Positions 1-64,000 of a stretch of DNA of 64,000 nucleotides are shown piece by piece; the first letter of the stretch is position 1; every line of letters starts with the position of its first letter. The notes under the pieces are model-generated. The model was not told the origin of the DNA, ran no database searches, and saw only the letters and a program-made list of their open reading frames with translations. Made by a program: the position numbers and the translations under genes. The stretch spans positions 1 through 64,000 of the forward strand of contig JBFMGC010000013.1 of assembly GCA_040752815.1 (NCBI GenBank). The letters run 5' to 3'. The stretch is from Candidatus Zixiibacteriota bacterium (GTDB lineage: Bacteria > Zixibacteria > MSB-5A5 > GN15 > FEB-12).

Positions 1-1517
1 GGGCCGAGCTGGTCCTGGCCGGACAGGGCGGAAACCGTCAGGAGCTGCTCAACGCGCTCGACTGGATGAACGCCGCACTCTATTCACCCTATCTTGAGAC
101 CGAAAACCTGCCACGAATCCTGGACTGCCTGGATCAGATGATAAAGTCGGCGCGTAACCGGGTGAAGGCTCCGGAGGAATACTGGGTCAATGGCGTCGCC
201 GACGGCTACCGTTTCGACAACAATCCTCTCATGCTGACCAGTATCTGCTTCCTCACGCAAGCGCACATGCTCCAGCGTATGCGCTGGCTGCTGACCGATC
301 CCGGCGGACAGGCCGCGCAAACTGAACTGGCAGAGTTCATCGATGCCCTCAGAGCAGCCGGAGACGGCCGCTCGCGACAGGCACTCCTGGACCTCTGCGG
401 GGATATCGAGTCAATGTCCACTGGGGGAGAGTCCTCCGTTCAGAATGAGGTAGCGACTCGATACGCAGCCTTGGGTGAACCTGCAAAGGCCACCGCGGGA
501 GCGCTCATTCAGTCGTTACCGGTTATGCTCGGCGATATTCCGGATGTGTCATTGTCCGCCGATTGGACGTATCTCTGCAACCAGGCCCGGAGCGATCTGC
601 TGGCTTCTCCGTCCGTGGTCCTCACTCGTCTGAAAGAAGTTCTGGCTCTTCTGCGCAGAACGGACAACGCCCGCCTGTTTATGGTGTCCAACACACAGGA
701 TCGCACTGCGGCGATGCCGGGGATCGAGGGTCTGACTAATAAACTGGCCAGGGAGCGTTCGACGCGGCAGAGTTACAGCGCCACCCGCCGGGTTCTGGCC
801 CGCCTGAACGAACGCGACAACAACGCCGGCAGCCCAATCATCTATGCCGGGCTGGTTCATCAGGGAACCCAGAATGGTGTTCTGATCTTCTCGGCCCGCA
901 TTGCCGATGAGTTTGACACGACAACCGGTGCCGTTATCAACTGCCTGTCCGGCAAACTGTATGGCGGCCGCGGCCCGCACGGACTGTTCACCCGCACCTG
1001 GGCCGCGGGCCTGGCCTACAGCAACGGTTACACGTTTAGCCAGCAGACCGGCCGAGTAAACTACTATGCCGAGCGTTGCCCGGATGTGGCCGAGACGATG
1101 CGCTTCGTGGTCAACGAACTGAAGAACGCCAAGCCCGACTCGAGCCTCGTCGACTACGCTATTGCCCAGATTTTCCGCTCATCTCGTTCCCAGGGGCGCT
1201 ACGAGCAACGCGCCGAGGCGATGGCCGCCGACCTGGCCGACGGCTTCACACCGGAAGTAGTCAGGCGCTACAGTGAAAAGGTGTTGCAGATGCGCCGAAA
1301 TCCCGACCTTTTAAGCAAACTCGAGGGGCAGATGCGAGACGCTTATGGCCCGGTGCTGGTCGGCTACGGACCACCACCGGAGAAAACCACGGACAGTTAC
1401 TTCTTCTTGATCGGCCCGGAACCGCAGTTCCAGTCGCTCGAAGAGTATATCGCGTCTGAGGAAGGCCCGCACAAAATACATCGCCTATACCCGCGAGACT
1501 TCTGGCTGACTCCGTAA
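1..1517 (+). CDS. M16-like (insulinase-type) peptidase, C-terminal part; 5' end outside window
   Basis: The frame is already open at base 3, so the gene starts upstream of the window; about 504 codons are visible and the stop is TAA. The visible part reads like the non-catalytic C-terminal half of an M16C-type metallopeptidase. An alpha/beta segment carries a Gly-rich stretch (GGRGPHGLFTRTW) followed by a helical tail that ends near PRDFW. The zinc motif HxxEH expected in the N-terminal half is not inside the window, so catalytic competence cannot be judged. The family call rests on overall resemblance, not on a diagnostic motif. No co-directional partner follows: the next gene is convergent, across a spacer full of palindromes. 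Confidence 0.55.
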   Translation, partial: AELVLAGQGGNRQELLNALDWMNAALYSPYLETENLPRILDCLDQMIKSARNRVKAPEEYWVNGVADGYRFDNNPLMLTSICFLTQAHMLQRMRWLLTDPGGQAAQTELAEFIDALRAAGDGRSRQALLDLCGDIESMSTGGESSVQNEVATRYAALGEPAKATAGALIQSLPVMLGDIPDVSLSADWTYLCNQARSDLLASPSVVLTRLKEVLALLRRTDNARLFMVSNTQDRTAAMPGIEGLTNKLARERSTRQSYSATRRVLARLNERDNNAGSPIIYAGLVHQGTQNGVLIFSARIADEFDTTTGAVINCLSGKLYGGRGPHGLFTRTWAAGLAYSNGYTFSQQTGRVNYYAERCPDVAETMRFVVNELKNAKPDSSLVDYAIAQIFRSSRSQGRYEQRAEAMAADLADGFTPEVVRRYSEKVLQMRRNPDLLSKLEGQMRDAYGPVLVGYGPPPEKTTDSYFFLIGPEPQFQSLEEYIASEEGPHKIHRLYPRDFWLTP

Positions 1518-1544
1518 ACAAGAAAGAGCGGCTTTGAAGTGCTG

Positions 1545-1734
1545 CGTAAGAGTTGCGGCAGAGCCTGCCCCGGACTTGATCCGGGGTCCTTGTCCGGACC
1601 CGATGAAAGAGGGACCGGACCGAGACCTGCCGCCGCGAGCGCTGTCGGGCGACCCTGCCCGACAGCCGTGGCCGGCGTACCTCCCGGTGCGCCAGCTTCT
1701 CGACACCGCGCTGGTGGACGAGGACGTCCACCAG
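1545..1734. repeat. Cluster of dispersed GC-rich palindromes
   Basis: This convergent spacer holds four elements, each with a relative elsewhere in the window. Bases 1585-1613 recur inverted at 20410-20438 with 28 of 29 identities. Bases 1641-1666 form a perfect hairpin (arm GCTGTCGGGC, loop GACCCT) related to copies near 29.8 and 43.5 kb. Bases 1674-1693 form a hairpin with arm GGCGTACC and loop TCCC, repeated at 62095-62118. Bases 1711-1734 form a perfect hairpin (arm CTGGTGGACG, loop AGGA) related to 36852-36875. None has a T-run typical of an intrinsic terminator. They look like REP-like or mini-mobile elements. Confidence 0.75.
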
Positions 1735-1762
1735 TCACGGAATTCACTGAATAATCAGCCGG

Positions 1763-2263
1763 CTACTGCTTCGCTGCAGCCTTGGCTTCCGCTTCGGCCT
1801 TCATCCAATCTTCCATCGCCTGGCGCGTCTTGTCGGTAATTGAATGAAGCTGGGCTACTACCGCCGTGTCAGTGGATGTCGTAATACCGAGTTCGCCACC
1901 AGTGAACTCGACATTCTCCCACGACACTCTGTCCATCGGTACCTCGGACCAGGCCTTGCACATGCCGCACTTAGGATGCTCAGCTTCAGTCGGCATTGCC
2001 ATCCAGCGCTTTTGCATCTCGGCTGAGGCCGCCTTCCACTTCTCTTTCCACTCCGGCTTGTACGTCGTTACCGATATCGAGCCGTTCTTGATATTGTAGT
2101 TCTCCCAGCCGAGGTTCTCCATTAAACCCTCGGTCTGAGTCAGCGGCTGACAGTAGTAGCAGTTGGCCGGATCAAGCCACTTCTCGCCTTCCTGCGCCTG
2201 AAGCGTGTAGGCGACTATCGCCACTACCGCCATCGCAAGCATGACAACCAACGATTTCCTCAT
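1763..2263 (-). CDS. Secreted protein with two CxxC motifs, function unknown
   Basis: This 166-residue protein is probably exported: residues 1-24 form a signal peptide (Arg-Lys, then a hydrophobic core, ending near LQAQ). The mature part has two Cys pairs, CYYC just after the signal and CGMC near residue 100. These could bind a metal or haem, or form disulfides. The C-terminus is Ala/Lys/Glu-rich and helical. Two consecutive ATG codons exist; the second, at 2263, is chosen because it lies 6 nt from the AAGGAG ribosome site. I do not recognise the family. It is transcribed alone, divergently from the phosphofructokinase gene. Confidence 0.7.
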   Translation of the reverse strand: MRKSLVVMLAMAVVAIVAYTLQAQEGEKWLDPANCYYCQPLTQTEGLMENLGWENYNIKNGSISVTTYKPEWKEKWKAASAEMQKRWMAMPTEAEHPKCGMCKAWSEVPMDRVSWENVEFTGGELGITTSTDTAVVAQLHSITDKTRQAMEDWMKAEAEAKAAAKQ

Positions 2264-2519
2264 CATGGTCTCCTTAGTTTGAAAGACTCATTTATGTTTT
2301 AGGGAACTTGGTGTCCATTTCCCATAATCGGTTTTGCTATCAACTTTTTAGTTTAGTCATTTCAGTTAGGACAAGCAATCCCTTTGAGTGAAATAACTCA
2401 CAGTCTTTTGCGCGCGGAACTTGATCGATGTAACACATTGATATTAACTCGGATAACTCGAATTTCATAAAGTGCTGCTTTGGGGTGGAAGATATCCGGC
2501 GGACCCGTCCGACTATAAG
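2264..2519. other. AT-rich divergent intergenic region
   Basis: This part of the 353-nt spacer between the secreted CxxC protein and the phosphofructokinase gene is clearly more AT-rich than its surroundings. I see no convincing gene or structured RNA in it. The promoter at 2520-2548 lies at its right edge. A promoter for the leftward gene is expected here, but no clear match stood out. Confidence 0.4.
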
Positions 2520-2548
2520 TTGACTGGCTTGCCTGTCGCGCCTATAAT
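2520..2548 (+). promoter_or_regulatory. Sigma-70 promoter for the phosphofructokinase gene
   Basis: TTGACT at 2520-2525 and a perfect TATAAT at 2543-2548 are separated by 17 nt. Transcription would start near 2555, leaving a leader of about 60 nt before the ATG at 2617. Confidence 0.8.
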
Positions 2549-2616
2549 GGCGCACAACACGAACGGTTTGCGTGAAAACGCCGTCAGGCGCGGTTGAAAT
2601 CGGAGGATACGAATCG

Positions 2617-3822
2617 ATGCGGCATATCGGACTCATCACCAGCGGCGGCGATTGCGGCGGCCTCAACGCTGTAGTAAAGGGTGCGGCCCAGATGGCCACC
2701 CGCAAGGGGCTATCGGCTTACGCCATCCCTAACGGTTACGCCGGCCTGTACAATCTCGTGGACATGGACTACCTCGTTGAGCTGACCCCCTCGCGCCTCG
2801 ACACCTTCAGTATCGGACAAGCGGGCTCCGAGGCGGGCCACTCGCGGGTGAAGATCGCGAAGATCAAAGATGAGAAAAAGTACGAGCGCATCAAGGCCGG
2901 GCTGGCTAAGTTTCAAATCGACGGCCTGGTCATCAGCGGCGGCGATGACACCGGCGCGGTGGTGGCCGATCTCGCGGCGCGTGGCATTCGCTGTGTGCAT
3001 GCGCCGAAGACTATGGACCTCGACCTGGTCTCGTACTCGGTCGGCGGCGACTCGACTATAAACCGGATCGGATTTTTCGTTCGAGAATTGAAAACCACTG
3101 GCCGCACCCACAACCGCGTGATGGTAGTCGAGGTGTTCGGCCGCTACGCCGGGCACACGGCGTTTCGCGGCGGGGTCGCGGGCGAGGCCGACGCTATTCT
3201 GATTCCCGAAATTCCTGTGGATTTCGACGAACTCTACCGCCACTGCAAGAAAGTTTTCACCAAGCGCATCATCGAGTCCGATGTCAAAGCCGGCACCTAT
3301 ACTGTAGTCGTAGCTGAGGGCTTGAAAGATGCATCGGGAAAGGAGATGTACGATGACTCCGCCGGGCTGGACACTTTCGGTCACAAAAAGCTCGCGGGCG
3401 CGGGACGCTATGTAGAACAGGAACTGAAGAAACGGCTCATAGCCGATGTCGAAATCAAGCAGTTCATGATCCGGCAGGGGATGTACGTGGACGGTCTGTT
3501 CGAAGTGCCCGAAGTCAGAACCGTGGTGCCGTCGCACCTGGTTCGTTCCGGAACGACCTCCGCGTACGACGCCAATTTCGGCATGGTAGCCGGCGCCAAC
3601 GCCGTGGTTTTGTTGCTTCGTGATTTCTCAGGCGTGACCGTGACCGGATTCTCGAATAACACCGCCTGGTACATGGATATTAAGGACGCTATCAAACAGC
3701 GACTGGTTGATCTCAACGAGGTCGCCTGTTTCGAGCAGTTGGGTTTCACTTTTGGCCGAATGCGGCCGGAGTATGAGCCATTCTGCAAGAAAGAGACCCG
3801 TTTACCTCAGCGGATATATTAG
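2617..3822 (+). CDS. pfp: 6-phosphofructokinase, pyrophosphate-dependent type by signature
   Basis: This 401-residue cytoplasmic enzyme phosphorylates fructose 6-phosphate to fructose 1,6-bisphosphate in glycolysis. Motifs in order are the phosphoryl-donor loop GGDCGGLN (residues 10-17), GGDDT (108-112), PKTMDLD (130-136) and EVFGRYAGH (172-180). ATP-dependent enzymes have GGDGS and PGT in the second and third motifs; an Asp in GGDD together with Lys in PKT is the known signature of pyrophosphate-dependent enzymes. The active-site segment is TMDLDL instead of the usual TIDND, which is unusual. The ATG at 2617 is preceded by GGAGGA at 9 nt. An in-frame start at 2572 was rejected because it has no ribosome site. 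The gene is monocistronic. Confidence 0.88.
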   Translation: MRHIGLITSGGDCGGLNAVVKGAAQMATRKGLSAYAIPNGYAGLYNLVDMDYLVELTPSRLDTFSIGQAGSEAGHSRVKIAKIKDEKKYERIKAGLAKFQIDGLVISGGDDTGAVVADLAARGIRCVHAPKTMDLDLVSYSVGGDSTINRIGFFVRELKTTGRTHNRVMVVEVFGRYAGHTAFRGGVAGEADAILIPEIPVDFDELYRHCKKVFTKRIIESDVKAGTYTVVVAEGLKDASGKEMYDDSAGLDTFGHKKLAGAGRYVEQELKKRLIADVEIKQFMIRQGMYVDGLFEVPEVRTVVPSHLVRSGTTSAYDANFGMVAGANAVVLLLRDFSGVTVTGFSNNTAWYMDIKDAIKQRLVDLNEVACFEQLGFTFGRMRPEYEPFCKKETRLPQRIY

Positions 3823-3834
3823 GTCTGAGTCCTG

Positions 3835-5784
3835 CTACGTTAAGTGATGACAGCAGTTCAGCGGAGTTCCGCTGATGAAAAGGTGGTCTATCAGTATGGA
3901 GATGTCGCCGATTGTGATATCCCCGCTGCAGTTTACATCGACCGACGCCGGGTGGGCCAGTACGATCCCCGGATTGACGAAAAGAAAGTCGGACAGTAGG
4001 GTCACATCCGCTATCGTTACGGTGCCATCGTTATTGGTGTCCCCGCAGATGTAGTTCATGAAAATCACTGTAGAGACGTTGGTCCGCAGCCCGTCCGATC
4101 GGTGACCATAAACTACCGATCTGTATATGCCGTCTTCGTATCCGGCAATGGGCGCGTTGATCCAGGTGTTGGCATTGGTCATCACGTCGAATCGTGGTCG
4201 GCTGTAGATGTTACCCAAACTGTCGTAAACAGTGTGCCGGATACATAAAGCCGCATTGACATTTCGATAAGTGATTACGTCCAATGCGAAGGAATGGTTG
4301 GGTATAGTGTAAGTGGTCGGGTTTGAAACGTCCAAAAAGAATGTGCCCATGTCAGAGCCGTTCTTAGAGACCGCGTAGTACCAGGTGGCGGCCAATGCGT
4401 CATTCCACATGGCTCCATCCCACAAAATGACATTGTTGTCCGCGCCGACCAGCATGTCCGGCGACACCGAAATCACGTTCATGAGCTGTCCGCCGAGTGA
4501 GACTATGGTTATCCGATCACCCGCCGCCACCGGTGAAATCCACATATAGCTCGCTGAGTTCTGGTCCACCGGGTCCATCACGCCGTTTCCAGGAAGCCAC
4601 TGGTCTCGCCAGCCCAGTTCAGGCGGGGTATAAGAGCACACAGAGCGGTATTCCCGTTTCTAGCAACTCGCAGAATTTGGGTTGCAGAATTCGCAATTGC
4701 CGTTATCGGTCTGGAGGTAGCTACTGTGAGGTCCGCAGTCAGTCACGTGATTACAGTCGGGCGCCGGATGATCCTCGTCCCTGTATTCATCTGACGCCCC
4801 AAACACATGACTTGCTTCATGTGAGACAACATAATCCATTAAACTGGGGCCCCAGCCGTCGTTGTTGTAAGTCGTCACAACAATAGGTGAACGACCCGGT
4901 GAATTGTCTTCGTACATGCTGGAATACGCGAAATAATTGTCTGAAAACCTGTGATTGGCATCATTCTGATCCATGGCCACCGCTATTTCTATCGCCCAGT
5001 TGGCTTTGTATGTTCTGCGCAGTTGGTTGGCCAGTTCGTACGCTCCGTCCCACTCATCTGAAACCCCATGAGCGGTGTATATGTCATCCAGCCATCGGAA
5101 GTGCCAGTTCAAGTCCGAGTAATAGGGCACGTGCTGATCGTTAATAGGCTCATAGGTCGTGGCTATTTTCTCGACCGGCGGATAGACCCAGACTACTTTC
5201 GCTCCTCTTTCAAATGCCTCGTTCGACAGCCAGTCCAGGCCCTGCACGATTTCGTTGAAGGTCTGTTGTTCAGCCGCTGGCCACCAGTTCTCTTAGGTTC
5301 CTACCGACTCCATCAGGTAGATTCCTACCGCTACATAACCGATCAGGTACTGTCCGGTCAGGTGATTCAAGAGCGAGGTCTCGGGCGCTTCACCGGGTTC
5401 GGTAGGACCTTCGTATGGCGGCTCCGGGATCGAAAGAGCTTCGGCGGGCGGATGGGAAGACTCCGTTTCGAGATGTAAATACGCCGCCCGAGCCGTTTTG
5501 GACAACGGCAGGCCAGGCCGGTCGAGCAGGTCCGCGACAGTCAACTGCTGCCAGGATCCGTCTCTCGACAAGAGATTCTTCGAGGAAACGGCCGGAGCTT
5601 CAACAATAGCCGCATTCGGCAGGAAAATGTGTCTGACGGTGACACCGCTATCTTCAAGGCGTGCTGACCACGCCAAAGTTGAATCAGAATCCTGAATATT
5701 GAATTCGACGAGCAGACGTTGCCGGGCAAAACTGCTGGCACCGAGAAGAATGACGCTCGCAACGACCAATAATTGCCTGAACAT
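3835..5784 (-). pseudogene. Secreted zinc metalloprotease with C-terminal dockerin, interrupted by two in-frame stops
   Basis: One continuous 650-codon frame is broken by TAA at 5295-5293 and TAG at 4662-4660, with no frameshift. Segment 1 (163 aa) has a signal peptide and a perfect AGGAGG site before the ATG at 5784. Segment 2 carries the metalloprotease motif HEASHVFGASDEY, that is HExxHxxGxxDE, with Cys-rich sequence after it. Segment 3 ends in paired dockerin-like modules (GDTNNDGTVTIADVTLLSD and VNCSGDITIGDISILIDHL). Protein-like sequence runs across both stops. The intact product would be an exported protease. Recent decay, stop readthrough or assembly error could each explain it. It is co-transcribed with the upstream lipoprotein gene, 9 nt away. 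Confidence 0.75.
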
Positions 5785-5793
5785 GAGCCCCTC

Positions 5794-6165
5794 CTATTGA
5801 GCTACCAACCTAAAATCGATCCCTCTTAGATTGCGGTCTAAGTGAAGCTGCCTCGATTGAGTAACATACCCAGTTTTGTGAACGAAAATGGTAATACGGC
5901 CGGCGAGCGCTACGCCTCGGTAGTATCCTGTACTATCCGAGTAGAACGGTGCTATGGCCGGAGGCGGATCAGAATAGGATATACCAGCGGAGTCGAGCCG
6001 TATGCCGGAAACTGAATCGCTGACAGTGCCCTCAAAAGAGTACGCCGACGGCGGTCCAGCGCCATCGTCAGCGCAAGACTGAAGCCCCACGACGAGTGCT
6101 GCGATACATGTCAGCCATACGATCACACATCGTCCCCTATAACCTTCTATTCGCAACCCGGCCAT
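5794..6165 (-). CDS. Lipoprotein with a carboxypeptidase-regulatory-like beta-sandwich
   Basis: The 123-residue product begins with a short basic segment and a hydrophobic helix ending in a lipobox (LQSC), so it is probably lipid-anchored. The rest resembles a carboxypeptidase regulatory-like or CNA-B fold: F-x-G-T-V-S-D, then AGISYSD, then TGYYRG, and a final strand near the C-terminus. These domains usually bind or space out partners and are not catalytic. The ATG at 6165 follows a GGAG site; an in-frame start 57 nt upstream was rejected because it overlaps the promoter. Its stop codon precedes the ribosome site of the broken metalloprotease gene, so the two form one transcript. Confidence 0.7.
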   Translation of the reverse strand: MAGLRIEGYRGRCVIVWLTCIAALVVGLQSCADDGAGPPSAYSFEGTVSDSVSGIRLDSAGISYSDPPPAIAPFYSDSTGYYRGVALAGRITIFVHKTGYVTQSRQLHLDRNLRGIDFRLVAQ

Positions 6166-6192
6166 CAGATTCGATTCTCCGTTTCCTGATGG

Positions 6193-6222
6193 AAAATAGG
6201 CTCTATTAGCCCTGTTTGTCAA
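6193..6222 (-). promoter_or_regulatory. Promoter for the lipoprotein/metalloprotease transcript
   Basis: On the minus strand, TTGACA at 6222-6217 and TATTTT at 6198-6193 are separated by 18 nt, upstream of the lipoprotein ATG at 6165. Confidence 0.65.
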
Positions 6223-6325
6223 GTGAAATCGACGTAGATACCGGCGCTTCGTTTGTCAAATGAAATTTAAGGGAACGGGCCGATTGAACAGCGAGAAGTC
6301 ACTTCTGACTCCGGGCACAAAAAAG

Positions 6326-6398
<73 letters not shown>

Positions 6399-6430
6399 TG
6401 ATATGACGATTGTCGTCAACCAGAGCGGCA

Positions 6431-6458
6431 AATGTAGTGAATTGGGAGGGGTTGTCAA
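6431..6458 (-). promoter_or_regulatory. Promoter for tRNA-Thr
   Basis: On the minus strand, TTGACA at 6458-6453 and TACATT at 6436-6431 are 16 nt apart, about 33 nt before the tRNA 5' end. Confidence 0.65.
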
Positions 6459-6547
6459 TGGAAAAGGGAGAAGACGATCACAGCACGGCGATGGGACGCC
6501 CGTGTCGGGTTTGCCGCTGCATTGGTCCATGCGGCGAACCCGACCTA

Positions 6548-8068
6548 CTATAAACTCCCGACCGCGCTCTCCACCGCCTCAAGTATCTCCCCTGACTTCA
6601 CCAGCGCCTTCATGGCATCGAGGTCGGGATACAGCGGACGGTCGACATCGAGAAAAGCCACATGCCTGCGGATAACTTCATGCGCTTTCGTAGTGCCAAC
6701 ACCAAACTTGTAGTCACGAATATCCAGCGCTTGCGCGGCGGCCATCAGTTCAATCCCGAGTACACCGTAAGCGTTATCAAGAATCTGCATATTCTTGATC
6801 GCCGTGTTCATTCCCATCGATACGAAATCTTCCTGGTCGGCGGCGGCTGGAATTGACTGGATCGATGCCGGCATCGAGAGAATGCGTTGCTCGGCGATCA
6901 GACTGTCGGCGGTGTACTGAATCAGCATGAGGCCCGAAAACATACCCGCACCTTTAGTCAGAAACGGCGGCAGGCCGACCGATAGCGCCGGATTGTTCAG
7001 CCGGTTCATGCGACGCTCGGACATCACACACACCATCGCGATGGCCGCGCCCATCAGGTCCATCGGCAACGATACCGGCGTCCCCTGGAAATTCGCGCCG
7101 GACAACTGCAGGTTCTCATCGGGGAAGAAGATCGGATTGTCGCCCACGCCGTTCAGTTCGATTTCCACCTGCTCTTTTGCGTAGTCCCACGCGTCATGGA
7201 CCGCGCCGATCACCTGTGGTGTGGAGCGCATCGAATAGGCATCCTGCACTTTGCTCTTCATGCGTCCCTCAGCCAAATCTCCTCCCACAACAATTTTGCG
7301 GATCGTCTCGGCGGTGCGGACCGCCCCCTTGAAACCGCGCGCCTCGTGGAGCTTCGCGCTGTACGGTTTCATATTGGCTTTGAGCGCCTCAAGCGACATG
7401 GCCGCGGCTATTTCCGCCTGCTTTAGCCAGAGTTTCGAGTCATGCAGAAAGATAGCGCTCATCGCTGTAAGGACGTTGGAGCCGTTGATCACCGCGAGGC
7501 CATCGCGGGCCTGCAATCCGGGGATCGGGATTCCAGCACGGTTCATGGCAGTGCGACCGTCGAGAAGCTCGCCCTTATAGTACGCTTTCCCTTCACCGAG
7601 CATCAGCAGGGCAATCTGGGACATCGGCGCCAGATCGCCGCAGGCGCCGACAGACCCCTTCTGGCATACATACGGGGTGACACCCTTGTTGAGCATGTCG
7701 ACCAGCGTCTGCGTGACCTCGGGACGAACCCCGGACTTGCCATGTGCATGGACGTTGATCCGCGCCGCCATCGCCCCGCGCACGTATTCGACTGGGGCGG
7801 GATCACCGATACCGGCCGAGTGATTGTAAATCAGGTACTTCTGGAAATCCTTGATCTGATCGTCATTCAGGACAATCTCGGAGAACTCGCCGATCCCCGT
7901 ATTCACGCCGTACATGATCTCGTGCGCGACGATTTTCTTCTCGAGCATCGCGCGGCACTTTTTGATCCGCTCCACCGCGTCCGGTGGCAGCTCGACCGGC
8001 TCACGGTGGCGCGCGATCGCCACCAGTTTGTCAATGGTCAGTTCAGAACCGTTTAGTCTTATAGCCAT
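6548..8068 (-). CDS. hutH: Aromatic amino acid ammonia-lyase, histidine ammonia-lyase type, with Cys in the MIO triad
   Basis: The 506-residue product belongs to the MIO-dependent lyase family; histidine ammonia-lyase turns L-histidine into urocanate and ammonia. The signature loop reads GSVGACGDLAP (138-148), so the tripeptide that forms the MIO cofactor is Ala142-Cys143-Gly144, not the usual Ala-Ser-Gly. The catalytic Tyr53 lies in YGVNTGIG. His83 in NHSAGIGDP sits at the same number as the substrate-binding His of the Pseudomonas putida enzyme. QEDFVSM keeps the Glu typical of histidine lyases but has Phe where they have His, so the substrate is less certain. The ATG at 8068 has AGGTGA 5 nt upstream; a GTG 9 nt earlier is less likely. 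No other hut gene is nearby. Confidence 0.85.
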   Translation of the reverse strand: MAIRLNGSELTIDKLVAIARHREPVELPPDAVERIKKCRAMLEKKIVAHEIMYGVNTGIGEFSEIVLNDDQIKDFQKYLIYNHSAGIGDPAPVEYVRGAMAARINVHAHGKSGVRPEVTQTLVDMLNKGVTPYVCQKGSVGACGDLAPMSQIALLMLGEGKAYYKGELLDGRTAMNRAGIPIPGLQARDGLAVINGSNVLTAMSAIFLHDSKLWLKQAEIAAAMSLEALKANMKPYSAKLHEARGFKGAVRTAETIRKIVVGGDLAEGRMKSKVQDAYSMRSTPQVIGAVHDAWDYAKEQVEIELNGVGDNPIFFPDENLQLSGANFQGTPVSLPMDLMGAAIAMVCVMSERRMNRLNNPALSVGLPPFLTKGAGMFSGLMLIQYTADSLIAEQRILSMPASIQSIPAAADQEDFVSMGMNTAIKNMQILDNAYGVLGIELMAAAQALDIRDYKFGVGTTKAHEVIRRHVAFLDVDRPLYPDLDAMKALVKSGEILEAVESAVGSL

Positions 8069-8160
8069 TTCTATCACCTGTTTTTCGATTGCCCCGTGAC
8101 GGGGCGTCAGTGCAATGTGGATTCGACTGCGACCGGGCAGTCTGCGCTGAACTACCAGAG

Positions 8161-8274
8161 CTATTCGTCCTGCAGGCCGGAGGCGCGAAGGGCGTTGTAG
8201 GCCGCGGCAAACGACCGGACCGGCGCGGTCACCGGTGAGTATTCAGGGACAAATGTTTTTACGAGTGTGGCCAC
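8161..8274 (-). CDS. Possible 37-residue protein upstream of the ammonia-lyase
   Basis: A GTG at 8274 follows AGAGG at 7 nt and opens a 37-codon frame ending in TAG. The peptide looks protein-like (TFVPEYSPVTAPVRSFAAAY near its middle) and fills otherwise empty space. It would be in the same transcript as the lyase, 92 nt upstream. There is no recognisable family and no conservation data, so this is only a candidate. Confidence 0.25.
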   Translation of the reverse strand: MATLVKTFVPEYSPVTAPVRSFAAAYNALRASGLQDE

Positions 8275-8347
8275 GGCAGACCTCTGCCCGAAATGTACGC
8301 CGCAATTGGCGATTGTCAACCGGTTTGAAAATGGCGATATTTGACCC

Positions 8348-9190
8348 GTGAGATGGCGTAAAACCGACGACGAGTACCTGCTGCAACTCGACTTTGTCGC
8401 CTTCGATACCGAGACTACGGGCATCTGGGCGGCGGCGCATCGAATTGTCGAGATCGGTGCGGTCAAGTTTCGACTGGGCGAGCAGAGAATTCAACGTTTT
8501 CAGACGCTTGTGAACCCGGAGAGGGAGATTCCGGCCGAGGTGATCGAAATCCATGGCATCAACAACGCCATGGTCCAGAGCGCTCCGACCATAAAACCGG
8601 TGCTTGAACAATTCAGCGACTTCTGCGGGACGGACTCAATCCTGGTCGCTCATAACACCATTTTTGACATCTCCTTTGTCGGCTGCGAGGCCGACCGCGT
8701 CGGCGTGCCGCTCATGGAGAATCTGATCATTGACACGGTCGATCTCTATCACAAGTACCGGCCGGGGCTCGATTCCTACTCCCTGCAGTCGCTCATGCGC
8801 AAGTTCGGCTTGGGCGCCGACCAGAATCACCGTGCGTCCGATGATGCCTCGCTGGTATGGAAGCTGTTCACGATGGTGGCGCAGGACTTCCCGGTGTTCC
8901 ATAGCTACGGCGAATTCAAGCGGGCTTTTGCTTTCTATTCGATGTCACAGTGGCGCGGCGATGAGCGTCCGCTGCCGGACCAGTACCGGGAGATATCGCA
9001 GGCGGCGAGCGAGGGGCGTGCTCTGGAGATCGTTTACGCAACCAACGGTCAGCCACCGCAGAGCCGGACTATCTGGCCCAAGCGACTGCACAACCTCCGC
9101 ACCGTTTTCTACGTTACCGCATACTGTGAAAAAGCCCAGGCCGAGCGGACCTTTCGTCTCGACCGCATCCAGAGTTTTCACCTGGCCTAG
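8348..9190 (+). CDS. DEDDh 3'-5' exonuclease fused to a C-terminal WYL-like domain
   Basis: Residues 10-180 form a DnaQ-like DEDDh exonuclease: FDTETTG supplies the first Asp and Glu, HNTIFDI the second Asp, and HRASDDA the catalytic His and last Asp. This fold trims DNA or RNA 3' ends, as in the Pol III epsilon subunit. After a linker, residues 210-280 look like a WYL ligand-binding domain (GRALEIVYATNG, then TIWPKRL, VTAYC and FRLDRI). No helicase domain follows. The only plausible start is a GTG without a clear ribosome site, because an in-frame TGA lies just upstream. It is convergent with the anti-sigma gene. Confidence 0.82.
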   Translation: MRWRKTDDEYLLQLDFVAFDTETTGIWAAAHRIVEIGAVKFRLGEQRIQRFQTLVNPEREIPAEVIEIHGINNAMVQSAPTIKPVLEQFSDFCGTDSILVAHNTIFDISFVGCEADRVGVPLMENLIIDTVDLYHKYRPGLDSYSLQSLMRKFGLGADQNHRASDDASLVWKLFTMVAQDFPVFHSYGEFKRAFAFYSMSQWRGDERPLPDQYREISQAASEGRALEIVYATNGQPPQSRTIWPKRLHNLRTVFYVTAYCEKAQAERTFRLDRIQSFHLA

Positions 9191-9221
9191 ATTCGTAAAG
9201 AGGCTGGGAGACTGACGGCAA

Positions 9222-9839
9222 TCAGTTTCGTTGCCGCAGAGTTGTCTGGTAGAGGCAATCCACCCAGGCGATCAGCGCGAGCGCCATACCGGCCAGCACA
9301 ATCGTGTTAGCGGGGCCGCCTTCGACGACGAGAGCCCTTTGGACAGTATCCACGGCGCTCGCCAGCGGCGCAACGACCCAGATCGCCACCATATCGGATA
9401 GAGGGAACACAGCCGACAGCACGTTCAGCATCGCGACGACCTGCTGCTGCCAGTTCATCACGGCGCCGGCAGCCTGCACAATAATAAGGTCGACAGGCAC
9501 CTGTCCGACCAACCACAACAGGCTTATGGCCAGACTTGCCAGCCAAATGCCAGCCGACTGCAAGCGGGCACGGGTCCGGCGCGCCCTAAACGGCGGCAGC
9601 GAAAAGGTCACTTTTCGGGCGAAATTTTTCGGCAGGATAACTTTGCCGGAGCTCCCCAACTCCACGTACAGGTCGCGATAAGTCTCCATCTCGCTCCGGC
9701 AGACCGGGCAGTTATCCAGATGTTCCTGCGAATCGAGGTCTTTCCGATAACGCCCGCCGGAAACACCGATAAGCGGTCCAATCTCTCGGCGGTCCAGCAG
9801 CGCCTGGATTTCGATATCGGTCAGATGCCTTACGCGCAT
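9222..9839 (-). CDS. Membrane anti-sigma factor with zinc-finger-type N-terminus
   Basis: The 205-residue protein has a cytoplasmic anti-sigma domain with HLDNCPVC (H-x3-C-x2-C, residues 40-47), the zinc-binding pattern of ZAS/zf-HC2 anti-sigma factors. Hydrophobic segments follow near residues 98-122 and 170-195, so it is membrane-bound. Its start overlaps the sigma gene by 10 nt, which predicts translational coupling and a stoichiometric pair. It would hold the sigma factor until an envelope signal releases it. The sensed signal is unknown; the periplasmic loop is short and has no recognisable domain. Confidence 0.82.
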   Translation of the reverse strand: MRVRHLTDIEIQALLDRREIGPLIGVSGGRYRKDLDSQEHLDNCPVCRSEMETYRDLYVELGSSGKVILPKNFARKVTFSLPPFRARRTRARLQSAGIWLASLAISLLWLVGQVPVDLIIVQAAGAVMNWQQQVVAMLNVLSAVFPLSDMVAIWVVAPLASAVDTVQRALVVEGGPANTIVLAGMALALIAWVDCLYQTTLRQRN

Positions 9840-10417
9840 AGCTCCTCCAGCGAGTATCTGACCTGCAGGCGCTCCTTCAGTAGCTTGCGCGCCCGGAACA
9901 GGTAGCTTTTGACCGTGCCGTCGGGGAGCCGTAAGATCCGGCCGATTTCGGCATAACTCATTTCGTGAAGATGAAACAGGCTGAGTATCGTGCCGTAGAT
10001 CACCGGCAGCTTGTCGATTTCCTCGCAGACCCGTACCGCCGCTTGCCGGGAGCCTGCCCAGTGCTCCGGGTCGCCCAGCTGAGACATGCAGTCGTCGACA
10101 CCAATGCCCTCCGGATGGGTGTCATCGTAGAGTGGGAGCCGCTTCTTTTCCAGGTAATTGAGACAGGTGGTGTAGGCGATCCGGGCGATCCAGGTCGAGA
10201 GCTTGCAGTCAAAGCGAAACGCCTCGAGATTCTGGTACACCTTGACGAAAACATCCTGGCAGACATCTTCGCGGTCGGTCTCGTTGGGTACCATCCGGAA
10301 TATCATCTGGCCGACCAGGCGCTCGTGCTCTTTCACCAATTTTTTGAAGGCGGTGGGGTCGCCGCTCAGAATCCGGTCAACCATGTCCCGGGTTTCGCTT
10401 CCAGCCTGCCCGTTCAT
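9830..10417 (-). CDS. ECF-family RNA polymerase sigma factor
   Basis: The 195-residue protein has region 2 around residues 20-95 (EDVCQDVFVKVYQNL, then LSTWIARIAYTTCLNYL, the core- and -10-binding helices) and region 4 around 135-185 (MSYAEIGRILRLPDGTVKS, the -35-binding helix-turn-helix). Regions 1 and 3 are absent, as in ECF sigmas. No ribosome site lies at the proper distance from the ATG at 10417. The predicted ECF-type -10 box ends only 6 nt away, so the mRNA may be leaderless. It overlaps the downstream anti-sigma gene. The divergent membrane-protein gene has a mirrored promoter and may share its regulon. Confidence 0.9.
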   Translation of the reverse strand: MNGQAGSETRDMVDRILSGDPTAFKKLVKEHERLVGQMIFRMVPNETDREDVCQDVFVKVYQNLEAFRFDCKLSTWIARIAYTTCLNYLEKKRLPLYDDTHPEGIGVDDCMSQLGDPEHWAGSRQAAVRVCEEIDKLPVIYGTILSLFHLHEMSYAEIGRILRLPDGTVKSYLFRARKLLKERLQVRYSLEELCA

Positions 10418-10422
10418 ACCCT

Positions 10423-10452
10423 AATAGACTGGCCGGACAGGTTCAAAGTTGC
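10423..10452 (-). promoter_or_regulatory. Putative ECF-type autoregulatory promoter of the sigma gene
   Basis: On the minus strand, TGCAACTTTG (10453-10444) supplies an AAC-type -35 box. GTCTAT (10429-10424) lies 16 nt after GCAACTT and resembles an ECF -10 box. This is the left arm of a perfect 10-bp dyad whose right arm serves the divergent gene. Confidence 0.5.
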
Positions 10453-10464
10453 ACTTTTCTGACT

Positions 10465-10493
10465 GCAACTTTGGCCTCGCGATCCGGTCCAAT
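10465..10493 (+). promoter_or_regulatory. Putative ECF-type promoter of the divergent membrane-protein gene
   Basis: GCAACTT at 10465-10471 is followed after 15 nt by GTCCAAT at 10487-10493, matching the layout of the opposite promoter. It predicts a start near 10500, a leader of about 24 nt, and the GAAAGGA ribosome site at 10511-10517. Confidence 0.5.
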
Positions 10494-10523
10494 AAGCCAG
10501 GAAACCTGTTGAAAGGACTGACC

Positions 10524-10889
10524 ATGGAAGACGCCATCATTGTCGGAATCATTTTTGCATCGATTGTCGCAATCGTCAAAATCGTGACCGACGCCGTCAC
10601 GCGACGCCGGATCATCGAGAAAGCCGCCGCCGAACCGCAGGCGAGCAGGGTGCTGTTCGCCCACCCTGAGCTGGTCAATCTCTCGAGTCTGAAATGGGGG
10701 ATGGTTTTGGTGGGGATCGGACTGGCCTGGCTTTTCTCCCGCTGGATGCCGTACTACTGGCACGAGGAGACCGTATTCGGCCTGATGTTCCTGCTGGCGG
10801 GGGTCGGCATGCTCGCGTACTACCCGATCGCCCAGAAGAAGATCAAGAAGATCGAGGAGCGGGAACGCCGCCTGCCTCCGACTGCCTAG
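10524..10889 (+). CDS. Small membrane protein with two or three transmembrane helices
   Basis: The 121-residue protein starts at an ATG 6 nt after GAAAGGA. A first hydrophobic helix spans residues 4-22. A cytoplasmic basic stretch (TRRRIIEKAA) follows, then two helices near 55-72 and 82-98, and a charged tail (KKIKKIEERERR). The layout resembles small envelope proteins of the DUF6249 type, but the match is only by shape. It is transcribed divergently from the ECF sigma gene from a mirrored promoter, which suggests that sigma factor controls it. Confidence 0.72.
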   Translation: MEDAIIVGIIFASIVAIVKIVTDAVTRRRIIEKAAAEPQASRVLFAHPELVNLSSLKWGMVLVGIGLAWLFSRWMPYYWHEETVFGLMFLLAGVGMLAYYPIAQKKIKKIEERERRLPPTA

Positions 10890-10921
10890 GCGGTGTTTTC
10901 CTGTCGCTCCATGAAGTGAGC

Positions 10922-11045
10922 GGTTGGCGTACGTCCTCGTGCTCCAACGGAAGCTATCTCGTAGCAGACGAGGCCCCCGATCACGTCGGGGGCAGGCTCC
11001 ACCACGCACATCCCCTATGTGCCGTCGGGCAACCCCGCTTGGCGC
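10922..11045. repeat. Dispersed palindrome cluster
   Basis: Bases 10922-10942 are an exact inverted copy of 29884-29904 (21 of 21) and form half of a hairpin with loop TCCT. Bases 10973-10993 form a perfect hairpin with arm GCCCCCGA. Around 11023-11045 lies a degraded member of the GTCGGGC-type family. No T-run follows any of them, so they are not obvious terminators. Confidence 0.65.
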
Positions 11046-11074
11046 CTTGATAGCAGCGCGTCACCCCCATAAAA

Positions 11075-11147
<73 letters not shown>

Positions 11148-11173
11148 AGTGATATACTTGGCAAAGATTTGGA

Positions 11174-11201
11174 AATTTACCCAGAAACCTTACGGTGTCA
11201 A
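11174..11201 (-). promoter_or_regulatory. Promoter for tRNA-Phe
   Basis: On the minus strand, TTGACA at 11201-11196 and TAAATT at 11179-11174 are 16 nt apart, about 27 nt upstream of the tRNA. Confidence 0.65.
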
Positions 11202-11218
11202 CCGATAAATGGAGCGCC

Positions 11219-11599
11219 TCAGAAGATCTCCCCCTTGGTGGTTTTTGCGAACAGCAGACCCAGAGATCCCGCGGACAACACGATCAATAACCAGTTGTAT
11301 GGATTGCCCGGATTGAACAAGGCCAGGACTACGACTAAGCCGTGAAGACCGATCAGGCCATACCAGCCCCACCGCTTGCGGTCGCGAAAACCGACCACAA
11401 TAGTGACCAGAACTATGCCGATGAGGAGAAAGACCAGGAACTTGCCGGTCTCGGTATAATCGCGGTCGAGTATTCCGAGTATGATACTAACTCCGCCGTA
11501 GAGCATGAAAACCAGCGCCAGTATATAGCCGTACCATTTGGCCACCAGAAATGACCAGGGTGCGCGAGCTGTCGACGATTCTGAAATCTTGTCGCCCAT
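11219..11599 (-). CDS. Small four-helix membrane protein, function unknown
   Basis: The 126-residue protein has about 20 soluble residues and then four hydrophobic segments near residues 24-44, 52-70, 76-94 and 98-116. The loops are short and there are no conserved catalytic motifs, so it is an inner-membrane protein of unknown role. It begins 5 nt after the ROK kinase stop, with AAAGG inside the kinase's last codons as the ribosome site. It is therefore the last gene of a three-gene transcript with the kinase and the large membrane protein. Confidence 0.7.
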   Translation of the reverse strand: MGDKISESSTARAPWSFLVAKWYGYILALVFMLYGGVSIILGILDRDYTETGKFLVFLLIGIVLVTIVVGFRDRKRWGWYGLIGLHGLVVVLALFNPGNPYNWLLIVLSAGSLGLLFAKTTKGEIF

Positions 11600-11604
11600 C
11601 GCGA

Positions 11605-12573
11605 TTACCTTTCCTCACCGAGAATGCCGGCGCCGATAAAACCGGCGCTGTTGCCCAGGCTCGCCTTAACCACGCGGAGCTTTTCACCGGCCGAGTCACA
11701 CACCCGGCCGCGAATCTCCTGGGCCACCGCTTCCACGAAACCGGCGCCGCCGTCGGCAACGCCCCCTCCTACTATTACTAACTCAGGGTTCAAAAGATTC
11801 ACCACCCCGGCCAGCCCCATCGCTAGGTATCGGGCCGTCTCGGCGATCACGTCGAGAGCGATCTCATCGCGCTGCTTGGCCGCTGCGAATAGTTTCTTAA
11901 TGCTCAGTTCGTCCGGATCGCCAGTCAGCACTTCCTCGAACACCGGCGTGAGGTGATCGCCCAGCTTGGCGCGGCAACGGGCAAGGATTGCTGACGACGA
12001 GCAGAAAGCCTCGATGCACCCTTTGTTGCCGCACCCGCACGCGGGGCCGTTGGGATCAATCGACATGTGGCCGATTTCGCCCGCCGCCGACGTGACCCCT
12101 CGCCAGAGCTTGCCGTTCAGGATAACCCCGCCTCCCACTCCGGTGCCAACCGCCACACATACAAGCGACTGATATCCTGCGCCTGCGCCGAAACGATGTT
12201 CCGCCAGGGCGACCGCGTTGACATCGTTATCGACCCACACCGGCACATTCAGACGCTCGCGCAGGAAATTGCCGATCGGCGTCCCTTTCCATCCCACAAT
12301 GTTCGGCGACATGCCAACCACCCGACCGGTTTTGAAGTCCACTGTACCCGGCGTCCCCACGCCCAACCCTGCCACCTCGAGGCTTTCTTCGGCAGCATGC
12401 AAGAGCAGTCTCTCGCCGATATTGCCGATCAGATGCAACAGCGGTTCCGGGCCTTTCTCTGCCAGGGTGGGGCGCTGTTCCTTGAATAGCACCTTCCCCT
12501 TGCAGTCAACCAGGCCGTATTTGATGTTGGTCCCGCCGATGTCGATTCCGGCGTATGCGGGCTGATCCGACAT
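11605..12573 (-). CDS. ROK-family sugar kinase (glucokinase-like)
   Basis: The 322-residue cytoplasmic protein has the ROK architecture: an N-terminal ATP-binding motif DIGGTNIKYG near residue 10, the sugar-binding DNDVNAVAL near residue 117, VGTGVGGGVILNG, and the zinc motif CGCGNKGC after GEIGHM. These residues support ATP-dependent phosphorylation of glucose or a related hexose. The ATG at 12573 overlaps the TAA of the upstream membrane-protein gene by one base and has GGGGAG 9 nt before it. A start 108 nt upstream was rejected because it would lie within the preceding gene and add a low-complexity Arg tract. Confidence 0.88.
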   Translation of the reverse strand: MSDQPAYAGIDIGGTNIKYGLVDCKGKVLFKEQRPTLAEKGPEPLLHLIGNIGERLLLHAAEESLEVAGLGVGTPGTVDFKTGRVVGMSPNIVGWKGTPIGNFLRERLNVPVWVDNDVNAVALAEHRFGAGAGYQSLVCVAVGTGVGGGVILNGKLWRGVTSAAGEIGHMSIDPNGPACGCGNKGCIEAFCSSSAILARCRAKLGDHLTPVFEEVLTGDPDELSIKKLFAAAKQRDEIALDVIAETARYLAMGLAGVVNLLNPELVIVGGGVADGGAGFVEAVAQEIRGRVCDSAGEKLRVVKASLGNSAGFIGAGILGEER

Positions 12574-14147
12574 TACTGACTCTCCCCTGCGGCGCCGCCG
12601 GCGACTGCCGGCGGTTGCGAGGCTCTCGCCTCCGACTTCTTCGAAAACACCAATGCTACGACCAGGTAGGCAACGACCCAAAAGGCGAGGATGACGTGCA
12701 CCGCCTCCAAACCAATGACTCGCCGCTGAACAAATAGCGGCAGGAATCGCGCCGCGGCATTGGCGATTAACGCTCCTACGAAAGCATATCCCAGGCGCAC
12801 GGTCGTATCAGACAGGAACCGACCGAGGAGCGCTCCTGATGCAGTGTGCAGAACAATCAGGCAGGCGCGTTCGAGCAGGGGCCAGTCGAAGAGCAGCGTA
12901 ATCTGCCAGCCAGCCACATAAACAGCCTCAGCAAGTCCGAATCCCGCTCCCAGGAAGGCGCCCAACCCGGTCAGGCGATAGGCGCGAACTTTCAAAGTCC
13001 GCTGTAATGTCAATGACGCACCCAACATCAAGCCGACCTGGACAAAACCGGTGATAACAGGCAGGACAGCACCTCGAATATACAGACCGCTCCCGCTTGC
13101 CTGAGCCAGGTCCAGCCACTCGGTTGCTATGTATACGAGCATCGGGTTAAACACTAGGGGCATGAGGGCGAACAGCACCGCTCCACCGGCCAGATAGAGA
13201 TAAGCCTCCGGCCATCGGAGTGAGCGCCAGGCCAGAAGCAGGATCGCCGCAGCAGCAACGAACAGAAAGGCGACATAGTGCGGCAGTTTCAAAACCAGCA
13301 GCTTCAGGGAGAATGGCGGACGCACTGGAGTGGCCGCCTGGGAGGTCCGGTCGGTGGGAGCGCGCCTGACCACATCCTGGTACACCCTGATATTCTGGTC
13401 GAGCATGTCCACCCTGACCAGTCGTTTGTCCGGCGTAAAGTATAGCTGATAGTTGCCCGGCTCGGTCAGTTTGATGACGAACACTGAATCAATCTTGCCC
13501 TTGTAAATCTCCTGCCACATAAACCAGATGACCTGACCGGCAATATGAGTTGACATCAGCGACTGCGGCATGAACACTGAATCATCGAACCGTGTGCCGA
13601 TCTGCAGATCGCGCATAGCCAGGTAGATTTCGAGCTGGTCGATCAGATAGCTGTCCCACATGAACCTCCCCGGCACGAGCGGCAAGGCGACATCTCTCTT
13701 TGTCCCGGCCCGAGTGTAATAGCCGGCGAGGCGATCTATGGTCAGCTTGAGATTCAACTGTTCAGCGGAATCTCGCGGTCCAATCTGGTACTCGCACCCG
13801 GCAAAACCGCCGCGGGGGGTCACATAACACTCGCCCGCAAGGGCGACTTTGCCCTCCATGTCTAATTTGGCGTAGTCAATTTCGAGCGACTCCCGAAGGA
13901 TGAGCGCATTCTGATCGTCAATCTCCCGGTAACCGGTGATCGCCGAAGTGAGTTGGCCGAATGTGGTCTGACGGGCATAGAACGCCCAGACACGGAGATC
14001 ACCCACCGGGCGGAAACTCTCGAGCGATCTGGTTGCCGCCACGAATCGCTTCGCCACCGCGCCTCGCGGTAGCGTATCCGCCTCCTGCCCATAGAGCAAG
14101 GGACTCATCGCCAGCAGGCACAACCAACAAGGCCAGAACTTTTTCAT
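12573..14147 (-). CDS. Exported polytopic membrane protein, possibly YhfC/PrsW-like
   Basis: The 524-residue protein starts with a signal peptide (MKKFWPCW, cut near LYGQ). Roughly 260 extracytoplasmic, beta-rich residues follow, then a C-terminal membrane domain of about eight helices from residue 285. Two helices carry GAGFGLAEA and, further on, ERACLIVLHTASGALLG. The paired Glu and His/Glu pattern is reminiscent of the YhfC and PrsW intramembrane metalloprotease families, but I cannot confirm that relation. The ATG at 14147 is preferred over one 36 nt upstream because it begins the signal peptide. It is the first gene of the ROK kinase operon. Confidence 0.65.
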   Translation of the reverse strand: MKKFWPCWLCLLAMSPLLYGQEADTLPRGAVAKRFVAATRSLESFRPVGDLRVWAFYARQTTFGQLTSAITGYREIDDQNALILRESLEIDYAKLDMEGKVALAGECYVTPRGGFAGCEYQIGPRDSAEQLNLKLTIDRLAGYYTRAGTKRDVALPLVPGRFMWDSYLIDQLEIYLAMRDLQIGTRFDDSVFMPQSLMSTHIAGQVIWFMWQEIYKGKIDSVFVIKLTEPGNYQLYFTPDKRLVRVDMLDQNIRVYQDVVRRAPTDRTSQAATPVRPPFSLKLLVLKLPHYVAFLFVAAAAILLLAWRSLRWPEAYLYLAGGAVLFALMPLVFNPMLVYIATEWLDLAQASGSGLYIRGAVLPVITGFVQVGLMLGASLTLQRTLKVRAYRLTGLGAFLGAGFGLAEAVYVAGWQITLLFDWPLLERACLIVLHTASGALLGRFLSDTTVRLGYAFVGALIANAAARFLPLFVQRRVIGLEAVHVILAFWVVAYLVVALVFSKKSEARASQPPAVAGGAAGESQ

Positions 14148-14276
14148 GCGGCCCGAAGATAGACCAAAACCTGCGGCAGTCAAACTAAATCAAGGCGCCA
14201 TAGGACTCAGTCCTGTTCAGCAGTCATCGGACCGGGTCAGGGGATTGACGCAACCGTTCCCCATCGCTGCGACACA

Positions 14277-15026
14277 CTACGCGAATCCGACCAATACGAT
14301 GTCGCGTGATTTCTGGCGGAACGGTTTGGACATGGCCAGGTCGCTGTAACGTCGAATCTGAGCGAACCCTGCCCGTTTCATCTCGCTCTCGAGACGTTCC
14401 GGCGTGAAGCTGTCGAATTTATGGCTGAAGACCTCGAACTGAAACGGCGTGACACTGAGGTCCAGCCGGACGACGGTCAACTCGTGGCTGTTGCCCTGAC
14501 GCCGGGCAAACCGCAGGTACCCCAGCGCACCTGCCTGGGTGGCTCGCACCGGCATGATCTCGCCGTCCTTCAGAGCGGCCAGGTTCAGGGCCTGAATCAC
14601 CACCACGCCACCGGCTCGCAGGACACGCCGGAATCCCTGCAGGCTCAGTCTGAGGTTCTTCAGATTGCCCACACCCGAGATTGAGTTGGCCAGGCAGACC
14701 ACCAGATCGAAGCGATGGTTGAACCGGCGTGGGAGTTTTTCAAAGTGTCCGTGCTGAAAGCGGATCGGCAGCGCCGTTCCCTCGTGCGCTCTTCGCGCCT
14801 CGGATATCATCCGGCGGGAACGATCCAAACCGACCGCGCTCACCCCCTGCTCGGCAAACAGTCGCGAGGTCAGTCCCACGGCGCAGCCGGCATCAAGTAC
14901 CGCGGCCGGATGAAACCTCTCCACGAGAGCGCGAACCTCCTCGCGGTGGGTCTTCTCCCGCACCTGAGCGTTGGTCAGGATATTGTACTCGTGGGCGTAC
15001 TTGTCGAAAAAAGATTCGGATTTCAC
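14277..15026 (-). CDS. Class I SAM-dependent methyltransferase
   Basis: The 249-residue protein has the Rossmann-like core of class I methyltransferases: motif I VLDAGCAVGLTS near residue 43 binds the SAM methionine, VGLDRS near 66 carries the acidic residue that binds the ribose, and FDLVVCLANSIS near 105 is motif IV. LRAGGVVVIQALN matches the post-motif strand. The substrate cannot be read from the sequence; a small molecule or lipid/quinone-type acceptor is possible. It starts 9 nt after the membrane Fe-S gene ends, so the two are co-transcribed. Confidence 0.85.
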   Translation of the reverse strand: MKSESFFDKYAHEYNILTNAQVREKTHREEVRALVERFHPAAVLDAGCAVGLTSRLFAEQGVSAVGLDRSRRMISEARRAHEGTALPIRFQHGHFEKLPRRFNHRFDLVVCLANSISGVGNLKNLRLSLQGFRRVLRAGGVVVIQALNLAALKDGEIMPVRATQAGALGYLRFARRQGNSHELTVVRLDLSVTPFQFEVFSHKFDSFTPERLESEMKRAGFAQIRRYSDLAMSKPFRQKSRDIVLVGFA

Positions 15027-15035
15027 GGTTCACCT

Positions 15036-16100
15036 TTACGGGTGAACATAACCCCCCTGGTTGGCGCGGTCAATCCTCTCCATGTACTGTTGATCGGTGA
15101 CCGCGTTCGCCCACGGTCCGAACAGCTTGAAACCGAGCAGCGACACCCAGAAGACGAGCAGAAACGCCGCCGCCCACCGGACAGTCGGAACCGTCACGCG
15201 CCGCGATACCGTCTTGATCTCGAGCGTCTTCTTCACCGGGCAGGAGTCGACACACGCCATACAGCCGATACACTCATCCGAGACGACCTCCGCTACCTTG
15301 TCGACTTTAATGAATGCCGGACAGACCTTGCTGCAGGCCGAGCAATCGATACAGGAATCGGCGTTGCGGCGAATCCTTGTCGGCGATATCAGACCGAGTA
15401 TACCCAGCAGCGCCCCGTACGGGCAAAGGTACCGGCACCAGAACCCGCGGGCAACAAACGACAGCAGGAACAGGGCAACAACGACGATCAGCGCCAGCCG
15501 GGTGATATCAGTGAAGAAACGGAGCATCAGGATGTCGGTGACGATGTTGTAATCGGAGTAGACAAAACTCTTGATGCTCGCCGGAGTCATGGAGATCATC
15601 ACCGCCCAGAGAAAGAACGCCAGGAGCAGGTATTTGATCGAACGCAGGGGATAATCGAGCCAGCGCGGGGGGCGCAGTCGGCGTCCCCACAGCTTGTCCG
15701 CTATATCGCCGATGAGCTCCGAGATAAAACCGATCGGGCAAACCCAGGAACAGAAACCCTTCTTGAATAGAAACGCCGTGAGGAGAACCACAACCAGAAT
15801 GATTAGCCCGGCGGGGCGGATCTCATTTATGTTTCCGGTCTCCCACCAGTAGCGCAGCGACACCAGCGAGCCGATTGGCAGCCACCCCTCCACGCCGGGC
15901 GGCCGCGCGACCTGTAAGGCGGCTCCTTTGTTCTGGATGTAATCCACCCACAGATAGAACTGGACACCGATCCAGATATTGACCCCCAGTGCAAACACCT
16001 GGGCCCAGAAGCGGATTCTCTGAACCCCGCGATCAATCCGGTCTCGTCTAACGGGCTTCTCTTTCAGAATATCACGAGGCACAGCCGTTCGAGTAGCCAT
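15036..16100 (-). CDS. Membrane-bound 4Fe-4S protein of the NapH/NosR/CcoG type
   Basis: The 354-residue protein has five or six transmembrane helices. Two membrane-proximal Cys motifs, CSWVCPIG near residue 122 and CRYLCPYG near residue 230, are typical of the NapH/MauN/NosR C-terminal domain. Two ferredoxin-type clusters follow on the cytoplasmic side: CIDCSACSKVCP and CIGCMACVDSCP, and then a last helix. Such proteins pass electrons between the quinone pool or ferredoxin and an extracytoplasmic reductase. No reductase partner is in the window. It is co-transcribed with the methyltransferase downstream. Confidence 0.85.
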   Translation of the reverse strand: MATRTAVPRDILKEKPVRRDRIDRGVQRIRFWAQVFALGVNIWIGVQFYLWVDYIQNKGAALQVARPPGVEGWLPIGSLVSLRYWWETGNINEIRPAGLIILVVVLLTAFLFKKGFCSWVCPIGFISELIGDIADKLWGRRLRPPRWLDYPLRSIKYLLLAFFLWAVMISMTPASIKSFVYSDYNIVTDILMLRFFTDITRLALIVVVALFLLSFVARGFWCRYLCPYGALLGILGLISPTRIRRNADSCIDCSACSKVCPAFIKVDKVAEVVSDECIGCMACVDSCPVKKTLEIKTVSRRVTVPTVRWAAAFLLVFWVSLLGFKLFGPWANAVTDQQYMERIDRANQGGYVHP

Positions 16101-16159
16101 AGTCTGATGATATATTCAAACGACCAATTTTGTCTTGATTCTAGTCAAAAGAAAAGAGA

Positions 16160-17605
16160 TCAGACTCGACCGAGCAGTTGCCTGATTCGAGTAACAAGTT
16201 GAGCGCGTGGGACATCCTCCTGGAAGCCTTCAGCTTTGAGCCAGTCTCCACGGTCGGAGGTATCACCGGATTTCGAGGCCCCCGCAGCCAGATTCTTAAT
16301 CCGGACCTGGCCGGCCTCGAACTCATTTGAACCGGCTATGATGGCTAGCGGGATACCGACTTTGTCGGCGTACTTGATCTGGCGCGTAAGGTTTTTCGTG
16401 TCACCCGAGAAGATCTCGCTGTTGATCCCCGCTTCGCGCAGTTCTCGCAGCATGTGAAGATAGTCCCCCAGCCGGGACTGATCCATCACCGTAACCAGAA
16501 CCTGCGAGGTCGTCCGGGGTAACTGGAGAGCTTTCAGCTCGATGAGCGCCGCCAGCAGGCGATCGACTCCAATAGAGGACCCTACAGCAGGCACGGCCTG
16601 ACTTTGAAATCTCTCCACCAGATTGTCGTAGCGGCCACCTGAAAAAACCGAGCCATAGGCCGGAAGATCGAGCAAGGTTGTCTCGAACACCGTGCCGGTG
16701 TAATATCCCAGTCCGCGGACAATAGTGAAATCGATTACCGCCTTGCGGTCATCCACGCCCATGTCCTGCAGGTGCTGTTTCACCTGGTTCAACTCAATCA
16801 GACCTTCGGCCGACACGGTAATAGATCCCAACTCGCGTTCGATCCAAGCCAGGCTACCGGACTCAGCGACAAGTACTTCATCCACGAACCTCCCGAGTCT
16901 GCCAATCTGCTCCTTCGGCAGATCGAGACCGGGTATCTTCGCGCCCGATTCATCTACCCGCCCTGACGCGAGCTCTGCCATCACCGCCTTTGCGCCCTGT
17001 CTCTCGAATTTATCGAGCACCCGCATAACATCGGGACCGCGCTCCGGCGGCATTCCTGCCCACGCGACGAGTCCGTTAAGGACCTTTCGGTTGGAATAAC
17101 GTACCTTGAAACGTTCAATGCCGAGTCGCTCCATCGTGCCGACCATCGCGGCGACAATCTCAGCATCGGCGAGCATGTTGCGCGTGCCCACTATGTCAAT
17201 GTCGAACTGCATGAACTCACGGAATCGGCCCGGCCCCGGTTTGTCCGCGCGCCAGACGTTGCCATACTGGTAGCGCCGGAACGGGAGCGGCAGATCGGGC
17301 TGCGACGCCACATAGCGCGCCAGCGAGAGCGTGAATTCGTAGCGCAGCGCCATCTCGACATCATCCGGCCCGCGAAATCCGAACAGCTCGGCGAGCGAGT
17401 CGCGCGTATAGTGCGGGCCGAGCAAGATGTCGGCTCCCTCAATCGAGGCCGTCTGCAGCGGCTGAAACCCGAGAAGTTCGACCGCCCGGCGAATCCTGCC
17501 GATCATCTCCTCGCGAGCCGCCTGCTGGTCGGGGGGATAATCGCGAAACCCCTTCAGCAACTGCGCCTTTACTCGTTGCGGTTTTATCTTATCGGTCTTG
17601 CCCAT
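16160..17605 (-). CDS. hisS: Histidyl-tRNA synthetase
   Basis: The 481-residue class II synthetase charges tRNA-His. Near the N-terminus GFRDYPP opens the catalytic domain. Motif 2 is seen as FRRYQYGNVWRADKPGPGRFREF. The histidine-specific loop appears as GLGYYTGTVFE, and the motif 3 region as SSIGVDRLLAAL. The C-terminal anticodon-binding domain follows from about residue 380 (TTSQVLVTVMD onward). The length exceeds the usual 420 or so of many bacterial enzymes and resembles the longer archaeal/eukaryal-like branch. The ATG at 17605 lacks a clear ribosome site. Confidence 0.93.
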   Translation of the reverse strand: MGKTDKIKPQRVKAQLLKGFRDYPPDQQAAREEMIGRIRRAVELLGFQPLQTASIEGADILLGPHYTRDSLAELFGFRGPDDVEMALRYEFTLSLARYVASQPDLPLPFRRYQYGNVWRADKPGPGRFREFMQFDIDIVGTRNMLADAEIVAAMVGTMERLGIERFKVRYSNRKVLNGLVAWAGMPPERGPDVMRVLDKFERQGAKAVMAELASGRVDESGAKIPGLDLPKEQIGRLGRFVDEVLVAESGSLAWIERELGSITVSAEGLIELNQVKQHLQDMGVDDRKAVIDFTIVRGLGYYTGTVFETTLLDLPAYGSVFSGGRYDNLVERFQSQAVPAVGSSIGVDRLLAALIELKALQLPRTTSQVLVTVMDQSRLGDYLHMLRELREAGINSEIFSGDTKNLTRQIKYADKVGIPLAIIAGSNEFEAGQVRIKNLAAGASKSGDTSDRGDWLKAEGFQEDVPRAQLVTRIRQLLGRV

Positions 17606-17738
17606 GTCAATTCGGACGTGTCGTTCGTGTCCAAGGTGACAAACTACACTTCCACCGCTCGTGAGAAAGTTTTTTTTAAGTGAATCGCCCCGCCACTGAC
17701 TATTCCATCCCCCGCCGCGGTCGGCAGACCGACCCCCG

Positions 17739-18299
17739 TCACTCTATTCGATCTATCCAAGGCTGGATGGAAAACCGGTCGACCAGCTCGTTCATGAGAA
17801 CGGTCGCCTCGGCAACCGACTTGAATTGCCCCACCCTCACGCGATAGTAGGTTCGGTTGTCATAGGTTATCGTAGTGACAAACGGTTGGTAGCCTCGCTC
17901 TGTGTAGACGCTCACCAGATATCGCGCGTATTCCGGGGTTTCCGAAGACGCGATCTGCACCGTGTAGCCGCCGCCGCTCGGAGCGGGCGGCATCGGGCCG
18001 GGCGACTCCACGGGACGAGAAGTCTCAACCGCGGACGGCGGCTCGGGTTTCGTTTCCGGCTGGGGCCGCACCTCGGGAGGCAGCGCCGCCGGATCGGCCA
18101 CAGCCGACTGAGCGGGATCAGACTCCGCTTGCGCGGTGGTTTCGGCGCTTGACGCCGAGGGATCGAGGCTTGCACTATCGTTGGCCTCGAGATCCCGGAC
18201 TTCCTGTTCCAGTCTCGCCGCTTCTTTCTGCTTCTCGGAGCATCCGTGTGTAACTGCCAGCATCAAACCGGCGAGCAATAGCATTTTAAGCGATCTCAT
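17739..18299 (-). CDS. SPOR-domain lipoprotein
   Basis: The 186-residue product has a lipoprotein signal with Cys20 (AVTHGC), a short coiled coil (EKQKEAARLEQEVRDLE), a long Pro/Glu/Ala-rich linker, and a C-terminal SPOR domain from about residue 110 (YTVQIASSETPEYARYL ... YYRVRVGQF). SPOR domains bind peptidoglycan strands stripped of stem peptides and often direct proteins to the division septum. The ATG follows GAGGAGG at 5 nt. It is divergent from the CBS-like gene, with its own promoter. Confidence 0.86.
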   Translation of the reverse strand: MRSLKMLLLAGLMLAVTHGCSEKQKEAARLEQEVRDLEANDSASLDPSASSAETTAQAESDPAQSAVADPAALPPEVRPQPETKPEPPSAVETSRPVESPGPMPPAPSGGGYTVQIASSETPEYARYLVSVYTERGYQPFVTTITYDNRTYYRVRVGQFKSVAEATVLMNELVDRFSIQPWIDRIE

Positions 18300-18362
18300 A
18301 ACACCTCCTCAGGCGCCGGGTTATGGCCTCGACTCATCGGGAACCGCCTGTTGTCTGAGGCA

Positions 18363-18392
18363 TATAAACCAGCGCCGGGTCGGTCGTGTCAA
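18363..18392 (-). promoter_or_regulatory. Promoter for the SPOR lipoprotein gene
   Basis: On the minus strand, TTGACA at 18392-18387 and TTTATA at 18368-18363 are 18 nt apart, about 63 nt before the ATG. Confidence 0.6.
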
Positions 18393-18424
18393 GAAGTTTA
18401 GCGAAGCCCCTCTCAAGTAAAGCC

Positions 18425-18453
18425 TTGATAACGGTGCGGGCTTGTGATACCAT
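18425..18453 (+). promoter_or_regulatory. Promoter for the CBS-like/DUF1573 operon
   Basis: TTGATA at 18425-18430 and TACCAT at 18448-18453 are separated by 17 nt, with the ATG at 18476. Confidence 0.55.
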
Positions 18454-18475
18454 AGGCGGCTGTAAGGTCAACGCT

Positions 18476-19468
18476 ATGAGATTATACGACGATTTGTTGG
18501 AACTGGTCGGCAATACGCCGATGCTGCGCCTGAGAAGCGGCATCCCTAATCCGGGCCCCCGCGCCTATGTCAAACTGGAGTTTCTCAATCCCACCGGATC
18601 GGTCAAGGACCGTATGGTGCTGCACGTCGTGCGCAAAGCGCTCCGTAACGAACGTCTCAAACCGGGCGATACGATCATTGACAACACGTCGGGTAACACC
18701 GGCGTAGCGATGGGTATGGTTGCGGCGAGAACCGGCCTGCGCGCGATAGTGGTCACTCCGGACAAAACCAGCCAGGAAAAAATAGACCTGATACGCTCGT
18801 TCGGCGCCGAGGTGATTGTTACCCCGACCACCGCCACCCACGATGACCCTGCGGGCTGTTGGGCGGTCGCCCGGAAACTGGCCCGCGAGAGCGGGTATTT
18901 CGACCTCGATCAGTATGACAGCCAGGACAATGTCGAGGCCCATTATCTCACCACCGGGCCGGAGATCTGGGACGACACCGGCGGCCTGATCACTCATTTC
19001 GTCTGCGGCATAGGAACCGGCGGCACGTTTTCGGGGGCGGCTCGGTACCTGAGGGAAGAGAACCCGGCGATAAAACTGATCGCGGTCGATCCGGAAGGTT
19101 CCATATTCGCGGAGTACATCCGAAGTCGGCGGATCACCGAGGCCACAATCTACAAGGTTGAGGGGATCGGCTCCGATGTCATCACCAAAGCGCTTCACCC
19201 TCACCTGGTGGATGAGGTAATCACCGTATCGGACAGGGATGCCTTCAACCGGGCCCGGCAGATAGCCCGCGAGGAAGGTATCTCGGCAGGGGGATCATCG
19301 GGTGCGGTGGCGGTCGCCATGGAGCAGGTCGCCGCCCAGGCCGGCTCCGACGCGCTGATCGTTGGGGTCTTCGCCGACGCGGGCACTCGTTATCTCAGCA
19401 AATGTTTCAACGACCAGTGGATGCGTCAACACGGGTTCTTGCAGACAACGGAGGAAGTGAAGTCATGA
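18476..19468 (+). CDS. PLP-dependent cysteine synthase / cystathionine beta-synthase-like enzyme
   Basis: The 330-residue enzyme is a fold-type II PLP protein. PTGSVKDRM (near residue 35) holds the Schiff-base Lys. NTSGNTGVAMG binds the substrate carboxylate, GIGTGGTFSGAARYL binds the PLP phosphate, and SAGGSSGAV contacts the pyridine ring. The GTFSGAARYLRE and EGIGSD patterns favour the cystathionine beta-synthase subgroup over CysK; the C-terminal CBS pair and N-terminal haem domain of animal enzymes are absent. It would make cysteine or cystathionine from serine derivatives. The ATG at 18476 has AAGG 8 nt upstream. Its TGA overlaps the next gene's ATG (ATGA). Confidence 0.87.
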   Translation: MRLYDDLLELVGNTPMLRLRSGIPNPGPRAYVKLEFLNPTGSVKDRMVLHVVRKALRNERLKPGDTIIDNTSGNTGVAMGMVAARTGLRAIVVTPDKTSQEKIDLIRSFGAEVIVTPTTATHDDPAGCWAVARKLARESGYFDLDQYDSQDNVEAHYLTTGPEIWDDTGGLITHFVCGIGTGGTFSGAARYLREENPAIKLIAVDPEGSIFAEYIRSRRITEATIYKVEGIGSDVITKALHPHLVDEVITVSDRDAFNRARQIAREEGISAGGSSGAVAVAMEQVAAQAGSDALIVGVFADAGTRYLSKCFNDQWMRQHGFLQTTEEVKS

Positions 19469-20163
19469 CGTTGCGCACGGCGCTTGCAGCGGCTGTGTTG
19501 GTATGCCTGGGGCCATTGGCTCCCGCTTTCGCGCAGCAACTGCCGGATCTAAGATTCACCGAGGAACGGTTCGATATCGGCTGTGTCGGCGTAGATTTCA
19601 AGATCAGGCACACGTTCCGGATGGTCAATCACGGCGCACAACCGATTCATATCGATACCGTCACCGCGCATTGTGATTGCACTGAGGTTCGCTTTAGGGA
19701 CTCGACTGTCGCCCCGGGAGATACCGCCGAGATTCTGATGATTTTCAGTACCGCCAATTTCTATGGGTTTGTCGAAAAAGATGTTCGGGTGGTCTCCAAT
19801 GATCCCAAAATGCCGGCCCAGGAGATTCTCTACTCCGCGGTTGTCGGACAGTGGCTTTTAAGGGTCGAACCCAAGCCGACCCACGTAATCTTCCTGCCGC
19901 CTCAGCGGACCCGGACTGCCGAACTGGTTAACCATGCCCTGGACAAAATCAGCGTAAAGGACGTCTACATCGAAGATCCTTTCGTTGACATCAAGATAGT
20001 CGACGGTGAAGCGTCAAAGGGAGAAACTGTCAAATTCGAGCTAACCCCAAAAACCGATCTTCCCTCCGGCACCCACCTGACTAATTATACCGTGACTATA
20101 AACCCGCACCGCGACGCGCCTCCCCTGCGGATTACGATTCCTGTAAAAGTAGCCAGGTACTAG
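19465..20163 (+). CDS. Exported DUF1573 protein
   Basis: The 232-residue protein has a signal peptide (cut near AFAQQ) and an Ig-like DUF1573 domain: FDIGCVGVDFKIRHTFRMVNHG, then HCDCTEVRF, then VAPGDTAEI and VVSNDP. These beta-sandwich domains occur in envelope proteins of the Bacteroidetes and FCB relatives and have no known enzymatic role. A second sandwich fills the C-terminal half. The start overlaps the synthase stop by four bases (ATGA) with GGAGGAAG upstream, so translation is coupled. Why a sulfur amino-acid enzyme is paired with this protein is not clear. Confidence 0.82.
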   Translation: MTLRTALAAAVLVCLGPLAPAFAQQLPDLRFTEERFDIGCVGVDFKIRHTFRMVNHGAQPIHIDTVTAHCDCTEVRFRDSTVAPGDTAEILMIFSTANFYGFVEKDVRVVSNDPKMPAQEILYSAVVGQWLLRVEPKPTHVIFLPPQRTRTAELVNHALDKISVKDVYIEDPFVDIKIVDGEASKGETVKFELTPKTDLPSGTHLTNYTVTINPHRDAPPLRITIPVKVARY

Positions 20164-20304
20164 GGGCCGAAGCAGACCAATCTCATACGGCAGAGGCTGC
20201 ATGCCGTGCAGGGGACGTCCTTGTCTGCCACGAACGGTCGGTGTGTCACGTGAGACTGTTCGCATATCTTATCCAAAGACGCTGTCTCAAAACCTCGTTC
20301 TATT

Positions 20305-20367
20305 GCGTTAGGTTTTGCTTCGGGCCCGACTCGCCCTGCGGGCCGGGCTCGAAGTGTGACCTGACGC
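20305..20367. repeat. 63-nt palindromic element, copy 1
   Basis: The ends GCGTTAGGT and ACCTGACGC pair with one wobble. An inner stem pairs TTCGGGCCCG with CGGGCTCGAA, apart from one wobble pair and small bulges. A second element of exactly 63 nt with the same terminal bases (GCGTCAGGC/ACCTAACGC) lies at 36780-36842. Confidence 0.7.
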
Positions 20368-20409
20368 CGCTACCGTCAAACATACTGCGGCGGCAGGACT
20401 TAGTCGGGG

Positions 20410-20438
20410 CCCTCTTCCATCGGGTCCGGACAAGGACC
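20410..20438. repeat. Dispersed 29-nt repeat, inverted copy of 1585-1613
   Basis: 28 of 29 bases match the reverse complement of 1585-1613. The following CTGCCGCAAC also matches the sequence flanking the first copy, where about 20 extra bases intervene. Confidence 0.75.
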
Positions 20439-20527
20439 TGCCGCAACACTTTTCGACTTTCGCGACAGCCTCCAAATGTCGTGTCACCCGTTGCTATTCC
20501 TGAATGGTCTGGAGTCCCCCCAAAAAG

Positions 20528-20557
20528 AAAAGGCCGCCATGAAAAGGGCGGCCTTTT
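20528..20557 (-). terminator. Intrinsic terminator of the ferredoxin gene
   Basis: An 11-bp stem (AAAAGGCCGCC and its complement) with an 8-nt loop; on the minus strand it is followed by TTTT-C-TTTTT. It lies 14 nt after the ferredoxin stop. Confidence 0.85.
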
Positions 20558-20571
20558 AATATCGGTTCAGC

Positions 20572-20760
20572 CTAAACAGCCTTCTCGATGCAGTCCACCG
20601 GGCAGACTTCCACGCAATGGGGGCCATCGGCCTGATCCTCACACTCGTTGCAGGTGTCAGGATTAATGATATAGATGTCACCCTCGGTGATAGACTCGGT
20701 AGGACACTCCGGCAAGCACAGACCGCAGGCGGTGCATTCGTCGGTGATTGTCATGGCCAT
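20572..20760 (-). CDS. 2[4Fe-4S] ferredoxin
   Basis: This 62-residue electron carrier has the clusters CTACGLCLPECP and, in the C-terminal half, CNECEDQADGPHCVEVCP. The longer gap between the second and third Cys of the latter (C-x2-C-x8-C-x3-C) is the YfhL/Allochromatium-type pattern, which is known to lower the reduction potential of that cluster. The ATG at 20760 has GGAGG 7 nt upstream; a longer frame starting at 20853 was rejected. The gene stands alone with a strong terminator. No enzyme that would use it is adjacent. Confidence 0.92.
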   Translation of the reverse strand: MAMTITDECTACGLCLPECPTESITEGDIYIINPDTCNECEDQADGPHCVEVCPVDCIEKAV

Positions 20761-20923
20761 AGAAAAACCTCCAGGCAAAGTTCCAAGTTCGCAGCCAAAT
20801 TCGCGGGCCAATATATGCAAACCGGTCTCCCGATCAAGAACATTATTGAGCATTAAAGAGTTCGCCGGGATGTGCCTCGATCAGTGCACCCCTCCCCTTC
20901 ATAGCCCGTCTCAGACTAACCAA

Positions 20924-21781
20924 CTACGGACAGCTCGGGAGTACGTCGAGCTCGCCGAACAGGTAATCGATCAGCACCGTAATATCGCCGATAGACACAT
21001 CGTCCCAATCGAGCGGCGGGTCTAGAAGCGTGCCCGACAGATTGACATCGCACTCGGCTATGCAGGGCGGTTCCGGCTCGCCCAGAAAGAGAAACCCGAT
21101 TAAGGTAGTGATGTCGCCTATGGTAGGCTCATCTCCTCCGATGCCATTGGCATCGCCAACCTGCCCGCTGCAGCAGTTTACCACAAAGCAGCGCACCCCG
21201 CCCCAGGTTGGTTCGATAAGGCCGTCAGGATTCGCCCATTCCCAAGCTGCCCCGGGAGCGGCCTGGCAGGTATCGATACAGATGTGGCGCCCGTTGTCGT
21301 CGGGATCGGAGCTGAACTCAATTGTTAGTGTGAGGTTGTTGAACCCAGCCGGCAGACCCCCGCCCGGGGCAGAATTGACCCCGGCAAGCACAACCACCAC
21401 CGTGTCCTGGCCGGTGGTATTCCCGCCCCCGGTGGGCTGAGGAAAGCCGTACCCCGCGCCGCCACCGATCTTGTTAAAGTGATTAACGAAGACCTGGTGC
21501 CACCCGAGGCCGGTGAACGCCCCCATAGCCGTCCCCTGGACAGACACCCAGTCGGCTCCGTCAGGCGAATAGATCTTGAACCCGTTGGCAGTCAGGTAGC
21601 TGCGACCGGGCGGCGCGCCCGCCGCGTTGTAGCGGAGGGTCAGGGCGTGAGTTAACCCACCGGCAAGTATTGAATCGTGGGAGACATTAGTAATGCTGTG
21701 AATCGTAATCGAGGTCTGAGCCGATACGGAGGCGGCAATCAGCGCCAGGCATCCGATCGTAAGGAAACTTGCGGCCTTCAT
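20924..21781 (-). CDS. Secreted protein with C-terminal paired dockerin-like modules
   Basis: The 285-residue product has a signal peptide (MKAASFLTIGC... cut near VSAQ). A beta-rich domain spans residues 22-200 and resembles the cohesin-like/extracellular sandwich found in dockerin proteins of this lineage. The C-terminus has GDANGIGGDEPTIGDITTLI and DWDDVSIGDITVLIDYLF, two calcium-loop/helix modules in which TIGD replaces part of the usual loop. Such modules are thought to attach or assemble surface proteins. The ATG at 21781 follows AGGAGAG at 5 nt. Confidence 0.8.
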   Translation of the reverse strand: MKAASFLTIGCLALIAASVSAQTSITIHSITNVSHDSILAGGLTHALTLRYNAAGAPPGRSYLTANGFKIYSPDGADWVSVQGTAMGAFTGLGWHQVFVNHFNKIGGGAGYGFPQPTGGGNTTGQDTVVVVLAGVNSAPGGGLPAGFNNLTLTIEFSSDPDDNGRHICIDTCQAAPGAAWEWANPDGLIEPTWGGVRCFVVNCCSGQVGDANGIGGDEPTIGDITTLIGFLFLGEPEPPCIAECDVNLSGTLLDPPLDWDDVSIGDITVLIDYLFGELDVLPSCP

Positions 21782-21864
21782 AGCATCTCTCCTGAGCAGA
21801 CTCGTGACGCGACTGTTCGCAATAATGTGAGAACACACACGGGTATGTCCTTGCCGTCACCGGC

Positions 21865-21893
21865 AACATAAGTCGGACACAACCGCTTGTCAA
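21865..21893 (-). promoter_or_regulatory. Promoter of the small dockerin gene
   Basis: On the minus strand, TTGACA (21893-21888) and TATGTT (21870-21865) are 17 nt apart. A perfect hairpin (TTGCCG-GTGA-CGGCAA, 21851-21866) would sit close to the 5' end of the transcript. Confidence 0.7.
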
Positions 21894-21931
21894 AGCTTTT
21901 TGCAGGTCAGGTTGCAGCCACAGGAGTAGAA

Positions 21932-21966
21932 AAAGAGACGCCTGTCGTACCGACGGGCGTCTCTTT
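21932..21966 (-). terminator. Intrinsic terminator after the large dockerin gene
   Basis: A long hairpin of about 16 bp with a three-base loop, outer arm AAAGAGACGCC. On the minus strand it is followed by a T-run, and it lies about 65 nt beyond the stop of the 1320-residue protein gene. Confidence 0.8.
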
Positions 21967-22030
21967 CGTTAGAGGTTCCGTGATCAGGTAACTCGTTACC
22001 CGAAGACGAGCTGCCTGTCTTTTTCAACCG

Positions 22031-25000
22031 TTACAAGCAATCCGGCAGCCCCAGCGTCTGGCCCGTGATAAACAGGTAATCGATCAGTACGGTAATGTCA
22101 CCGATTGTAATGTCATCACAGGTCGGATTGGCTCCGCCGGATTGATTGATGTCCGCTTCTGGCAGACAAAGGATAACTCCGTCGCAAGTTCCGGTAATGA
22201 ACTTGGCGTCGATCATCGTCGTTACATCGCCGATAGTCGGATCGTCGTCGCCACTACTGTTGGCATCGCCGACTCGGCCAACGCAGCAACTTGGAGCTGT
22301 CACACCGTAGATCTCAAAGGCCAAATCTACCGACATTGGGAACAACGGATGCTGTAGCGGATACCGCAACTCAATCCAGCCAGGAATCTGGTCAGGCTCC
22401 TGGCCCAGGGTCCAGACAGCATCATCGTTCCAATGTTCGCGTGACGTCTTCCACCCGAACATCGGCCCCTCAAGAGGCATCTGGACTTGAACGTCCAGCC
22501 AGTACACTTTCGGCGCACTGGGAGTGCCGGTCTGCCTCCAGCAGGGGTCTTCTATTTCAAATGTGTACATGAAGATCTGGTGGTCCCCAGGGAAGAGGTA
22601 CAGCTCCTGACTTGGATCGTACCAGCCTTCATTGAGGGCTATCGGCAACGGTTCGTAACGGTACGTTCCCGGAGCAAACACCGTCAGACAGTTCAGCGTA
22701 CCAGGTCTGCTGTAATCCTCACCTGCGGCCGGAATGTCCTCATGGAAACTCAGAATAAAGTAGACCTGGCTGTGATCGGGTACCATATCCTGGAACCAGG
22801 ACCCGTATACCACAACCTTTGTGATTTGCCCGGTTTCGGTGCACTGGAAGTCATCGGCAAGCACCACACGTTGAGTTGCCATGACATCCATGCCCATCGG
22901 AGTCAAATCAGGCGGCTGTACCCATTTGAGATGTTCAAGAGTCTCGCAGATGTCAGCAATGCCGTTGCCATTGACATCTACACAGGTTGTTCCATCACCC
23001 TTATAGATACCCTGACTCGCCGCACAGTCAGCCTGGGTGACAACCGTACAACTCCCATCCGGGTAACAGCACGCACCGGTTGCTTCAACCGGGCACTGGA
23101 ACGTGGCGCAGTTCTGTCCTGCGTACCAAGTACCATTGTAGGTTTGGCTACACACTGTCGATATTGTGTTGACACAGATTGCCGCATCACCATAACAGCA
23201 GGCACCCATAGTGACAACACCTTCGCAGGCATCGTCCACACCGTTCATATTGGCATCACCAGCGCAGACTGTGCCGTTACCGGCATAGGTCCCACCCGCC
23301 GCCGCACAGGCTGCCTGCATCATCAGCTGGCAACTGCCGTTGTCAAAGCAGCATGCTCCGGTTGGGACGACACCCTCGCAGGCGTCATCCACCCCGTTAG
23401 GTGGGTTGACGTCACCAAGGCAGGCAGTACCATTCCCAAGATACGTGCCACCTCCGCTCGTACAATCAGGCTGAGTGACCACCGCGCAGGAACCATTAGG
23501 ATAGCAGCAAGCGCCAGTAGGCGGTTGTCCCGCGACTCCGTATATACCAAAGGCCAAGTCAGCCGATCTGCCTGCATAGTACCAGTGATTGGACGGGAAG
23601 ATGAGTTCGTTCCAGTCGATCGTACTTCCGTCGTCCACACCCGCTGCCCATACAGCGTCATCGTTCCAGGGTGGCATGGACGTTTTCCAGCCAAACACTG
23701 CCGCCTGATCCTCAGGATATGCCTGAACATCCAGCCAGTATACCTTTGGAGCAGCCACCGTGCCAAACTGGAAGCACTGGAATTCCGACACATCAAAGGT
23801 GTACTGCCAGCAAACAGCATCACCATTCGGGTATGGGAACCAGGTGGACGGTGGATTGAACCATCCCTCCTGGAGATTAGTGGCGATCGGCACAACTACA
23901 AATGGCGGGCTGTCCATGCGACAAATGAGATTGCCAGGTCTACTGTAATCCTCACCTGTGGCCGGAATGTCTTCGTGGATGCTCAGGACAAACCTAACCC
24001 TTCGCGGATCACCGAACGGCAGGTAGTCATGCCACCAGGATCCGAATACTCGAATCTCTGTAATCGGCCCCGTTAACTGACACTGGAAATCGGCAGCCAA
24101 CAGGAACCCCGAGGTAGCACCCGGTGGATATGTACAGTTGACATCATCGCCAAACTGGAAGTCCGGCGGCTGGTACCATTTCAGTTCACCTTGCGGGTTC
24201 TCGCACGCGTCATCAGCTCCATTGCCGTTATTATCACCTGCACAGACGGTTCCGTCGCCGAGATAAGCTCCGGTACAGAGACCCGCAGTCGTCACATAGC
24301 ACGTTCCGTCTGGACGGCAGCAGGCACCTTGCGGCAAGACCTGCTCGCAGGCGTCATCCACGCCATTGCCGTTTGCGTCACCCAGACAGACGGTGCCATC
24401 TCCGAGGTAGATGCCCTGGACTGGACCACCAACACACGCGGCCTGAGTAACCACGGCACAACTTCCGTTGGGATAGCAGCAAGCTCCAGTTGGAGTAACA
24501 CCCTCGCAGGCGTCATCGACACCATTTCCGTTAGCGTCGCCCAGACAAACGGTGCCATCTCCGAGGTAGATGCCCTGGACTGGACCACCAACACATGCGG
24601 CCTGAGTAACCACGGCACAACTTCCGTTGGGATAGCAACAAGCTCCAGTTGGAGCAACACCCTCGCAGGCGTCATCTACACCGTTGCCGTTAGCATCACC
24701 TAAACAGACGGTACCATCACCCAGGTAGGTACCACCAGCGGGACCACCAACACACGCAGCCTGAGTAACCACGGCACAACTTCCGTTGGGATAGCAGCAA
24801 GCTCCAGTCGGAGCGCTGCCGGTTACCACAAAGGCCAAATCGAGCGATGTTCGGTAGCACTCATGAGAAATCACGCCCATCCGCACTATGAAGTTCCTGC
24901 CCATTATGTCTACAGAGACCCACTCAGGGTTGAATGGCCAATTGAACGTCTCAGTCAGTTGCAGGCCCTCGGGAGGAATCGGGCCGTTAAATATCACCTG

Positions 25001-25993
25001 GCGCCCGATATAGAGAGCCTCGTCCACACCGGGGAGGGGTGGTCCGTCCGGGGGCGGCTCCTGCTGCGACCATGCAGCAGTCGACCAGTTGAGGGCAACT
25101 GTAACCTGATTTGGAAGCAACGGATCCACCGGCTGCAGAAAGCATTGGAAGAAGCCCACTTTGGGACGGGTAGTTGTAAACGGATTATCATAGAACCAGA
25201 TGTTCCACCACCCGCTGGGATAAAAGTACCATCCCTGACCGTAGTAGTTGGTGCCGTTGCCACCACCCCAGGTGCCGTCAGGATTGATAGTCGCATCGAA
25301 GTAGTTGACCCGTGGCGGTTCGTAAATGTCCGTCCAGTTGAGGGTAGGCCCATCCACCGCCCATACGGCATCGTCATTGAAATGGTCGATGCTCGATTTC
25401 CAGCCCCACTCATATGTGATCGGACTCGGGGCAAGTACGGCTGAGATCGATAGCCAATAGATAGTCCCCTGCTGCTGAGGGAATGGAGGCAACCCGGCTT
25501 GGTCGAAAAAGATGTTGTACTGAAAGTATGACTTGTGGTCATTGGGGACTATTACGTCAGGTTCCTTCGAGGGGTCGTACCAGGCCTCTATCGTGGGGGG
25601 ATCGACCTGCTGTACGAGAAAGTCGCTTACTTCCTGAAACCAAAGTCGGTTCCCTGGGTGACTAAATAGGGGTCCACTGCCGTCTGGATCCGGCACATCC
25701 GACCATATTCCGATCTGAAAGGACTGAATGGTGCCAACATCCCCGATTTGGTCACCGTCCAAATCCCGCCACGATCCCCAGAAGTGGATGTCGGTAACAG
25801 GACCGGTTTCCGAGCACTGCCAGTCATCCGCCAGGACAACTGGATAGACCGCATTGACGTCCCACCCCTGCTCGTCAGGTAGCTGCGGCCAGTGCATCTT
25901 GTGCCCGTCGGAAGGGACCCAGTGTGCCGTTACCGGCCCGGCAATCACAAGGCAAACCATCCCAACAACGAGCGCGAACGACATTTTGGCCAT
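22031..25993 (-). CDS. Large secreted multidomain protein: three W-rich domains, eight Cys-rich repeats, dockerin
   Basis: The 1320-residue protein has a signal peptide (MAKMSFALVVGM, cut near VTAHW). Domain 1 (about 22-400) opens with HWVPSDGHKMHWPQLPDE and has the pattern ADDWQC...GSWRD. Four GACCYPNGSC-type Cys-rich repeats of about 50 residues follow, the first three nearly identical. Then come domain 2 (LKWYQPPDF...ADFQC), four more Cys-rich repeats, domain 3 (LKWVQPPDL...ADDFQC) and a dockerin pair (TIGDVTTMIDAKF, TIGDITVLIDYLF). The W-rich domains resemble DUF7901. A surface or adhesive role is likely but unproven. The ATG at 25993 has AGGAG 7 nt upstream; the frame extends further without a start signal. 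It is a paralogue of the next gene. Confidence 0.85.
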   Translation of the reverse strand: MAKMSFALVVGMVCLVIAGPVTAHWVPSDGHKMHWPQLPDEQGWDVNAVYPVVLADDWQCSETGPVTDIHFWGSWRDLDGDQIGDVGTIQSFQIGIWSDVPDPDGSGPLFSHPGNRLWFQEVSDFLVQQVDPPTIEAWYDPSKEPDVIVPNDHKSYFQYNIFFDQAGLPPFPQQQGTIYWLSISAVLAPSPITYEWGWKSSIDHFNDDAVWAVDGPTLNWTDIYEPPRVNYFDATINPDGTWGGGNGTNYYGQGWYFYPSGWWNIWFYDNPFTTTRPKVGFFQCFLQPVDPLLPNQVTVALNWSTAAWSQQEPPPDGPPLPGVDEALYIGRQVIFNGPIPPEGLQLTETFNWPFNPEWVSVDIMGRNFIVRMGVISHECYRTSLDLAFVVTGSAPTGACCYPNGSCAVVTQAACVGGPAGGTYLGDGTVCLGDANGNGVDDACEGVAPTGACCYPNGSCAVVTQAACVGGPVQGIYLGDGTVCLGDANGNGVDDACEGVTPTGACCYPNGSCAVVTQAACVGGPVQGIYLGDGTVCLGDANGNGVDDACEQVLPQGACCRPDGTCYVTTAGLCTGAYLGDGTVCAGDNNGNGADDACENPQGELKWYQPPDFQFGDDVNCTYPPGATSGFLLAADFQCQLTGPITEIRVFGSWWHDYLPFGDPRRVRFVLSIHEDIPATGEDYSRPGNLICRMDSPPFVVVPIATNLQEGWFNPPSTWFPYPNGDAVCWQYTFDVSEFQCFQFGTVAAPKVYWLDVQAYPEDQAAVFGWKTSMPPWNDDAVWAAGVDDGSTIDWNELIFPSNHWYYAGRSADLAFGIYGVAGQPPTGACCYPNGSCAVVTQPDCTSGGGTYLGNGTACLGDVNPPNGVDDACEGVVPTGACCFDNGSCQLMMQAACAAAGGTYAGNGTVCAGDANMNGVDDACEGVVTMGACCYGDAAICVNTISTVCSQTYNGTWYAGQNCATFQCPVEATGACCYPDGSCTVVTQADCAASQGIYKGDGTTCVDVNGNGIADICETLEHLKWVQPPDLTPMGMDVMATQRVVLADDFQCTETGQITKVVVYGSWFQDMVPDHSQVYFILSFHEDIPAAGEDYSRPGTLNCLTVFAPGTYRYEPLPIALNEGWYDPSQELYLFPGDHQIFMYTFEIEDPCWRQTGTPSAPKVYWLDVQVQMPLEGPMFGWKTSREHWNDDAVWTLGQEPDQIPGWIELRYPLQHPLFPMSVDLAFEIYGVTAPSCCVGRVGDANSSGDDDPTIGDVTTMIDAKFITGTCDGVILCLPEADINQSGGANPTCDDITIGDITVLIDYLFITGQTLGLPDCL
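24345..24815 (-). repeat. Three tandem 159-nt coding repeats
   Basis: The same 159-nt period (53 codons) occurs three times, encoding the first three Cys-rich repeats. The first two copies are nearly identical in DNA over most of their length; the third is a little more diverged. This suggests recent expansion by slippage or unequal recombination. Confidence 0.8.
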
Positions 25994-26141
25994 GGTTCTG
26001 CTCCTGTCTCGTAAATAGAGACAATTCTGGATATTTTTATGTCGGCGCCCAACGGGCGCTGTGTTGATTGGATTTCGGCAAGTCGTCGGTCTGTGGAAGA
26101 ACTCGGCTTTGATGAAAAGACGGTAACCGGAATTCAACGAC
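25994..26141 (-). promoter_or_regulatory. Conserved structured 5' leader of the large dockerin gene
   Basis: The leader of about 140 nt aligns along its whole length with the leader at 29518-29669. It holds hairpin GCGCCC-AAC-GGGCGC (26045-26059) and hairpin TGTCTC/GAGACA (26005-26023) directly abutting the ribosome site. The paralogue has both hairpins with changed bases or length. Confidence 0.6.
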
Positions 26142-26170
26142 ATAATAGGTCTCTTCAGTCTACGTGTCAA
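26142..26170 (-). promoter_or_regulatory. Promoter of the large dockerin gene
   Basis: On the minus strand, TTGACA (26170-26165) and TATTAT (26147-26142) are separated by 17 nt. The paralogue has the same two hexamers and spacing. Confidence 0.8.
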
Positions 26171-26368
26171 GCTGTTTTTTGTGCCTACCGGAAGCACACC
26201 GACTGTGTGCTTAGATACGGATTGAAGTCAGATTCGGCTTTTCGGAAGGGGCCATTCAACCCGATGAATATCATCTGATTAGCGACGACACTTCGTGTCG
26301 AACTTTTAACAGGATCAGGCTGGTTCACTACCCTATGCACACGGGAATCAGGCTCCTGACAAAAAAAA

Positions 26369-26394
26369 GCCGCCCCGCTTGAGAGCGGGGCGGC
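26369..26394 (-). terminator. Intrinsic terminator of the second large dockerin gene
   Basis: An 11-bp GC-rich stem (GCCGCCCCGCT and its complement), 4-nt loop, and eight T on the minus strand. Confidence 0.88.
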
Positions 26395-26430
26395 CTCTGA
26401 AGACCAAGAGTCGGCAAGCTCGGCAACTGC

Positions 26431-29400
26431 TTAGAAACAGTTGAAGAGTATGACCACGCCCGGTCCACCGATAAACAGATAGTCCACCAGGTAGGTAATG
26501 TCGCCTATCGTGATCTGATCACAATCCGGAATTGCACCACCCGATTGGTTGATATCGGCCTCGGTCAGACACAGCAAGACTCCTTCGCACGTGCCGGTGA
26601 TGAACTTGGCATCGATCATCATCGTGATATCACCAATCGTGACCTGCTCAGCCGGGTCGAGATTGGCGTTGCCGACCACTCCGATACAGCAATCCCGGAA
26701 CGGGTACGGCTCGACACAGGTGCAGTCCACAGGCGGCGGCCCACCCGTGGCCAGGTAACTTGCCATATCCGTAACGTCGAAGCCATTGATACGACAGTCA
26801 CCGTTAAAGTCGCCGTTGGCGTGCACGACCGGCGGCGCGCCGACACCCTGAACGAAGGCAGCCAGCGCATTCAGATCCGCTACGTCTATATCACCGTCGC
26901 TGTCGAAGTCGCCCGGGTTCTGAAGCGCACAGGTATCAGCTTCGGTGACGCCGTAGATCTCGAAGGCCAGGTCGATCGACGCCGGGAACATCGGATGCTG
27001 CGGCGGATACCGTAACTCTCTCCAGTCTGACAGCAGAGCAGGCTCCTGGCCCATGGCCCAGACAGCATCGTCATTCCAATGTTCAACAGACGTCTTCCAG
27101 CCGAACATCGGTCCCTCGAACGGCATCTGTACCTGCACGTCGAGCCAGTATACCACCGGTGACGTCGGCGTGCCGGCCTGCTTCCAGCAGGGATCATCTA
27201 TTAGGAATGTGTACCTGAAGATGTTGCGGTCGCCCGGGAAGATGTAAAACTCCTGGCTTGGGTCGTACCACCCTTCCTCAAGCCCTCCAATCGATACCGG
27301 CTCGACCGTGTAGGTACCTGGAGCAAAGAGATTCAGACAGATTAATCTACCTGGCTTACTGAACTCCGGGGGTACGGCGGGGATATCCTCATGAAAACTC
27401 AGGACGAAAGAAACCTCGCCGTGGTCGGGTATCATGTCTTCAAACCAGGAGCCGTAGACGACAACCCTGGTTATCCGACCCGTCTCCGAACACAGGAAGT
27501 CATCGGCCAGCACCAGCCGCTGAGTGGCCATGACATCCATGCCCATCGGAGTCAAATCAGGCGGCTGTACCCATTTGAGATGTTCAAGAGTCTCGCAGAT
27601 ATCAGCCGTCCCGTCGCCATCGGCGTCATCGCAGGTGGTGCCGTCGCCCATATAAGTACCCTGGCCCGCTGCACATGAGGCCTGGGTAACAACCGCGCAC
27701 CCGCCACCTGTGTAGCAGCACGCACCTGTGGGCGTGACCGGGCACACGAACGTGGCGCAATTCTGTCCTGCGTACCAGGTGCCCTGATACTGCTGGGTAC
27801 AGACAGTTGACGTTGTGTTCACACAGATCGGCATGATCGGGTCGCCATAACAACAGGCTCCCATTGTGACCACACCTTCGCAGGCATCATCGACCCCGTT
27901 CAGGTTGTTGTCTCCGGCGCATGACGTGCCGTTGCCGGCATAAATACCGCCGGCTTGGGAGCAGCTGGCGGCTATCATCACCTGGCACGAGCCATTGTCG
28001 AAACAGCACGCGCCGGTCGGAAGGTACTGCTCGCAGATATCGGCAACACCGTTGCCATTCAAGTCAGCGCAGGTAGTGCCGTCACCAGCATAAACTCCTC
28101 CGCTAAACAAGCAGGCAGCCTGGGCTATGACGGTGCAAGAGCCGTCGGCGAAGCAGCAAGCTCCGGTCGGCAGCACCTGCTCGCAGGCGTCATCAATACC
28201 GTTTTGCGGGGGGTTATCTCCAAGACAGACCGTGCCGTTGCCCAGGTAAACACCTCCGCCGCCCACGCAGGCCGGCTGCGTTACGACGGCACAAGCGCCG
28301 CTGGGATAACAGCAGGCGCCGGTTGCGCTCGGCGGGCCCGTGACCACAAAAGCCAAGTCAAGCGACGTGGTGACGCACTCGTGGCTGATCCTGCCGCCCA
28401 TTACCATGACGTTTACACCCATGATGTCGACCGATATCCACTCGGGGTTGTAATCCACCGGTAACCGGAACGGCTCGTAGAGCTCCCAACCGCTCAGGCC
28501 GATCGCACCGGAGAAAATCACATGGCGCCCGATATATTGGTTCTCATCCACCCCCGGAAGTGGTGGCCCGTCGGGCGGAGGATCCTGGTTCGACCAAGCG
28601 TCGGTCGACCAGTTAAGAGCGATCGTTATGTTGGCCGGTAACTGCGGGTTGGCAGGCATCACGAAACACTGGATAAGACCCTGTTTGAAATGCTCATAGG
28701 TGAAAGGGTTGTCGTAAAACCAGATGTTCCACCAGCCAGTGGCCTCATAGAAGTACCAACCCTGGCCGTAGTAGTTGGTGCCTGTTCCACCACCCCAGGT
28801 TCCATCGGGGTTGATCACAGCGCTGAAGTCATTCACCCGGGGCGGTTCAACGATGTCGATCCACTGAAAGCTCCCGTCGAAGGCCCATACCGCATCGTCG
28901 TTGAAATGATCAATCGTCGATTTCCAGCCCCATTCAAAAGGAAGCTGGCTTTGATCAACGAACGCGGAAATGGACAACCAGTACACCGTGCCCGCTTCCT
29001 GTGGGAAATACGGCAAACCAAGCTCGTCGAAAAACACGTTGTACTGGAAATACGCGTCGTGGTCATTCGGAATCACGATATCGGGGTCCTTCGAGGGATC
29101 ATACCAGGCTTCGAGGGTCGGGGGGTCGATCGGCACCACGTGCGGATTAGATACTTCCTGGAACCAAAGACGGGTGCCGGGGTGGCTGTACAGCGGCCCG
29201 TCGCCATCCGGGTCCGGCACGTCGGACCAAATGCCGATCTGAAAGAACTGGATCACTCCTACGTCTCCGACCCTGTCGCCGTCGAGATCCCGCCACGATC
29301 CCCAGAAATGGAGATCAGTGATTGGGCCGGTTTCTGCGCACCGCCAGTCGTCCGCCAGAACCACCGGGTAGACAGCGTTCACGTCCCACCCTTGTTCGTC

Positions 29401-29517
29401 GGGCAACTGAGGCCAGTGCATCTTGTGTCCGTCCGAGGGAACCCAGTGAGCCGCAACCGGCGCGGCGACCGCCAGGCAGACCATTCCCAGGACGAGCGCG
29501 AATGAAGTTTTGGGCAT
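26431..29517 (-). CDS. Large secreted multidomain protein: two W-rich domains, five Cys-rich repeats, double dockerin
   Basis: The 1028-residue paralogue of the 1320-residue protein starts with a signal peptide (MPKTSFALVLGM, cut near VAAHW). Domain 1 is close to the paralogue (HWVPSDGHKMHWPQLPDEQG is shared). Five GACCY/F-type Cys-rich repeats follow, then the LKWVQPPDL domain. It lacks the paralogue's middle domain and three repeats. Its C-terminus is longer, with two dockerin pairs: DFDSDGDIDVADLNALAAF/DFNGDCRINGFDVTD and NLDPAEQVTIGDITMMID/TIGDITYLVDYLF. The ribosome site AGGAG, leader and promoter match the paralogue. It was probably made by tandem duplication and then remodelled. Confidence 0.85.
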   Translation of the reverse strand: MPKTSFALVLGMVCLAVAAPVAAHWVPSDGHKMHWPQLPDEQGWDVNAVYPVVLADDWRCAETGPITDLHFWGSWRDLDGDRVGDVGVIQFFQIGIWSDVPDPDGDGPLYSHPGTRLWFQEVSNPHVVPIDPPTLEAWYDPSKDPDIVIPNDHDAYFQYNVFFDELGLPYFPQEAGTVYWLSISAFVDQSQLPFEWGWKSTIDHFNDDAVWAFDGSFQWIDIVEPPRVNDFSAVINPDGTWGGGTGTNYYGQGWYFYEATGWWNIWFYDNPFTYEHFKQGLIQCFVMPANPQLPANITIALNWSTDAWSNQDPPPDGPPLPGVDENQYIGRHVIFSGAIGLSGWELYEPFRLPVDYNPEWISVDIMGVNVMVMGGRISHECVTTSLDLAFVVTGPPSATGACCYPSGACAVVTQPACVGGGGVYLGNGTVCLGDNPPQNGIDDACEQVLPTGACCFADGSCTVIAQAACLFSGGVYAGDGTTCADLNGNGVADICEQYLPTGACCFDNGSCQVMIAASCSQAGGIYAGNGTSCAGDNNLNGVDDACEGVVTMGACCYGDPIMPICVNTTSTVCTQQYQGTWYAGQNCATFVCPVTPTGACCYTGGGCAVVTQASCAAGQGTYMGDGTTCDDADGDGTADICETLEHLKWVQPPDLTPMGMDVMATQRLVLADDFLCSETGRITRVVVYGSWFEDMIPDHGEVSFVLSFHEDIPAVPPEFSKPGRLICLNLFAPGTYTVEPVSIGGLEEGWYDPSQEFYIFPGDRNIFRYTFLIDDPCWKQAGTPTSPVVYWLDVQVQMPFEGPMFGWKTSVEHWNDDAVWAMGQEPALLSDWRELRYPPQHPMFPASIDLAFEIYGVTEADTCALQNPGDFDSDGDIDVADLNALAAFVQGVGAPPVVHANGDFNGDCRINGFDVTDMASYLATGGPPPVDCTCVEPYPFRDCCIGVVGNANLDPAEQVTIGDITMMIDAKFITGTCEGVLLCLTEADINQSGGAIPDCDQITIGDITYLVDYLFIGGPGVVILFNCF

Positions 29518-29669
29518 AATTCTGCTCCTGTCTCCAGAAAAGGAGACAACTTTAGATATTTTTAGGTCGGCGCCCGACGGGCGTCGTATTGATTTGATTT
29601 CCGCAAATCGTCGGTCCGTAGAGGAACTAAGCTAAGCCGAAAAAGAACGGATACTCGGAACTCTACTAG
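29518..29669 (-). promoter_or_regulatory. Conserved structured 5' leader of the second large dockerin gene
   Basis: This leader is homologous to 25994-26141. Hairpin CGCCC-GAC-GGGCG lies at 29571-29583, and hairpin TGTCTCC/GGAGACA at 29529-29548, one pair longer than in the paralogue, ends at the ribosome site. Confidence 0.6.
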
Positions 29670-29698
29670 ATAATAGACCTATAGACCCTCGCTGTCAA
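29670..29698 (-). promoter_or_regulatory. Promoter of the second large dockerin gene
   Basis: On the minus strand, TTGACA (29698-29693) and TATTAT (29675-29670) are 17 nt apart. Confidence 0.8.
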
Positions 29699-29763
29699 GT
29701 CATTTCTGGCGGCTGTTTGATCTTGCGGGGCGTTTGAGTGGTGACCGCCTGCCCCCACTGTGT

Positions 29764-29904
29764 GGTCGGGCGAGCCTGCCCGAACTGTGCTGCCGGGCAA
29801 CCCTGCCCGAAAGGGGCCGGCAGAACACCGCTTGCGGCGGATTGCGAGTTGTCGTTCCAGACCCAGCAATTCAGTCTGTGGGCGCACGAGGACGTACGCC
29901 AACC
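29764..29904. repeat. Dispersed palindrome cluster
   Basis: Two adjacent GTCGGGC-type hairpins occur: 29765-29785 with loop GAGCCT and 29791-29812 with loop AACCCT. An AGGA-loop hairpin follows, whose bases 29884-29904 are an exact inverted copy of 10922-10942. The spacer holds no gene between the dockerin promoter and tRNA-Cys. Confidence 0.7.
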
Positions 29905-29956
29905 ACGTTGCACGAAAAAACGGCCTCTCCCCTCGTCAATTACAACTGGAATTAAA

Positions 29957-30028
<72 letters not shown>

Positions 30029-30035
30029 CAAAGAC

Positions 30036-30112
<77 letters not shown>

Positions 30113-30154
30113 CTTTAATAGCTTTTTTCGGCACCCGAATGCTCGGGCTCCATA

Positions 30155-30182
30155 AATATATGCCGGGGCTGGGGCTTGTCAA
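30155..30182 (-). promoter_or_regulatory. Promoter of the tRNA-Gly/tRNA-Cys transcript
   Basis: On the minus strand, TTGACA (30182-30177) and TATATT (30160-30155) are 16 nt apart. A GC-rich hairpin (GAGCCCGAGCATTCGGGTGC region) follows. Confidence 0.7.
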
Positions 30183-30265
30183 TCGAATTTGGCGGGTTCG
30201 CAACAAGTGCTTGCCAGGGGCACAGGCGCGGTTCTAATCGAGGCTAACCGAAAGGCGCCAGGTCG

Positions 30266-32149
30266 TTAACGCGCCCGGGCTAAGAGCGACTGGATAGTGG
30301 AGTCGAACCGCGGCCAGTACCAGGGCACCAGCTTCTGAATCCATTCGCGGTGCACCCTCATTCCGGCCGTATCATGAAGATACGCCGCCCTCTTGTAAAG
30401 TTCCATGTGGGATTCGAAGATGGTCGAGTCGGTTGCTACCAGGTTCTCGAAAATCGCGTAGGCCCGGTCGACATCGCCGAGCATCTGCAGGCTGAACGCC
30501 ATCTGGTGTACCAGATACGGGTTGTACGGCCGCGGCGACGCCTTGAGCGCGGCCTCGTAGTGGCGCATCGCCGTGCGGTGATCGCTCTTGCTATAGGCGT
30601 CAAGAGCCAGCTTGTACTCCTGCACATATTCCACTGGGTAATAGGGCACCAGCTCGCCGGTAATCGGCTTGCGTCGCTTAAAGATGCTCGAGATCACCCC
30701 CTGGCTCGTGCCGGGATTTCCGTAGAACCAGCCTACCGTGCGGTAGCACTCGACAAACTGGCGATAAAGCAACAGCGCTCGCTCGGCCGGAGCCGACGGC
30801 TTAATACCGGTGGAGAACATGATATAATCAGGGGACCGTTCGAGCAGGTATTTCGTGTTGTGCTTCTGTTCCTTCCAGGTCGTCTGCATGCCGGGGATTG
30901 GGTCCTCGGAATAGCGCGCAATCGTGGAATCGGTCAGGCCGACCATATCGATTATACTGTGCCCCAGCAACTTGTAGCCAAACATGCCGATCGTGGCGAT
31001 CGCTACCGAGAAGTTGGTCGAGTCGGAGTCTTTCAGCGCTCTGGCCTTGAACTGCATCTTGTCGACAAACGCGATCTCATTTCTATTGTACTGCTCGACA
31101 AACGCCCGTGGCAGCTTGTAGGTTAGAACGAGCATCACCGGCAACACAAGCACGAGGACCAGATACTGAGTCTTAATATGGAGGTTCTTGATACCCTCTC
31201 GAACTGGAAGTACCATCAGGAGCGCCCACGGCCCGAACAGCGGCATGAAGAAGCGATGCACCTTGAGGACGTCGCCGCCGATAACAATCACGTACGCGAG
31301 GTACAGAACCACGTACGACCATAGCGCAGTCAGCCCGGGCGCAAGCCTGCGCCACATCCAAAGTGGCACGACCAGCGCAACCAACCCAGCGTAATAGAAT
31401 CCGTAGTGCTTCACGAACTGGCCGGCGTACTCCAAGCCGTTTTTGAACTGATCCAAATCGAAACTGGTCTTGGCGTAAAACGGATTGGGGAGAATCGACC
31501 CGTAGTAGAAGAGCTTGAAACCAACAAAAGGTAATGACAACACAAAAGCGATGGCAGCACACACCAGACTGAAGCCTGGCAGGCGCTTGGTTTGCACCGC
31601 TTCGATCGCGAGAATAATGGCTGTAATAACGGCCCCCTCCGGCCTAAGCCATACCGCCATCACCAGAGCGAAAATCAACATCCAGTGTCGGCGGAGGTAT
31701 AACAGGAACGAGAGGAGCGCGAAGAACCCGAACGCGGCCGTCTCCAGCCCGGCCGGTGACCAGTACGCCAGCGACTGGTTGACACCAACGAGCAACACGG
31801 CAACATTTGTGTACCGTTGATTATCGTCGCCGAGCAGGTCCCTGCCCATAAGAAACGTCAACGCGATTATCCCGACCCCGAACAGCGCCCCTGCGAATTT
31901 GGACCACCAGATATAGTCGCCTCCCAGCACCCCCACCAGCAGCAGAAACGTGGTCCACCCGAAATTGGTGAACCCCTCGATCCTCTCCCCTATATTGTAG
32001 ACGAGCCCGTGGCCGTTGAGATAGTTGGCAACATAGCGATAGGAGATGTAGGCGTCGTCCTGAGTAAAGTTCAGCGAGTATACGAGCACCAAATAAGCCG
32101 GGACAGCCAGCACTAATGCCCAGTACAGTTTGAGAAGTCTTTCTGTCAT
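30266..32149 (-). CDS. GT-C-type membrane glycosyltransferase-like protein with C-terminal TPR-like region
   Basis: The 627-residue protein has about ten transmembrane helices. The first extracytoplasmic loop reads FTQDDAYISYRYVANYLNGH, then GERIEGFTNFGW. This Asp-Asp pair and the EGFTN motif are typical of GT-C polyprenyl-phosphate-sugar transferases such as the AftB-like family. The region from about residue 500 is helical and repeat-like (HRTAMRHYEAALKASPRPYN, then MLGDVDRAYAIFENLV), consistent with tetratricopeptide repeats. It would transfer a sugar to an envelope acceptor. It begins 8 nt after glycogen synthase, in a sugar-metabolism transcript. Confidence 0.75.
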   Translation of the reverse strand: MTERLLKLYWALVLAVPAYLVLVYSLNFTQDDAYISYRYVANYLNGHGLVYNIGERIEGFTNFGWTTFLLLVGVLGGDYIWWSKFAGALFGVGIIALTFLMGRDLLGDDNQRYTNVAVLLVGVNQSLAYWSPAGLETAAFGFFALLSFLLYLRRHWMLIFALVMAVWLRPEGAVITAIILAIEAVQTKRLPGFSLVCAAIAFVLSLPFVGFKLFYYGSILPNPFYAKTSFDLDQFKNGLEYAGQFVKHYGFYYAGLVALVVPLWMWRRLAPGLTALWSYVVLYLAYVIVIGGDVLKVHRFFMPLFGPWALLMVLPVREGIKNLHIKTQYLVLVLVLPVMLVLTYKLPRAFVEQYNRNEIAFVDKMQFKARALKDSDSTNFSVAIATIGMFGYKLLGHSIIDMVGLTDSTIARYSEDPIPGMQTTWKEQKHNTKYLLERSPDYIMFSTGIKPSAPAERALLLYRQFVECYRTVGWFYGNPGTSQGVISSIFKRRKPITGELVPYYPVEYVQEYKLALDAYSKSDHRTAMRHYEAALKASPRPYNPYLVHQMAFSLQMLGDVDRAYAIFENLVATDSTIFESHMELYKRAAYLHDTAGMRVHREWIQKLVPWYWPRFDSTIQSLLARAR

Positions 32150-32157
32150 TTATCGCT

Positions 32158-33639
32158 TCATTGGGGACCGGGCGCCAGTGATCGGTAGAGCGCCTCATAC
32201 CGGTGAGCCGACGCAGACCATGAGTAATCTACTCTCATGCCGGTTTTTATCAGTTTCGACCAGGCCTGGCGCCGCTGGAACAAAGCACGCGCCCTGCCCA
32301 GCGCCTCCATTAGCGCCGGAACTGTGAAATCATCGAACTGGAAGCCGGTGCCGTTTCCGCTGACTGGGTCATAATCCACCACAGTATCCACCAGTCCGCC
32401 TACAGCGCGCACTACCGGCACGGTACCGTAGCGCAACGCATACATCTGGTTCAAGCCGCACGGCTCGTAGCGCGACGGCATTAGAAACATGTCGGCCGCT
32501 GCCTGTATCAGGTGGGCGAGCGTATCGTTGAACTCAAGGAAAACCTTTAGCTTGTCGGGGTACCTGCTCTCGAGCCGTTTCAGGGCGCTTTGGTATTCCG
32601 CGTCACCGGCTCCCAGAATTATCATCTGGTAGTCGGACGAAAAAATGTCGCCGGCCGCGGAGATTAGCAGATCGATCCCCTTTTGCGCGGTCAGTCGTGT
32701 GACCATGCCGATCAGCGGCGTGCGCTCGCGTACCGGCAGACCGGCCTGGTTCAGCAGCTCCACTTTGTTCATCCGCTTACCGGTCAGGTTGGACAGCCCG
32801 TATCGGTGCGGTACTAACGAGTCGGTTTTCGGCGACCAAATCGAGTAGTCGACTCCGTTTATGATTCCAAAGAGATCGGCGGCCCGGTCCGCCAGCACGC
32901 CTTCGAGACCGCAGCCGAACTCATCGCTGGACTGAATTTCCCGGGCATAGCGGGGCGAAACCGTCGTGATCTTGTCCGCCATGCGAATGCCGCACTTGAG
33001 GAAGTTGACCTTGCCATAGAACTCCAGCGCGCCGGTCACTGCGTAGAACATTTCGGCGGGAAGATCGAGAGCGGCGAACCTGTCTCCATCGAAAAGTCCC
33101 TGGTATCCGAGGTTATGGATAGTCAGGATAGTCGCGCACCCGCCGATAACCGAGTCCCGCCCAAACTTCGTTTTCAGGTACGCCGGCACCAGCGCCGCCT
33201 GCCAATCGTGAACGTGAATAATGTCGGGGCGCCATTCCAGCCCGCGCGCGACCTCGATCACCGCCCGCGCGAAAAAGGCGAAGCGAAGATCGTTGTCTTC
33301 ATAGTCCTTGCCGGTCTTCGGATCGACGTACATCCCAGTTCGCCCGAAATAATCGTTGTACCCGACGAATAAAAACTCCACGCCGCGAGGACTTTTCCCG
33401 GCGCGCTCGACTGTAACATTGGCAGGGCCGTCGGTGTCGGCGACTTCAACCGCATCCAAGACCGGGGTCAGTCGATAAGTGAGGTTGCTGATCGACGAGT
33501 ATCTCGGCATTACCACCTTAACCTCGTGCCCCAACGCGCCGAGCGCCGCCGGAAGGGCGCCCATAACATCGCCCAGGCCGCCCGTACGGGCGTATGGCCC
33601 TGCCTCGGATGCGGCCATCAGAATCCGTAGCTTATCCAT
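32158..33639 (-). CDS. glgA: Glycogen synthase (GT5)
   Basis: The 493-residue enzyme extends alpha-1,4-glucan with glucose from a nucleotide sugar. The N-terminal ARTGGLGDVMGALP (17-30) is the GT5 nucleotide-sugar loop, with Arg18 where E. coli has Lys15. HVHDWQAALVPAYLK and TIHNLGYQGLFD are family hallmarks, and VTRLTAQKGIDLL with MPSRYEPCGLNQMYALRYGTV forms the C-terminal GT-B domain including the catalytic Glu. The ATG follows the GalT-like stop after two bases, so translation is probably coupled. Neighbours suggest a role in glucan storage. Confidence 0.92.
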   Translation of the reverse strand: MDKLRILMAASEAGPYARTGGLGDVMGALPAALGALGHEVKVVMPRYSSISNLTYRLTPVLDAVEVADTDGPANVTVERAGKSPRGVEFLFVGYNDYFGRTGMYVDPKTGKDYEDNDLRFAFFARAVIEVARGLEWRPDIIHVHDWQAALVPAYLKTKFGRDSVIGGCATILTIHNLGYQGLFDGDRFAALDLPAEMFYAVTGALEFYGKVNFLKCGIRMADKITTVSPRYAREIQSSDEFGCGLEGVLADRAADLFGIINGVDYSIWSPKTDSLVPHRYGLSNLTGKRMNKVELLNQAGLPVRERTPLIGMVTRLTAQKGIDLLISAAGDIFSSDYQMIILGAGDAEYQSALKRLESRYPDKLKVFLEFNDTLAHLIQAAADMFLMPSRYEPCGLNQMYALRYGTVPVVRAVGGLVDTVVDYDPVSGNGTGFQFDDFTVPALMEALGRARALFQRRQAWSKLIKTGMRVDYSWSASAHRYEALYRSLAPGPQ

Positions 33640-33641
33640 CT

Positions 33642-34679
33642 TTAGTTGCCGACATGCTGAGCGCGGGATGCGCCGTACTGCGTGGTATCGATCTCACGAA
33701 GAAAGGCGGCCGATTCCTCCGGCGGCGTGGGATTGATGTAGAAACCGGTACCCCACTCGAACCCGGCGGTCCGGCTAAGACGCGGGATAATCTCGATATG
33801 CCAGTGGTAGATATCATGGTACTCGCGCGTCAGCGGCCTCGTGTGCAGGACGTAGTTGAACGGCGGGTTGTTCAGCGCAAGTTTCATGCGCAGAAGTGTG
33901 TCTTTCAGACACTTCGCCAATACGGTATACTCCGAGTCGGACATCTCGAGGAAACTCGACTGGTGCGCCTTGGGGATAATACAGGTCTCGAAGGGAAATC
34001 GCGACGCGAACGGGACAAACGTGATGAAGGCATCATGATCGCGAACGATCCGCTCCTGGTCCGACAATTCCTGACGCACGATGTCGCAGAAGATGCAGCG
34101 CTCCTTGTATTCGTGGTAGCGCTTCGCGCCGCTGACCTCTTCCTGAACCCGCTTGGGGACAATGGGAGTCGCGATCAACTGGCTGTGCGAGTGCTCGAGC
34201 GAGGCCCCGGCCGCCTCGCCGTAGTTCTTGAAAATGATAATATGTTTGAAGCGGATGTCTCGCTCAAGATCGGCCATCCGCTCGCGATATGACCAGAGCA
34301 CGTCACGCACCCCGGAGTCAGTCATGTCGACCATGTCGAAACGATGCTCCGGCGTTTCGATTATGACCTCGTGAGCGCCGACACCGTTCATGCGATCGTA
34401 AATGCCGTGCGGAGCGCGGTCGAGCGTTCCCTCGATTTTAAGTGCCGGATAGCGATTGGAGATTACTCGAAGCCGCCAGCCCGGGCGATCCGGCTCGGTC
34501 CCCGGCTCACGATAGGCCAGTACCTCGTGGGGGGTGTGGCTTTCGTTGCCGGGACAGAACGGGCACATCGATGCCTCCCGGCTGCGAGGCACGGTGCTGT
34601 AGGCGGTCGGGCGATTGCGCCGCTCGGTCGATATGATGACCCAGCGTCCGGTAATCGGTTCTCTTCTTAACTCAGGCAC
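33642..34679 (-). CDS. galT: Galactose-1-phosphate uridylyltransferase-like (HIT superfamily)
   Basis: The 345-residue protein matches the GalT family, which moves a nucleotidyl group between sugar 1-phosphates. A zinc site starts with CPFC (39-42). The active site is EHSHSQLIATPIVP with His163 and His165; the latter is the covalent nucleotide carrier. Classical enzymes read HPHGQ, so this belongs to the HSHSQ subgroup, in which substrate choice (UDP or ADP sugars) varies. A second pair, CIFCD, follows near residue 195, and YHWHIEIIPRL ends the catalytic domain. It is translationally close to glgA. Confidence 0.85.
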   Translation of the reverse strand: MPELRREPITGRWVIISTERRNRPTAYSTVPRSREASMCPFCPGNESHTPHEVLAYREPGTEPDRPGWRLRVISNRYPALKIEGTLDRAPHGIYDRMNGVGAHEVIIETPEHRFDMVDMTDSGVRDVLWSYRERMADLERDIRFKHIIIFKNYGEAAGASLEHSHSQLIATPIVPKRVQEEVSGAKRYHEYKERCIFCDIVRQELSDQERIVRDHDAFITFVPFASRFPFETCIIPKAHQSSFLEMSDSEYTVLAKCLKDTLLRMKLALNNPPFNYVLHTRPLTREYHDIYHWHIEIIPRLSRTAGFEWGTGFYINPTPPEESAAFLREIDTTQYGASRAQHVGN

Positions 34680-34768
34680 GGGCTACTCCGCAAAACTTTA
34701 ACATACCTTTGTTCACTCCCGCTGTCAACCTGCGCCGCCTTTGAATGGGCGCACCCTGCCAATCCTTC

Positions 34769-36046
34769 TTAAAAACTGAGAATACCGTGCTCGTTGATCT
34801 GCCCCTCCGAGAGCTTTTGCAAAAGACTGACCTCATCTTGCGTCAGCGTGACAGCCCTCCTCTCGGCAGTCCGGCGTATGGTCGTGATGGCCTGGTCGAA
34901 CCGGTAGGTTTGGTAACCTGCCGAGTTTCCCCACTTGAACGACGGCACCTCGCGATCCGTGACCAGCGTGCCACCGAAGATATTGCAGCAAACACCGATC
35001 TTCACGCCCGTATTCAATAGCGTCCCGATACCGAACTTAGTGTGATCGCCTACAAACGAGCCGACTTTGATCGAGCCGGTGTCGATCATCGTGCCGCCTA
35101 CGCTTACCGCTATCGCAGAGTAGTTGTTTTTCAGATCAGAATTGGTTGTCATTGCCCCGAAATTCACCCACGCGCCGACATAAGCATGGCCGATAAATCC
35201 GGCGTGATACTTGTTCACGTAGGCCTGGAACACCGATTCTTCGACTTCGCCGCCTACCCGACAGGTGTGGCCGATCGAGCTGCCACTCAGCTTGCCGGCG
35301 ACCAGTATCGAGTTGGGTCCTACATAGCAGGGTCCATATATTGCCACCTGGGACTCGATTCTCGTGTTGTCGCCTATATACACTGGTCCGCGGGAGGCAT
35401 CAATCAGCGAGCCCGGCAGCATTTCCACGTTGTTTCCCAGATGGATCTGCTCCGGCTTTATAGTGTAAGCGCCAGAGTAGACCTTCACGTGCTGGGGATT
35501 CCTCGATTTGTCCTGGAGAAATGCAAAATCGGCGGCTATCTCCTGATCGATATCGGATACCAGATCCCAGCACCAGTTATAGAGTGACGCATCGGTTTCG
35601 GCTACCGAGACATCAACCCGGTTCGCGGCATACACCGCTTGGTACTGCTCCGGAGTCGCCACTTTGGGAACATCGGCGGTGAATTCCTCAGGAAAGAACA
35701 CGCCGATCAATTCGCTGTCGCGGCCGACTATCCGGGTCACCAAACGCGCGCCGGCCAGCGCCTCAAGAATGCTCCCATAGCTGCGAATTCGCCCGTTCAG
35801 GAATAAGACCGCCTGATGTTCCTGGCGCTGAATGATATTCACCGGGTAATCGCGATGCTCGGCTGTAACCATCGCAGCCAGATCGTGGCGGGCCGACAGA
35901 GAGATCTCAGGCCGCTCGAAGTACCTCTCGGCGCGACGAAACAGCGGCAGGATTCCGGCCCGCAGGCAGTACACCGGACGGAGATAAGTCAGAGGGAAGA
36001 ACTGCCGGAACTGTTCGTCTTCAAAGAAGCAAATGCGCGGACCCAT
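34769..36046 (-). CDS. Alternative bacterial GlmU-like sugar nucleotidyltransferase
   Basis: The 425-residue protein begins with FFEDEQFRQFFPLTYLRPVY, where classical nucleotidyltransferases have the GxGTRL loop; this is characteristic of the alternative GlmU family in FCB bacteria. The C-terminal half is a left-handed beta-helix with hexapeptide repeats (IHLGNNVEMLPGSLID, VYIGDNTRIESQVAIYG) and KYHAGFIGHAYVGAWVNFGA, close to the acetyltransferase part of GlmU. It likely makes UDP-N-acetylglucosamine or a related nucleotide sugar. It is first in the galT-glgA-GT-C direction, 89 nt before galT. Confidence 0.85.
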   Translation of the reverse strand: MGPRICFFEDEQFRQFFPLTYLRPVYCLRAGILPLFRRAERYFERPEISLSARHDLAAMVTAEHRDYPVNIIQRQEHQAVLFLNGRIRSYGSILEALAGARLVTRIVGRDSELIGVFFPEEFTADVPKVATPEQYQAVYAANRVDVSVAETDASLYNWCWDLVSDIDQEIAADFAFLQDKSRNPQHVKVYSGAYTIKPEQIHLGNNVEMLPGSLIDASRGPVYIGDNTRIESQVAIYGPCYVGPNSILVAGKLSGSSIGHTCRVGGEVEESVFQAYVNKYHAGFIGHAYVGAWVNFGAMTTNSDLKNNYSAIAVSVGGTMIDTGSIKVGSFVGDHTKFGIGTLLNTGVKIGVCCNIFGGTLVTDREVPSFKWGNSAGYQTYRFDQAITTIRRTAERRAVTLTQDEVSLLQKLSEGQINEHGILSF

Positions 36047-36166
36047 TTCTCTATCTCGTAGATACAGGTTTCACTCTGGCCACGGCCGATCCAGATTGGA
36101 CGCTGAGGCATTGGAGTCTTCTAACTCTATATCGGCGCTATCACGATTGGTCCACAAGGGGCAGCC

Positions 36167-36679
36167 TCAGATCGAGCGATCTCCAAACAAACTGGCGCGA
36201 CTTTGAAGCAATCTCAGAAGCGGCATTCCCAGGACAAAGCAGGCGGCCACCTGACCGAGTCCGATCATCTGCACGGCAAACCAGTAGCTGACATCGATTA
36301 TGGGGGCCAGATACAAAGAAACACCGAGAGCGTTTACCAGCACCGGCGGAAGCGGCGCCAGCAGCCAGGCGTGGCGAGATTTCACACTGACGGCGATCAG
36401 CCGTGTCAGCACCGCCGCCACTAACGTAAGCAGAGAACCGAATACAACGTCCTGCCAACCCATGCCGCCAAAAAAATTGGCGATAAGACACCCTACAAAC
36501 AATCCCGGTACGGCGGCACGAGACAGAAAGGGAAGTACGGTTAGCGCCTCGGCAACTCTGACCTGATAGACTCCGAATGATATCGGATAGAAGACGAGGC
36601 CGAGCAGCGCGTAGGCAGCGGCAATCAGCCCGGCCTGAGCTGTTTCGTTCAAACGTCGCGGAGACACAAAGCCATGCAA
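36167..36679 (-). CDS. queT: QueT-family membrane transporter (queuosine precursor type)
   Basis: The 170-residue protein has five to six helices and the QueT pattern: FYPISFGVYQVRVAEALTVL, then AVPGLFVGCLIANFFGG and DVVFGSLLTLVAAVLT. QueT proteins are substrate-binding (S) components of ECF-type vitamin transporters and are linked to uptake of queuosine precursors. The start is uncertain: the frame has only TTG at 36679, GTG at 36667 and TTG at 36652, none with a good ribosome site. No preQ1 riboswitch is recognisable upstream. The transporter's energising subunits are not in the window. Confidence 0.8.
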   Translation of the reverse strand: MHGFVSPRRLNETAQAGLIAAAYALLGLVFYPISFGVYQVRVAEALTVLPFLSRAAVPGLFVGCLIANFFGGMGWQDVVFGSLLTLVAAVLTRLIAVSVKSRHAWLLAPLPPVLVNALGVSLYLAPIIDVSYWFAVQMIGLGQVAACFVLGMPLLRLLQSRASLFGDRSI

Positions 36680-36779
36680 TTGACAATATGGGGCGGTGTC
36701 AACCTTTTTTGCGTGTCACCAGGGCGGCAGTCGCCGTATGGCCGAACTATCAGAATCCGTCTCACGAGTTTGATCTGTT

Positions 36780-36875
36780 GCGTCAGGCCTTGAGCCCGAC
36801 CCGGCTCCGCGTAGGGGACAGGGTCGGGCGGTGACCTAACGCCGTACGGGAGTGGTGGACGTCCTCGTCCATCAC
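36780..36875. repeat. 63-nt palindromic element, copy 2, plus AGGA/TCCT-loop hairpin
   Basis: Bases 36780-36842 pair end to end (GCGTCAGGC with ACCTAACGC, and GAGCCCGAC with GTCGGGC) and match 20305-20367 in size and terminal bases. Bases 36852-36875 form a hairpin with arm GTGGTGGACG and loop TCCT, the inverted counterpart of 1711-1734. Confidence 0.7.
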
Positions 36876-36910
36876 GATCCGAGAAGCGACAGCCACCCGT
36901 GGTTTCCAGC

Positions 36911-37882
36911 TTACGATCGTTTTCGCCGGCGTTTTCGGTAGCGGTCCGCTATGAGTCGGCCGATCTCACCGAGCTCCCGCCGTAGCTCGTCGGGCGCTAT
37001 AACTACCGCATCGGCACCAAATCCAAGCAGCCAGCGACGGATCTCGTCGGTGCCGTTCACGATCACACGGTAGCGGATACGGTCGTTGTCGAGTCGTTCA
37101 ATCGTTTCGCTGGGATGATGGCGAGAATCGGTTACCACGCGCGAGGCTCGCCCCTGAAACTCGACCACCACTTCCACGGGCTCACCGTGATGTAACTCCC
37201 AGCTCCCCGCGAAATAATCCGATGCGCTTATCTCTTTACGCCGCGTGAACTTTGTCTCTGTGGTTGTCAGGCTGCGCAGGCGATCGATCCGAAAAGTGCG
37301 AAAATCCCGGCGCAGATGACAATAACCAACAAAGTAAAAAGCGTGCCGCCTGAAGATGATAAAATACGGATCGACCAGCCGCCGGGTCAGGCCATGTTCA
37401 AGGCTGTCATATTCGAGATCAACACTTCTCTGCTCGCTGATAGCTCTTTCAAGTACCCCGTAGAATCGAGTCGTCGCCCGCCCGGTGATTGTGGTATCAA
37501 TTTCTATATGTGCGGTCTCACGTGACATCTTTCGCATCTCGCGAGTGGCTTGGGGCAGGCAACAATCAATCTTAGCCTTGATCTGCCGAAGTGTATCCGC
37601 CTTTCGCCCCGCCTTGGCGAGAGGTGTCGATTCGAGCGCCAGCCGCAGACAGGTATATTCATCAAGAGTGAAATTGAGCGGCGGGAGGAAATTCCCCGAC
37701 GCAAGTTTGTATCCGTTGTCATAGTAAATCGGGACGTTGGCCTCGGAGAGCGAAATCAGATCGCGATAGATCGAGCGCTCGGTCACCTGGCACTCATCGG
37801 CCAGCCGTCGCGCATTGAGGCTCTTGCGACTCCGAAGCAGGTTAAGAATATAGAGTAGTCTATCGTATTTCGACATCCCCAT
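36911..37882 (-). CDS. WYL-domain transcriptional regulator
   Basis: The 323-residue protein has an N-terminal helix-turn-helix of the HTH_11/DeoR type (SKYDRLLYILNLLRSRKSLN, then ADECQVTERSIYRDLISLS). A WYL domain follows (about 150-220: ERAISEQRSVDLEYDS, FYFVGYCHLR, FRIDRL), and then a C-terminal WCX-like extension. WYL domains bind nucleic acids or small ligands and often regulate DNA-damage or defence genes. The ATG at 37882 has AAGGTG 6 nt upstream; the open frame continues far upstream but has no initiation signal there. Its targets are unknown; the divergent envelope operon is a candidate. Confidence 0.88.
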   Translation of the reverse strand: MGMSKYDRLLYILNLLRSRKSLNARRLADECQVTERSIYRDLISLSEANVPIYYDNGYKLASGNFLPPLNFTLDEYTCLRLALESTPLAKAGRKADTLRQIKAKIDCCLPQATREMRKMSRETAHIEIDTTITGRATTRFYGVLERAISEQRSVDLEYDSLEHGLTRRLVDPYFIIFRRHAFYFVGYCHLRRDFRTFRIDRLRSLTTTETKFTRRKEISASDYFAGSWELHHGEPVEVVVEFQGRASRVVTDSRHHPSETIERLDNDRIRYRVIVNGTDEIRRWLLGFGADAVVIAPDELRRELGEIGRLIADRYRKRRRKRS

Positions 37883-37902
37883 AGGGATCACCTTGGGAAG
37901 CC

Positions 37903-37932
37903 AAGATAAGCCGGTATCCGGTTCCCCGTCAA
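37903..37932 (-). promoter_or_regulatory. Promoter of the WYL regulator
   Basis: On the minus strand, TTGACG (37932-37927) and TATCTT (37908-37903) are 18 nt apart, about 20 nt before the ATG. Confidence 0.55.
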
Positions 37933-38153
37933 CCGTTCTGCAGCACGTCGATTCCCCTCCCTTCCGAAAGGGTTTTACCGGTATTGACGGCGTCCCATAC
38001 TCTTGTTTTCGGACCCCAGGCATGCCACCAGAATCGGACCGGTGATCCGCCACTAACTGGTCGTCCCGCAACAACTTCCCCGGCCAAATCCACGCGGCAC
38101 TCCGTTTGCGCAATGCTGCTCGAACGAATGTGAAACGGAGACCAGGGGTAGTC

Positions 38154-40205
38154 ATGAGCAAGAAGCGAAATCGACGCACACCGGGCGACTCAGACAGCAC
38201 CGACGGATTCTGGCTGTTCAAGTTCGGCACCAAGCTGCTCCTCACGGTAGTCATTGTTCTTCTGGCCTTGTCGCTCATGCAGTGCACGATCAGGAAGCCG
38301 GAATCACCCACCTGGAACACGCAACTGGTGCTGCCGCTTATCAACCGCACCTACACGATGAGTGAAATAGTCGATAAGATTGACCAGGAGGGAGTGTCGA
38401 TCGACGCCGACTCCAACGTCATCTTCTTTCTTACGCGCGAGATCGACACCGTGCGGCTCGACGCCGATGAGCTTTCCACCCCCGACCTGTCCTATACCGT
38501 ATTCGAGCAAATCGGCCAGTTCGATATCCCGGCGCCAACTGTTGATCCGGTGACCCTCGATATCACCCAGGTCGGCGGTCTGGCCACTTATGTGCCAGGC
38601 GCGGTGCCGGCAACCGCCTTCAGCATTACCAATGATCTTAGCGGTATCGACACCTGGTCAAGCGTGGGAATAACCAACGGCCAGGCGTACGTGGTAGTCG
38701 CCAATAATCTGGGATTTGAGATCACGGCCAACTCGGTGGAACTTTGGGACGTCACCTACAACCGCTCCATCGGCACGCAAGCCTTTCCTACACCGATTGC
38801 CGATGGCGACATCGATTCGGTGCTGTACGATCTAAGTGGCAAAACAATCTCCAATCGAATTCAGGCCAGGATAACGGCGCTCACGCAAGGGGGACTGGTG
38901 CTCTCTACGTCGGGCAAAGAAATCACGACCGCGATGCGCTTTGTCAGCGACCTCACTGTTGGCGCCGCCACCGGCGAGATTCCCGCGCTGAATCGTTCGT
39001 TCTCGCAGGCGCTGACATTGGCGGAACAGGATATTGTGCACCGAGCCACTCTGTCGGGGGGCAGTCTAAGCATCGCCATCGGCAATCAAACCAACCTCGG
39101 AGCCACGTTGGATCTGAGCTTCCCGGATATCCGCAACGGCGGAATCCCGCTTACCCTTCAGCGGACCGTGGGGCCGATTTCGTCGAGTACTGTCAATATC
39201 AATCTGACCGGCTACGAAATAGTGCCGGTAGACCTGACTCCGCCACAGGAGATTCGGGTAGAGGTGACGGCCACAGTTCCGTCGTCTGCTCCCCAACATG
39301 TCACGGTGGCGCAATCCCAGCAGTTTATTGTCGACGCCACCCTGTCCTCAATGACATTTGATACGGTCACCGGCGTTTTCGGAGTGGTCGGCTCCACGCT
39401 CGACCCGACCCGGTACAGCGTGGACGTTCCTGACGGCTTCGACTCCGCCCAGGTGGTGTCGGCGGTTCTGACGCTGGCAATCGAGAACGGCGTCCAGCTC
39501 CCCGGCAGCCTCAATCTGACCCTGCTCGGCAACAACGGCAAGACCCTGACCGTTTCCGGCGCCATCGATCCGGCTGCGTCAGGGAGTTCCGTGATTACGC
39601 AGTTGATCGACACCACCGTAGCCGATTTCCTCTCGCCGTTTCCCTCTCAGATTACGATCTCGGGCGGAGCCACTTTCGGCGATGGGGTCAGTGTCGGCTC
39701 GGTCAGAATCGGTGATTACATCAGGGCAACGGTTGATATCCTGGCGCCGCTCGAGGTGATCCTCCCGCGCACTGTGGTCACACCTGATATCGAAAGTGAG
39801 TTCATTGATCCGGACGACTTCGACCCGGTCAATGATCACGTGCTCGAAGCCCGGCTGATTTATAACGCGATCAACCGGCTGCCATTGGGCGCCACTATCA
39901 ATCTGTTTCTGTCCGGAGATTCGGCCACGGTGCTGACCAACCCGCAAGCATCGTTCGTTGACGAAATCTATGTAGTGGCGGCGCCAACCGTGGGCGGAAT
40001 CGCGAGTGACACCGTATCCACCGGATACCTGCAAGTGGTGATTGATAGTGTCGATGTTGAAGTCCTCAAGAACGATACGCTTTACATAGGCACGCAGATA
40101 GTCCTCGATGACACCAACGGACTTCCGGTCAAGCTGACCGCATCCGACTACCTGACTTTGACCGGTCGGATTGAAGTCGAATACCGCTTCGACGGCGCCT
40201 TCTAA
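38154..40205 (+). CDS. Large beta-rich lipoprotein, first gene of an envelope operon
   Basis: The 683-residue product has a basic N-terminus (MSKKRNRRTPGD) and a hydrophobic helix ending in LSLMQC, a plausible lipobox near residue 43. The rest is Ser/Thr/Asp/Val-rich with repeated strand patterns (VTLDIT, ITNDLS, ITISGG), suggesting stacked beta-sandwiches. I do not recognise a named family. The long cytoplasm-facing N-terminus is unusual for a lipoprotein, so a simple membrane anchor is possible instead. The next gene follows after 13 nt. The partner beta-barrel and M6 protease suggest an assembly or secretion role. Confidence 0.7.
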   Translation: MSKKRNRRTPGDSDSTDGFWLFKFGTKLLLTVVIVLLALSLMQCTIRKPESPTWNTQLVLPLINRTYTMSEIVDKIDQEGVSIDADSNVIFFLTREIDTVRLDADELSTPDLSYTVFEQIGQFDIPAPTVDPVTLDITQVGGLATYVPGAVPATAFSITNDLSGIDTWSSVGITNGQAYVVVANNLGFEITANSVELWDVTYNRSIGTQAFPTPIADGDIDSVLYDLSGKTISNRIQARITALTQGGLVLSTSGKEITTAMRFVSDLTVGAATGEIPALNRSFSQALTLAEQDIVHRATLSGGSLSIAIGNQTNLGATLDLSFPDIRNGGIPLTLQRTVGPISSSTVNINLTGYEIVPVDLTPPQEIRVEVTATVPSSAPQHVTVAQSQQFIVDATLSSMTFDTVTGVFGVVGSTLDPTRYSVDVPDGFDSAQVVSAVLTLAIENGVQLPGSLNLTLLGNNGKTLTVSGAIDPAASGSSVITQLIDTTVADFLSPFPSQITISGGATFGDGVSVGSVRIGDYIRATVDILAPLEVILPRTVVTPDIESEFIDPDDFDPVNDHVLEARLIYNAINRLPLGATINLFLSGDSATVLTNPQASFVDEIYVVAAPTVGGIASDTVSTGYLQVVIDSVDVEVLKNDTLYIGTQIVLDDTNGLPVKLTASDYLTLTGRIEVEYRFDGAF

Positions 40206-40218
40206 GGGGGACAAGGTG

Positions 40219-41514
40219 ATGACGATTCAATTTAAAGGGAACTTATCGCAGCCGCAGCGTTTGCGCGCTGCGCCGTTTGTGGCTGCCATATGTTTGACGA
40301 TCTGTGCCCTCCCTCGGACGGGTCAGGGAGCAGCCACAGTGCATTCCTCCGCGCGAAGCGCCGCCATCGGAGGTGCATTCACCGGTCTGGCCAAAGGTGT
40401 TAGCGCCTCGAAGTACAACCCGGCAAATCTCGGCCTTGACGGCTACAATCAGTACGGTCTCGAATTAGCTTCGTTCGGCGCCAGCGTTACCAACAACGCC
40501 TTCACGCTCTCGGATTATAACAAGTACACCGGCGCAGTGCTTTCAACCGCCGATAAGCAGGATATCCTGGACAAGATACCGACCGAAGGGCTGAGCATCG
40601 ATGCCGACGTCAAGGCCTCCGCCCTCTCTGTGGCGCTCGGTAAGTTTGTACTCAGCTTCAATGGCGTCGGAGCAGCCGATGTCAATCTCAACCGGGATAT
40701 TGTCAACCTCTTGCTGAATGGAAACACGTTTGCGGATACCGTTGACGTAACCGGCTCATACTCAAACGGCGTGAGCTACGCCACAGGCAGTCTCTCTTAT
40801 GGTCTGCCGGTCTACTCATCAGGTACGAGACAACTCGCTGTCGGCCTGACCGCCAGCTACATCTATGGGCTGGGTATCGAGGAAGTCGTCAGCCTCAAGG
40901 GCCTGGCCACAACGCTACAGACCGGGTTCGACGGTCAGGGTGAGGCGATCATCCGCACGGCCTCAGGCGGCAGCGGATATGGTCTTGATCTCGGTATCGC
41001 TCTTAAACTCAGCAACAACTACACCGCGGGCGTGCGCCTGGAGAATGTCATCAGCAAGATCAACTGGAATAAAGACTCTCAAGAGCACGGCTATATATTC
41101 TCGTTCGACACTGCCACGATTGATGACTTTGATCAGGACTTCGTCACCTCGGAAGATTACACGCGGGACATTCCATCGTTTTCCACCACGCTCCCGGCCG
41201 TTATGAACGCCGGGTTTGCCCGGACCAGCGGCAAGCTGCTCTGGGCGGTAGATTGGACCCAGGGATTCCGTGCCGCGCCGGGTACATCAACCAAACCGCG
41301 CATGGCCATAGGCGCTGAATGGTCACTCGTTAGCTGGCTGCCGTTTCGCGGCGGCTTCAGCGCCGGCGGTGACCGCAACACGGTCTTCTCATTCGGCACC
41401 GGGCTAAACCTTATCGGATTTTATTTGGACGCCGCAATCATAACCGGCAGTTCCCTCTCCGTCTACTCGGCCAAGGGGGCCAACCTTGCCATGTCTATGG
41501 GAATTCTCTTTTGA
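40219..41514 (+). CDS. Outer-membrane beta-barrel protein, PorV/DUF5723-like
   Basis: The 431-residue protein has a signal peptide (cut near GQGAA). Then comes a segment typical of FadL/PorV-type barrels: ARSAAIGGAFTGLAKGVSAS, then YNPANLGLDG. Amphipathic strands end in an aromatic/hydrophobic C-terminus (SMGILF). In type IX secretion PorV shuttles cargo at the outer membrane, and the next gene encodes a protein with a type IX-like C-terminal domain. The ATG at 40219 has AAGG nearby and lies 13 nt after the previous stop. Assignment to PorV itself is not certain. Confidence 0.75.
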   Translation: MTIQFKGNLSQPQRLRAAPFVAAICLTICALPRTGQGAATVHSSARSAAIGGAFTGLAKGVSASKYNPANLGLDGYNQYGLELASFGASVTNNAFTLSDYNKYTGAVLSTADKQDILDKIPTEGLSIDADVKASALSVALGKFVLSFNGVGAADVNLNRDIVNLLLNGNTFADTVDVTGSYSNGVSYATGSLSYGLPVYSSGTRQLAVGLTASYIYGLGIEEVVSLKGLATTLQTGFDGQGEAIIRTASGGSGYGLDLGIALKLSNNYTAGVRLENVISKINWNKDSQEHGYIFSFDTATIDDFDQDFVTSEDYTRDIPSFSTTLPAVMNAGFARTSGKLLWAVDWTQGFRAAPGTSTKPRMAIGAEWSLVSWLPFRGGFSAGGDRNTVFSFGTGLNLIGFYLDAAIITGSSLSVYSAKGANLAMSMGILF

Positions 41515-41528
41515 GAAGGGAGTCTATC

Positions 41529-43277
41529 ATGAATATCAACATCTGCGGAAAACTGAGACTGCTGAGCCGGCCATTCGTAGTTGCAGTGTCGCTGGCAATC
41601 GCGTTTGCCTCTCCGGTATTGTCGAACCCGCCGCATCCGGATCTGCTGAGCGCTCGAGAGGCCGCCATACAGGGCGGTCTTGCCGTCGCGCCGCTTCCGA
41701 GCCCATCGGAACTCCACGCTCGCGGTATCGACACGCCAGACGACTTCTTCGGCCGTCGCAAAGACGGCAAAACGCCGACTGCCGCAGCGCAAGCGTTGGG
41801 TCCGTTCCGCGTGCTGGCCATACTGGTCGATTTTTCCGACCACACCGCCCAAGTGAACGCCGGCTTTTTCGATACGCTTGTCTTTGGCACGGGAGCCGGC
41901 ACGGTGCGCCATTATTTTGACGAAATTTCGTACGCACAGATCGACCTGATAACCGTCAATCTGCCCTCGTCTCTCGGCTGGAGGCGGGCGCCCCAGACAT
42001 ACGCGTACTACGTCAATAATGAGTATGGCATGGGCAGCTATCCGAACAATACGCAGAAGCTGGTTGAGGACCTCGTGACGATTGTCGACCCCCTGGTGAA
42101 TTTCAACCCGTATGACAATGATAACGACGGTGATGTCGACGTGCTCCTCGTGGTTCATTCCGGGACCGGCGCCGAGTTGAGCGGCAGCACCACCGACATC
42201 TGGTCGCACAAATGGGGCATTAACCCGAGGTTGACTGGCGACGGGGTATATGTCAACAACTTCACGGTGCAACCCGAGTTTTGGAATGCACCTCGCGACA
42301 TGACTATCGGCGTCTTCGCGCACGAATTGCTTCACGGATTCGGACTGCCCGACCTCTACGATACCGATGGCGGCGGGCAGTTCGTTTCCAATGGCGTCGG
42401 CCGCTGGTGTATCATGTCGTATGGAAGCTGGAACGGATCGATGGGCAATTCGCCGGCGCATCCTTGCGCCTGGAGCCGGATCGAGCTCGGCATTACCACA
42501 GCGGTCAATGTCTCGGCCAACATAAATAACCAGGCCATCTTGGCGGTGGAAAGCGGCGGGCCGGTTTTCCGCCTTTGGACATCGGGGGCACCCTCTCTCG
42601 AGTACTTTCTGGTGGAGAACCGCCAGCGTACCGGCTATGACGCTGCCCTGCCGGCCGCAGGCCTTCTGATATGGCACATCGACGATGCCAAGACCAACAA
42701 CGAAGACGAGTGGTACCCCGGCGTGCCCGGTTCGTCACATTTCCTCGTGGCGCTCGAGCAGGCGGACGGATTATGGGAACTCGAGCATGCGAATGATCAG
42801 GGCGATGCCGCCGACCCGTGGCCCGGTTCGCTGAATCGCACGAGCTTCAACGGCACCAGCACACCGTCGTCCGACGGCTATCTCACCGGCGGCAGTTTTG
42901 TCGGTGTCACTGGCATATCGCCCTCCGGCGCCACTATGACCGCGAACCTTATCGTAGGTCTGGCCGCTGACGTGGGCGACGATAATCTCACGCTGCCCGG
43001 TGACTTCCGACTCGCCCAAAACTATCCGAATCCGTTCAACCCAAGTACCGTTATCGAATTCGAGTTGCCGAGGACGGGCGATGCCAGACTCGATGTGTAC
43101 AACTTGCTCGGCCAGCACGTGCGGACCCTGGTCGATGGACCGACAACCGCCGGCACCTCCACGGCTTCATGGGATGGCACCGATAACAGTGGTGAGCGCG
43201 TAGCCTCTGGAATATACTTCTACCGGCTGGTCACCGACGGTGAAAGTCTGACACGAAAGATGATGCTTCTGAAATAG
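41529..43277 (+). CDS. M6-family secreted metalloprotease with type IX-like C-terminal sorting domain
   Basis: The 582-residue protease has a signal peptide (cut near VLSNP), a propeptide-like region, and an M6 (immune inhibitor A) catalytic domain. Its zinc motif is HELLHGFGLPD, with His265, Glu266, His269 and Asp275. An acidic DNDNDGDVDV loop may bind calcium. Residues 490-582 form a FlgD-like/type IX sorting domain: FRLAQNYPNPFNPSTVIEFE, then VYNLLGQHVRTL and SGIYFYRL, ending LTRKMMLLK. The ATG at 41529 follows AAGGGAG at 6 nt. The operon-mates may help its export. Confidence 0.9.
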   Translation: MNINICGKLRLLSRPFVVAVSLAIAFASPVLSNPPHPDLLSAREAAIQGGLAVAPLPSPSELHARGIDTPDDFFGRRKDGKTPTAAAQALGPFRVLAILVDFSDHTAQVNAGFFDTLVFGTGAGTVRHYFDEISYAQIDLITVNLPSSLGWRRAPQTYAYYVNNEYGMGSYPNNTQKLVEDLVTIVDPLVNFNPYDNDNDGDVDVLLVVHSGTGAELSGSTTDIWSHKWGINPRLTGDGVYVNNFTVQPEFWNAPRDMTIGVFAHELLHGFGLPDLYDTDGGGQFVSNGVGRWCIMSYGSWNGSMGNSPAHPCAWSRIELGITTAVNVSANINNQAILAVESGGPVFRLWTSGAPSLEYFLVENRQRTGYDAALPAAGLLIWHIDDAKTNNEDEWYPGVPGSSHFLVALEQADGLWELEHANDQGDAADPWPGSLNRTSFNGTSTPSSDGYLTGGSFVGVTGISPSGATMTANLIVGLAADVGDDNLTLPGDFRLAQNYPNPFNPSTVIEFELPRTGDARLDVYNLLGQHVRTLVDGPTTAGTSTASWDGTDNSGERVASGIYFYRLVTDGESLTRKMMLLK

Positions 43278-43319
43278 CACTCACCCCCTGCAATCCGGGC
43301 TGCTCACACGAGCGGCAGC

Positions 43320-43353
43320 AAAACCCCAAGCAAGGATGGCCGGGGGGTTTTTT
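43320..43353 (+). terminator. Intrinsic terminator of the M6 protease operon
   Basis: AAAACCCC pairs with GGGGTTTT around a 16-nt loop, and the T-run continues as TTTTTTG. It lies about 45 nt after the M6 stop. Confidence 0.65.
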
Positions 43354-43437
43354 GTGTTTTGATGTCCAGCACGCGGATGTCGAATCCGGCCCCGAAGCTG
43401 ATCAGGAGCTGTCAAGCGATCCTGCCCGTGTCGTGCT

Positions 43438-43545
43438 GTCGGGCGACCCTGCCCGACGGATTGAAGCGAGTAACAACAATGCCCCGGTACGGTAAGGCCG
43501 GGGTTTCTGCGCCTGGATATTCTGCCGGGCCACTCTGCCCGACAG
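43438..43545. repeat. Two GTCGGGC-type palindromes in a convergent spacer
   Basis: Bases 43438-43457 (arm GTCGGGC, loop GACCCT) and 43522-43545 (arm CTGCCGGGC, loop CACTCT) belong to the same family as 1641-1666 and the 29.8-kb pair. A degraded copy precedes the first at about 43409-43436. The spacer 43278-43562 holds no gene. Confidence 0.7.
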
Positions 43546-43562
43546 GCCTGTGGTAGTCGCAC

Positions 43563-43772
43563 TCAGAAACTGACTTCTTCGCTGGTCGCAGGAGTTGCGG
43601 TCGGCTTGGAAGAGCGCTGAGACTTCTTAAAGTGTGTGTAGCAGGCCTTACACCGTTTCGGATCCTCGGTGTAGCCACGCTCGGCAAAGTACTGCTGGGC
43701 CGCCGCGGTAAACACGAACTCTTCGCCGCACTCACAGCAAATGAGCACCCGCGGCTCAAAACCTTCTACCAT
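43563..43772 (-). CDS. Small zinc-ribbon protein
   Basis: The 69-residue cytoplasmic protein has CCECGEEFVFTAAAQQYFAE followed by RGYTEDPKRCKAC, the pattern of the probable zinc-ribbon family zf-trcl (PF13451). The two CxxC pairs would bind one zinc ion. The C-terminal 25 residues are Ser/Thr/Pro-rich and disordered. Members are often found fused or adjacent to nucleic acid-related proteins, but no function is established. It is monocistronic. Confidence 0.8.
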   Translation of the reverse strand: MVEGFEPRVLICCECGEEFVFTAAAQQYFAERGYTEDPKRCKACYTHFKKSQRSSKPTATPATSEEVSF

Positions 43773-43918
43773 ATTGGCCCCCCTCGGGTAGCGTCCGCCG
43801 CCTTCCTTGGAGGCGGATCGTCCATGGTATTTGGCCGGCGCTATATGTCAGAGTATCAAAAAGTTGTCAATATAAAAACCGACAAACATGTCGCCACCCG
43901 CTCACATCAAGTCAACGA

Positions 43919-45586
43919 TCAGAAATAATGCCCGGTCCCCAGGGATACATCCCACGTGTCATCCTCGGTCCGCACCAGATCGGCGCGGATGATCTCGCCG
44001 CGAAGCAGGTTCTCGAGCGACAATCTCAGTCCTGCCCCAACACTCCAGTGATAACCGTTGATGGTCAGGGGATCGCGCCCCTGCCATGTGCGGCCAATAT
44101 CGGCCAACAAGGCCGCGCCGATTTTGACAGAAAGAAGTTCTAAGCCCGTGAAGAAACGGCTCTCCATATTGATCACATGAAGTCGATCGCCTGCCGCATA
44201 TTCCGTCGGATACCCGCGCAAACCGGACTTACCACCCAGCACCAGATGTTGAAATGCGCCACCACGATCCGACTCATAGTGACTTCGCGCAACAAAAGTC
44301 ACGAACGGCAGCGCATTGTTGTACCAAATCATGTCCAGCAAAGTGCCGCGCCTCAGTTCCTTTCCGGACTTGATCCAATAGAAGCGAGAATAGCCTGCCA
44401 TGATGATGTTTGTCCCCAGCTTGCCGGTCCAGAGTGTCGTGCCGATTATCTGATCATAGTAGTGGTCGGCAAAACCGGGCAGGAATGCTCGCCCAGAAGA
44501 AAACTCCAGACCGCTCCCCAGTTCGATGTCCTCGATGTAGCCGAAGCCGCGCAATCGTCGCTCCACAATGAAACGCTGGGTACGAACGGTGGCGCCAAGA
44601 CTAACCAGATGGTATGTCGAATCCACCGGAAAGTCGTGCCCGGGCAGCGTGGTCTGATAACTAACCGTATCCTCCACACGCAACGACTGATAGCGGTACT
44701 CGGCAATCAAACCGATCTTGCGGTGCACCGGACCACCTCGTAAACCGCCGGAAAGCCCGACCCGATCCTCGCGGGTCGTCCATTCGGCGACCCAATTGCC
44801 GCTTGCATCCAGTCGTCGCTGGAGCACGACCGCATCCTCAAGCTGGATCCCCAGCTCCATTCTCTGGGCGAGCGAGTAGTACGGCCGGGCCAAAAACACC
44901 TGTTTGAGCGTGTTGTGAGGGTCGGAGCGGTACGCGAGGCCAATCGCCCACGGCCGCCCCATAATGCGTGGCTCCCGGTATGCGGTCTCAATGTAATCGG
45001 GATGCTTTTCACGCTTGTAAATGTCGAAGGAAACGAACTGCGCCCGACCCAGTAGATTTCGCTCTTCAAAACCAATGCGCAGATCGGTTTCGTTGCCATC
45101 ACGGCTGATCGATCGGAGTCCCCCGATCAGACTCCATTGGTCAATCGTCACCACCCTTAGCAACAATCTTCCGGGAGCGATTTCAATGACCTCAATCCAG
45201 GCATCATTGAAGGGGTATCTCGTGCGGAGATTGCGCGCGGTTTCCGCAGCTAATTCCTGATCGTACCGGTCGCCCAGACGGAAGAGTATCTCTCGCATGA
45301 CAATCTGCTTTCGGGTGACGATATGCAGTCGGTTCGCCGCCTTGAACAGCAGGCCTCTGTAGCGGTAGTCATTCAGGTCGTAGATGTTGCGGTTGTCTAT
45401 TTCGATTGAATCAATGATCGCTCCGGAAAAGGGGAGGTTCTCGGCGGTGTCGTCATCACCGCGTACGTTTATCGAGTTCGCCAGTAAGGGCGAAGAAGCT
45501 CCCCATGGCTGGGAGTAGAGAGAGGCCGCCGCCGCGACTACGATAGCTAACCTAAATCGCTGGGTTGAACGCCGAGGAAAGTTCAG
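43919..45586 (-). CDS. Omp85/BamA-like outer-membrane protein with one POTRA domain; start codon unclear
   Basis: The reading frame contains a signal-like N-terminus (NFPRRSTQRFR, then LAIVVAAAASLYS), a POTRA domain (about 45-135: IDSIEIDNRNIYDLNDY, NRLHIVTRKQIVMREILF) and a 16-strand-type barrel with GGKSGLRGYPTEY, the conserved loop 6 motif of Omp85 proteins. No ATG, GTG or TTG lies before the signal segment. CTG at 45586 has AGGA at 7 nt and is used here as a tentative start. The first ATG, at 45298, would delete the signal and half of the POTRA domain. The alternatives are a frameshift joining the ATG at 45615 or a sequence error. It probably inserts or exports outer-membrane proteins. 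Confidence 0.72.
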   Translation of the reverse strand: MNFPRRSTQRFRLAIVVAAAASLYSQPWGASSPLLANSINVRGDDDTAENLPFSGAIIDSIEIDNRNIYDLNDYRYRGLLFKAANRLHIVTRKQIVMREILFRLGDRYDQELAAETARNLRTRYPFNDAWIEVIEIAPGRLLLRVVTIDQWSLIGGLRSISRDGNETDLRIGFEERNLLGRAQFVSFDIYKREKHPDYIETAYREPRIMGRPWAIGLAYRSDPHNTLKQVFLARPYYSLAQRMELGIQLEDAVVLQRRLDASGNWVAEWTTREDRVGLSGGLRGGPVHRKIGLIAEYRYQSLRVEDTVSYQTTLPGHDFPVDSTYHLVSLGATVRTQRFIVERRLRGFGYIEDIELGSGLEFSSGRAFLPGFADHYYDQIIGTTLWTGKLGTNIIMAGYSRFYWIKSGKELRRGTLLDMIWYNNALPFVTFVARSHYESDRGGAFQHLVLGGKSGLRGYPTEYAAGDRLHVINMESRFFTGLELLSVKIGAALLADIGRTWQGRDPLTINGYHWSVGAGLRLSLENLLRGEIIRADLVRTEDDTWDVSLGTGHYF

Positions 45587-45720
45587 TGGCAGGTCCTAAG
45601 GCTATGTCGTTCATTTGGATAATACACTCCGCCGATTGCCGAAGCGGCCCTTCAGCGGTTTTGTTATCCGCCGATAATATACCGATGGAACTCCATTGTC
45701 GGCAATTATAAAACCCTGTT

Positions 45721-47451
45721 ATGGCACGCAAGAAGTTAGGCGATGTCCTCATAGAAAAGGGGTATATCACCCCTGAGCAGCTGGCCCAGGCGCTACGCCA
45801 GCAACCAGTCGCAGGTCAGCGGCTGGGCGATCAGTTGGTCGACAGCGGCCTGATCACCGAGGCCCAGCTTCTCGATGCCATCTCCGATCGACTGGGCATT
45901 CCGAGGCTGTCACTCGACGGCATGGTTATCGATCCGACTGTCATCCAGCGCGTGCCGGTCGATCTAGCGCGACGCTATAACCTCATCCCGGTATTCGGCA
46001 TCGGCAGCACTCTGACCCTGGCGATGTCCGACCCGCTTAATATCATCGCTATCGAAGAGATTAAATACCGGACCGGCTGCGACATCAAGCGCGCTGTCGC
46101 GACCATCTCGGAGATTAAGCGGGCTATCGACGATCACTACAGCGTCGCCGACTCCATGGGTGGGCTGATCAGCGCCGAAATGGATCTTGCGGCTGTCAAA
46201 GAGGCCGAGCTGGCTACCGATGCGGAGACCGAAACCCCGGTCATCAAACTCGTAAACCTGATAATCTCCAAAGCCGTCAAAGATCGGGCCAGTGATATCC
46301 ATATCGAACCCGATGAGACAACCCTGCGCGTGCGCTACCGCCTTAGCGGCGCCATGCACGAGGAAGTCTCGCCACCCAAGGCCATGCAGAAAGAGCTTAT
46401 CTCGCGAATTAAGATCGCCGCCAACATGGATGTCTCGGAGAAGCGGCTGCCGCAGGACGGACGGTTCATGGCCGATGTCGAGGGTATCCCGGTTGACCTG
46501 CGTGTTTCCACCCTCCCCACCATCCACGGCGAGAAAGTAGTGATCCGCATCCTCGACCAGCGCAACTTGAGGCGATCCTTCAGCGAACTCGGATTTCGCG
46601 AGAAGCTCAAGGAAGCCTGGCTGCACGTCATCCGCAAACCGGAGGGATTGATCCTGCTGTCCGGGCCGACTTCGAGCGGCAAGACCTCTACGCTGTACGC
46701 CACGCTTCAGGAAGTAAACTCGGTCGACAAGAACATCATCACGGTCGAGGACCCGGTGGAGTATTCGATCCCGCTGGTCAACCAGGTCCAGATCAACGAA
46801 AAGGCGGGCCTGACGTTTCCGTCTTCGCTGCGCGCCATCCTGCGCCAGAACCCTGATATCATAATGATCGGGGAGATCCGTGATGGCGAAACGGCCCAGA
46901 TGGCGGTCCGCTCATCGTTAACCGGCCATTTGGTATTTTCGACGATTCACACCAACGACGCGCCCTCGGCTATCACTCGCCTGATCGATATGGGCATCGA
47001 GAACTACATGGTCATGTCCGCCCTCAAGGGCGTGCTGGCCCAACGGCTGGTGCGGGTGAATTGCCCCAATTGCCTGGAAGATTATCGTCCCCCCGACGCA
47101 CTACTTGCTCGCGCCGGTTTGTGTGATATTGCCGACCTGATCGAATTCAAGCACGGAATCGGCTGCACCCACTGCAAGATGACCGGCTTCGCGGGCATGA
47201 CGGGAATTTATGAGTATCTGGAGATCACGCCGGCCATTTCCGAACTCATATACGAGAACGCGTCGCTGAGCCGTGTCCGGGAATCCGGCCGTCGCACCGG
47301 CTACCTGCCTCTTTTCGAAGCCGGGCTGGAGAAAGTGTCTGCCGGCACTATCACCCTCGAAGAGCTCCTCAAGGAGACGACCAATATAGAGGACTACTCC
47401 TTCAAACCGGACCAGGTGACTCCGGAGAGAGTCAGTGCCAACGCAGTATAA
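45721..47451 (+). CDS. gspE: Type II secretion/type IV pilus assembly ATPase
   Basis: The 576-residue cytoplasmic ATPase powers pseudopilus assembly. The N-terminus has two MshEN-type motifs (KLGDVLIEKGYIT and RLGDQLVDSGLIT, each followed by a helix), known to bind cyclic di-GMP in relatives. Walker A is GPTSSGKT (315-322), then the Asp-box VEDPVEYSI and Walker B IIMIGEIRDGETA. A zinc site uses Cys448, Cys451, Cys482 and Cys485. The ATG has no ribosome site; TATAAA at 45707-45712 fits a leaderless start. It overlaps the next gene by 17 nt. Confidence 0.92.
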   Translation: MARKKLGDVLIEKGYITPEQLAQALRQQPVAGQRLGDQLVDSGLITEAQLLDAISDRLGIPRLSLDGMVIDPTVIQRVPVDLARRYNLIPVFGIGSTLTLAMSDPLNIIAIEEIKYRTGCDIKRAVATISEIKRAIDDHYSVADSMGGLISAEMDLAAVKEAELATDAETETPVIKLVNLIISKAVKDRASDIHIEPDETTLRVRYRLSGAMHEEVSPPKAMQKELISRIKIAANMDVSEKRLPQDGRFMADVEGIPVDLRVSTLPTIHGEKVVIRILDQRNLRRSFSELGFREKLKEAWLHVIRKPEGLILLSGPTSSGKTSTLYATLQEVNSVDKNIITVEDPVEYSIPLVNQVQINEKAGLTFPSSLRAILRQNPDIIMIGEIRDGETAQMAVRSSLTGHLVFSTIHTNDAPSAITRLIDMGIENYMVMSALKGVLAQRLVRVNCPNCLEDYRPPDALLARAGLCDIADLIEFKHGIGCTHCKMTGFAGMTGIYEYLEITPAISELIYENASLSRVRESGRRTGYLPLFEAGLEKVSAGTITLEELLKETTNIEDYSFKPDQVTPERVSANAV

Positions 47452-48655
47452 ATACCGCGCCGTGGACAACGGCGGACGACGGCTGACCGGTGCTCTGACT
47501 GCCGCCAGCGCCGCATCTGTCGAGGATTTCCTCCGCGAGCAGAAGCTGCTGCCGGTGGAAATAAAGGTTGTGGAGGATTCCCGGCCGGTCTCGATGTTCG
47601 GTTTTCTAAAGGGGGCCGACTACGAAAAGCTGATCATGTTCACCGGGGCGCTGGCCACCATGCATCGGGCCGGCATCCCCCTGCTTCGATCACTGGCGAC
47701 TATCAAAATCGGCCGCCCGGACAGCCGTTTCAATTATGCCATTGATCAATTGCGAACGGATCTTCAGGCGGGAAAGCCGCTCTCCGAAGCGATGGCCCGC
47801 TTCCCTGACATCTTCAACCAGGTTTATATCAGTTGTGTAGCCGCCGGTGAGGAATCGGGGCAACTCGACGCCACTCTTGATGAGCTGGGCATGATGCTCG
47901 AGCGCGAGGCGGAATTAACGCGCCAACTTAAAGCAGGTATTAGGTATCCACTGATAGTGATTGCCGCCATAGTGGGGGCATTGATCGTCATGATGAACTT
48001 TGTGGTTCCGCGCTTTACGGCCTTTTATGCCGCTTTTGGAGCCGATCTCCCGCTGCCCACAAGGATAATCATCGGAATCAGCGACTTCGCCACCACCTAC
48101 TGGCCGGTGATGCTCATACTGACGATTGGCGCTTTCTTCGGCGCCCGGGCCTTCCTACGTGGCAAAGCGGGACGGCTCTGGTTCGATAGGCGCCTTCTCA
48201 AACTGCCGGTGCTGGGCGATCTGATCATCAAGGGAAACGTGGCCCGATTCAGCCTGCTGTTTCGAATCCTGGTGAAATCCGGCCTCACTATCGTCAAGTC
48301 TATCGACATTCTGGCAGGCACGATCAAGAACACCGCCATAGCCGAAGAAATCGAGTATCTGGGAGATTCTTTCCGGCGGGGCCGAGAAATCGACCTCGCG
48401 TCCGGCCGTTTTAAGCACTTCCCCGAACAGGCGCTGCACATGCTCTCGGTCGGGCTGGAATCAGGTAACCTGGAAGCCATGCTTAAAGAGATTGGCGAGC
48501 ACTACTCCAAGCAGGTTGTCTATTCGTCTCGCCAGTTGACTGCCGTAATCGAGCCGATTCTAACAGTGGTAATGGGCGCTTTTGTCCTGATTCTGGCCCT
48601 GGCGGTTTTTCTGCCCATGTGGAACCTACTGCGCATCTTCCAGGGCGGGGGCTAA
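47435..48655 (+). CDS. gspF: Inner-membrane platform protein GspF/PilC
   Basis: The 406-residue protein has the GspF layout: a short cytoplasmic N-terminus (YKYRAVDNGGRRLTG), then two homologous T2SSF domains, each with a cytoplasmic helix bundle and membrane helices near residues 170-190, 220-240 and 375-400. SCVAAGEESGQLDATLDELG is a family hallmark and VGLESGNLEAMLKEIGEHY its second-copy counterpart. It couples the ATPase to pilin insertion. The GTG start at 47435 has GGAGAG upstream and overlaps gspE, so the two are coupled. Confidence 0.92.
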   Translation: MPTQYKYRAVDNGGRRLTGALTAASAASVEDFLREQKLLPVEIKVVEDSRPVSMFGFLKGADYEKLIMFTGALATMHRAGIPLLRSLATIKIGRPDSRFNYAIDQLRTDLQAGKPLSEAMARFPDIFNQVYISCVAAGEESGQLDATLDELGMMLEREAELTRQLKAGIRYPLIVIAAIVGALIVMMNFVVPRFTAFYAAFGADLPLPTRIIIGISDFATTYWPVMLILTIGAFFGARAFLRGKAGRLWFDRRLLKLPVLGDLIIKGNVARFSLLFRILVKSGLTIVKSIDILAGTIKNTAIAEEIEYLGDSFRRGREIDLASGRFKHFPEQALHMLSVGLESGNLEAMLKEIGEHYSKQVVYSSRQLTAVIEPILTVVMGAFVLILALAVFLPMWNLLRIFQGGG

Positions 48656-48733
48656 AGCGCGGACAACTGACTACCGACAAATAGACTGAGCGATAAAACA
48701 GCAACCTTTTACGACCTTTTCAGGAGGTTTGGA

Positions 48734-49168
48734 ATGGCACTCCGTCGAATCAACAAACAAGGTGGTTTCACGCTAATCGAACTGGTGATTATCATCGTCG
48801 TGCTGGGTATTCTGGCGGCGGTAGCGATCCCCAAGTATCAGGACATCACTGGTGAAGCCAAGGAAGCGGCCTGTCGGGCGGCACTCGGTGGACTTAGATC
48901 GGGAATCACGATCTTCTACGCCAATCAGGCCGTGACTACCGGTACGGCCACCTGGCCCACGCTGGTCCAGCTTTCGACCTGGGGCACGGTTATGGCTCAG
49001 GGCATTCCGAAGAACCCGTACCAGGCCGATGCTAACGCTCCCGACTCTATTTGCACCGGTGTCACTCGTGGTGTACTGGTCGCCGGCGGGCGCGGAGGCT
49101 GGGCGTATCTCGAAGCCACCGGTGACATCTGGCCCAACACCAGCTCAGTTGGAGAGAACAACTGGTAA
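48734..49168 (+). CDS. Type IV pilin-like pseudopilin 1
   Basis: The 144-residue precursor has a short leader and the prepilin cleavage site QGG/FTLIEL, with Glu at position +5 of the mature chain, then a hydrophobic helix (VIIIVVLGILAAVAIPKY). The globular domain has a Cys pair (Cys near 53 and 112) and an aromatic C-terminus (WPNTSSVGENNW). It would be processed by a prepilin peptidase not encoded here. AGGAGG lies 8 nt before the ATG, one of the strongest ribosome sites in the operon, consistent with a major subunit. Confidence 0.9.
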   Translation: MALRRINKQGGFTLIELVIIIVVLGILAAVAIPKYQDITGEAKEAACRAALGGLRSGITIFYANQAVTTGTATWPTLVQLSTWGTVMAQGIPKNPYQADANAPDSICTGVTRGVLVAGGRGGWAYLEATGDIWPNTSSVGENNW

Positions 49169-49179
49169 ATCGGGCAACG

Positions 49180-49650
49180 ATGACAAAAGCTCCATCAGGA
49201 CGGTATATCAGGCTCGATCAGGGAGGATTTACCCTGATCGAGCTTGTCATAATAATCGTTACCCTCGGTATTCTGGCGGCCGTGGCAATACCGAAATTCG
49301 GCGACATGGCCAATTCATCCAAAGTCAATGCTACCCGCCAGGAACTCGCCGCTCTGAAGAAAGCTATCGTGGGTGACCCCAGCGTGACGGCCGGCGGAAC
49401 CTATGTCGACCGTGGTTTCGAGGGCGATGTCGGGTATCCTCCGAGCCGCCTTCAGGATCTGGCCGCCAAGCCGGACAGCGTGAGCGCTTACAACGTTTTC
49501 ACGCGACTGGGGTGGAACGGCCCGTATATCGACAGCTCCGGCGGTTTCTACCTGCTGGACGCCTGGGACAATGCCTACGGATACCAGCCCGGATCGAGAC
49601 TGATCTTCTCCACGGGCGGCGGCAGCGACACTATCAGCGTCACTTTCTAA
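49180..49650 (+). CDS. Type II secretion-type pseudopilin 2 (GspG-like)
   Basis: The 156-residue precursor has cleavage site QGG/FTLIEL and helix VIIIVTLGILAAVAIPKF, nearly the same as pseudopilin 1. Its globular domain resembles GspG-type pseudopilins: GYPPSRLQDL, LGWNGPYIDSSGGFYLLDAW and NAYGYQPGSRLIFSTG, where calcium-coordinating residues occur in relatives. It follows pseudopilin 1 after 11 nt. The two differ outside the N-terminal helix, so they are distinct subunits and not a recent duplication. Confidence 0.9.
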   Translation: MTKAPSGRYIRLDQGGFTLIELVIIIVTLGILAAVAIPKFGDMANSSKVNATRQELAALKKAIVGDPSVTAGGTYVDRGFEGDVGYPPSRLQDLAAKPDSVSAYNVFTRLGWNGPYIDSSGGFYLLDAWDNAYGYQPGSRLIFSTGGGSDTISVTF

Positions 49651-49664
49651 AGCGCGGTTCTACG

Positions 49665-51275
49665 ATGACGGTTTTCAGTTTCCTCAAGAGAAAGCCCTCC
49701 GGGGCGGCAAGCTCCCCCGCCGAACAGACCCCCGCCCATTCGGTGCGGAAGGTACAGCCGCCGCGGCATTATACGGTCGGCCGCCGCCTGGCTTTCACCC
49801 TGAGTGAGGACTCGTTGCAAATGGCCGCTGCGAGCCATGTCGGCCCAAAAGTGGAGCTGCTGGACACCAGCAAACACTACTTGTCGGGTCCCGGCACTGA
49901 GGTAACTGAGAACCGCAACCAAAGCATACGGAGTGAAATAGGCCGCTACTACCGGGAGTTTGGCGGGCGTCACTCGACCGTTGTGGTAACCCTCACAGGC
50001 GCGGCAACCGCCTTGCGACTGGTCACGCTGCCCGAACTGAAGAGAGTTGACCTGCGAGCTGCCTTGGACTTTGAGTCCCGCCGGCAGATTCCGTTTCCAT
50101 CAGAGGACTGCTGGATCGACAGCCGGATCATTGAAAGAGTCACTCTCGGTTCTGACCGCCAGGTTCGTGCCGCGGTGCTGGCAGCGACTAAGGTTGCCGT
50201 GGAGGACCAACTCGCGCCGTTTCACGAACTGGGCATACGCGTGGACTATGTCTACCATACCCAGGACGTGCTGGGCACTCTGCTTTGCAAGCTCTCTGAC
50301 TTTGATCCCCACCGCAATTACATGCTGCTCGATGTCCACCGCCGGGCCACAAACATCTCGTATTACCAGGGCAGTGAACTGCAGTTCTTCCACGTGAGCT
50401 CGCTCGGTTCGTCGTTCCTGGCCAATCGAACGGATTCCACCATCTTCGAGTATTTCGCCGAGTCGTTAGCCACCGAACTTCAGAACTCGCTTGACTACTA
50501 CGGCGGTCAGTTCACCGGGCAGTCCACCCACGCAGTATTCATCTACGGCGACCTCGCCTACACTACCGAACTAATAGACTTGCTCACGGACCGAGTCGGT
50601 TTCACCTTCCACCGTTTTCCCACGGAGCGCTTACAGATATCCCGCGACCGCGATGCCCCGTTTGAGTCTGACCTTCCCGTCTGCCTGCCGGCGGTCGCCG
50701 CGGCGGTCAACCAATCCAAGTCCGCTGATCTGCTCCCCGTACCGCTCAAACAGGCGCGCAGACAGCGAACCGTGTCCAAAGTGGGAGTCGCGGTGCTGAC
50801 CCTGGCCTTGCTTCTCGCTCTCGGGCAGTGGCTCATCATGTCGACGCACATCAATACCTCGCGCAAGAGCCTCGACGAACTCAATCGCCAGATAACGGCA
50901 TTCAGATCGAGCGAGCTGTTCGCTACTTATAGCCGGGTCAAGACGAGACTGGCCGCCAACCAAACCTACCTGGCCAAGACCAAAGAGGGGAGGTCGTACC
51001 TCGGCCTGAACCTGAAGGAGCTCTCCCTGGCAGTGCCCGACAGCGTACGCTTGATCAATCTTGACTATGCTCCTGAAAGTCCTGAGCGCAACTGCACCCT
51101 TACCGGGCTGGTCGTGACGCGGCAGACTCCCCCGGAGATCATCCTCGCCGAGCTGGTCGAGAACCTGAGCCGGTCGCCGTTTTATTCCGACGTGCGAGTG
51201 GAGCGGCATGTTAAGCGACGTCAAAATGATCAGTACGTCCTCGACTTCAACCTGACCCTGAGAGCGGTCCTGTGA
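49665..51275 (+). CDS. PilM-PilN fusion (GspL-like) assembly protein
   Basis: The 536-residue protein joins two pilus functions. Residues 60-360 are an actin-like PilM fold (VVVTLTGAATALRLVTLP, then LDFESRRQIPFP, and LDVHRRATNISYYQG as the nucleotide-binding phosphate loop region). A transmembrane helix follows (371-393, VGVAVLTLALLLALGQWLIM). Then a coiled coil and a periplasmic PilN-like ferredoxin fold (LSLAVPDSVRLINLDY, then CTLTGLV). In type II systems GspL has this same arrangement. The ATG at 49665 begins 14 nt after pseudopilin 2. Its stop overlaps pilO. Confidence 0.85.
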   Translation: MTVFSFLKRKPSGAASSPAEQTPAHSVRKVQPPRHYTVGRRLAFTLSEDSLQMAAASHVGPKVELLDTSKHYLSGPGTEVTENRNQSIRSEIGRYYREFGGRHSTVVVTLTGAATALRLVTLPELKRVDLRAALDFESRRQIPFPSEDCWIDSRIIERVTLGSDRQVRAAVLAATKVAVEDQLAPFHELGIRVDYVYHTQDVLGTLLCKLSDFDPHRNYMLLDVHRRATNISYYQGSELQFFHVSSLGSSFLANRTDSTIFEYFAESLATELQNSLDYYGGQFTGQSTHAVFIYGDLAYTTELIDLLTDRVGFTFHRFPTERLQISRDRDAPFESDLPVCLPAVAAAVNQSKSADLLPVPLKQARRQRTVSKVGVAVLTLALLLALGQWLIMSTHINTSRKSLDELNRQITAFRSSELFATYSRVKTRLAANQTYLAKTKEGRSYLGLNLKELSLAVPDSVRLINLDYAPESPERNCTLTGLVVTRQTPPEIILAELVENLSRSPFYSDVRVERHVKRRQNDQYVLDFNLTLRAVL

Positions 51276-51844
51276 ACTCGATCAAGAACAGGATTACCTT
51301 GTTCGGCTTCGCCGCCGCCGCCCTGGCCGTAGTTTGGTACTTTTTGGTTTACTGCCCGACGGCTCAGTGTCTTAAGGTCGCCCACGACGATATCGACGAA
51401 GCCCAGCTCCAGTTGGCCGACTTCAATCGGACGATGGCCGAACTGCCCGAGTATCTCCAAGCCGATCAGAACCTCCAGGTCCTGCGCCACGAGCTTAATT
51501 CGTCACTTTACGCCAAAGATGACATCGTCGAGCTATTCCGCCAGATCGTGCGCGAAGCAAACGACTACGGTCTTCGCCTGGTCCAGATTACCCCGCCCGT
51601 TTCGGAACTGCTCGAATTAAACCGCCAGGCCTCGGCGGAAAACAACCCTCTGTTCCTTAACGTGACGCTTGACTTCAGGGGCGAATATCTGGATTTCGGC
51701 CGGTTCGTCACCAGACTCGAAACGCAGCCGTATTTTCGCGAGGCCACGGCTTGCCATATCCGCGGGCAGCAGACACCCTCGCCTGTGCTCGATCTTTCAC
51801 TCTCATTCCGTGCTCTGCTCGGAAGCGTGGAGGCGGCGTCATGA
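51272..51844 (+). CDS. pilO: PilO/GspM-like alignment protein
   Basis: The 190-residue bitopic protein has one N-terminal helix (FGFAAAALAVVWYFLVYC, residues 10-27), a coiled coil (CLKVAHDDIDEAQLQLADFN) and a periplasmic ferredoxin-like domain (YGLRLVQITPPV, NVTLDFRGEYLDFGRFVTRL). It would pair with the PilN-like domain of the previous protein and link inner and outer membrane parts. The GTG start overlaps the previous TGA as GTGA. Length is normal for the family. Confidence 0.85.
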   Translation: MNSIKNRITLFGFAAAALAVVWYFLVYCPTAQCLKVAHDDIDEAQLQLADFNRTMAELPEYLQADQNLQVLRHELNSSLYAKDDIVELFRQIVREANDYGLRLVQITPPVSELLELNRQASAENNPLFLNVTLDFRGEYLDFGRFVTRLETQPYFREATACHIRGQQTPSPVLDLSLSFRALLGSVEAAS

Positions 51845-52299
51845 ACGAGAAGCTGCGAAAGAAGATTGTGTTTGCGACTCTGCCGCTCGCGCTCGCCTGG
51901 GCCGGCTACAATCTGATCGGAAAGAAGAACCCGTCCCCCGCGCCGACAACCGCGCCCACACCGATGATACCGCCGTCGCCAATCATCCCGACGACTGCCG
52001 CTTCGCCGAAGATCGCCGATCTCGAGGCTAAAGCTGACGCCCCGTGGGGTCGAGACCCGTTCCAGCTTAGATCTCGTCACGGCAGAACTCGGTTCGCGGT
52101 CGTCGACCGCTCGAGCTCGCTGGCCTGGACCCTGGCCGGCATTATCCACAATAACCGGCATCCGCTTGCGCTGATCAACAACCGCATGGTCGGTATCGGA
52201 GAGCGGGTCGATTCGGCTACCATAGTGGCGATAGAGAAAGAAACGGTGACGCTGGAATACCAGGGGCGTCGGATCAAGCTGAAACTCACCAAAGGTTAA
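51841..52299 (+). CDS. PilP/GspC-like connector
   Basis: The 152-residue protein has an N-terminal helix (IVFATLPLALAWAGYNLI), a Pro/Thr-rich linker (residues 30-60) and a small beta domain beginning WGRDPFQLR. That motif and the following AGIIHNNRHPLALINNRMV and GERVDSATIVAIEKETV match the HR domain of PilP/GspC, which binds the secretin N-domains. Unlike PilP, it has no lipobox, so it is anchored like GspC. The ATG overlaps the pilO stop (ATGA); the secretin follows after 4 nt. Confidence 0.82.
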   Translation: MNEKLRKKIVFATLPLALAWAGYNLIGKKNPSPAPTTAPTPMIPPSPIIPTTAASPKIADLEAKADAPWGRDPFQLRSRHGRTRFAVVDRSSSLAWTLAGIIHNNRHPLALINNRMVGIGERVDSATIVAIEKETVTLEYQGRRIKLKLTKG

Positions 52300-52303
52300 T
52301 AAC

Positions 52304-53578
52304 ATGAAAAGCACCGTTCTGACTTCGATACTCGTGTTGATCCTGGCTGTTGCGTCGACAGCCCAGCTCCCCAAGGATCGGACACTCTCCCTCGTGCTCG
52401 ATGACGTGCCGATCACTACCGCGTTGAATATGATAGCCGTGCAAAACGGGCTTAACCTGGTAGTGGCGGGCGATGTTGGCGGCCGGGTAAGTCTGCGCCT
52501 GGACAGTGTCGATGTCGCTGCGGCACTCGACGCCGTCCTCGTGGCCAACGGGTTCAACTACTTCGTGAAAGACAATGTGATCGTTGTGAAAGCGGTTTCG
52601 AGTGAGGCGGCCGGCGAACTCGACGCCCGTGTGGTTACCCTGAAGTATATCAGCCCGATAACCGCGGAAAAAGCGATAGCCGCGCTCAAATCAGCCAAAG
52701 GGAGCGTGACTATCCTCGATCAGAGCAGCCAGGGCGACGCTGCCGCGGGCAAGCGATATCACGCCAACCGGATCGTCATCACCGACTACCCCGGCCTGCT
52801 CGACCGGCTTGTAAGCGTTGTCGAAAAAATCGACCTGCCGGAAAAGTCCATTCTGATCGAGGCCAAGATCGTCGAAACCACAATCGACGCGTCGTCCAAC
52901 CTCGGCATGAGCTGGCCCACCGCGCTCACGGCACGGCTATCTGACGACAAAGCAACCGGTTCCTCGTCATCGACGACGACCCAGCCGAGCTCCAGCGGCG
53001 TCTGGCAGCCCCAGACCGGCGACTGGACCTGGGGCAAGCTTTCGGTCGGCGAGGTCAACTGGATTCTGAACATGTTGGAGAAGGACGGCAACAGCCGTTT
53101 GGTGTCCGATCCGCACATCACCACGCTCGAGAACCACGAGGCGGTTTTCAAGTTCGAGACGATCATCCCGATCCAGACCATTAATCGTTTCACCGAGGGC
53201 GCCGCCACCAGTGATATCGTCTCCTTCGAGGACAAAGCGGTCGGCATTTCGCTGCGGGTCGTACCGAGGATTAACGAGGGCGGGACGATTACGCTTGAGG
53301 TCGAGCCCCAGGTCGAAGACATCCTCAGGTTTGTCGGGCCGGAGGATAATCAAAAGCCGGTAACAGCCTCGCGCTCGATTCACGCCTGGATTACCGTTAA
53401 CGACGGCGAAAGCGTGGCGCTCGGTGGGCTGCTGAAAGAAAGCGAGATCGAAAGCGTTCAGCGAGTACCCCTGTTGGGGCATATCCCCCTGCTCGGTTCG
53501 TGGCTTTTCAGCAGCAAATCCAAACAGAAGAGCTCGACCGACCTGCTGATTCTCATCACTCCCCGGATCCTGCCCTGA
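52304..53578 (+). CDS. gspD: Short type II/type IV pilus secretin
   Basis: The 424-residue outer-membrane channel subunit has a signal peptide (cut near STAQL), an STN/N0 domain (28-95: SLVLDDVPITTALNMIAVQN), one NolW/N1-like domain (VVTLKYISPITAEKAIAAL ... NRIVITDYPGLLDRLVSVVE) and a secretin core from about 170. The core contains VGEVNWILNMLEKDGNSRLV, DPHITTLENHEAVFKFE and a C-terminal VPLLGHIPLLGSWLF. It is short for the family (usually 600 or more) and lacks an AMIN domain and extra N-domains. It ends exactly where the opposite MauE-like gene ends. Confidence 0.9.
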   Translation: MKSTVLTSILVLILAVASTAQLPKDRTLSLVLDDVPITTALNMIAVQNGLNLVVAGDVGGRVSLRLDSVDVAAALDAVLVANGFNYFVKDNVIVVKAVSSEAAGELDARVVTLKYISPITAEKAIAALKSAKGSVTILDQSSQGDAAAGKRYHANRIVITDYPGLLDRLVSVVEKIDLPEKSILIEAKIVETTIDASSNLGMSWPTALTARLSDDKATGSSSSTTTQPSSSGVWQPQTGDWTWGKLSVGEVNWILNMLEKDGNSRLVSDPHITTLENHEAVFKFETIIPIQTINRFTEGAATSDIVSFEDKAVGISLRVVPRINEGGTITLEVEPQVEDILRFVGPEDNQKPVTASRSIHAWITVNDGESVALGGLLKESEIESVQRVPLLGHIPLLGSWLFSSKSKQKSSTDLLILITPRILP

Positions 53579-54025
53579 TCAGGAGCGCCCCAGCCGCCAG
53601 CGTGTCGAGCGGCTGAACCATAGCTGCAGCGAGAACAGGATCGCCACCAAATCGAATATCAGCGCCTGCCAGGCCGGGCCGGTGGCTGACTTACCGGCCT
53701 TGAAACAGCCGCAGTCAATATCGATACCTCGCACGATCGTACTCGCCAGAGCGGTAATGAAAACCACGAGCAATAGATTGGCCCAGATAACCGCTCCTCG
53801 GTAAGCCAGTCCGAAAATAACAGCCAGCCCGATGATCAGCTCCAGCCAGGGAAGAATCAGCGCCATCAGATTAATGAGGGATCCCGGTACCAGATGGTAC
53901 TGCCAGATCGATTTAGCGAACGACCCCGGCTCAATGATTTTATAAAACGACGCTACAATGTACATCCCGCCGACAAGCAGGCGCGAAAGCATGGTCAACT
54001 GGTCGGTGTCGATTAGTCGGCGCAT
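53579..54025 (-). CDS. MauE/DoxX-like membrane protein
   Basis: The 148-residue protein has four helices (near 13-30, 50-70, 78-98 and 120-140) in the DoxX/MauE pattern: SRLLVGGMYIVASFYKIIEP, then PWLELIIGLAVI. The loop DIDCGCFKAG carries two Cys in CGC, as in MauE and related vitamin K epoxide reductase-like partners. MauE-type proteins help form disulfides or handle quinol oxidation. Its start overlaps the rhodanese gene by 13 nt. The stop is adjacent to the secretin stop, with no spacer for separate terminators. Confidence 0.85.
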   Translation of the reverse strand: MRRLIDTDQLTMLSRLLVGGMYIVASFYKIIEPGSFAKSIWQYHLVPGSLINLMALILPWLELIIGLAVIFGLAYRGAVIWANLLLVVFITALASTIVRGIDIDCGCFKAGKSATGPAWQALIFDLVAILFSLQLWFSRSTRWRLGRS

Positions 54026-54531
54026 TCGGCCCGCCTTTCTACTTCAAGGCCGAATTTCTCCCACTCGCGAGCGCCGCCGAAGAATATCAGCACATTGGTG
54101 TAACCGTACTGTCTCAGGTTGCGCGCCAGGTGCAACGACAGGTCGCACTCTTCGCCGGAGCAGAACACTACCAGAGCCTTGTCCCGGCTGATTCCTCCGA
54201 AAGCCGAGTCAAAATAGGGCACCAGATCGCCTTCGGGAAGATACTCAAACGGCACGTTAACCGAGCCGGGGATTGTACCGCAGACGAACTCCTCGCGGTC
54301 GCGGGCATCGACAAAGGTCGCCAGTCCAAGTTCGAATTCCATTTGGGCCTGGTTTATATCGACAAACGGCGGGTCGCCCTCCTGGGCGTCGGGCGGGACA
54401 ATCGGCCCCTCACCGGATGACAGGTTGCGGTAGTTGCCTATCCACGGAATTCGATTTGGTGAGACCGTATTCAGCAACAGGCCAAGAACAGCAGCCAGGA
54501 GTAGCAGGACGAAAAACTGTCGAAATGTCAT
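54013..54531 (-). CDS. Membrane-anchored rhodanese-domain protein
   Basis: The 172-residue protein has one N-terminal helix (FFVLLLLAAVLGLLLNTV) and an extracytoplasmic rhodanese domain (about 60-165). VDARDREEFVCGTIPGSVNV is the conserved N-terminal motif, and VVFCSGEECDLSLHLARNL holds the active-site loop with Cys followed by SGEEC. Rhodaneses carry sulfur as a cysteine persulfide. The active-site loop has a second Cys, so it could instead act as a thiol redox partner of the overlapping MauE-like protein. Confidence 0.88.
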   Translation of the reverse strand: MTFRQFFVLLLLAAVLGLLLNTVSPNRIPWIGNYRNLSSGEGPIVPPDAQEGDPPFVDINQAQMEFELGLATFVDARDREEFVCGTIPGSVNVPFEYLPEGDLVPYFDSAFGGISRDKALVVFCSGEECDLSLHLARNLRQYGYTNVLIFFGGAREWEKFGLEVERRAECAD

Positions 54532-54607
54532 GACTTACTATGCAGCCTCTCCACTAAGATGCGCCGTGGAGCACCAATGTTACTCCGGAGATCGGACGTT
54601 TTGTTTA

Positions 54608-55336
54608 TCAATTGTGCCCGCTGTGAGTCGACAACAGGCTCATCAGCATTATACCCGCCAACATGAGTAACAGGTTCACCCAGCGGCGGTCTCTGGTGTG
54701 AAAGACCTCCGGCAGGAGGTCGGCAGTGGCCACGTAAAGGAACGACCCGGTGACTATACCGGTGATCTGCCATAGCTGATCCGGCGAGCCAAGGTCGACA
54801 ATCGGCGCCAATACCAATGCCCCGATCGGCGCCGTAGCGGCGAAAAAGAGTAGGCCAAACCAGATCCGCCTGCGCGATTGCCCGGCCAGCACCATGAGTG
54901 ACACCAGGCTGAGCGCCGCCGGCACTTTATGCGCCAGTATCGAAATGAACAAAACCCGACCCAGCTCAGGGTCTGTCATAGCAACAGCAAGCCCCAGCCC
55001 CTCCATAAGCGAGTGCACCGACAGACCTATCAGCACCGTAATTGACACTACCAGATGGCCGTGGGCGTGTCCTTCGCCGCTGTGAAGTAGTATCCGTTCC
55101 ACGAAAAAAATCAGCAGGTAACCTGCCAGAATAAAGAGCCCGGCGCGGTTCATTGATTCCTGATGCATAACCTCCGGCAGCAGATGATAGAACACCGCGC
55201 CAAGAAAGATGCCCGCCCCGAAAGAGAGAAACAGGTGGAGCCGCTCATCGGACCAGCGTCTCACAAGAGTGATTATTCCCCCGGCCACTGTCGCCGCGAA
55301 CATCAGGAGACAGTACCAAACCAGATCGTACGACAT
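54608..55336 (-). CDS. ZIP-family metal transporter
   Basis: The 242-residue protein has eight predicted helices. The metal path is formed by HSLMEGLGLAVAM in helix 4 and HKVPAALSLVSLM in helix 5, the ZIP signature. A His-rich loop before helix 4 (HSGEGHAHGH) is a typical metal sensor or chelator region. It likely imports zinc or iron across the inner membrane, but the specificity is not readable. It is monocistronic. Confidence 0.9.
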   Translation of the reverse strand: MSYDLVWYCLLMFAATVAGGIITLVRRWSDERLHLFLSFGAGIFLGAVFYHLLPEVMHQESMNRAGLFILAGYLLIFFVERILLHSGEGHAHGHLVVSITVLIGLSVHSLMEGLGLAVAMTDPELGRVLFISILAHKVPAALSLVSLMVLAGQSRRRIWFGLLFFAATAPIGALVLAPIVDLGSPDQLWQITGIVTGSFLYVATADLLPEVFHTRDRRWVNLLLMLAGIMLMSLLSTHSGHN

Positions 55337-55500
55337 GTCGGCGACTATACCGATCCCTGCCGAAGAGTGTCAAGGAAAATAGCGCTAACACTAAACGAGC
55401 GACTCTGTGGGTAGGCGATTAGGGAGTACAGGACGGGCCGGCGGCAACGATCCACTTCGCCGGAGGAGGCCTAACGGAAGCGAGTAGACGCCAAAAAAAA

Positions 55501-55674
55501 TCAGGCCGTCGGGGAGTTGCTCACCCGCGTCCTGACCAGGGTATGATGGCCTTTGAGGATCTCGCCGACCACATCGGCGAACTTCCTGGGGGTCAACACT
55601 TGAAGGCCATAGACATGCCAGCAGGTCTTTGGGCCTGGGACGGCGTACTTGACGGGTACTTTTCTTCTTGGCAT
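55501..55674 (-). CDS. Small basic protein of 57 residues
   Basis: An ATG at 55674 preceded by AAGGGA at 7 nt opens a 57-codon frame ending in TGA. The peptide has a basic N-terminus (MPRRKVPVKYAVPGPK) and an amphipathic helix (RKFADVVGEILKGHHTLV), and looks like a genuine small cytoplasmic or nucleic-acid-binding protein. A longer frame on the same strand, 55391-55693, overlaps it in another phase and looks random. I recognise no family. It fills the gap between the ZIP transporter and the sigma-like gene. Confidence 0.55.
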   Translation of the reverse strand: MPRRKVPVKYAVPGPKTCWHVYGLQVLTPRKFADVVGEILKGHHTLVRTRVSNSPTA

Positions 55675-55861
55675 AGCACTTTCCCTTCGTCAAAGGTCAC
55701 TATTTCGGGCAGTTAGCTACTCAAAGCGCAGTAGCGACCTTCAGGGTGCTATCTTCTCTGCTCGTACCCCTCTGGCGAATGCCGGGCCAAAAACGCCCGC
55801 TTCGCACTCCAGCCATCCGAGAGGCTATCGCCTCTCTATATATTAGTCGGCTGACATACAC

Positions 55862-56179
55862 TTACGATGTCAGGAGCTTGTGTAACTTTTTGATCGCCCT
55901 CTGCTTATAAATGTTCACAACCTGCTGAGTAATCCCCAGATCGCGGGCTGTATCGCGCTCCTTGCGGCCGGCGAGAAAGGCTCGGATGACCTGCTGCTGG
56001 CGCTCGGACAGCGAATGCCCGATATGCCAACGCAACTTCTGGCGGAAGCGTTGCGACAGCTCCGGTGCGCTGGGTTCGCTGTCGCCGATATGATAAGCGG
56101 ATTGGGTGTTGGCGAAGGATTCGAGGATTAATTTATCGACCGGCAGTTCCGCGAATTCGTGTTCCTTGCGTTTGCCCAT
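55862..56179 (-). CDS. Orphan sigma-region-4-like DNA-binding protein
   Basis: The 105-residue protein has an N-terminal half without recognisable fold and a C-terminal helix-turn-helix: LSERQQQVIRAFLAGRKERD, then TARDLGITQQVVNIYKQRAI. This matches sigma-70 region 4 or LuxR-type recognition helices. Region 2 is absent, so it is not a complete sigma factor. It could act as an anti-sigma target, an activator or a partner of another sigma subunit. It starts 15 nt after the membrane coiled-coil gene and is probably co-transcribed with it. A hairpin (GAGAGGC-TATC-GCCTCTC, 55819-55836) follows its stop. Confidence 0.7.
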   Translation of the reverse strand: MGKRKEHEFAELPVDKLILESFANTQSAYHIGDSEPSAPELSQRFRQKLRWHIGHSLSERQQQVIRAFLAGRKERDTARDLGITQQVVNIYKQRAIKKLHKLLTS

Positions 56180-56194
56180 ACCCCTGGTCGTTTC

Positions 56195-56758
56195 TCAGAA
56201 GTCGACGTGATGTTGTTTGCGGATTTCGTTTAGCCGATCGACGCTTATGCTGAACTTAGTGGCTGTTTCGGTGCGCACCTCAGTGACCGCCACCTGGTAT
56301 TCGTAGGCGGAAAGATCCGACGGAAGGTGGGCCATCGCCCGACGATAATAATTCAGAATCTCTTCGTGGCGCGCGCCGGTCTCCCCCGCTGGCCGGGCCG
56401 ACTTGTTCATGCCGGGAGCCGTCTTGCCGGCCTGCGCCTTCTGCTTGAGTCGGCTAAGATCGGCCCGCTGAGCATCGATACGACGTTCCAGTGAGTCGAT
56501 CGTGTGCCGATGAACAGTATCCAGATACACCAGCGAATCGGCCATCGCTGTGCGGTACTCGGCCAGGGCCTGGCGTTCTTTCCCGATAAGCTCCGCCAGG
56601 GAATCGTAATCAGGCTGACTGGAAACCACACTGTCCGCACCGGTCCGATAGCCTTTTCTAAAAGCGTCTTCCTGCCGTTCCGAGTCGCGGGTCACCTGCA
56701 GGTAGACGACCGCGACAATGACAGCCAGCAGGAAAATCCCGAGCACGAGTTTTTTCAT
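56195..56758 (-). CDS. Membrane-anchored coiled-coil protein
   Basis: The 187-residue protein has one N-terminal helix (LVLGIFLLAVIVAVVYLQV), then a coiled coil (about 55-110: LAELIGKERQALAEYRTAMA, and then DSLERRIDAQRADLSRLKQK). A charged linker and a helical C-terminal domain (ILNYYRRAMAHLPSDL, FSISVDRLNEIRKQ) follow. No known family is recognised. Co-transcription with a sigma-region-4-like protein suggests that it could relay an envelope state to transcription, but this is inference from position only. Confidence 0.65.
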   Translation of the reverse strand: MKKLVLGIFLLAVIVAVVYLQVTRDSERQEDAFRKGYRTGADSVVSSQPDYDSLAELIGKERQALAEYRTAMADSLVYLDTVHRHTIDSLERRIDAQRADLSRLKQKAQAGKTAPGMNKSARPAGETGARHEEILNYYRRAMAHLPSDLSAYEYQVAVTEVRTETATKFSISVDRLNEIRKQHHVDF

Positions 56759-56837
56759 ATTAGTGCGCCTACTTGACGGCGAGAATATCCGGGCACCACG
56801 GCAGCGTCAAGTTTGAACTTGTCACTGGGGGAATCAG

Positions 56838-57851
56838 TCAGCTTTGACGTGGTGAGGCGGCCTCACGCTCGAGCTGACTCAATGACAGGTGACCCTTGCG
56901 GAGGTAGTAGAATCCCATGAGCGTAATCGGAATATACTGTGCGGCATGGAGTACCAGAGCGAATGACAGAGCCGCCTCTCTGCCAATACCGTATTGGGTC
57001 AGAGTAAACACGGTGCCCGCGTGATAAACGCCGACAAACCCGGGTGACGACGGAATCAGGATTGAAATCGAGACGACAACCAGCAGGAAGTATGAAGCCT
57101 CGATCGGCATATCAAAACCGAAAGCCACAAAGACAAAGTAGTTCGACACACCCATAAGCAGCCAGATGAGCAGAGTTTGGAGGGCGACCCAGGTCGCGGC
57201 CCGAGGCTGGGTTATGAACTCGAGCCCGCTGGAGAAGCGGAGGACGATGGCCTTGACCGTCTCTTTGGCGCGATCAGGCAAAAAGAACAAATAGCGAGTC
57301 ATGTACTCACCGGCCTGGCCCGGCTTGATTGCGAGAAGGAACACAAAAACTACGCCCAGCAGGGCGACTACAATTGACAGAAGGATACCGACTTTCATCT
57401 GGCCCGGGATATCCACTGCGGCAACCGCCACCACCGCCCCGAAAATAAGCAGTAGCGCGGCCAGGTCGAACACCATGCGCTCGACAAAGATGGTCGCCAG
57501 CGACGCCGACTTGCTGACCTCGCGGTCCTGGTACGCCAGCGAATAAGCCCGAACGAACTCGCCCAGCCGAAGTGGCAGCACGTTGTTAGCCATGAAACCG
57601 ATACAGGTGGCCGCGAGCAGCTTGTCATACGCTACTTCTTTTACTGGCCGGATCATGAACTTCCACCGGTAGGCCCGCTGATACATGGCAAACACGACCA
57701 TCGCAATGTTCGGCGCCAGCCACCAGTAGTTGGCCTGCTTGAGCGATGCCGTCAGTGCGACAAAGTCTATCTCCCAGAAGAGCAGCGCGATAAACGCCAC
57801 GGAAATGACAATTCCCGCCAATATCGACAGCACGCGGTGGCCGGTGGTCAC
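56838..57851 (-). CDS. Flippase-like integral membrane protein (LPG synthase TM / UPF0104 family)
   Basis: The 337-residue protein has eight or nine helices and the family pattern: WWLAPNIAMVVFAMYQRAYR, then FMANNVLPLRLGEFVRAYSL with its invariant Gly-Glu, and SPGFVGVYHAGTVFTL near the end. These are the hallmarks of the MprF/AglD membrane domain (PF03706), which moves or modifies lipid-linked substrates. Its ATG overlaps the stop of the glycosyltransferase upstream (ATGA), so the pair is coupled. With DUF2723 it suggests glycolipid or glycoprotein synthesis. Confidence 0.88.
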   Translation of the reverse strand: MTTGHRVLSILAGIVISVAFIALLFWEIDFVALTASLKQANYWWLAPNIAMVVFAMYQRAYRWKFMIRPVKEVAYDKLLAATCIGFMANNVLPLRLGEFVRAYSLAYQDREVSKSASLATIFVERMVFDLAALLLIFGAVVAVAAVDIPGQMKVGILLSIVVALLGVVFVFLLAIKPGQAGEYMTRYLFFLPDRAKETVKAIVLRFSSGLEFITQPRAATWVALQTLLIWLLMGVSNYFVFVAFGFDMPIEASYFLLVVVSISILIPSSPGFVGVYHAGTVFTLTQYGIGREAALSFALVLHAAQYIPITLMGFYYLRKGHLSLSQLEREAASPRQS

Positions 57852-58963
57852 AATCCCCCCTCGGCTACTTGAAATAGCAGCTTCTCAAACTGGTCGGCGG
57901 CGCTATCCCAGTTGAACCGGTCGGCCCACACCAGTCCCCCTTGCTCGAGTCGATGCCTCAACTCGGAGTCCTGCAATATCAGCATGATTTTCCCCGCGAG
58001 ATCATCGATGTTTCCGTATTCGTAGAGGAGTCCGGACTCGCCGTCTTTGACCGAGTCTCTAAGCCCCGGGGTGCGTGCCGCCACTACTGCAGTTCCGCAG
58101 GCGTTGGCCTCGATATTAGTCAACCCCCAGCCTTCCTTAAGCGATGGCAGCACCGCAACATGCGCCCGTCTCATGCGCTCGACTTTCTCCTCGGGCGCAA
58201 CGTACCCCGTAAACTCTACGGCATTGTCGACCTCGAGACTCCGCGCCAGCGATTTCAAGTTCTTCATATAATCGCCCGAGCCGACAATCATCAGACGGGC
58301 ATCGGGCAGCTTTCGCCGGACTTTCTTCATCGCGAGAATCAGATGCTGGATCGACTTGTATTTCTTTATCCTGCCAAGATAAAGGGCCGTCGGTTGTTTG
58401 TATTTAGTTACCGCCGGATCCCTGTAGTACATAACGCGATCAATACCGCAATGAATGACCGAGATGTCCTCGCGGAGAATCCCCCGTGCTACAATGTCAT
58501 CGGCGGTTGATTCCGAAATCACGTTGAACTTGCAGCCTCGGTAGATCGGCACCAGAGGCCTTTCAGCGAGAAAAATGTATGTGCCCAGCACGAAGTTTAT
58601 CTCGTGAAATACCGTGGTGGCAAACAGATGAGGAATCACAACCAGGCGCTTCATCCGCAGGTAGAGAGGCGTGTAAAACGGAATCTTGTTGATATCCTCG
58701 ATCAGAAGTTCAAATCGTGACTCCCTGGCGAGGCGCCGAAGGTGAAACGGCGCAACCCAATTGAAGTTGTACCGGTTGCCGCACCGTACAATCCGCACGC
58801 CTGCGATTGTTTCTTCGCGCCTGCAGCCGGCCCACCCGGAGCAAAGCAGGGTGGCGGTATGCCCGCGCGCGGTCAGACGCCTTAGCAGTTCTTCGAGGTG
58901 GACCTCGGCGCCGCCGGCGTACGGATTTCCCAGATCGTTCCAGTTGAGAACCAGCAGGTTCAC
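57848..58963 (-). CDS. Glycosyltransferase family 4
   Basis: The 371-residue cytoplasmic enzyme has the GT-B fold: NDLGNPYAGGAEVHLEEL is the acceptor-side glycine loop, IHCGID and ALYLGRIKKYKSIQHLI mark the donor domain, and PSLKEGWGLTNIEANACGTA holds the EX7E-type catalytic motif with two Glu residues. It likely adds a sugar to a lipid carrier or glycan from a nucleotide donor; donor identity is not readable. It overlaps both neighbours by four bases, so the three-gene cluster is translationally coupled. Confidence 0.92.
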   Translation of the reverse strand: MNLLVLNWNDLGNPYAGGAEVHLEELLRRLTARGHTATLLCSGWAGCRREETIAGVRIVRCGNRYNFNWVAPFHLRRLARESRFELLIEDINKIPFYTPLYLRMKRLVVIPHLFATTVFHEINFVLGTYIFLAERPLVPIYRGCKFNVISESTADDIVARGILREDISVIHCGIDRVMYYRDPAVTKYKQPTALYLGRIKKYKSIQHLILAMKKVRRKLPDARLMIVGSGDYMKNLKSLARSLEVDNAVEFTGYVAPEEKVERMRRAHVAVLPSLKEGWGLTNIEANACGTAVVAARTPGLRDSVKDGESGLLYEYGNIDDLAGKIMLILQDSELRHRLEQGGLVWADRFNWDSAADQFEKLLFQVAEGGL

Positions 58964-61944
58964 GGGGTATCGCTCCGCCGGTCGCGCAGTTGTTCGAGCT
59001 GCTTTTGCAGCTCGGCGAGGGCCTCCCTTATTTCATTGTCGCGTGGGTTCTTTGCCACCCACGTCTGCAACGTTCTGTACATCGATTCGATATCCCGTTC
59101 CCGAATGTAGATTCGAATCAGCTCGTCGAGTCCATCACGAAACGACGGGTGCCTTTCGAGTATCTGGATCAGCAGTGCTTTGGCCACGGCTGTCTCGCCG
59201 GAGCGTTCATACGCCCGCGCGAGCGCCAACTGCGCGGCCAGTGAATCAACATTAGGATACTGGGCCATGATGGCGGACAGGCGGGACGTATCTCCGGTTT
59301 CCGCGATTATCGATATCATAGTTTCGATAGCATCGGTGGTTCGGTACACCGAATCAGCCACGAACCGCACCACATCCTCCGCTTCGCGCCAGCGCTGCTC
59401 CCGAATGAGGGCGTCGGCCAGGGCCATGACACGATCGGCCACACCCGCGATGGAGCGCTCAGTCATCTCGTCCCGAAAAACAATAGGATCGGTCCAGCCC
59501 CGATATTTCAGTTTTCCCGAGGTCATCATCAATTCACGGTTGATTTCTACAGGCACTCGGATGCTTCCGCCTGAGGACAAGTCGGTAAGCAGATAGGTGA
59601 GTCCGCGCATTTCCAGCAGCGAGTCGATCTGCTCGCCGTAGTAGCGCCGCGATGACGGATTGGCCAGGAGCGTGAAGTGAATCGGCCGGCCGGAGACATT
59701 GTGCGAGATGATGGCGTCGGTGACCTGGTCCTGCAGACGAAAAGTCTTGCCGTCCTGCGTGCGAAACGGTGTCAGCTTGTCGATCTCCTGGTCGGTCCAG
59801 CCCAGCTCAATACCCATGTAGTCCCTAATCTGCTTAATATACCAGCCGCCGTTGGCCAGTGCGCAGCAGACCGATCGGACATCGCGCCGCACGCCGTAGA
59901 CTTCCTGAAGGCACCAGAGCGGAAAAGTATCGTTGTCGCCATAAGTGAGCAGCACCGCATTCGGCTCGCACGATTCAAGTATGTTCGCGGCGTAATCATA
60001 CGGCACATACACGCGCGAACGATCACAATAGAAGTAGTTATCGGCGAGCGTATGCACCGGAAGCACAAACAGCGCGGGCAGAGCTACGCCGATAACGTTG
60101 CGCGGCAGTTTGCTGAAGCGTTTTGTCAAGTCGCGCACAAGCTGTATTGTCGCCGTGATACCCAACCCCATGGCCAGGCCGAACAGCATGAATCCGGGGG
60201 TAAAGAAGTAATCTCGGTCGCGCACTTCGAGCCAGGCGTCATAGGCAGTCTGTCGGGCCCCGTCGGCAAAATTCATATACAAGATCAAACCCACAGTCGC
60301 CACCAGCAGCAGCGTGGCGAGAAATATCCCCATTTCAGGTTTTCGTCGGCAGGCCTCCCAGGCTCCAAACGCTCCCAACAAGACAGCGACTACGAACGTG
60401 CGCCCCGCGAACCCGTATTGCTCCCTGAAGAACCCCAGGAAGCCCATGCGCGCGTGGTCGCCGAACTGGTTTGCCCACTCGCCACGGCGTTTGAACATCC
60501 GTTCGGTCATCGACTGCGAGCCGTACTGTTTGCGCTCGAAAAAGTTGATCGTGGCTTCTAATGAATCCGATGGGGTGTTTTCATTGATGTAGGGATGCAG
60601 CGATGATCGAATCGGCGCAAACAGGTGCGTGGAGTACCCCGCGACCGCCATTACGATCACCAGCAGAGCCGTCCGCCAGCCCGCCACTTTCCAGATCAGG
60701 CCGAGAACGAGAACAACACCGGCTGACGCCAATGTCCCCCAAAAGAACTCTTTAACCCCGAGGACAATCATCGCCGGCCCGACCAGCGCCACTAGCACGG
60801 GGAGGTTTACATACCGCCAGATGAAGACACCGATCGCCAGAGCGAGGACAACGGAAATCAACAGGAAGGCGCGATAACCCTGAGGGCCGTTGGGAAGGCC
60901 GAGCTTGGTAACCGCGGCCAGCGCTACGGCCACCACAACGAAGATCGCGGCTACCTTGGCTCCGGCCACGTTCTTTCCATTCCCGTTCTTCGCTTTAGTT
61001 GTCTTGAAAAAGGAATACAGGGCGTAACCAATCAGCGCCAGTAGCGCAACGATTCCAAATGTCCGGTACCCTCCGCCCGGCCAGCCGGCGATGTGCGCGA
61101 TGCCGGGAAAGGACGCCATCACGAACCCGACAGCGACAATCAGCAGGGAGACGGGGATACGGTCAAAGGAGAGCATGTAGAAGATGAAAATTAACCCCGT
61201 GATGGCTATCGGGAAGTAATACGGTACTTCGCTCGGATTCGAGGACAGCGCATATATCAGATACAGCTCGACTGCAAAGAACGCCCCGATAATGAACCAG
61301 TACCTCAATGGCGTTTCCTTCCTGAGCGAAAACACAATCACGGCGATCGGCAGAATCAGGAAGGTGGTCATGTGTACGCCGATACCGAGAAAGGCGAGAT
61401 AGACCGCCAGCAACATGACTTTGTTGCCGAACTGACTTCCCCGGTGCTCGATAAACACCATGGCCAGCCAGGCAATCGCGAACATGAGCAGCATCGACAT
61501 ACCGTACACCTCGGCCTCGACCGAGTTGTTCCACTGCGTTCGACCAAACGCCAAGAACATCGCCCCGGCTGCAGGGCCGGCATAGATGAGAAGTCGGCCG
61601 TAGTACGAATTGTCGTCCCGGAACCAGTGGCGTATGATCCTCACCCCCAACAGGTATCCGAACATCGCCGCAAGCGACGAACACAGGCCGGACAACAGAT
61701 TGACCCGCGCACAGATGTCGCTGAAAGTGGGCAGCATCGACGCTACCCGGCCAAAAAGGATATAGGTTGGGGTACCGGGAGGATGCGGTATTCCGAGGAT
61801 GTATGAACAGGCGATAAACTCGCCACAGTCCCAAAAGGAGAGAGTCGGCGCCTGGGTACGTATATAAACGATCAGCGCCGTCAGCCACACCGCAATGGCA
61901 ACAACGGCGTTGACTTTGTCGAATCTTTTCGGCAGGCTTACCAA
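58960..61944 (-). CDS. DUF2723 membrane protein, O-mannosyltransferase-like
   Basis: The 994-residue protein begins with the DUF2723 signature: APTLSFWDCGEFIACSYIL, then GIPHPPGTPTYILFGRV. Asp and Glu in the first extracytoplasmic loop correspond to the catalytic acid of GT-C enzymes. About 14 helices run to residue 680. A soluble domain follows (SRVYVPYDYAANIL, YGDNDTFPLWCLQ), then a TPR-like C-terminus. Relatives in Bacteroidetes are proposed protein O-mannosyltransferases. It is the first gene of the coupled cluster with GT4 and the flippase-like protein. Confidence 0.88.
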   Translation of the reverse strand: MVSLPKRFDKVNAVVAIAVWLTALIVYIRTQAPTLSFWDCGEFIACSYILGIPHPPGTPTYILFGRVASMLPTFSDICARVNLLSGLCSSLAAMFGYLLGVRIIRHWFRDDNSYYGRLLIYAGPAAGAMFLAFGRTQWNNSVEAEVYGMSMLLMFAIAWLAMVFIEHRGSQFGNKVMLLAVYLAFLGIGVHMTTFLILPIAVIVFSLRKETPLRYWFIIGAFFAVELYLIYALSSNPSEVPYYFPIAITGLIFIFYMLSFDRIPVSLLIVAVGFVMASFPGIAHIAGWPGGGYRTFGIVALLALIGYALYSFFKTTKAKNGNGKNVAGAKVAAIFVVVAVALAAVTKLGLPNGPQGYRAFLLISVVLALAIGVFIWRYVNLPVLVALVGPAMIVLGVKEFFWGTLASAGVVLVLGLIWKVAGWRTALLVIVMAVAGYSTHLFAPIRSSLHPYINENTPSDSLEATINFFERKQYGSQSMTERMFKRRGEWANQFGDHARMGFLGFFREQYGFAGRTFVVAVLLGAFGAWEACRRKPEMGIFLATLLLVATVGLILYMNFADGARQTAYDAWLEVRDRDYFFTPGFMLFGLAMGLGITATIQLVRDLTKRFSKLPRNVIGVALPALFVLPVHTLADNYFYCDRSRVYVPYDYAANILESCEPNAVLLTYGDNDTFPLWCLQEVYGVRRDVRSVCCALANGGWYIKQIRDYMGIELGWTDQEIDKLTPFRTQDGKTFRLQDQVTDAIISHNVSGRPIHFTLLANPSSRRYYGEQIDSLLEMRGLTYLLTDLSSGGSIRVPVEINRELMMTSGKLKYRGWTDPIVFRDEMTERSIAGVADRVMALADALIREQRWREAEDVVRFVADSVYRTTDAIETMISIIAETGDTSRLSAIMAQYPNVDSLAAQLALARAYERSGETAVAKALLIQILERHPSFRDGLDELIRIYIRERDIESMYRTLQTWVAKNPRDNEIREALAELQKQLEQLRDRRSDTP

Positions 61945-62094
61945 ATCGCGACGGTCTCTTCCTCGGTCGTCAAGTCAAAGGCCTATAAAGCAATCGGCCC
62001 GATCCAAAAGCAACCACTATTCCGAATCAGAACTTATACGTTGATTTGAGAATGGGCGGATGTCCGCGGTACCGGGGCCCACCGCGATTCGTGC

Positions 62095-62118
62095 CTGGCG
62101 TACCTCCCGGTGCGCCAG
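62095..62118. repeat. Dispersed hairpin with TCCC loop
   Basis: Arms CTGGCGTACC and GGTGCGCCAG pair (one wobble) around TCCC. The core is repeated at 1674-1693. It lies upstream of the DUF2723 gene and downstream of nusB, without a T-run. Confidence 0.7.
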
Positions 62119-62140
62119 ATCTCCGCAGGAAAATAGCGTG

Positions 62141-62566
62141 CTAAACCGAATCCGTCACCGACAGGTTCTTAATAAAGCTGTCCAGTATGCCGTTGATAAA
62201 AGCCGATGAATCCGCTGTAGAATACAACTTGACCAGCTCGATCGCCTCATTGAGCACCACTTTGACCGGCACGTCGGGCATGACCTTGAGTTCGGTCATC
62301 GCCATGCGCAGGACAATCTGATCGATCACAGCTATCCGTTCCAGGCGCCAATTGCGAGCCAGCGCTGAGATGGTACGGTCGGCCCAGTCCCGGTTTTGCC
62401 TCACGGCATCAAAAAGATGCCGCGCAAACACGAGAGAATTCTCATCGAGGCCGTCTTCGGAGATAACTTTGACGGCGATATCGTCCGGGCTCCCTCCTCC
62501 CACTTCAAGGGCATACAACCCTTGCAGCACCAGCTCGCGGGCGTGGCTTCGAGGCGATCGACTCAT
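62141..62566 (-). CDS. nusB: Transcription antitermination factor NusB
   Basis: The 141-residue all-helical RNA-binding protein partners with NusE/S10 at boxA in rRNA operons. SHARELVLQGLYALEVGG is the conserved first helix. RLERIAVIDQIVLRMAMTEL and VVLNEAIELVKLYSTADSS are the two hallmark segments, followed by FINGILD. It follows ribH after 3 nt; the ribH-nusB neighbourhood is common in many bacteria. The length is typical. Confidence 0.95.
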   Translation of the reverse strand: MSRSPRSHARELVLQGLYALEVGGGSPDDIAVKVISEDGLDENSLVFARHLFDAVRQNRDWADRTISALARNWRLERIAVIDQIVLRMAMTELKVMPDVPVKVVLNEAIELVKLYSTADSSAFINGILDSFIKNLSVTDSV

Positions 62567-62569
62567 CGC

Positions 62570-63040
62570 CTATCCAATCGCCCGGTACAAATTGCCCATT
62601 TCGATAGCGGCCAGCGCGGCATCCCACCCCTTGTTGCCCGCCTTGGTTCCGGCGCGCTCAATCGCCTGCTCAAGCGTGTCCGCAGTGATCACACCGTAGA
62701 TTACCGGAATCTTGAGCTCCATAGCCAGGCGGGCGATTCCTTTGGATGACTCCGCCGCCACGTAATCAAAATGCGGCGTGTCGCCGCGCACTACTGCGCC
62801 CAAACAGATCAGGGCATCGTAGCGGCCCGTAGCGGCCAGACGCGCGGTCGCAGCCGGAATTTCGAGCGCCCCGGGAACAAAGGCCACGGTCTGGTCGGCT
62901 TCGGTCGCGCCGTGACGCACGAGGCAGTCCAGTGCGCCGTCGACCAGCTTGTCGGTTAGAAAATCATTAAACCGGCTGACCACCAGCCCACATTTCAGCC
63001 CCTTGGCGTCGAGCTTGCCTTCAAGTCTTTTTACCGTCAT
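62570..63040 (-). CDS. ribH: 6,7-dimethyl-8-ribityllumazine synthase
   Basis: The 156-residue enzyme condenses 3,4-dihydroxy-2-butanone 4-phosphate with a ribityl-pyrimidine, the penultimate step of riboflavin synthesis. [30 protein letters not shown] and [16 protein letters not shown] (with the catalytic His in the last) are diagnostic, followed by [19 protein letters not shown]. It starts 8 nt after ribBA and forms an operon with nusB. Confidence 0.97.
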
Positions 63041-63048
63041 CGCACACC

Positions 63049-64000
63049 TCAGATATTCTTCAGTTTCAACAAGTGTCCCAGTTTGTCGCGTTTGGTCTCG
63101 AGGTATTTGTACGTATGCTCCGATGGCGCCACCTCAATCGGCACTCGCTCGGTGATCTCGAGTCCGTACCCCTTGAGGCCAACCACCTTGCGGGGGTTGT
63201 TCGTCAAGAGGCGGATTGATGTCAACCCCAGGTCGGCCAGGATTTGTGCGCCGACTCCGTAGTCACGCAGGTCGGCGTCGAAGCCAAGATCGTTGTTCGC
63301 CTGCACCGTGTCACGTCCCTTGTCCTGCAGCTTGTAGGCGAGAATCTTGTTCGCGAGGCCAATCCCCCGCCCCTCCTGGCGCATGTAAACCAACACACCG
63401 AGACCGGCGCGGTCGATAAGCCGCATCGCCTCGTGCAACTGGGGGCCGCAATCGCACCGAAGGGAGCCAAGGACGTCACCGGTCAAACAGCTCGAGTGCA
63501 CCCGTACGAGAACGTTTTGCTTTCCCGCTACGTCACCCTTTTCGAGAGCCAGATGGTGGTGATCGTCAACTTCCGACCGGTACAGATGCAGCTTGAACCT
63601 GCCGAACTGGGTGGGGAAATCGACCGTGGTCATTCGCTCCACGAGCTTCTCGGTCTGGCGACGGTACTCGATTAAGCTGCGCACTGTGGTGATCTTCAGC
63701 CCGAACTCAGTCGCTATCTCCATGAGCCTCGGTACCCGCGCCATGGTACCGTCATCATCCATGATTTCACACAGAACGCCGACCGGCCGGAATCCGGCCA
63801 GGCGAGCCAGGTCGGTGGCTGTTTCGGTATGTCCAGCCCGTGTCAGAACTCCGCCGGTCAGAGCCTTCAAGGGGAAAACATGCCCCGGTCTGCCGAAATC
63901 CTCTGGTCGAGTGTCGGGGTCGGCCAGCGCCTTTATGGTCCGGGCGCGATCATAAGCCGAGATGCCGGTGGTGGTTCCCTCGATAGCATCCACCGAAACA
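63049..64000 (-). CDS. ribBA: Bifunctional DHBP synthase/GTP cyclohydrolase II; 5' end outside window
   Basis: The visible 317 codons start inside the DHBP synthase domain ([19 protein letters not shown], then [20 protein letters not shown]). They continue through GTP cyclohydrolase [22 protein letters not shown] supplies the zinc Cys residues, and [20 protein letters not shown] the catalytic Arg. The gene therefore covers both entry reactions of riboflavin synthesis, as in many bacteria. About 80-90 N-terminal residues are outside the window. The C-terminus ([12 protein letters not shown]) is normal. It is followed by ribH and nusB. Confidence 0.96.

Follow-up and report, generated by a model that had tools for sequence, protein, structure and literature searches.

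The region between an ECF sigma factor gene and a divergent gene for a small DUF6249 membrane protein very probably carries two outward-facing promoters of that sigma factor, which would make the sigma/anti-sigma operon autoregulated and join DUF6249 to it in a small regulon of the envelope-stress type. We examined this region inside a 64-kb stretch of DNA (the window) from the 3.19-Mb genome of a Candidatus Zixiibacteriota bacterium, where the following features were located.

9222 to 9839, minus strand: putative anti-sigma factor, 205 aa; 10 nt overlap with the sigma gene; weak NCBIfam anti-sigma match (2e-4)
9830 to 10417, minus strand: ECF sigma factor, 195 aa, sigma2 and sigma4 domains only (Pfam Sigma70_r2 8e-14, Sigma70_r4_2 3e-13)
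10415 to 10423, minus strand: predicted leaderless start, TAGGGT followed directly by the sigma ATG (10417-10415); 12-nt GTC-to-ATG offset, the same in the sister genome G001
10423 to 10453, minus strand: predicted sigma-operon promoter, -35 TGCAAC (10453-10448), N18, -10 GTCTATT (10429-10423); present in 52/52 orthologous loci
10444 to 10473, no strand: 10-bp inverted repeat, two outward-facing -35 regions with a 10-nt gap
10464 to 10493, plus strand: predicted DUF6249 promoter, -35 TGCAAC (10464-10469), N17, -10 GTCCAAT (10487-10493); present in 52/52 orthologous loci
10512 to 10517, plus strand: Shine-Dalgarno sequence AAAGGA of the DUF6249 gene
10524 to 10889, plus strand: DUF6249 small membrane protein, 121 aa (Pfam PF19762, 5.8e-11, above cut-off); orthologues in 52/61 related genomes

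With sigma2 and sigma4 as its only Pfam domains, the 195 aa sigma factor has the makeup of the ECF class (group IV), and among proteins of solved structure it comes closest to SigW and E. coli sigma-E. Two further marks of the class were found: the downstream ORF that overlaps the sigma gene encodes a putative anti-sigma factor, and an AAC-type -35 with a GT-containing -10 precedes the sigma gene itself in 52/52 loci. The anti-sigma factor carries HLDNCPVC, matching the N-terminal H-x3-C-x2-C motif of zinc anti-sigma (ZAS) factors, and the C-terminal half of the protein is hydrophobic; HxxxCxxC also occurs in 47 of 51 ORFs downstream of orthologous sigmas. A Pfam scan of the window protein gave no zinc-finger match; the protein presumably binds zinc.

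The arms of the repeat, 10444-10453 (CAAAGTTGCA) and 10464-10473 (TGCAACTTTG), are exact reverse complements separated by 10 nt, as a preliminary description of this DNA had reported. Read outward, both arms start with TGCAACTTTG, and a GTC box follows further out; counted from GCAACTT, the box lies 16 nt away on the minus strand and 15 nt away on the plus strand, in agreement with the 15-16 nt given earlier. A 10-bp dyad is by itself unremarkable and not statistically special: perfect 10-bp dyads with a gap of up to 20 gave 12 overlapping reports in the window, and ~1.4 are found per random window. The significance of the locus comes from the -10 boxes, their spacing and their conservation rather than from the dyad alone, and the dyad is no more than the product of two identical -35 boxes pointing outward.

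To follow these sites through relatives, the sigma and DUF6249 proteins were searched in 61 genomes drawn from the genus, family and order of this bacterium, and the intergenic regions of 52 divergent loci from 51 genomes were compared. Each locus was scanned with GTC fixed, at least 4/6 matches to TGCAAC and a spacer free from 13 to 21, so the invariance of GTC across the 52 loci is by construction. Both promoters were present in 52/52 loci, and the spacer between the -35 and -10 boxes was 17 or 18 in all 104 promoters (SD 0.5; allowed range 13 to 21), giving a predicted promoter consensus of TGCAACwTT in which 17 or 18 nt separate TGCAAC and GTCNRAT. The preliminary description had named loss of the dyad in relatives that keep both genes as the check on its reading; every divergent locus keeps both promoters. 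Its claim that these are ECF promoters is thus strongly supported by comparative genomics, as is, from the promoter at the sigma gene in each of the 52 loci, the predicted autoregulation.

The distance between the two TGCAAC boxes, by comparison, ranged from -4 to 40 nt (SD 5.9), mostly 18-21, with ~10 in the window's own group and 40 in one genome. Because the spacer is fixed while the distance between the arms varies, the pair would represent two independent promoters and not a dimer operator. In one locus (L093, genome G045), the opposed -35 boxes overlap (-4) as one shared GTTGCAAC palindrome, so that the two promoters could not be in use together. Across the 52 loci and the Bacteroidota loci L123-L140, the inter-box distances cluster near 10, 20 and 41 nt, approximately whole helical turns; this clustering could reflect ancestry or placement on the same face of the helix.

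KSB1, Caldithrix and Bacteroidota, the last with Spirosoma and Prolixibacteraceae among the members examined, show the same divergent promoter pair. At three Bacteroidota loci (L117-L119), the DUF6249 gene has moved to a position downstream of the sigma operon and is read in its direction; these loci retain the sigma promoter (scores 27-31) and lack its mirror image (at most 3.8). This natural rearrangement assigns the second arm to the DUF6249 gene and, together with the mirror promoter in all 52 divergent loci, bears out the earlier proposal that DUF6249 would be a member of the regulon.

The gene pair itself is gained and lost as a unit. Neither the sigma orthologue nor DUF6249 is present in 9/61 genomes from several separate lineages, and the sole mismatch in their presence among the 61 genomes is one DUF6249 whose gene lies at the edge of a contig. 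GAC replaces GTC in both -10 boxes in Mucilaginibacter (L132) and one Bacteroidales (L141), and promoters within one locus were more alike than promoters of different loci (P = 0.0016, permutation over the 52 loci with kinship ignored). The paired change to GAC and the likeness within loci are both consistent with a single reader of the two promoters. A single sigma residue behind the GTC to GAC change in L132 and L141 was considered and rejected, since some sigmas with Asp at the candidate position go with GTC boxes.

We then scored sites with a position matrix built from the 104 orthologous promoters. The two locus promoters scored 28.2 and 25.3, and still 27.9 and 25.0 when their own genome was left out of the matrix; they were the only sites scoring at least 16 anywhere in the 64-kb window. 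At a threshold of at least 25, where chance predicts 0.17 sites in the whole 3.19-Mb genome, three of all pattern hits in the genome qualified: the two at the locus and one before pspC. The third site, with a score of 26.2, precedes by 37 nt a gene of the phage-shock type that resembles pspC and has a LiaF-type region, and the sister genome G001 has a site scoring 28.3 upstream of pspC.

Simpler patterns were far less selective. The literal GCAACTT motif, put forward in the preliminary description as a means of finding the regulon, was not enriched: GCAACTT-N14-18-GTC matched 24 genome sites, fewer than the 45 matched by the reversed control. A looser pattern, GCAACNNT-N14/15-GTCNNNT, matched 14 sites in the same genome and 10 in the control; three of the 14 score at least 25, and the others reach at most 18.8. 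An Infernal profile search of the genome recovered the plus-strand site and missed the minus-strand site, as its filters are too strict for short motifs. A motif longer than GCAACTT-N-GTC is therefore needed, and it yields a very small regulon; because the pattern searches demand GCAAC and GTC and would miss weaker sites, the regulon in this genome is a minimum.

The pspC site falls in a gap within the operon of a second, SigW-like ECF sigma/anti-sigma pair (L330, G000:C2; L331, G001:C9). This operon contains pspC in both genomes and also a LiaF-like gene in the window's genome. A site of the first sigma inside a second ECF operon hints at cross-wiring of two ECF systems. Other pspC genes (L290, L249, L242, L286, L302 and others) are preceded by a different ECF-like motif, approximately TGAATCTTT-N-CCGTATA, which keeps the same distance of ~46 nt to the start of the gene.

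In relatives, the profile search placed sites before genes for an HlyD-type adaptor, ABC transporters, CAAX-type proteases and DUF2884 proteins. For HlyD, we took all close orthologues by protein similarity with readable upstream DNA. One HlyD paralogue had a site (22-29) in 13/14 genomes that carry the sigma and in 0/4 without it; six of these 13 sites had first been found by the motif itself, and with the motif-found ones excluded the counts were 7/8 versus 0/4 (P = 0.01, kinship ignored). A second HlyD paralogue had a site in 0/11. The lone exception among the sigma-bearing genomes, G023 (L327), carries hlyD and two MacB-type permease genes inside the sigma/anti-sigma operon, where they follow the gene of a 168-aa protein that contains cysteine pairs and matches no Pfam family.

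Seen between divergent genes, a perfect 10-bp inverted repeat would ordinarily be taken for an operator, and a dimeric repressor or activator bound there could control both genes. This is very improbable here and, as the main reading, is refuted by the orthologues, whose arms stand anywhere from -4 to 40 nt apart while the distance from -35 to -10 stays fixed; moreover, loci from which DUF6249 has moved away retain one arm only, and single, non-palindromic copies occur before pspC and hlyD. There is next to no chance that the repeat acts instead as an RNA hairpin (a terminator or attenuator) with no promoter role. The perfect repeat with its short loop would suit a hairpin, and other repeats in the window resemble terminators. 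However, the conserved bases are those of the -35 and -10 boxes on both strands and not of a stem with a constant loop, the repeat sits upstream of both predicted transcripts, and the fixed spacer with a variable gap and the rearrangement in L117-L119 contradict this reading as well.

The sites could also be true ECF promoters read mainly by another ECF sigma, with no true autoregulation. At least seven other ECF-like matches were found in the genome, pspC lies within the operon of a second ECF sigma, and orphan sites occur in two genomes without the locus sigma. The latter (L214 in G042 and L198 in G050, from one genus that lacks both sigma and DUF6249) are of the TGCAAC/GTC type, score 18.6 and 25.3 and precede orthologous copies of one gene for a secreted protein, and since they persist there, another factor may read a similar sequence in those genomes. 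Against reading by another sigma, the sites, the sigma and DUF6249 are gained and lost together, the promoter adjoins the locus sigma gene in every lineage, and the upstream regions of other ECF sigmas, from two paralogous groups, lack the motif (0/20 reach a score of 20). We consider this alternative improbable, and the locus sigma, and no other, is presumably the reader of the sites.

We next considered how the two genes would be translated. As described earlier, GTCTAT ends 6 nt short of the sigma ATG (10417), and an AGGG that almost touches the ATG is too close to it to count as a ribosome site. Transcription from ECF promoters normally starts ~11-12 nt downstream of the G in the GTC box. 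The distance from this G to the ATG is exactly 12 nt in the window genome (G000) and in its sister G001, where the ATG at this offset is the only in-frame start found upstream, so a leaderless sigma mRNA is predicted. The sigma start in other relatives lies 7-29 nt after the G, corresponding to leaders of 0 to ~17 nt. The earlier claim of a leaderless sigma mRNA thus fits both genus members, but most relatives have short leaders, and the transcript is presumably leaderless or near-leaderless. A Shine-Dalgarno match of at least 5 nt was found for 6/52 sigma genes versus 48/52 DUF6249 genes. Leaderless mRNAs are known in Flavobacterium at a low frequency of 5.5% (PMC9723704).

The sequence of the sites, their conservation and spacing, their co-occurrence with the sigma gene and their rarity in the genome are established, and they are consistent with the following mechanism. 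The anti-sigma factor would hold the sigma factor until a signal, presumably from the envelope, brings about its release. The freed sigma would then raise expression of its own operon with the zinc-type anti-sigma, a positive autoregulation in vivo to which promoter conservation and co-loss point, and the mirror promoter would switch on the DUF6249 membrane protein alongside. Co-induced genes would include pspC with the LiaF-like gene in the window's genome and the HlyD-MacB operon, coding for a MacAB-type export pump, in many relatives. The leaderless or near-leaderless mRNA may keep sigma translation low, and DUF6249 would be served by a strong ribosome site. The -35 boxes lie ~10-20 bp apart, a distance at which two polymerases would probably interfere with one another. 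More tentatively, and with considerable doubt on our part, the locus may form a conserved asymmetric switch in which the promoters are too close for joint occupancy by RNA polymerase, the sigma is leaderless and poorly translated, and DUF6249 is strongly translated. If so, promoter competition and weak translation would together limit autoregulation, a brake that is part of the locus itself and has been retained across phyla, with the overlapping -35 boxes of G045 as the extreme case.

ECF factors typically recognize AAC/CGT-type promoters, are co-transcribed with an anti-sigma factor and are often autoregulated (PMC8103513). The module at this locus is therefore an envelope-stress-type ECF module of a familiar kind, apparently undescribed; a search of the available literature found no paper on this sigma factor or on the function of DUF6249. 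Judged from its sequence, the locus would share with E. coli sigma-E (RpoE) and B. subtilis SigW the sigma2 and sigma4 domains, a membrane anti-sigma, positive autoregulation, an AAC-type -35 and envelope-type targets. It differs from both in its -35 (TGCAACwTT), its -10 (GTCNRAT) and its 17/18 spacer, as well as in the H-x3-C-x2-C anti-sigma and the divergent DUF6249 gene with mirrored promoters. Streptomyces coelicolor sigma-E promoters have (G)CAAC at -35 and CGTCT at -10, similar to the boxes described here, and its regulon likewise includes a psp gene, pspA (PMC6767563); however, that sigma belongs to another phylum, has about a hundred targets and lacks a mirrored DUF6249 locus. The Bacteroidota ECF21 sigma/Dma anti-sigma pairs (Das1-Dma1) resemble the locus in placing an ECF sigma beside a membrane anti-sigma in related phyla, but Dma proteins span both membranes and carry a beta-barrel, whereas the anti-sigma here is short with a zinc-type motif (PMC13088901).

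Our analysis provides a conserved promoter code and a first predicted regulon for an apparently undescribed ECF sigma in the poorly studied Zixibacteria, KSB1 and Caldithrix, and the presence of the same system in cultivable Bacteroidota such as Spirosoma makes it testable there. It would also tie DUF6249, a family without known function, to an envelope-stress-type response together with PspC/LiaF-like proteins, MacB-type export and CAAX-type proteases, and it is a clean system in which to study divergent promoters, perhaps in competition, of a sigma that would regulate itself. A tRNA-Phe gene (anticodon GAA) was also noted at 11074-11148 on the minus strand, shortly past the end of the DUF6249 gene.
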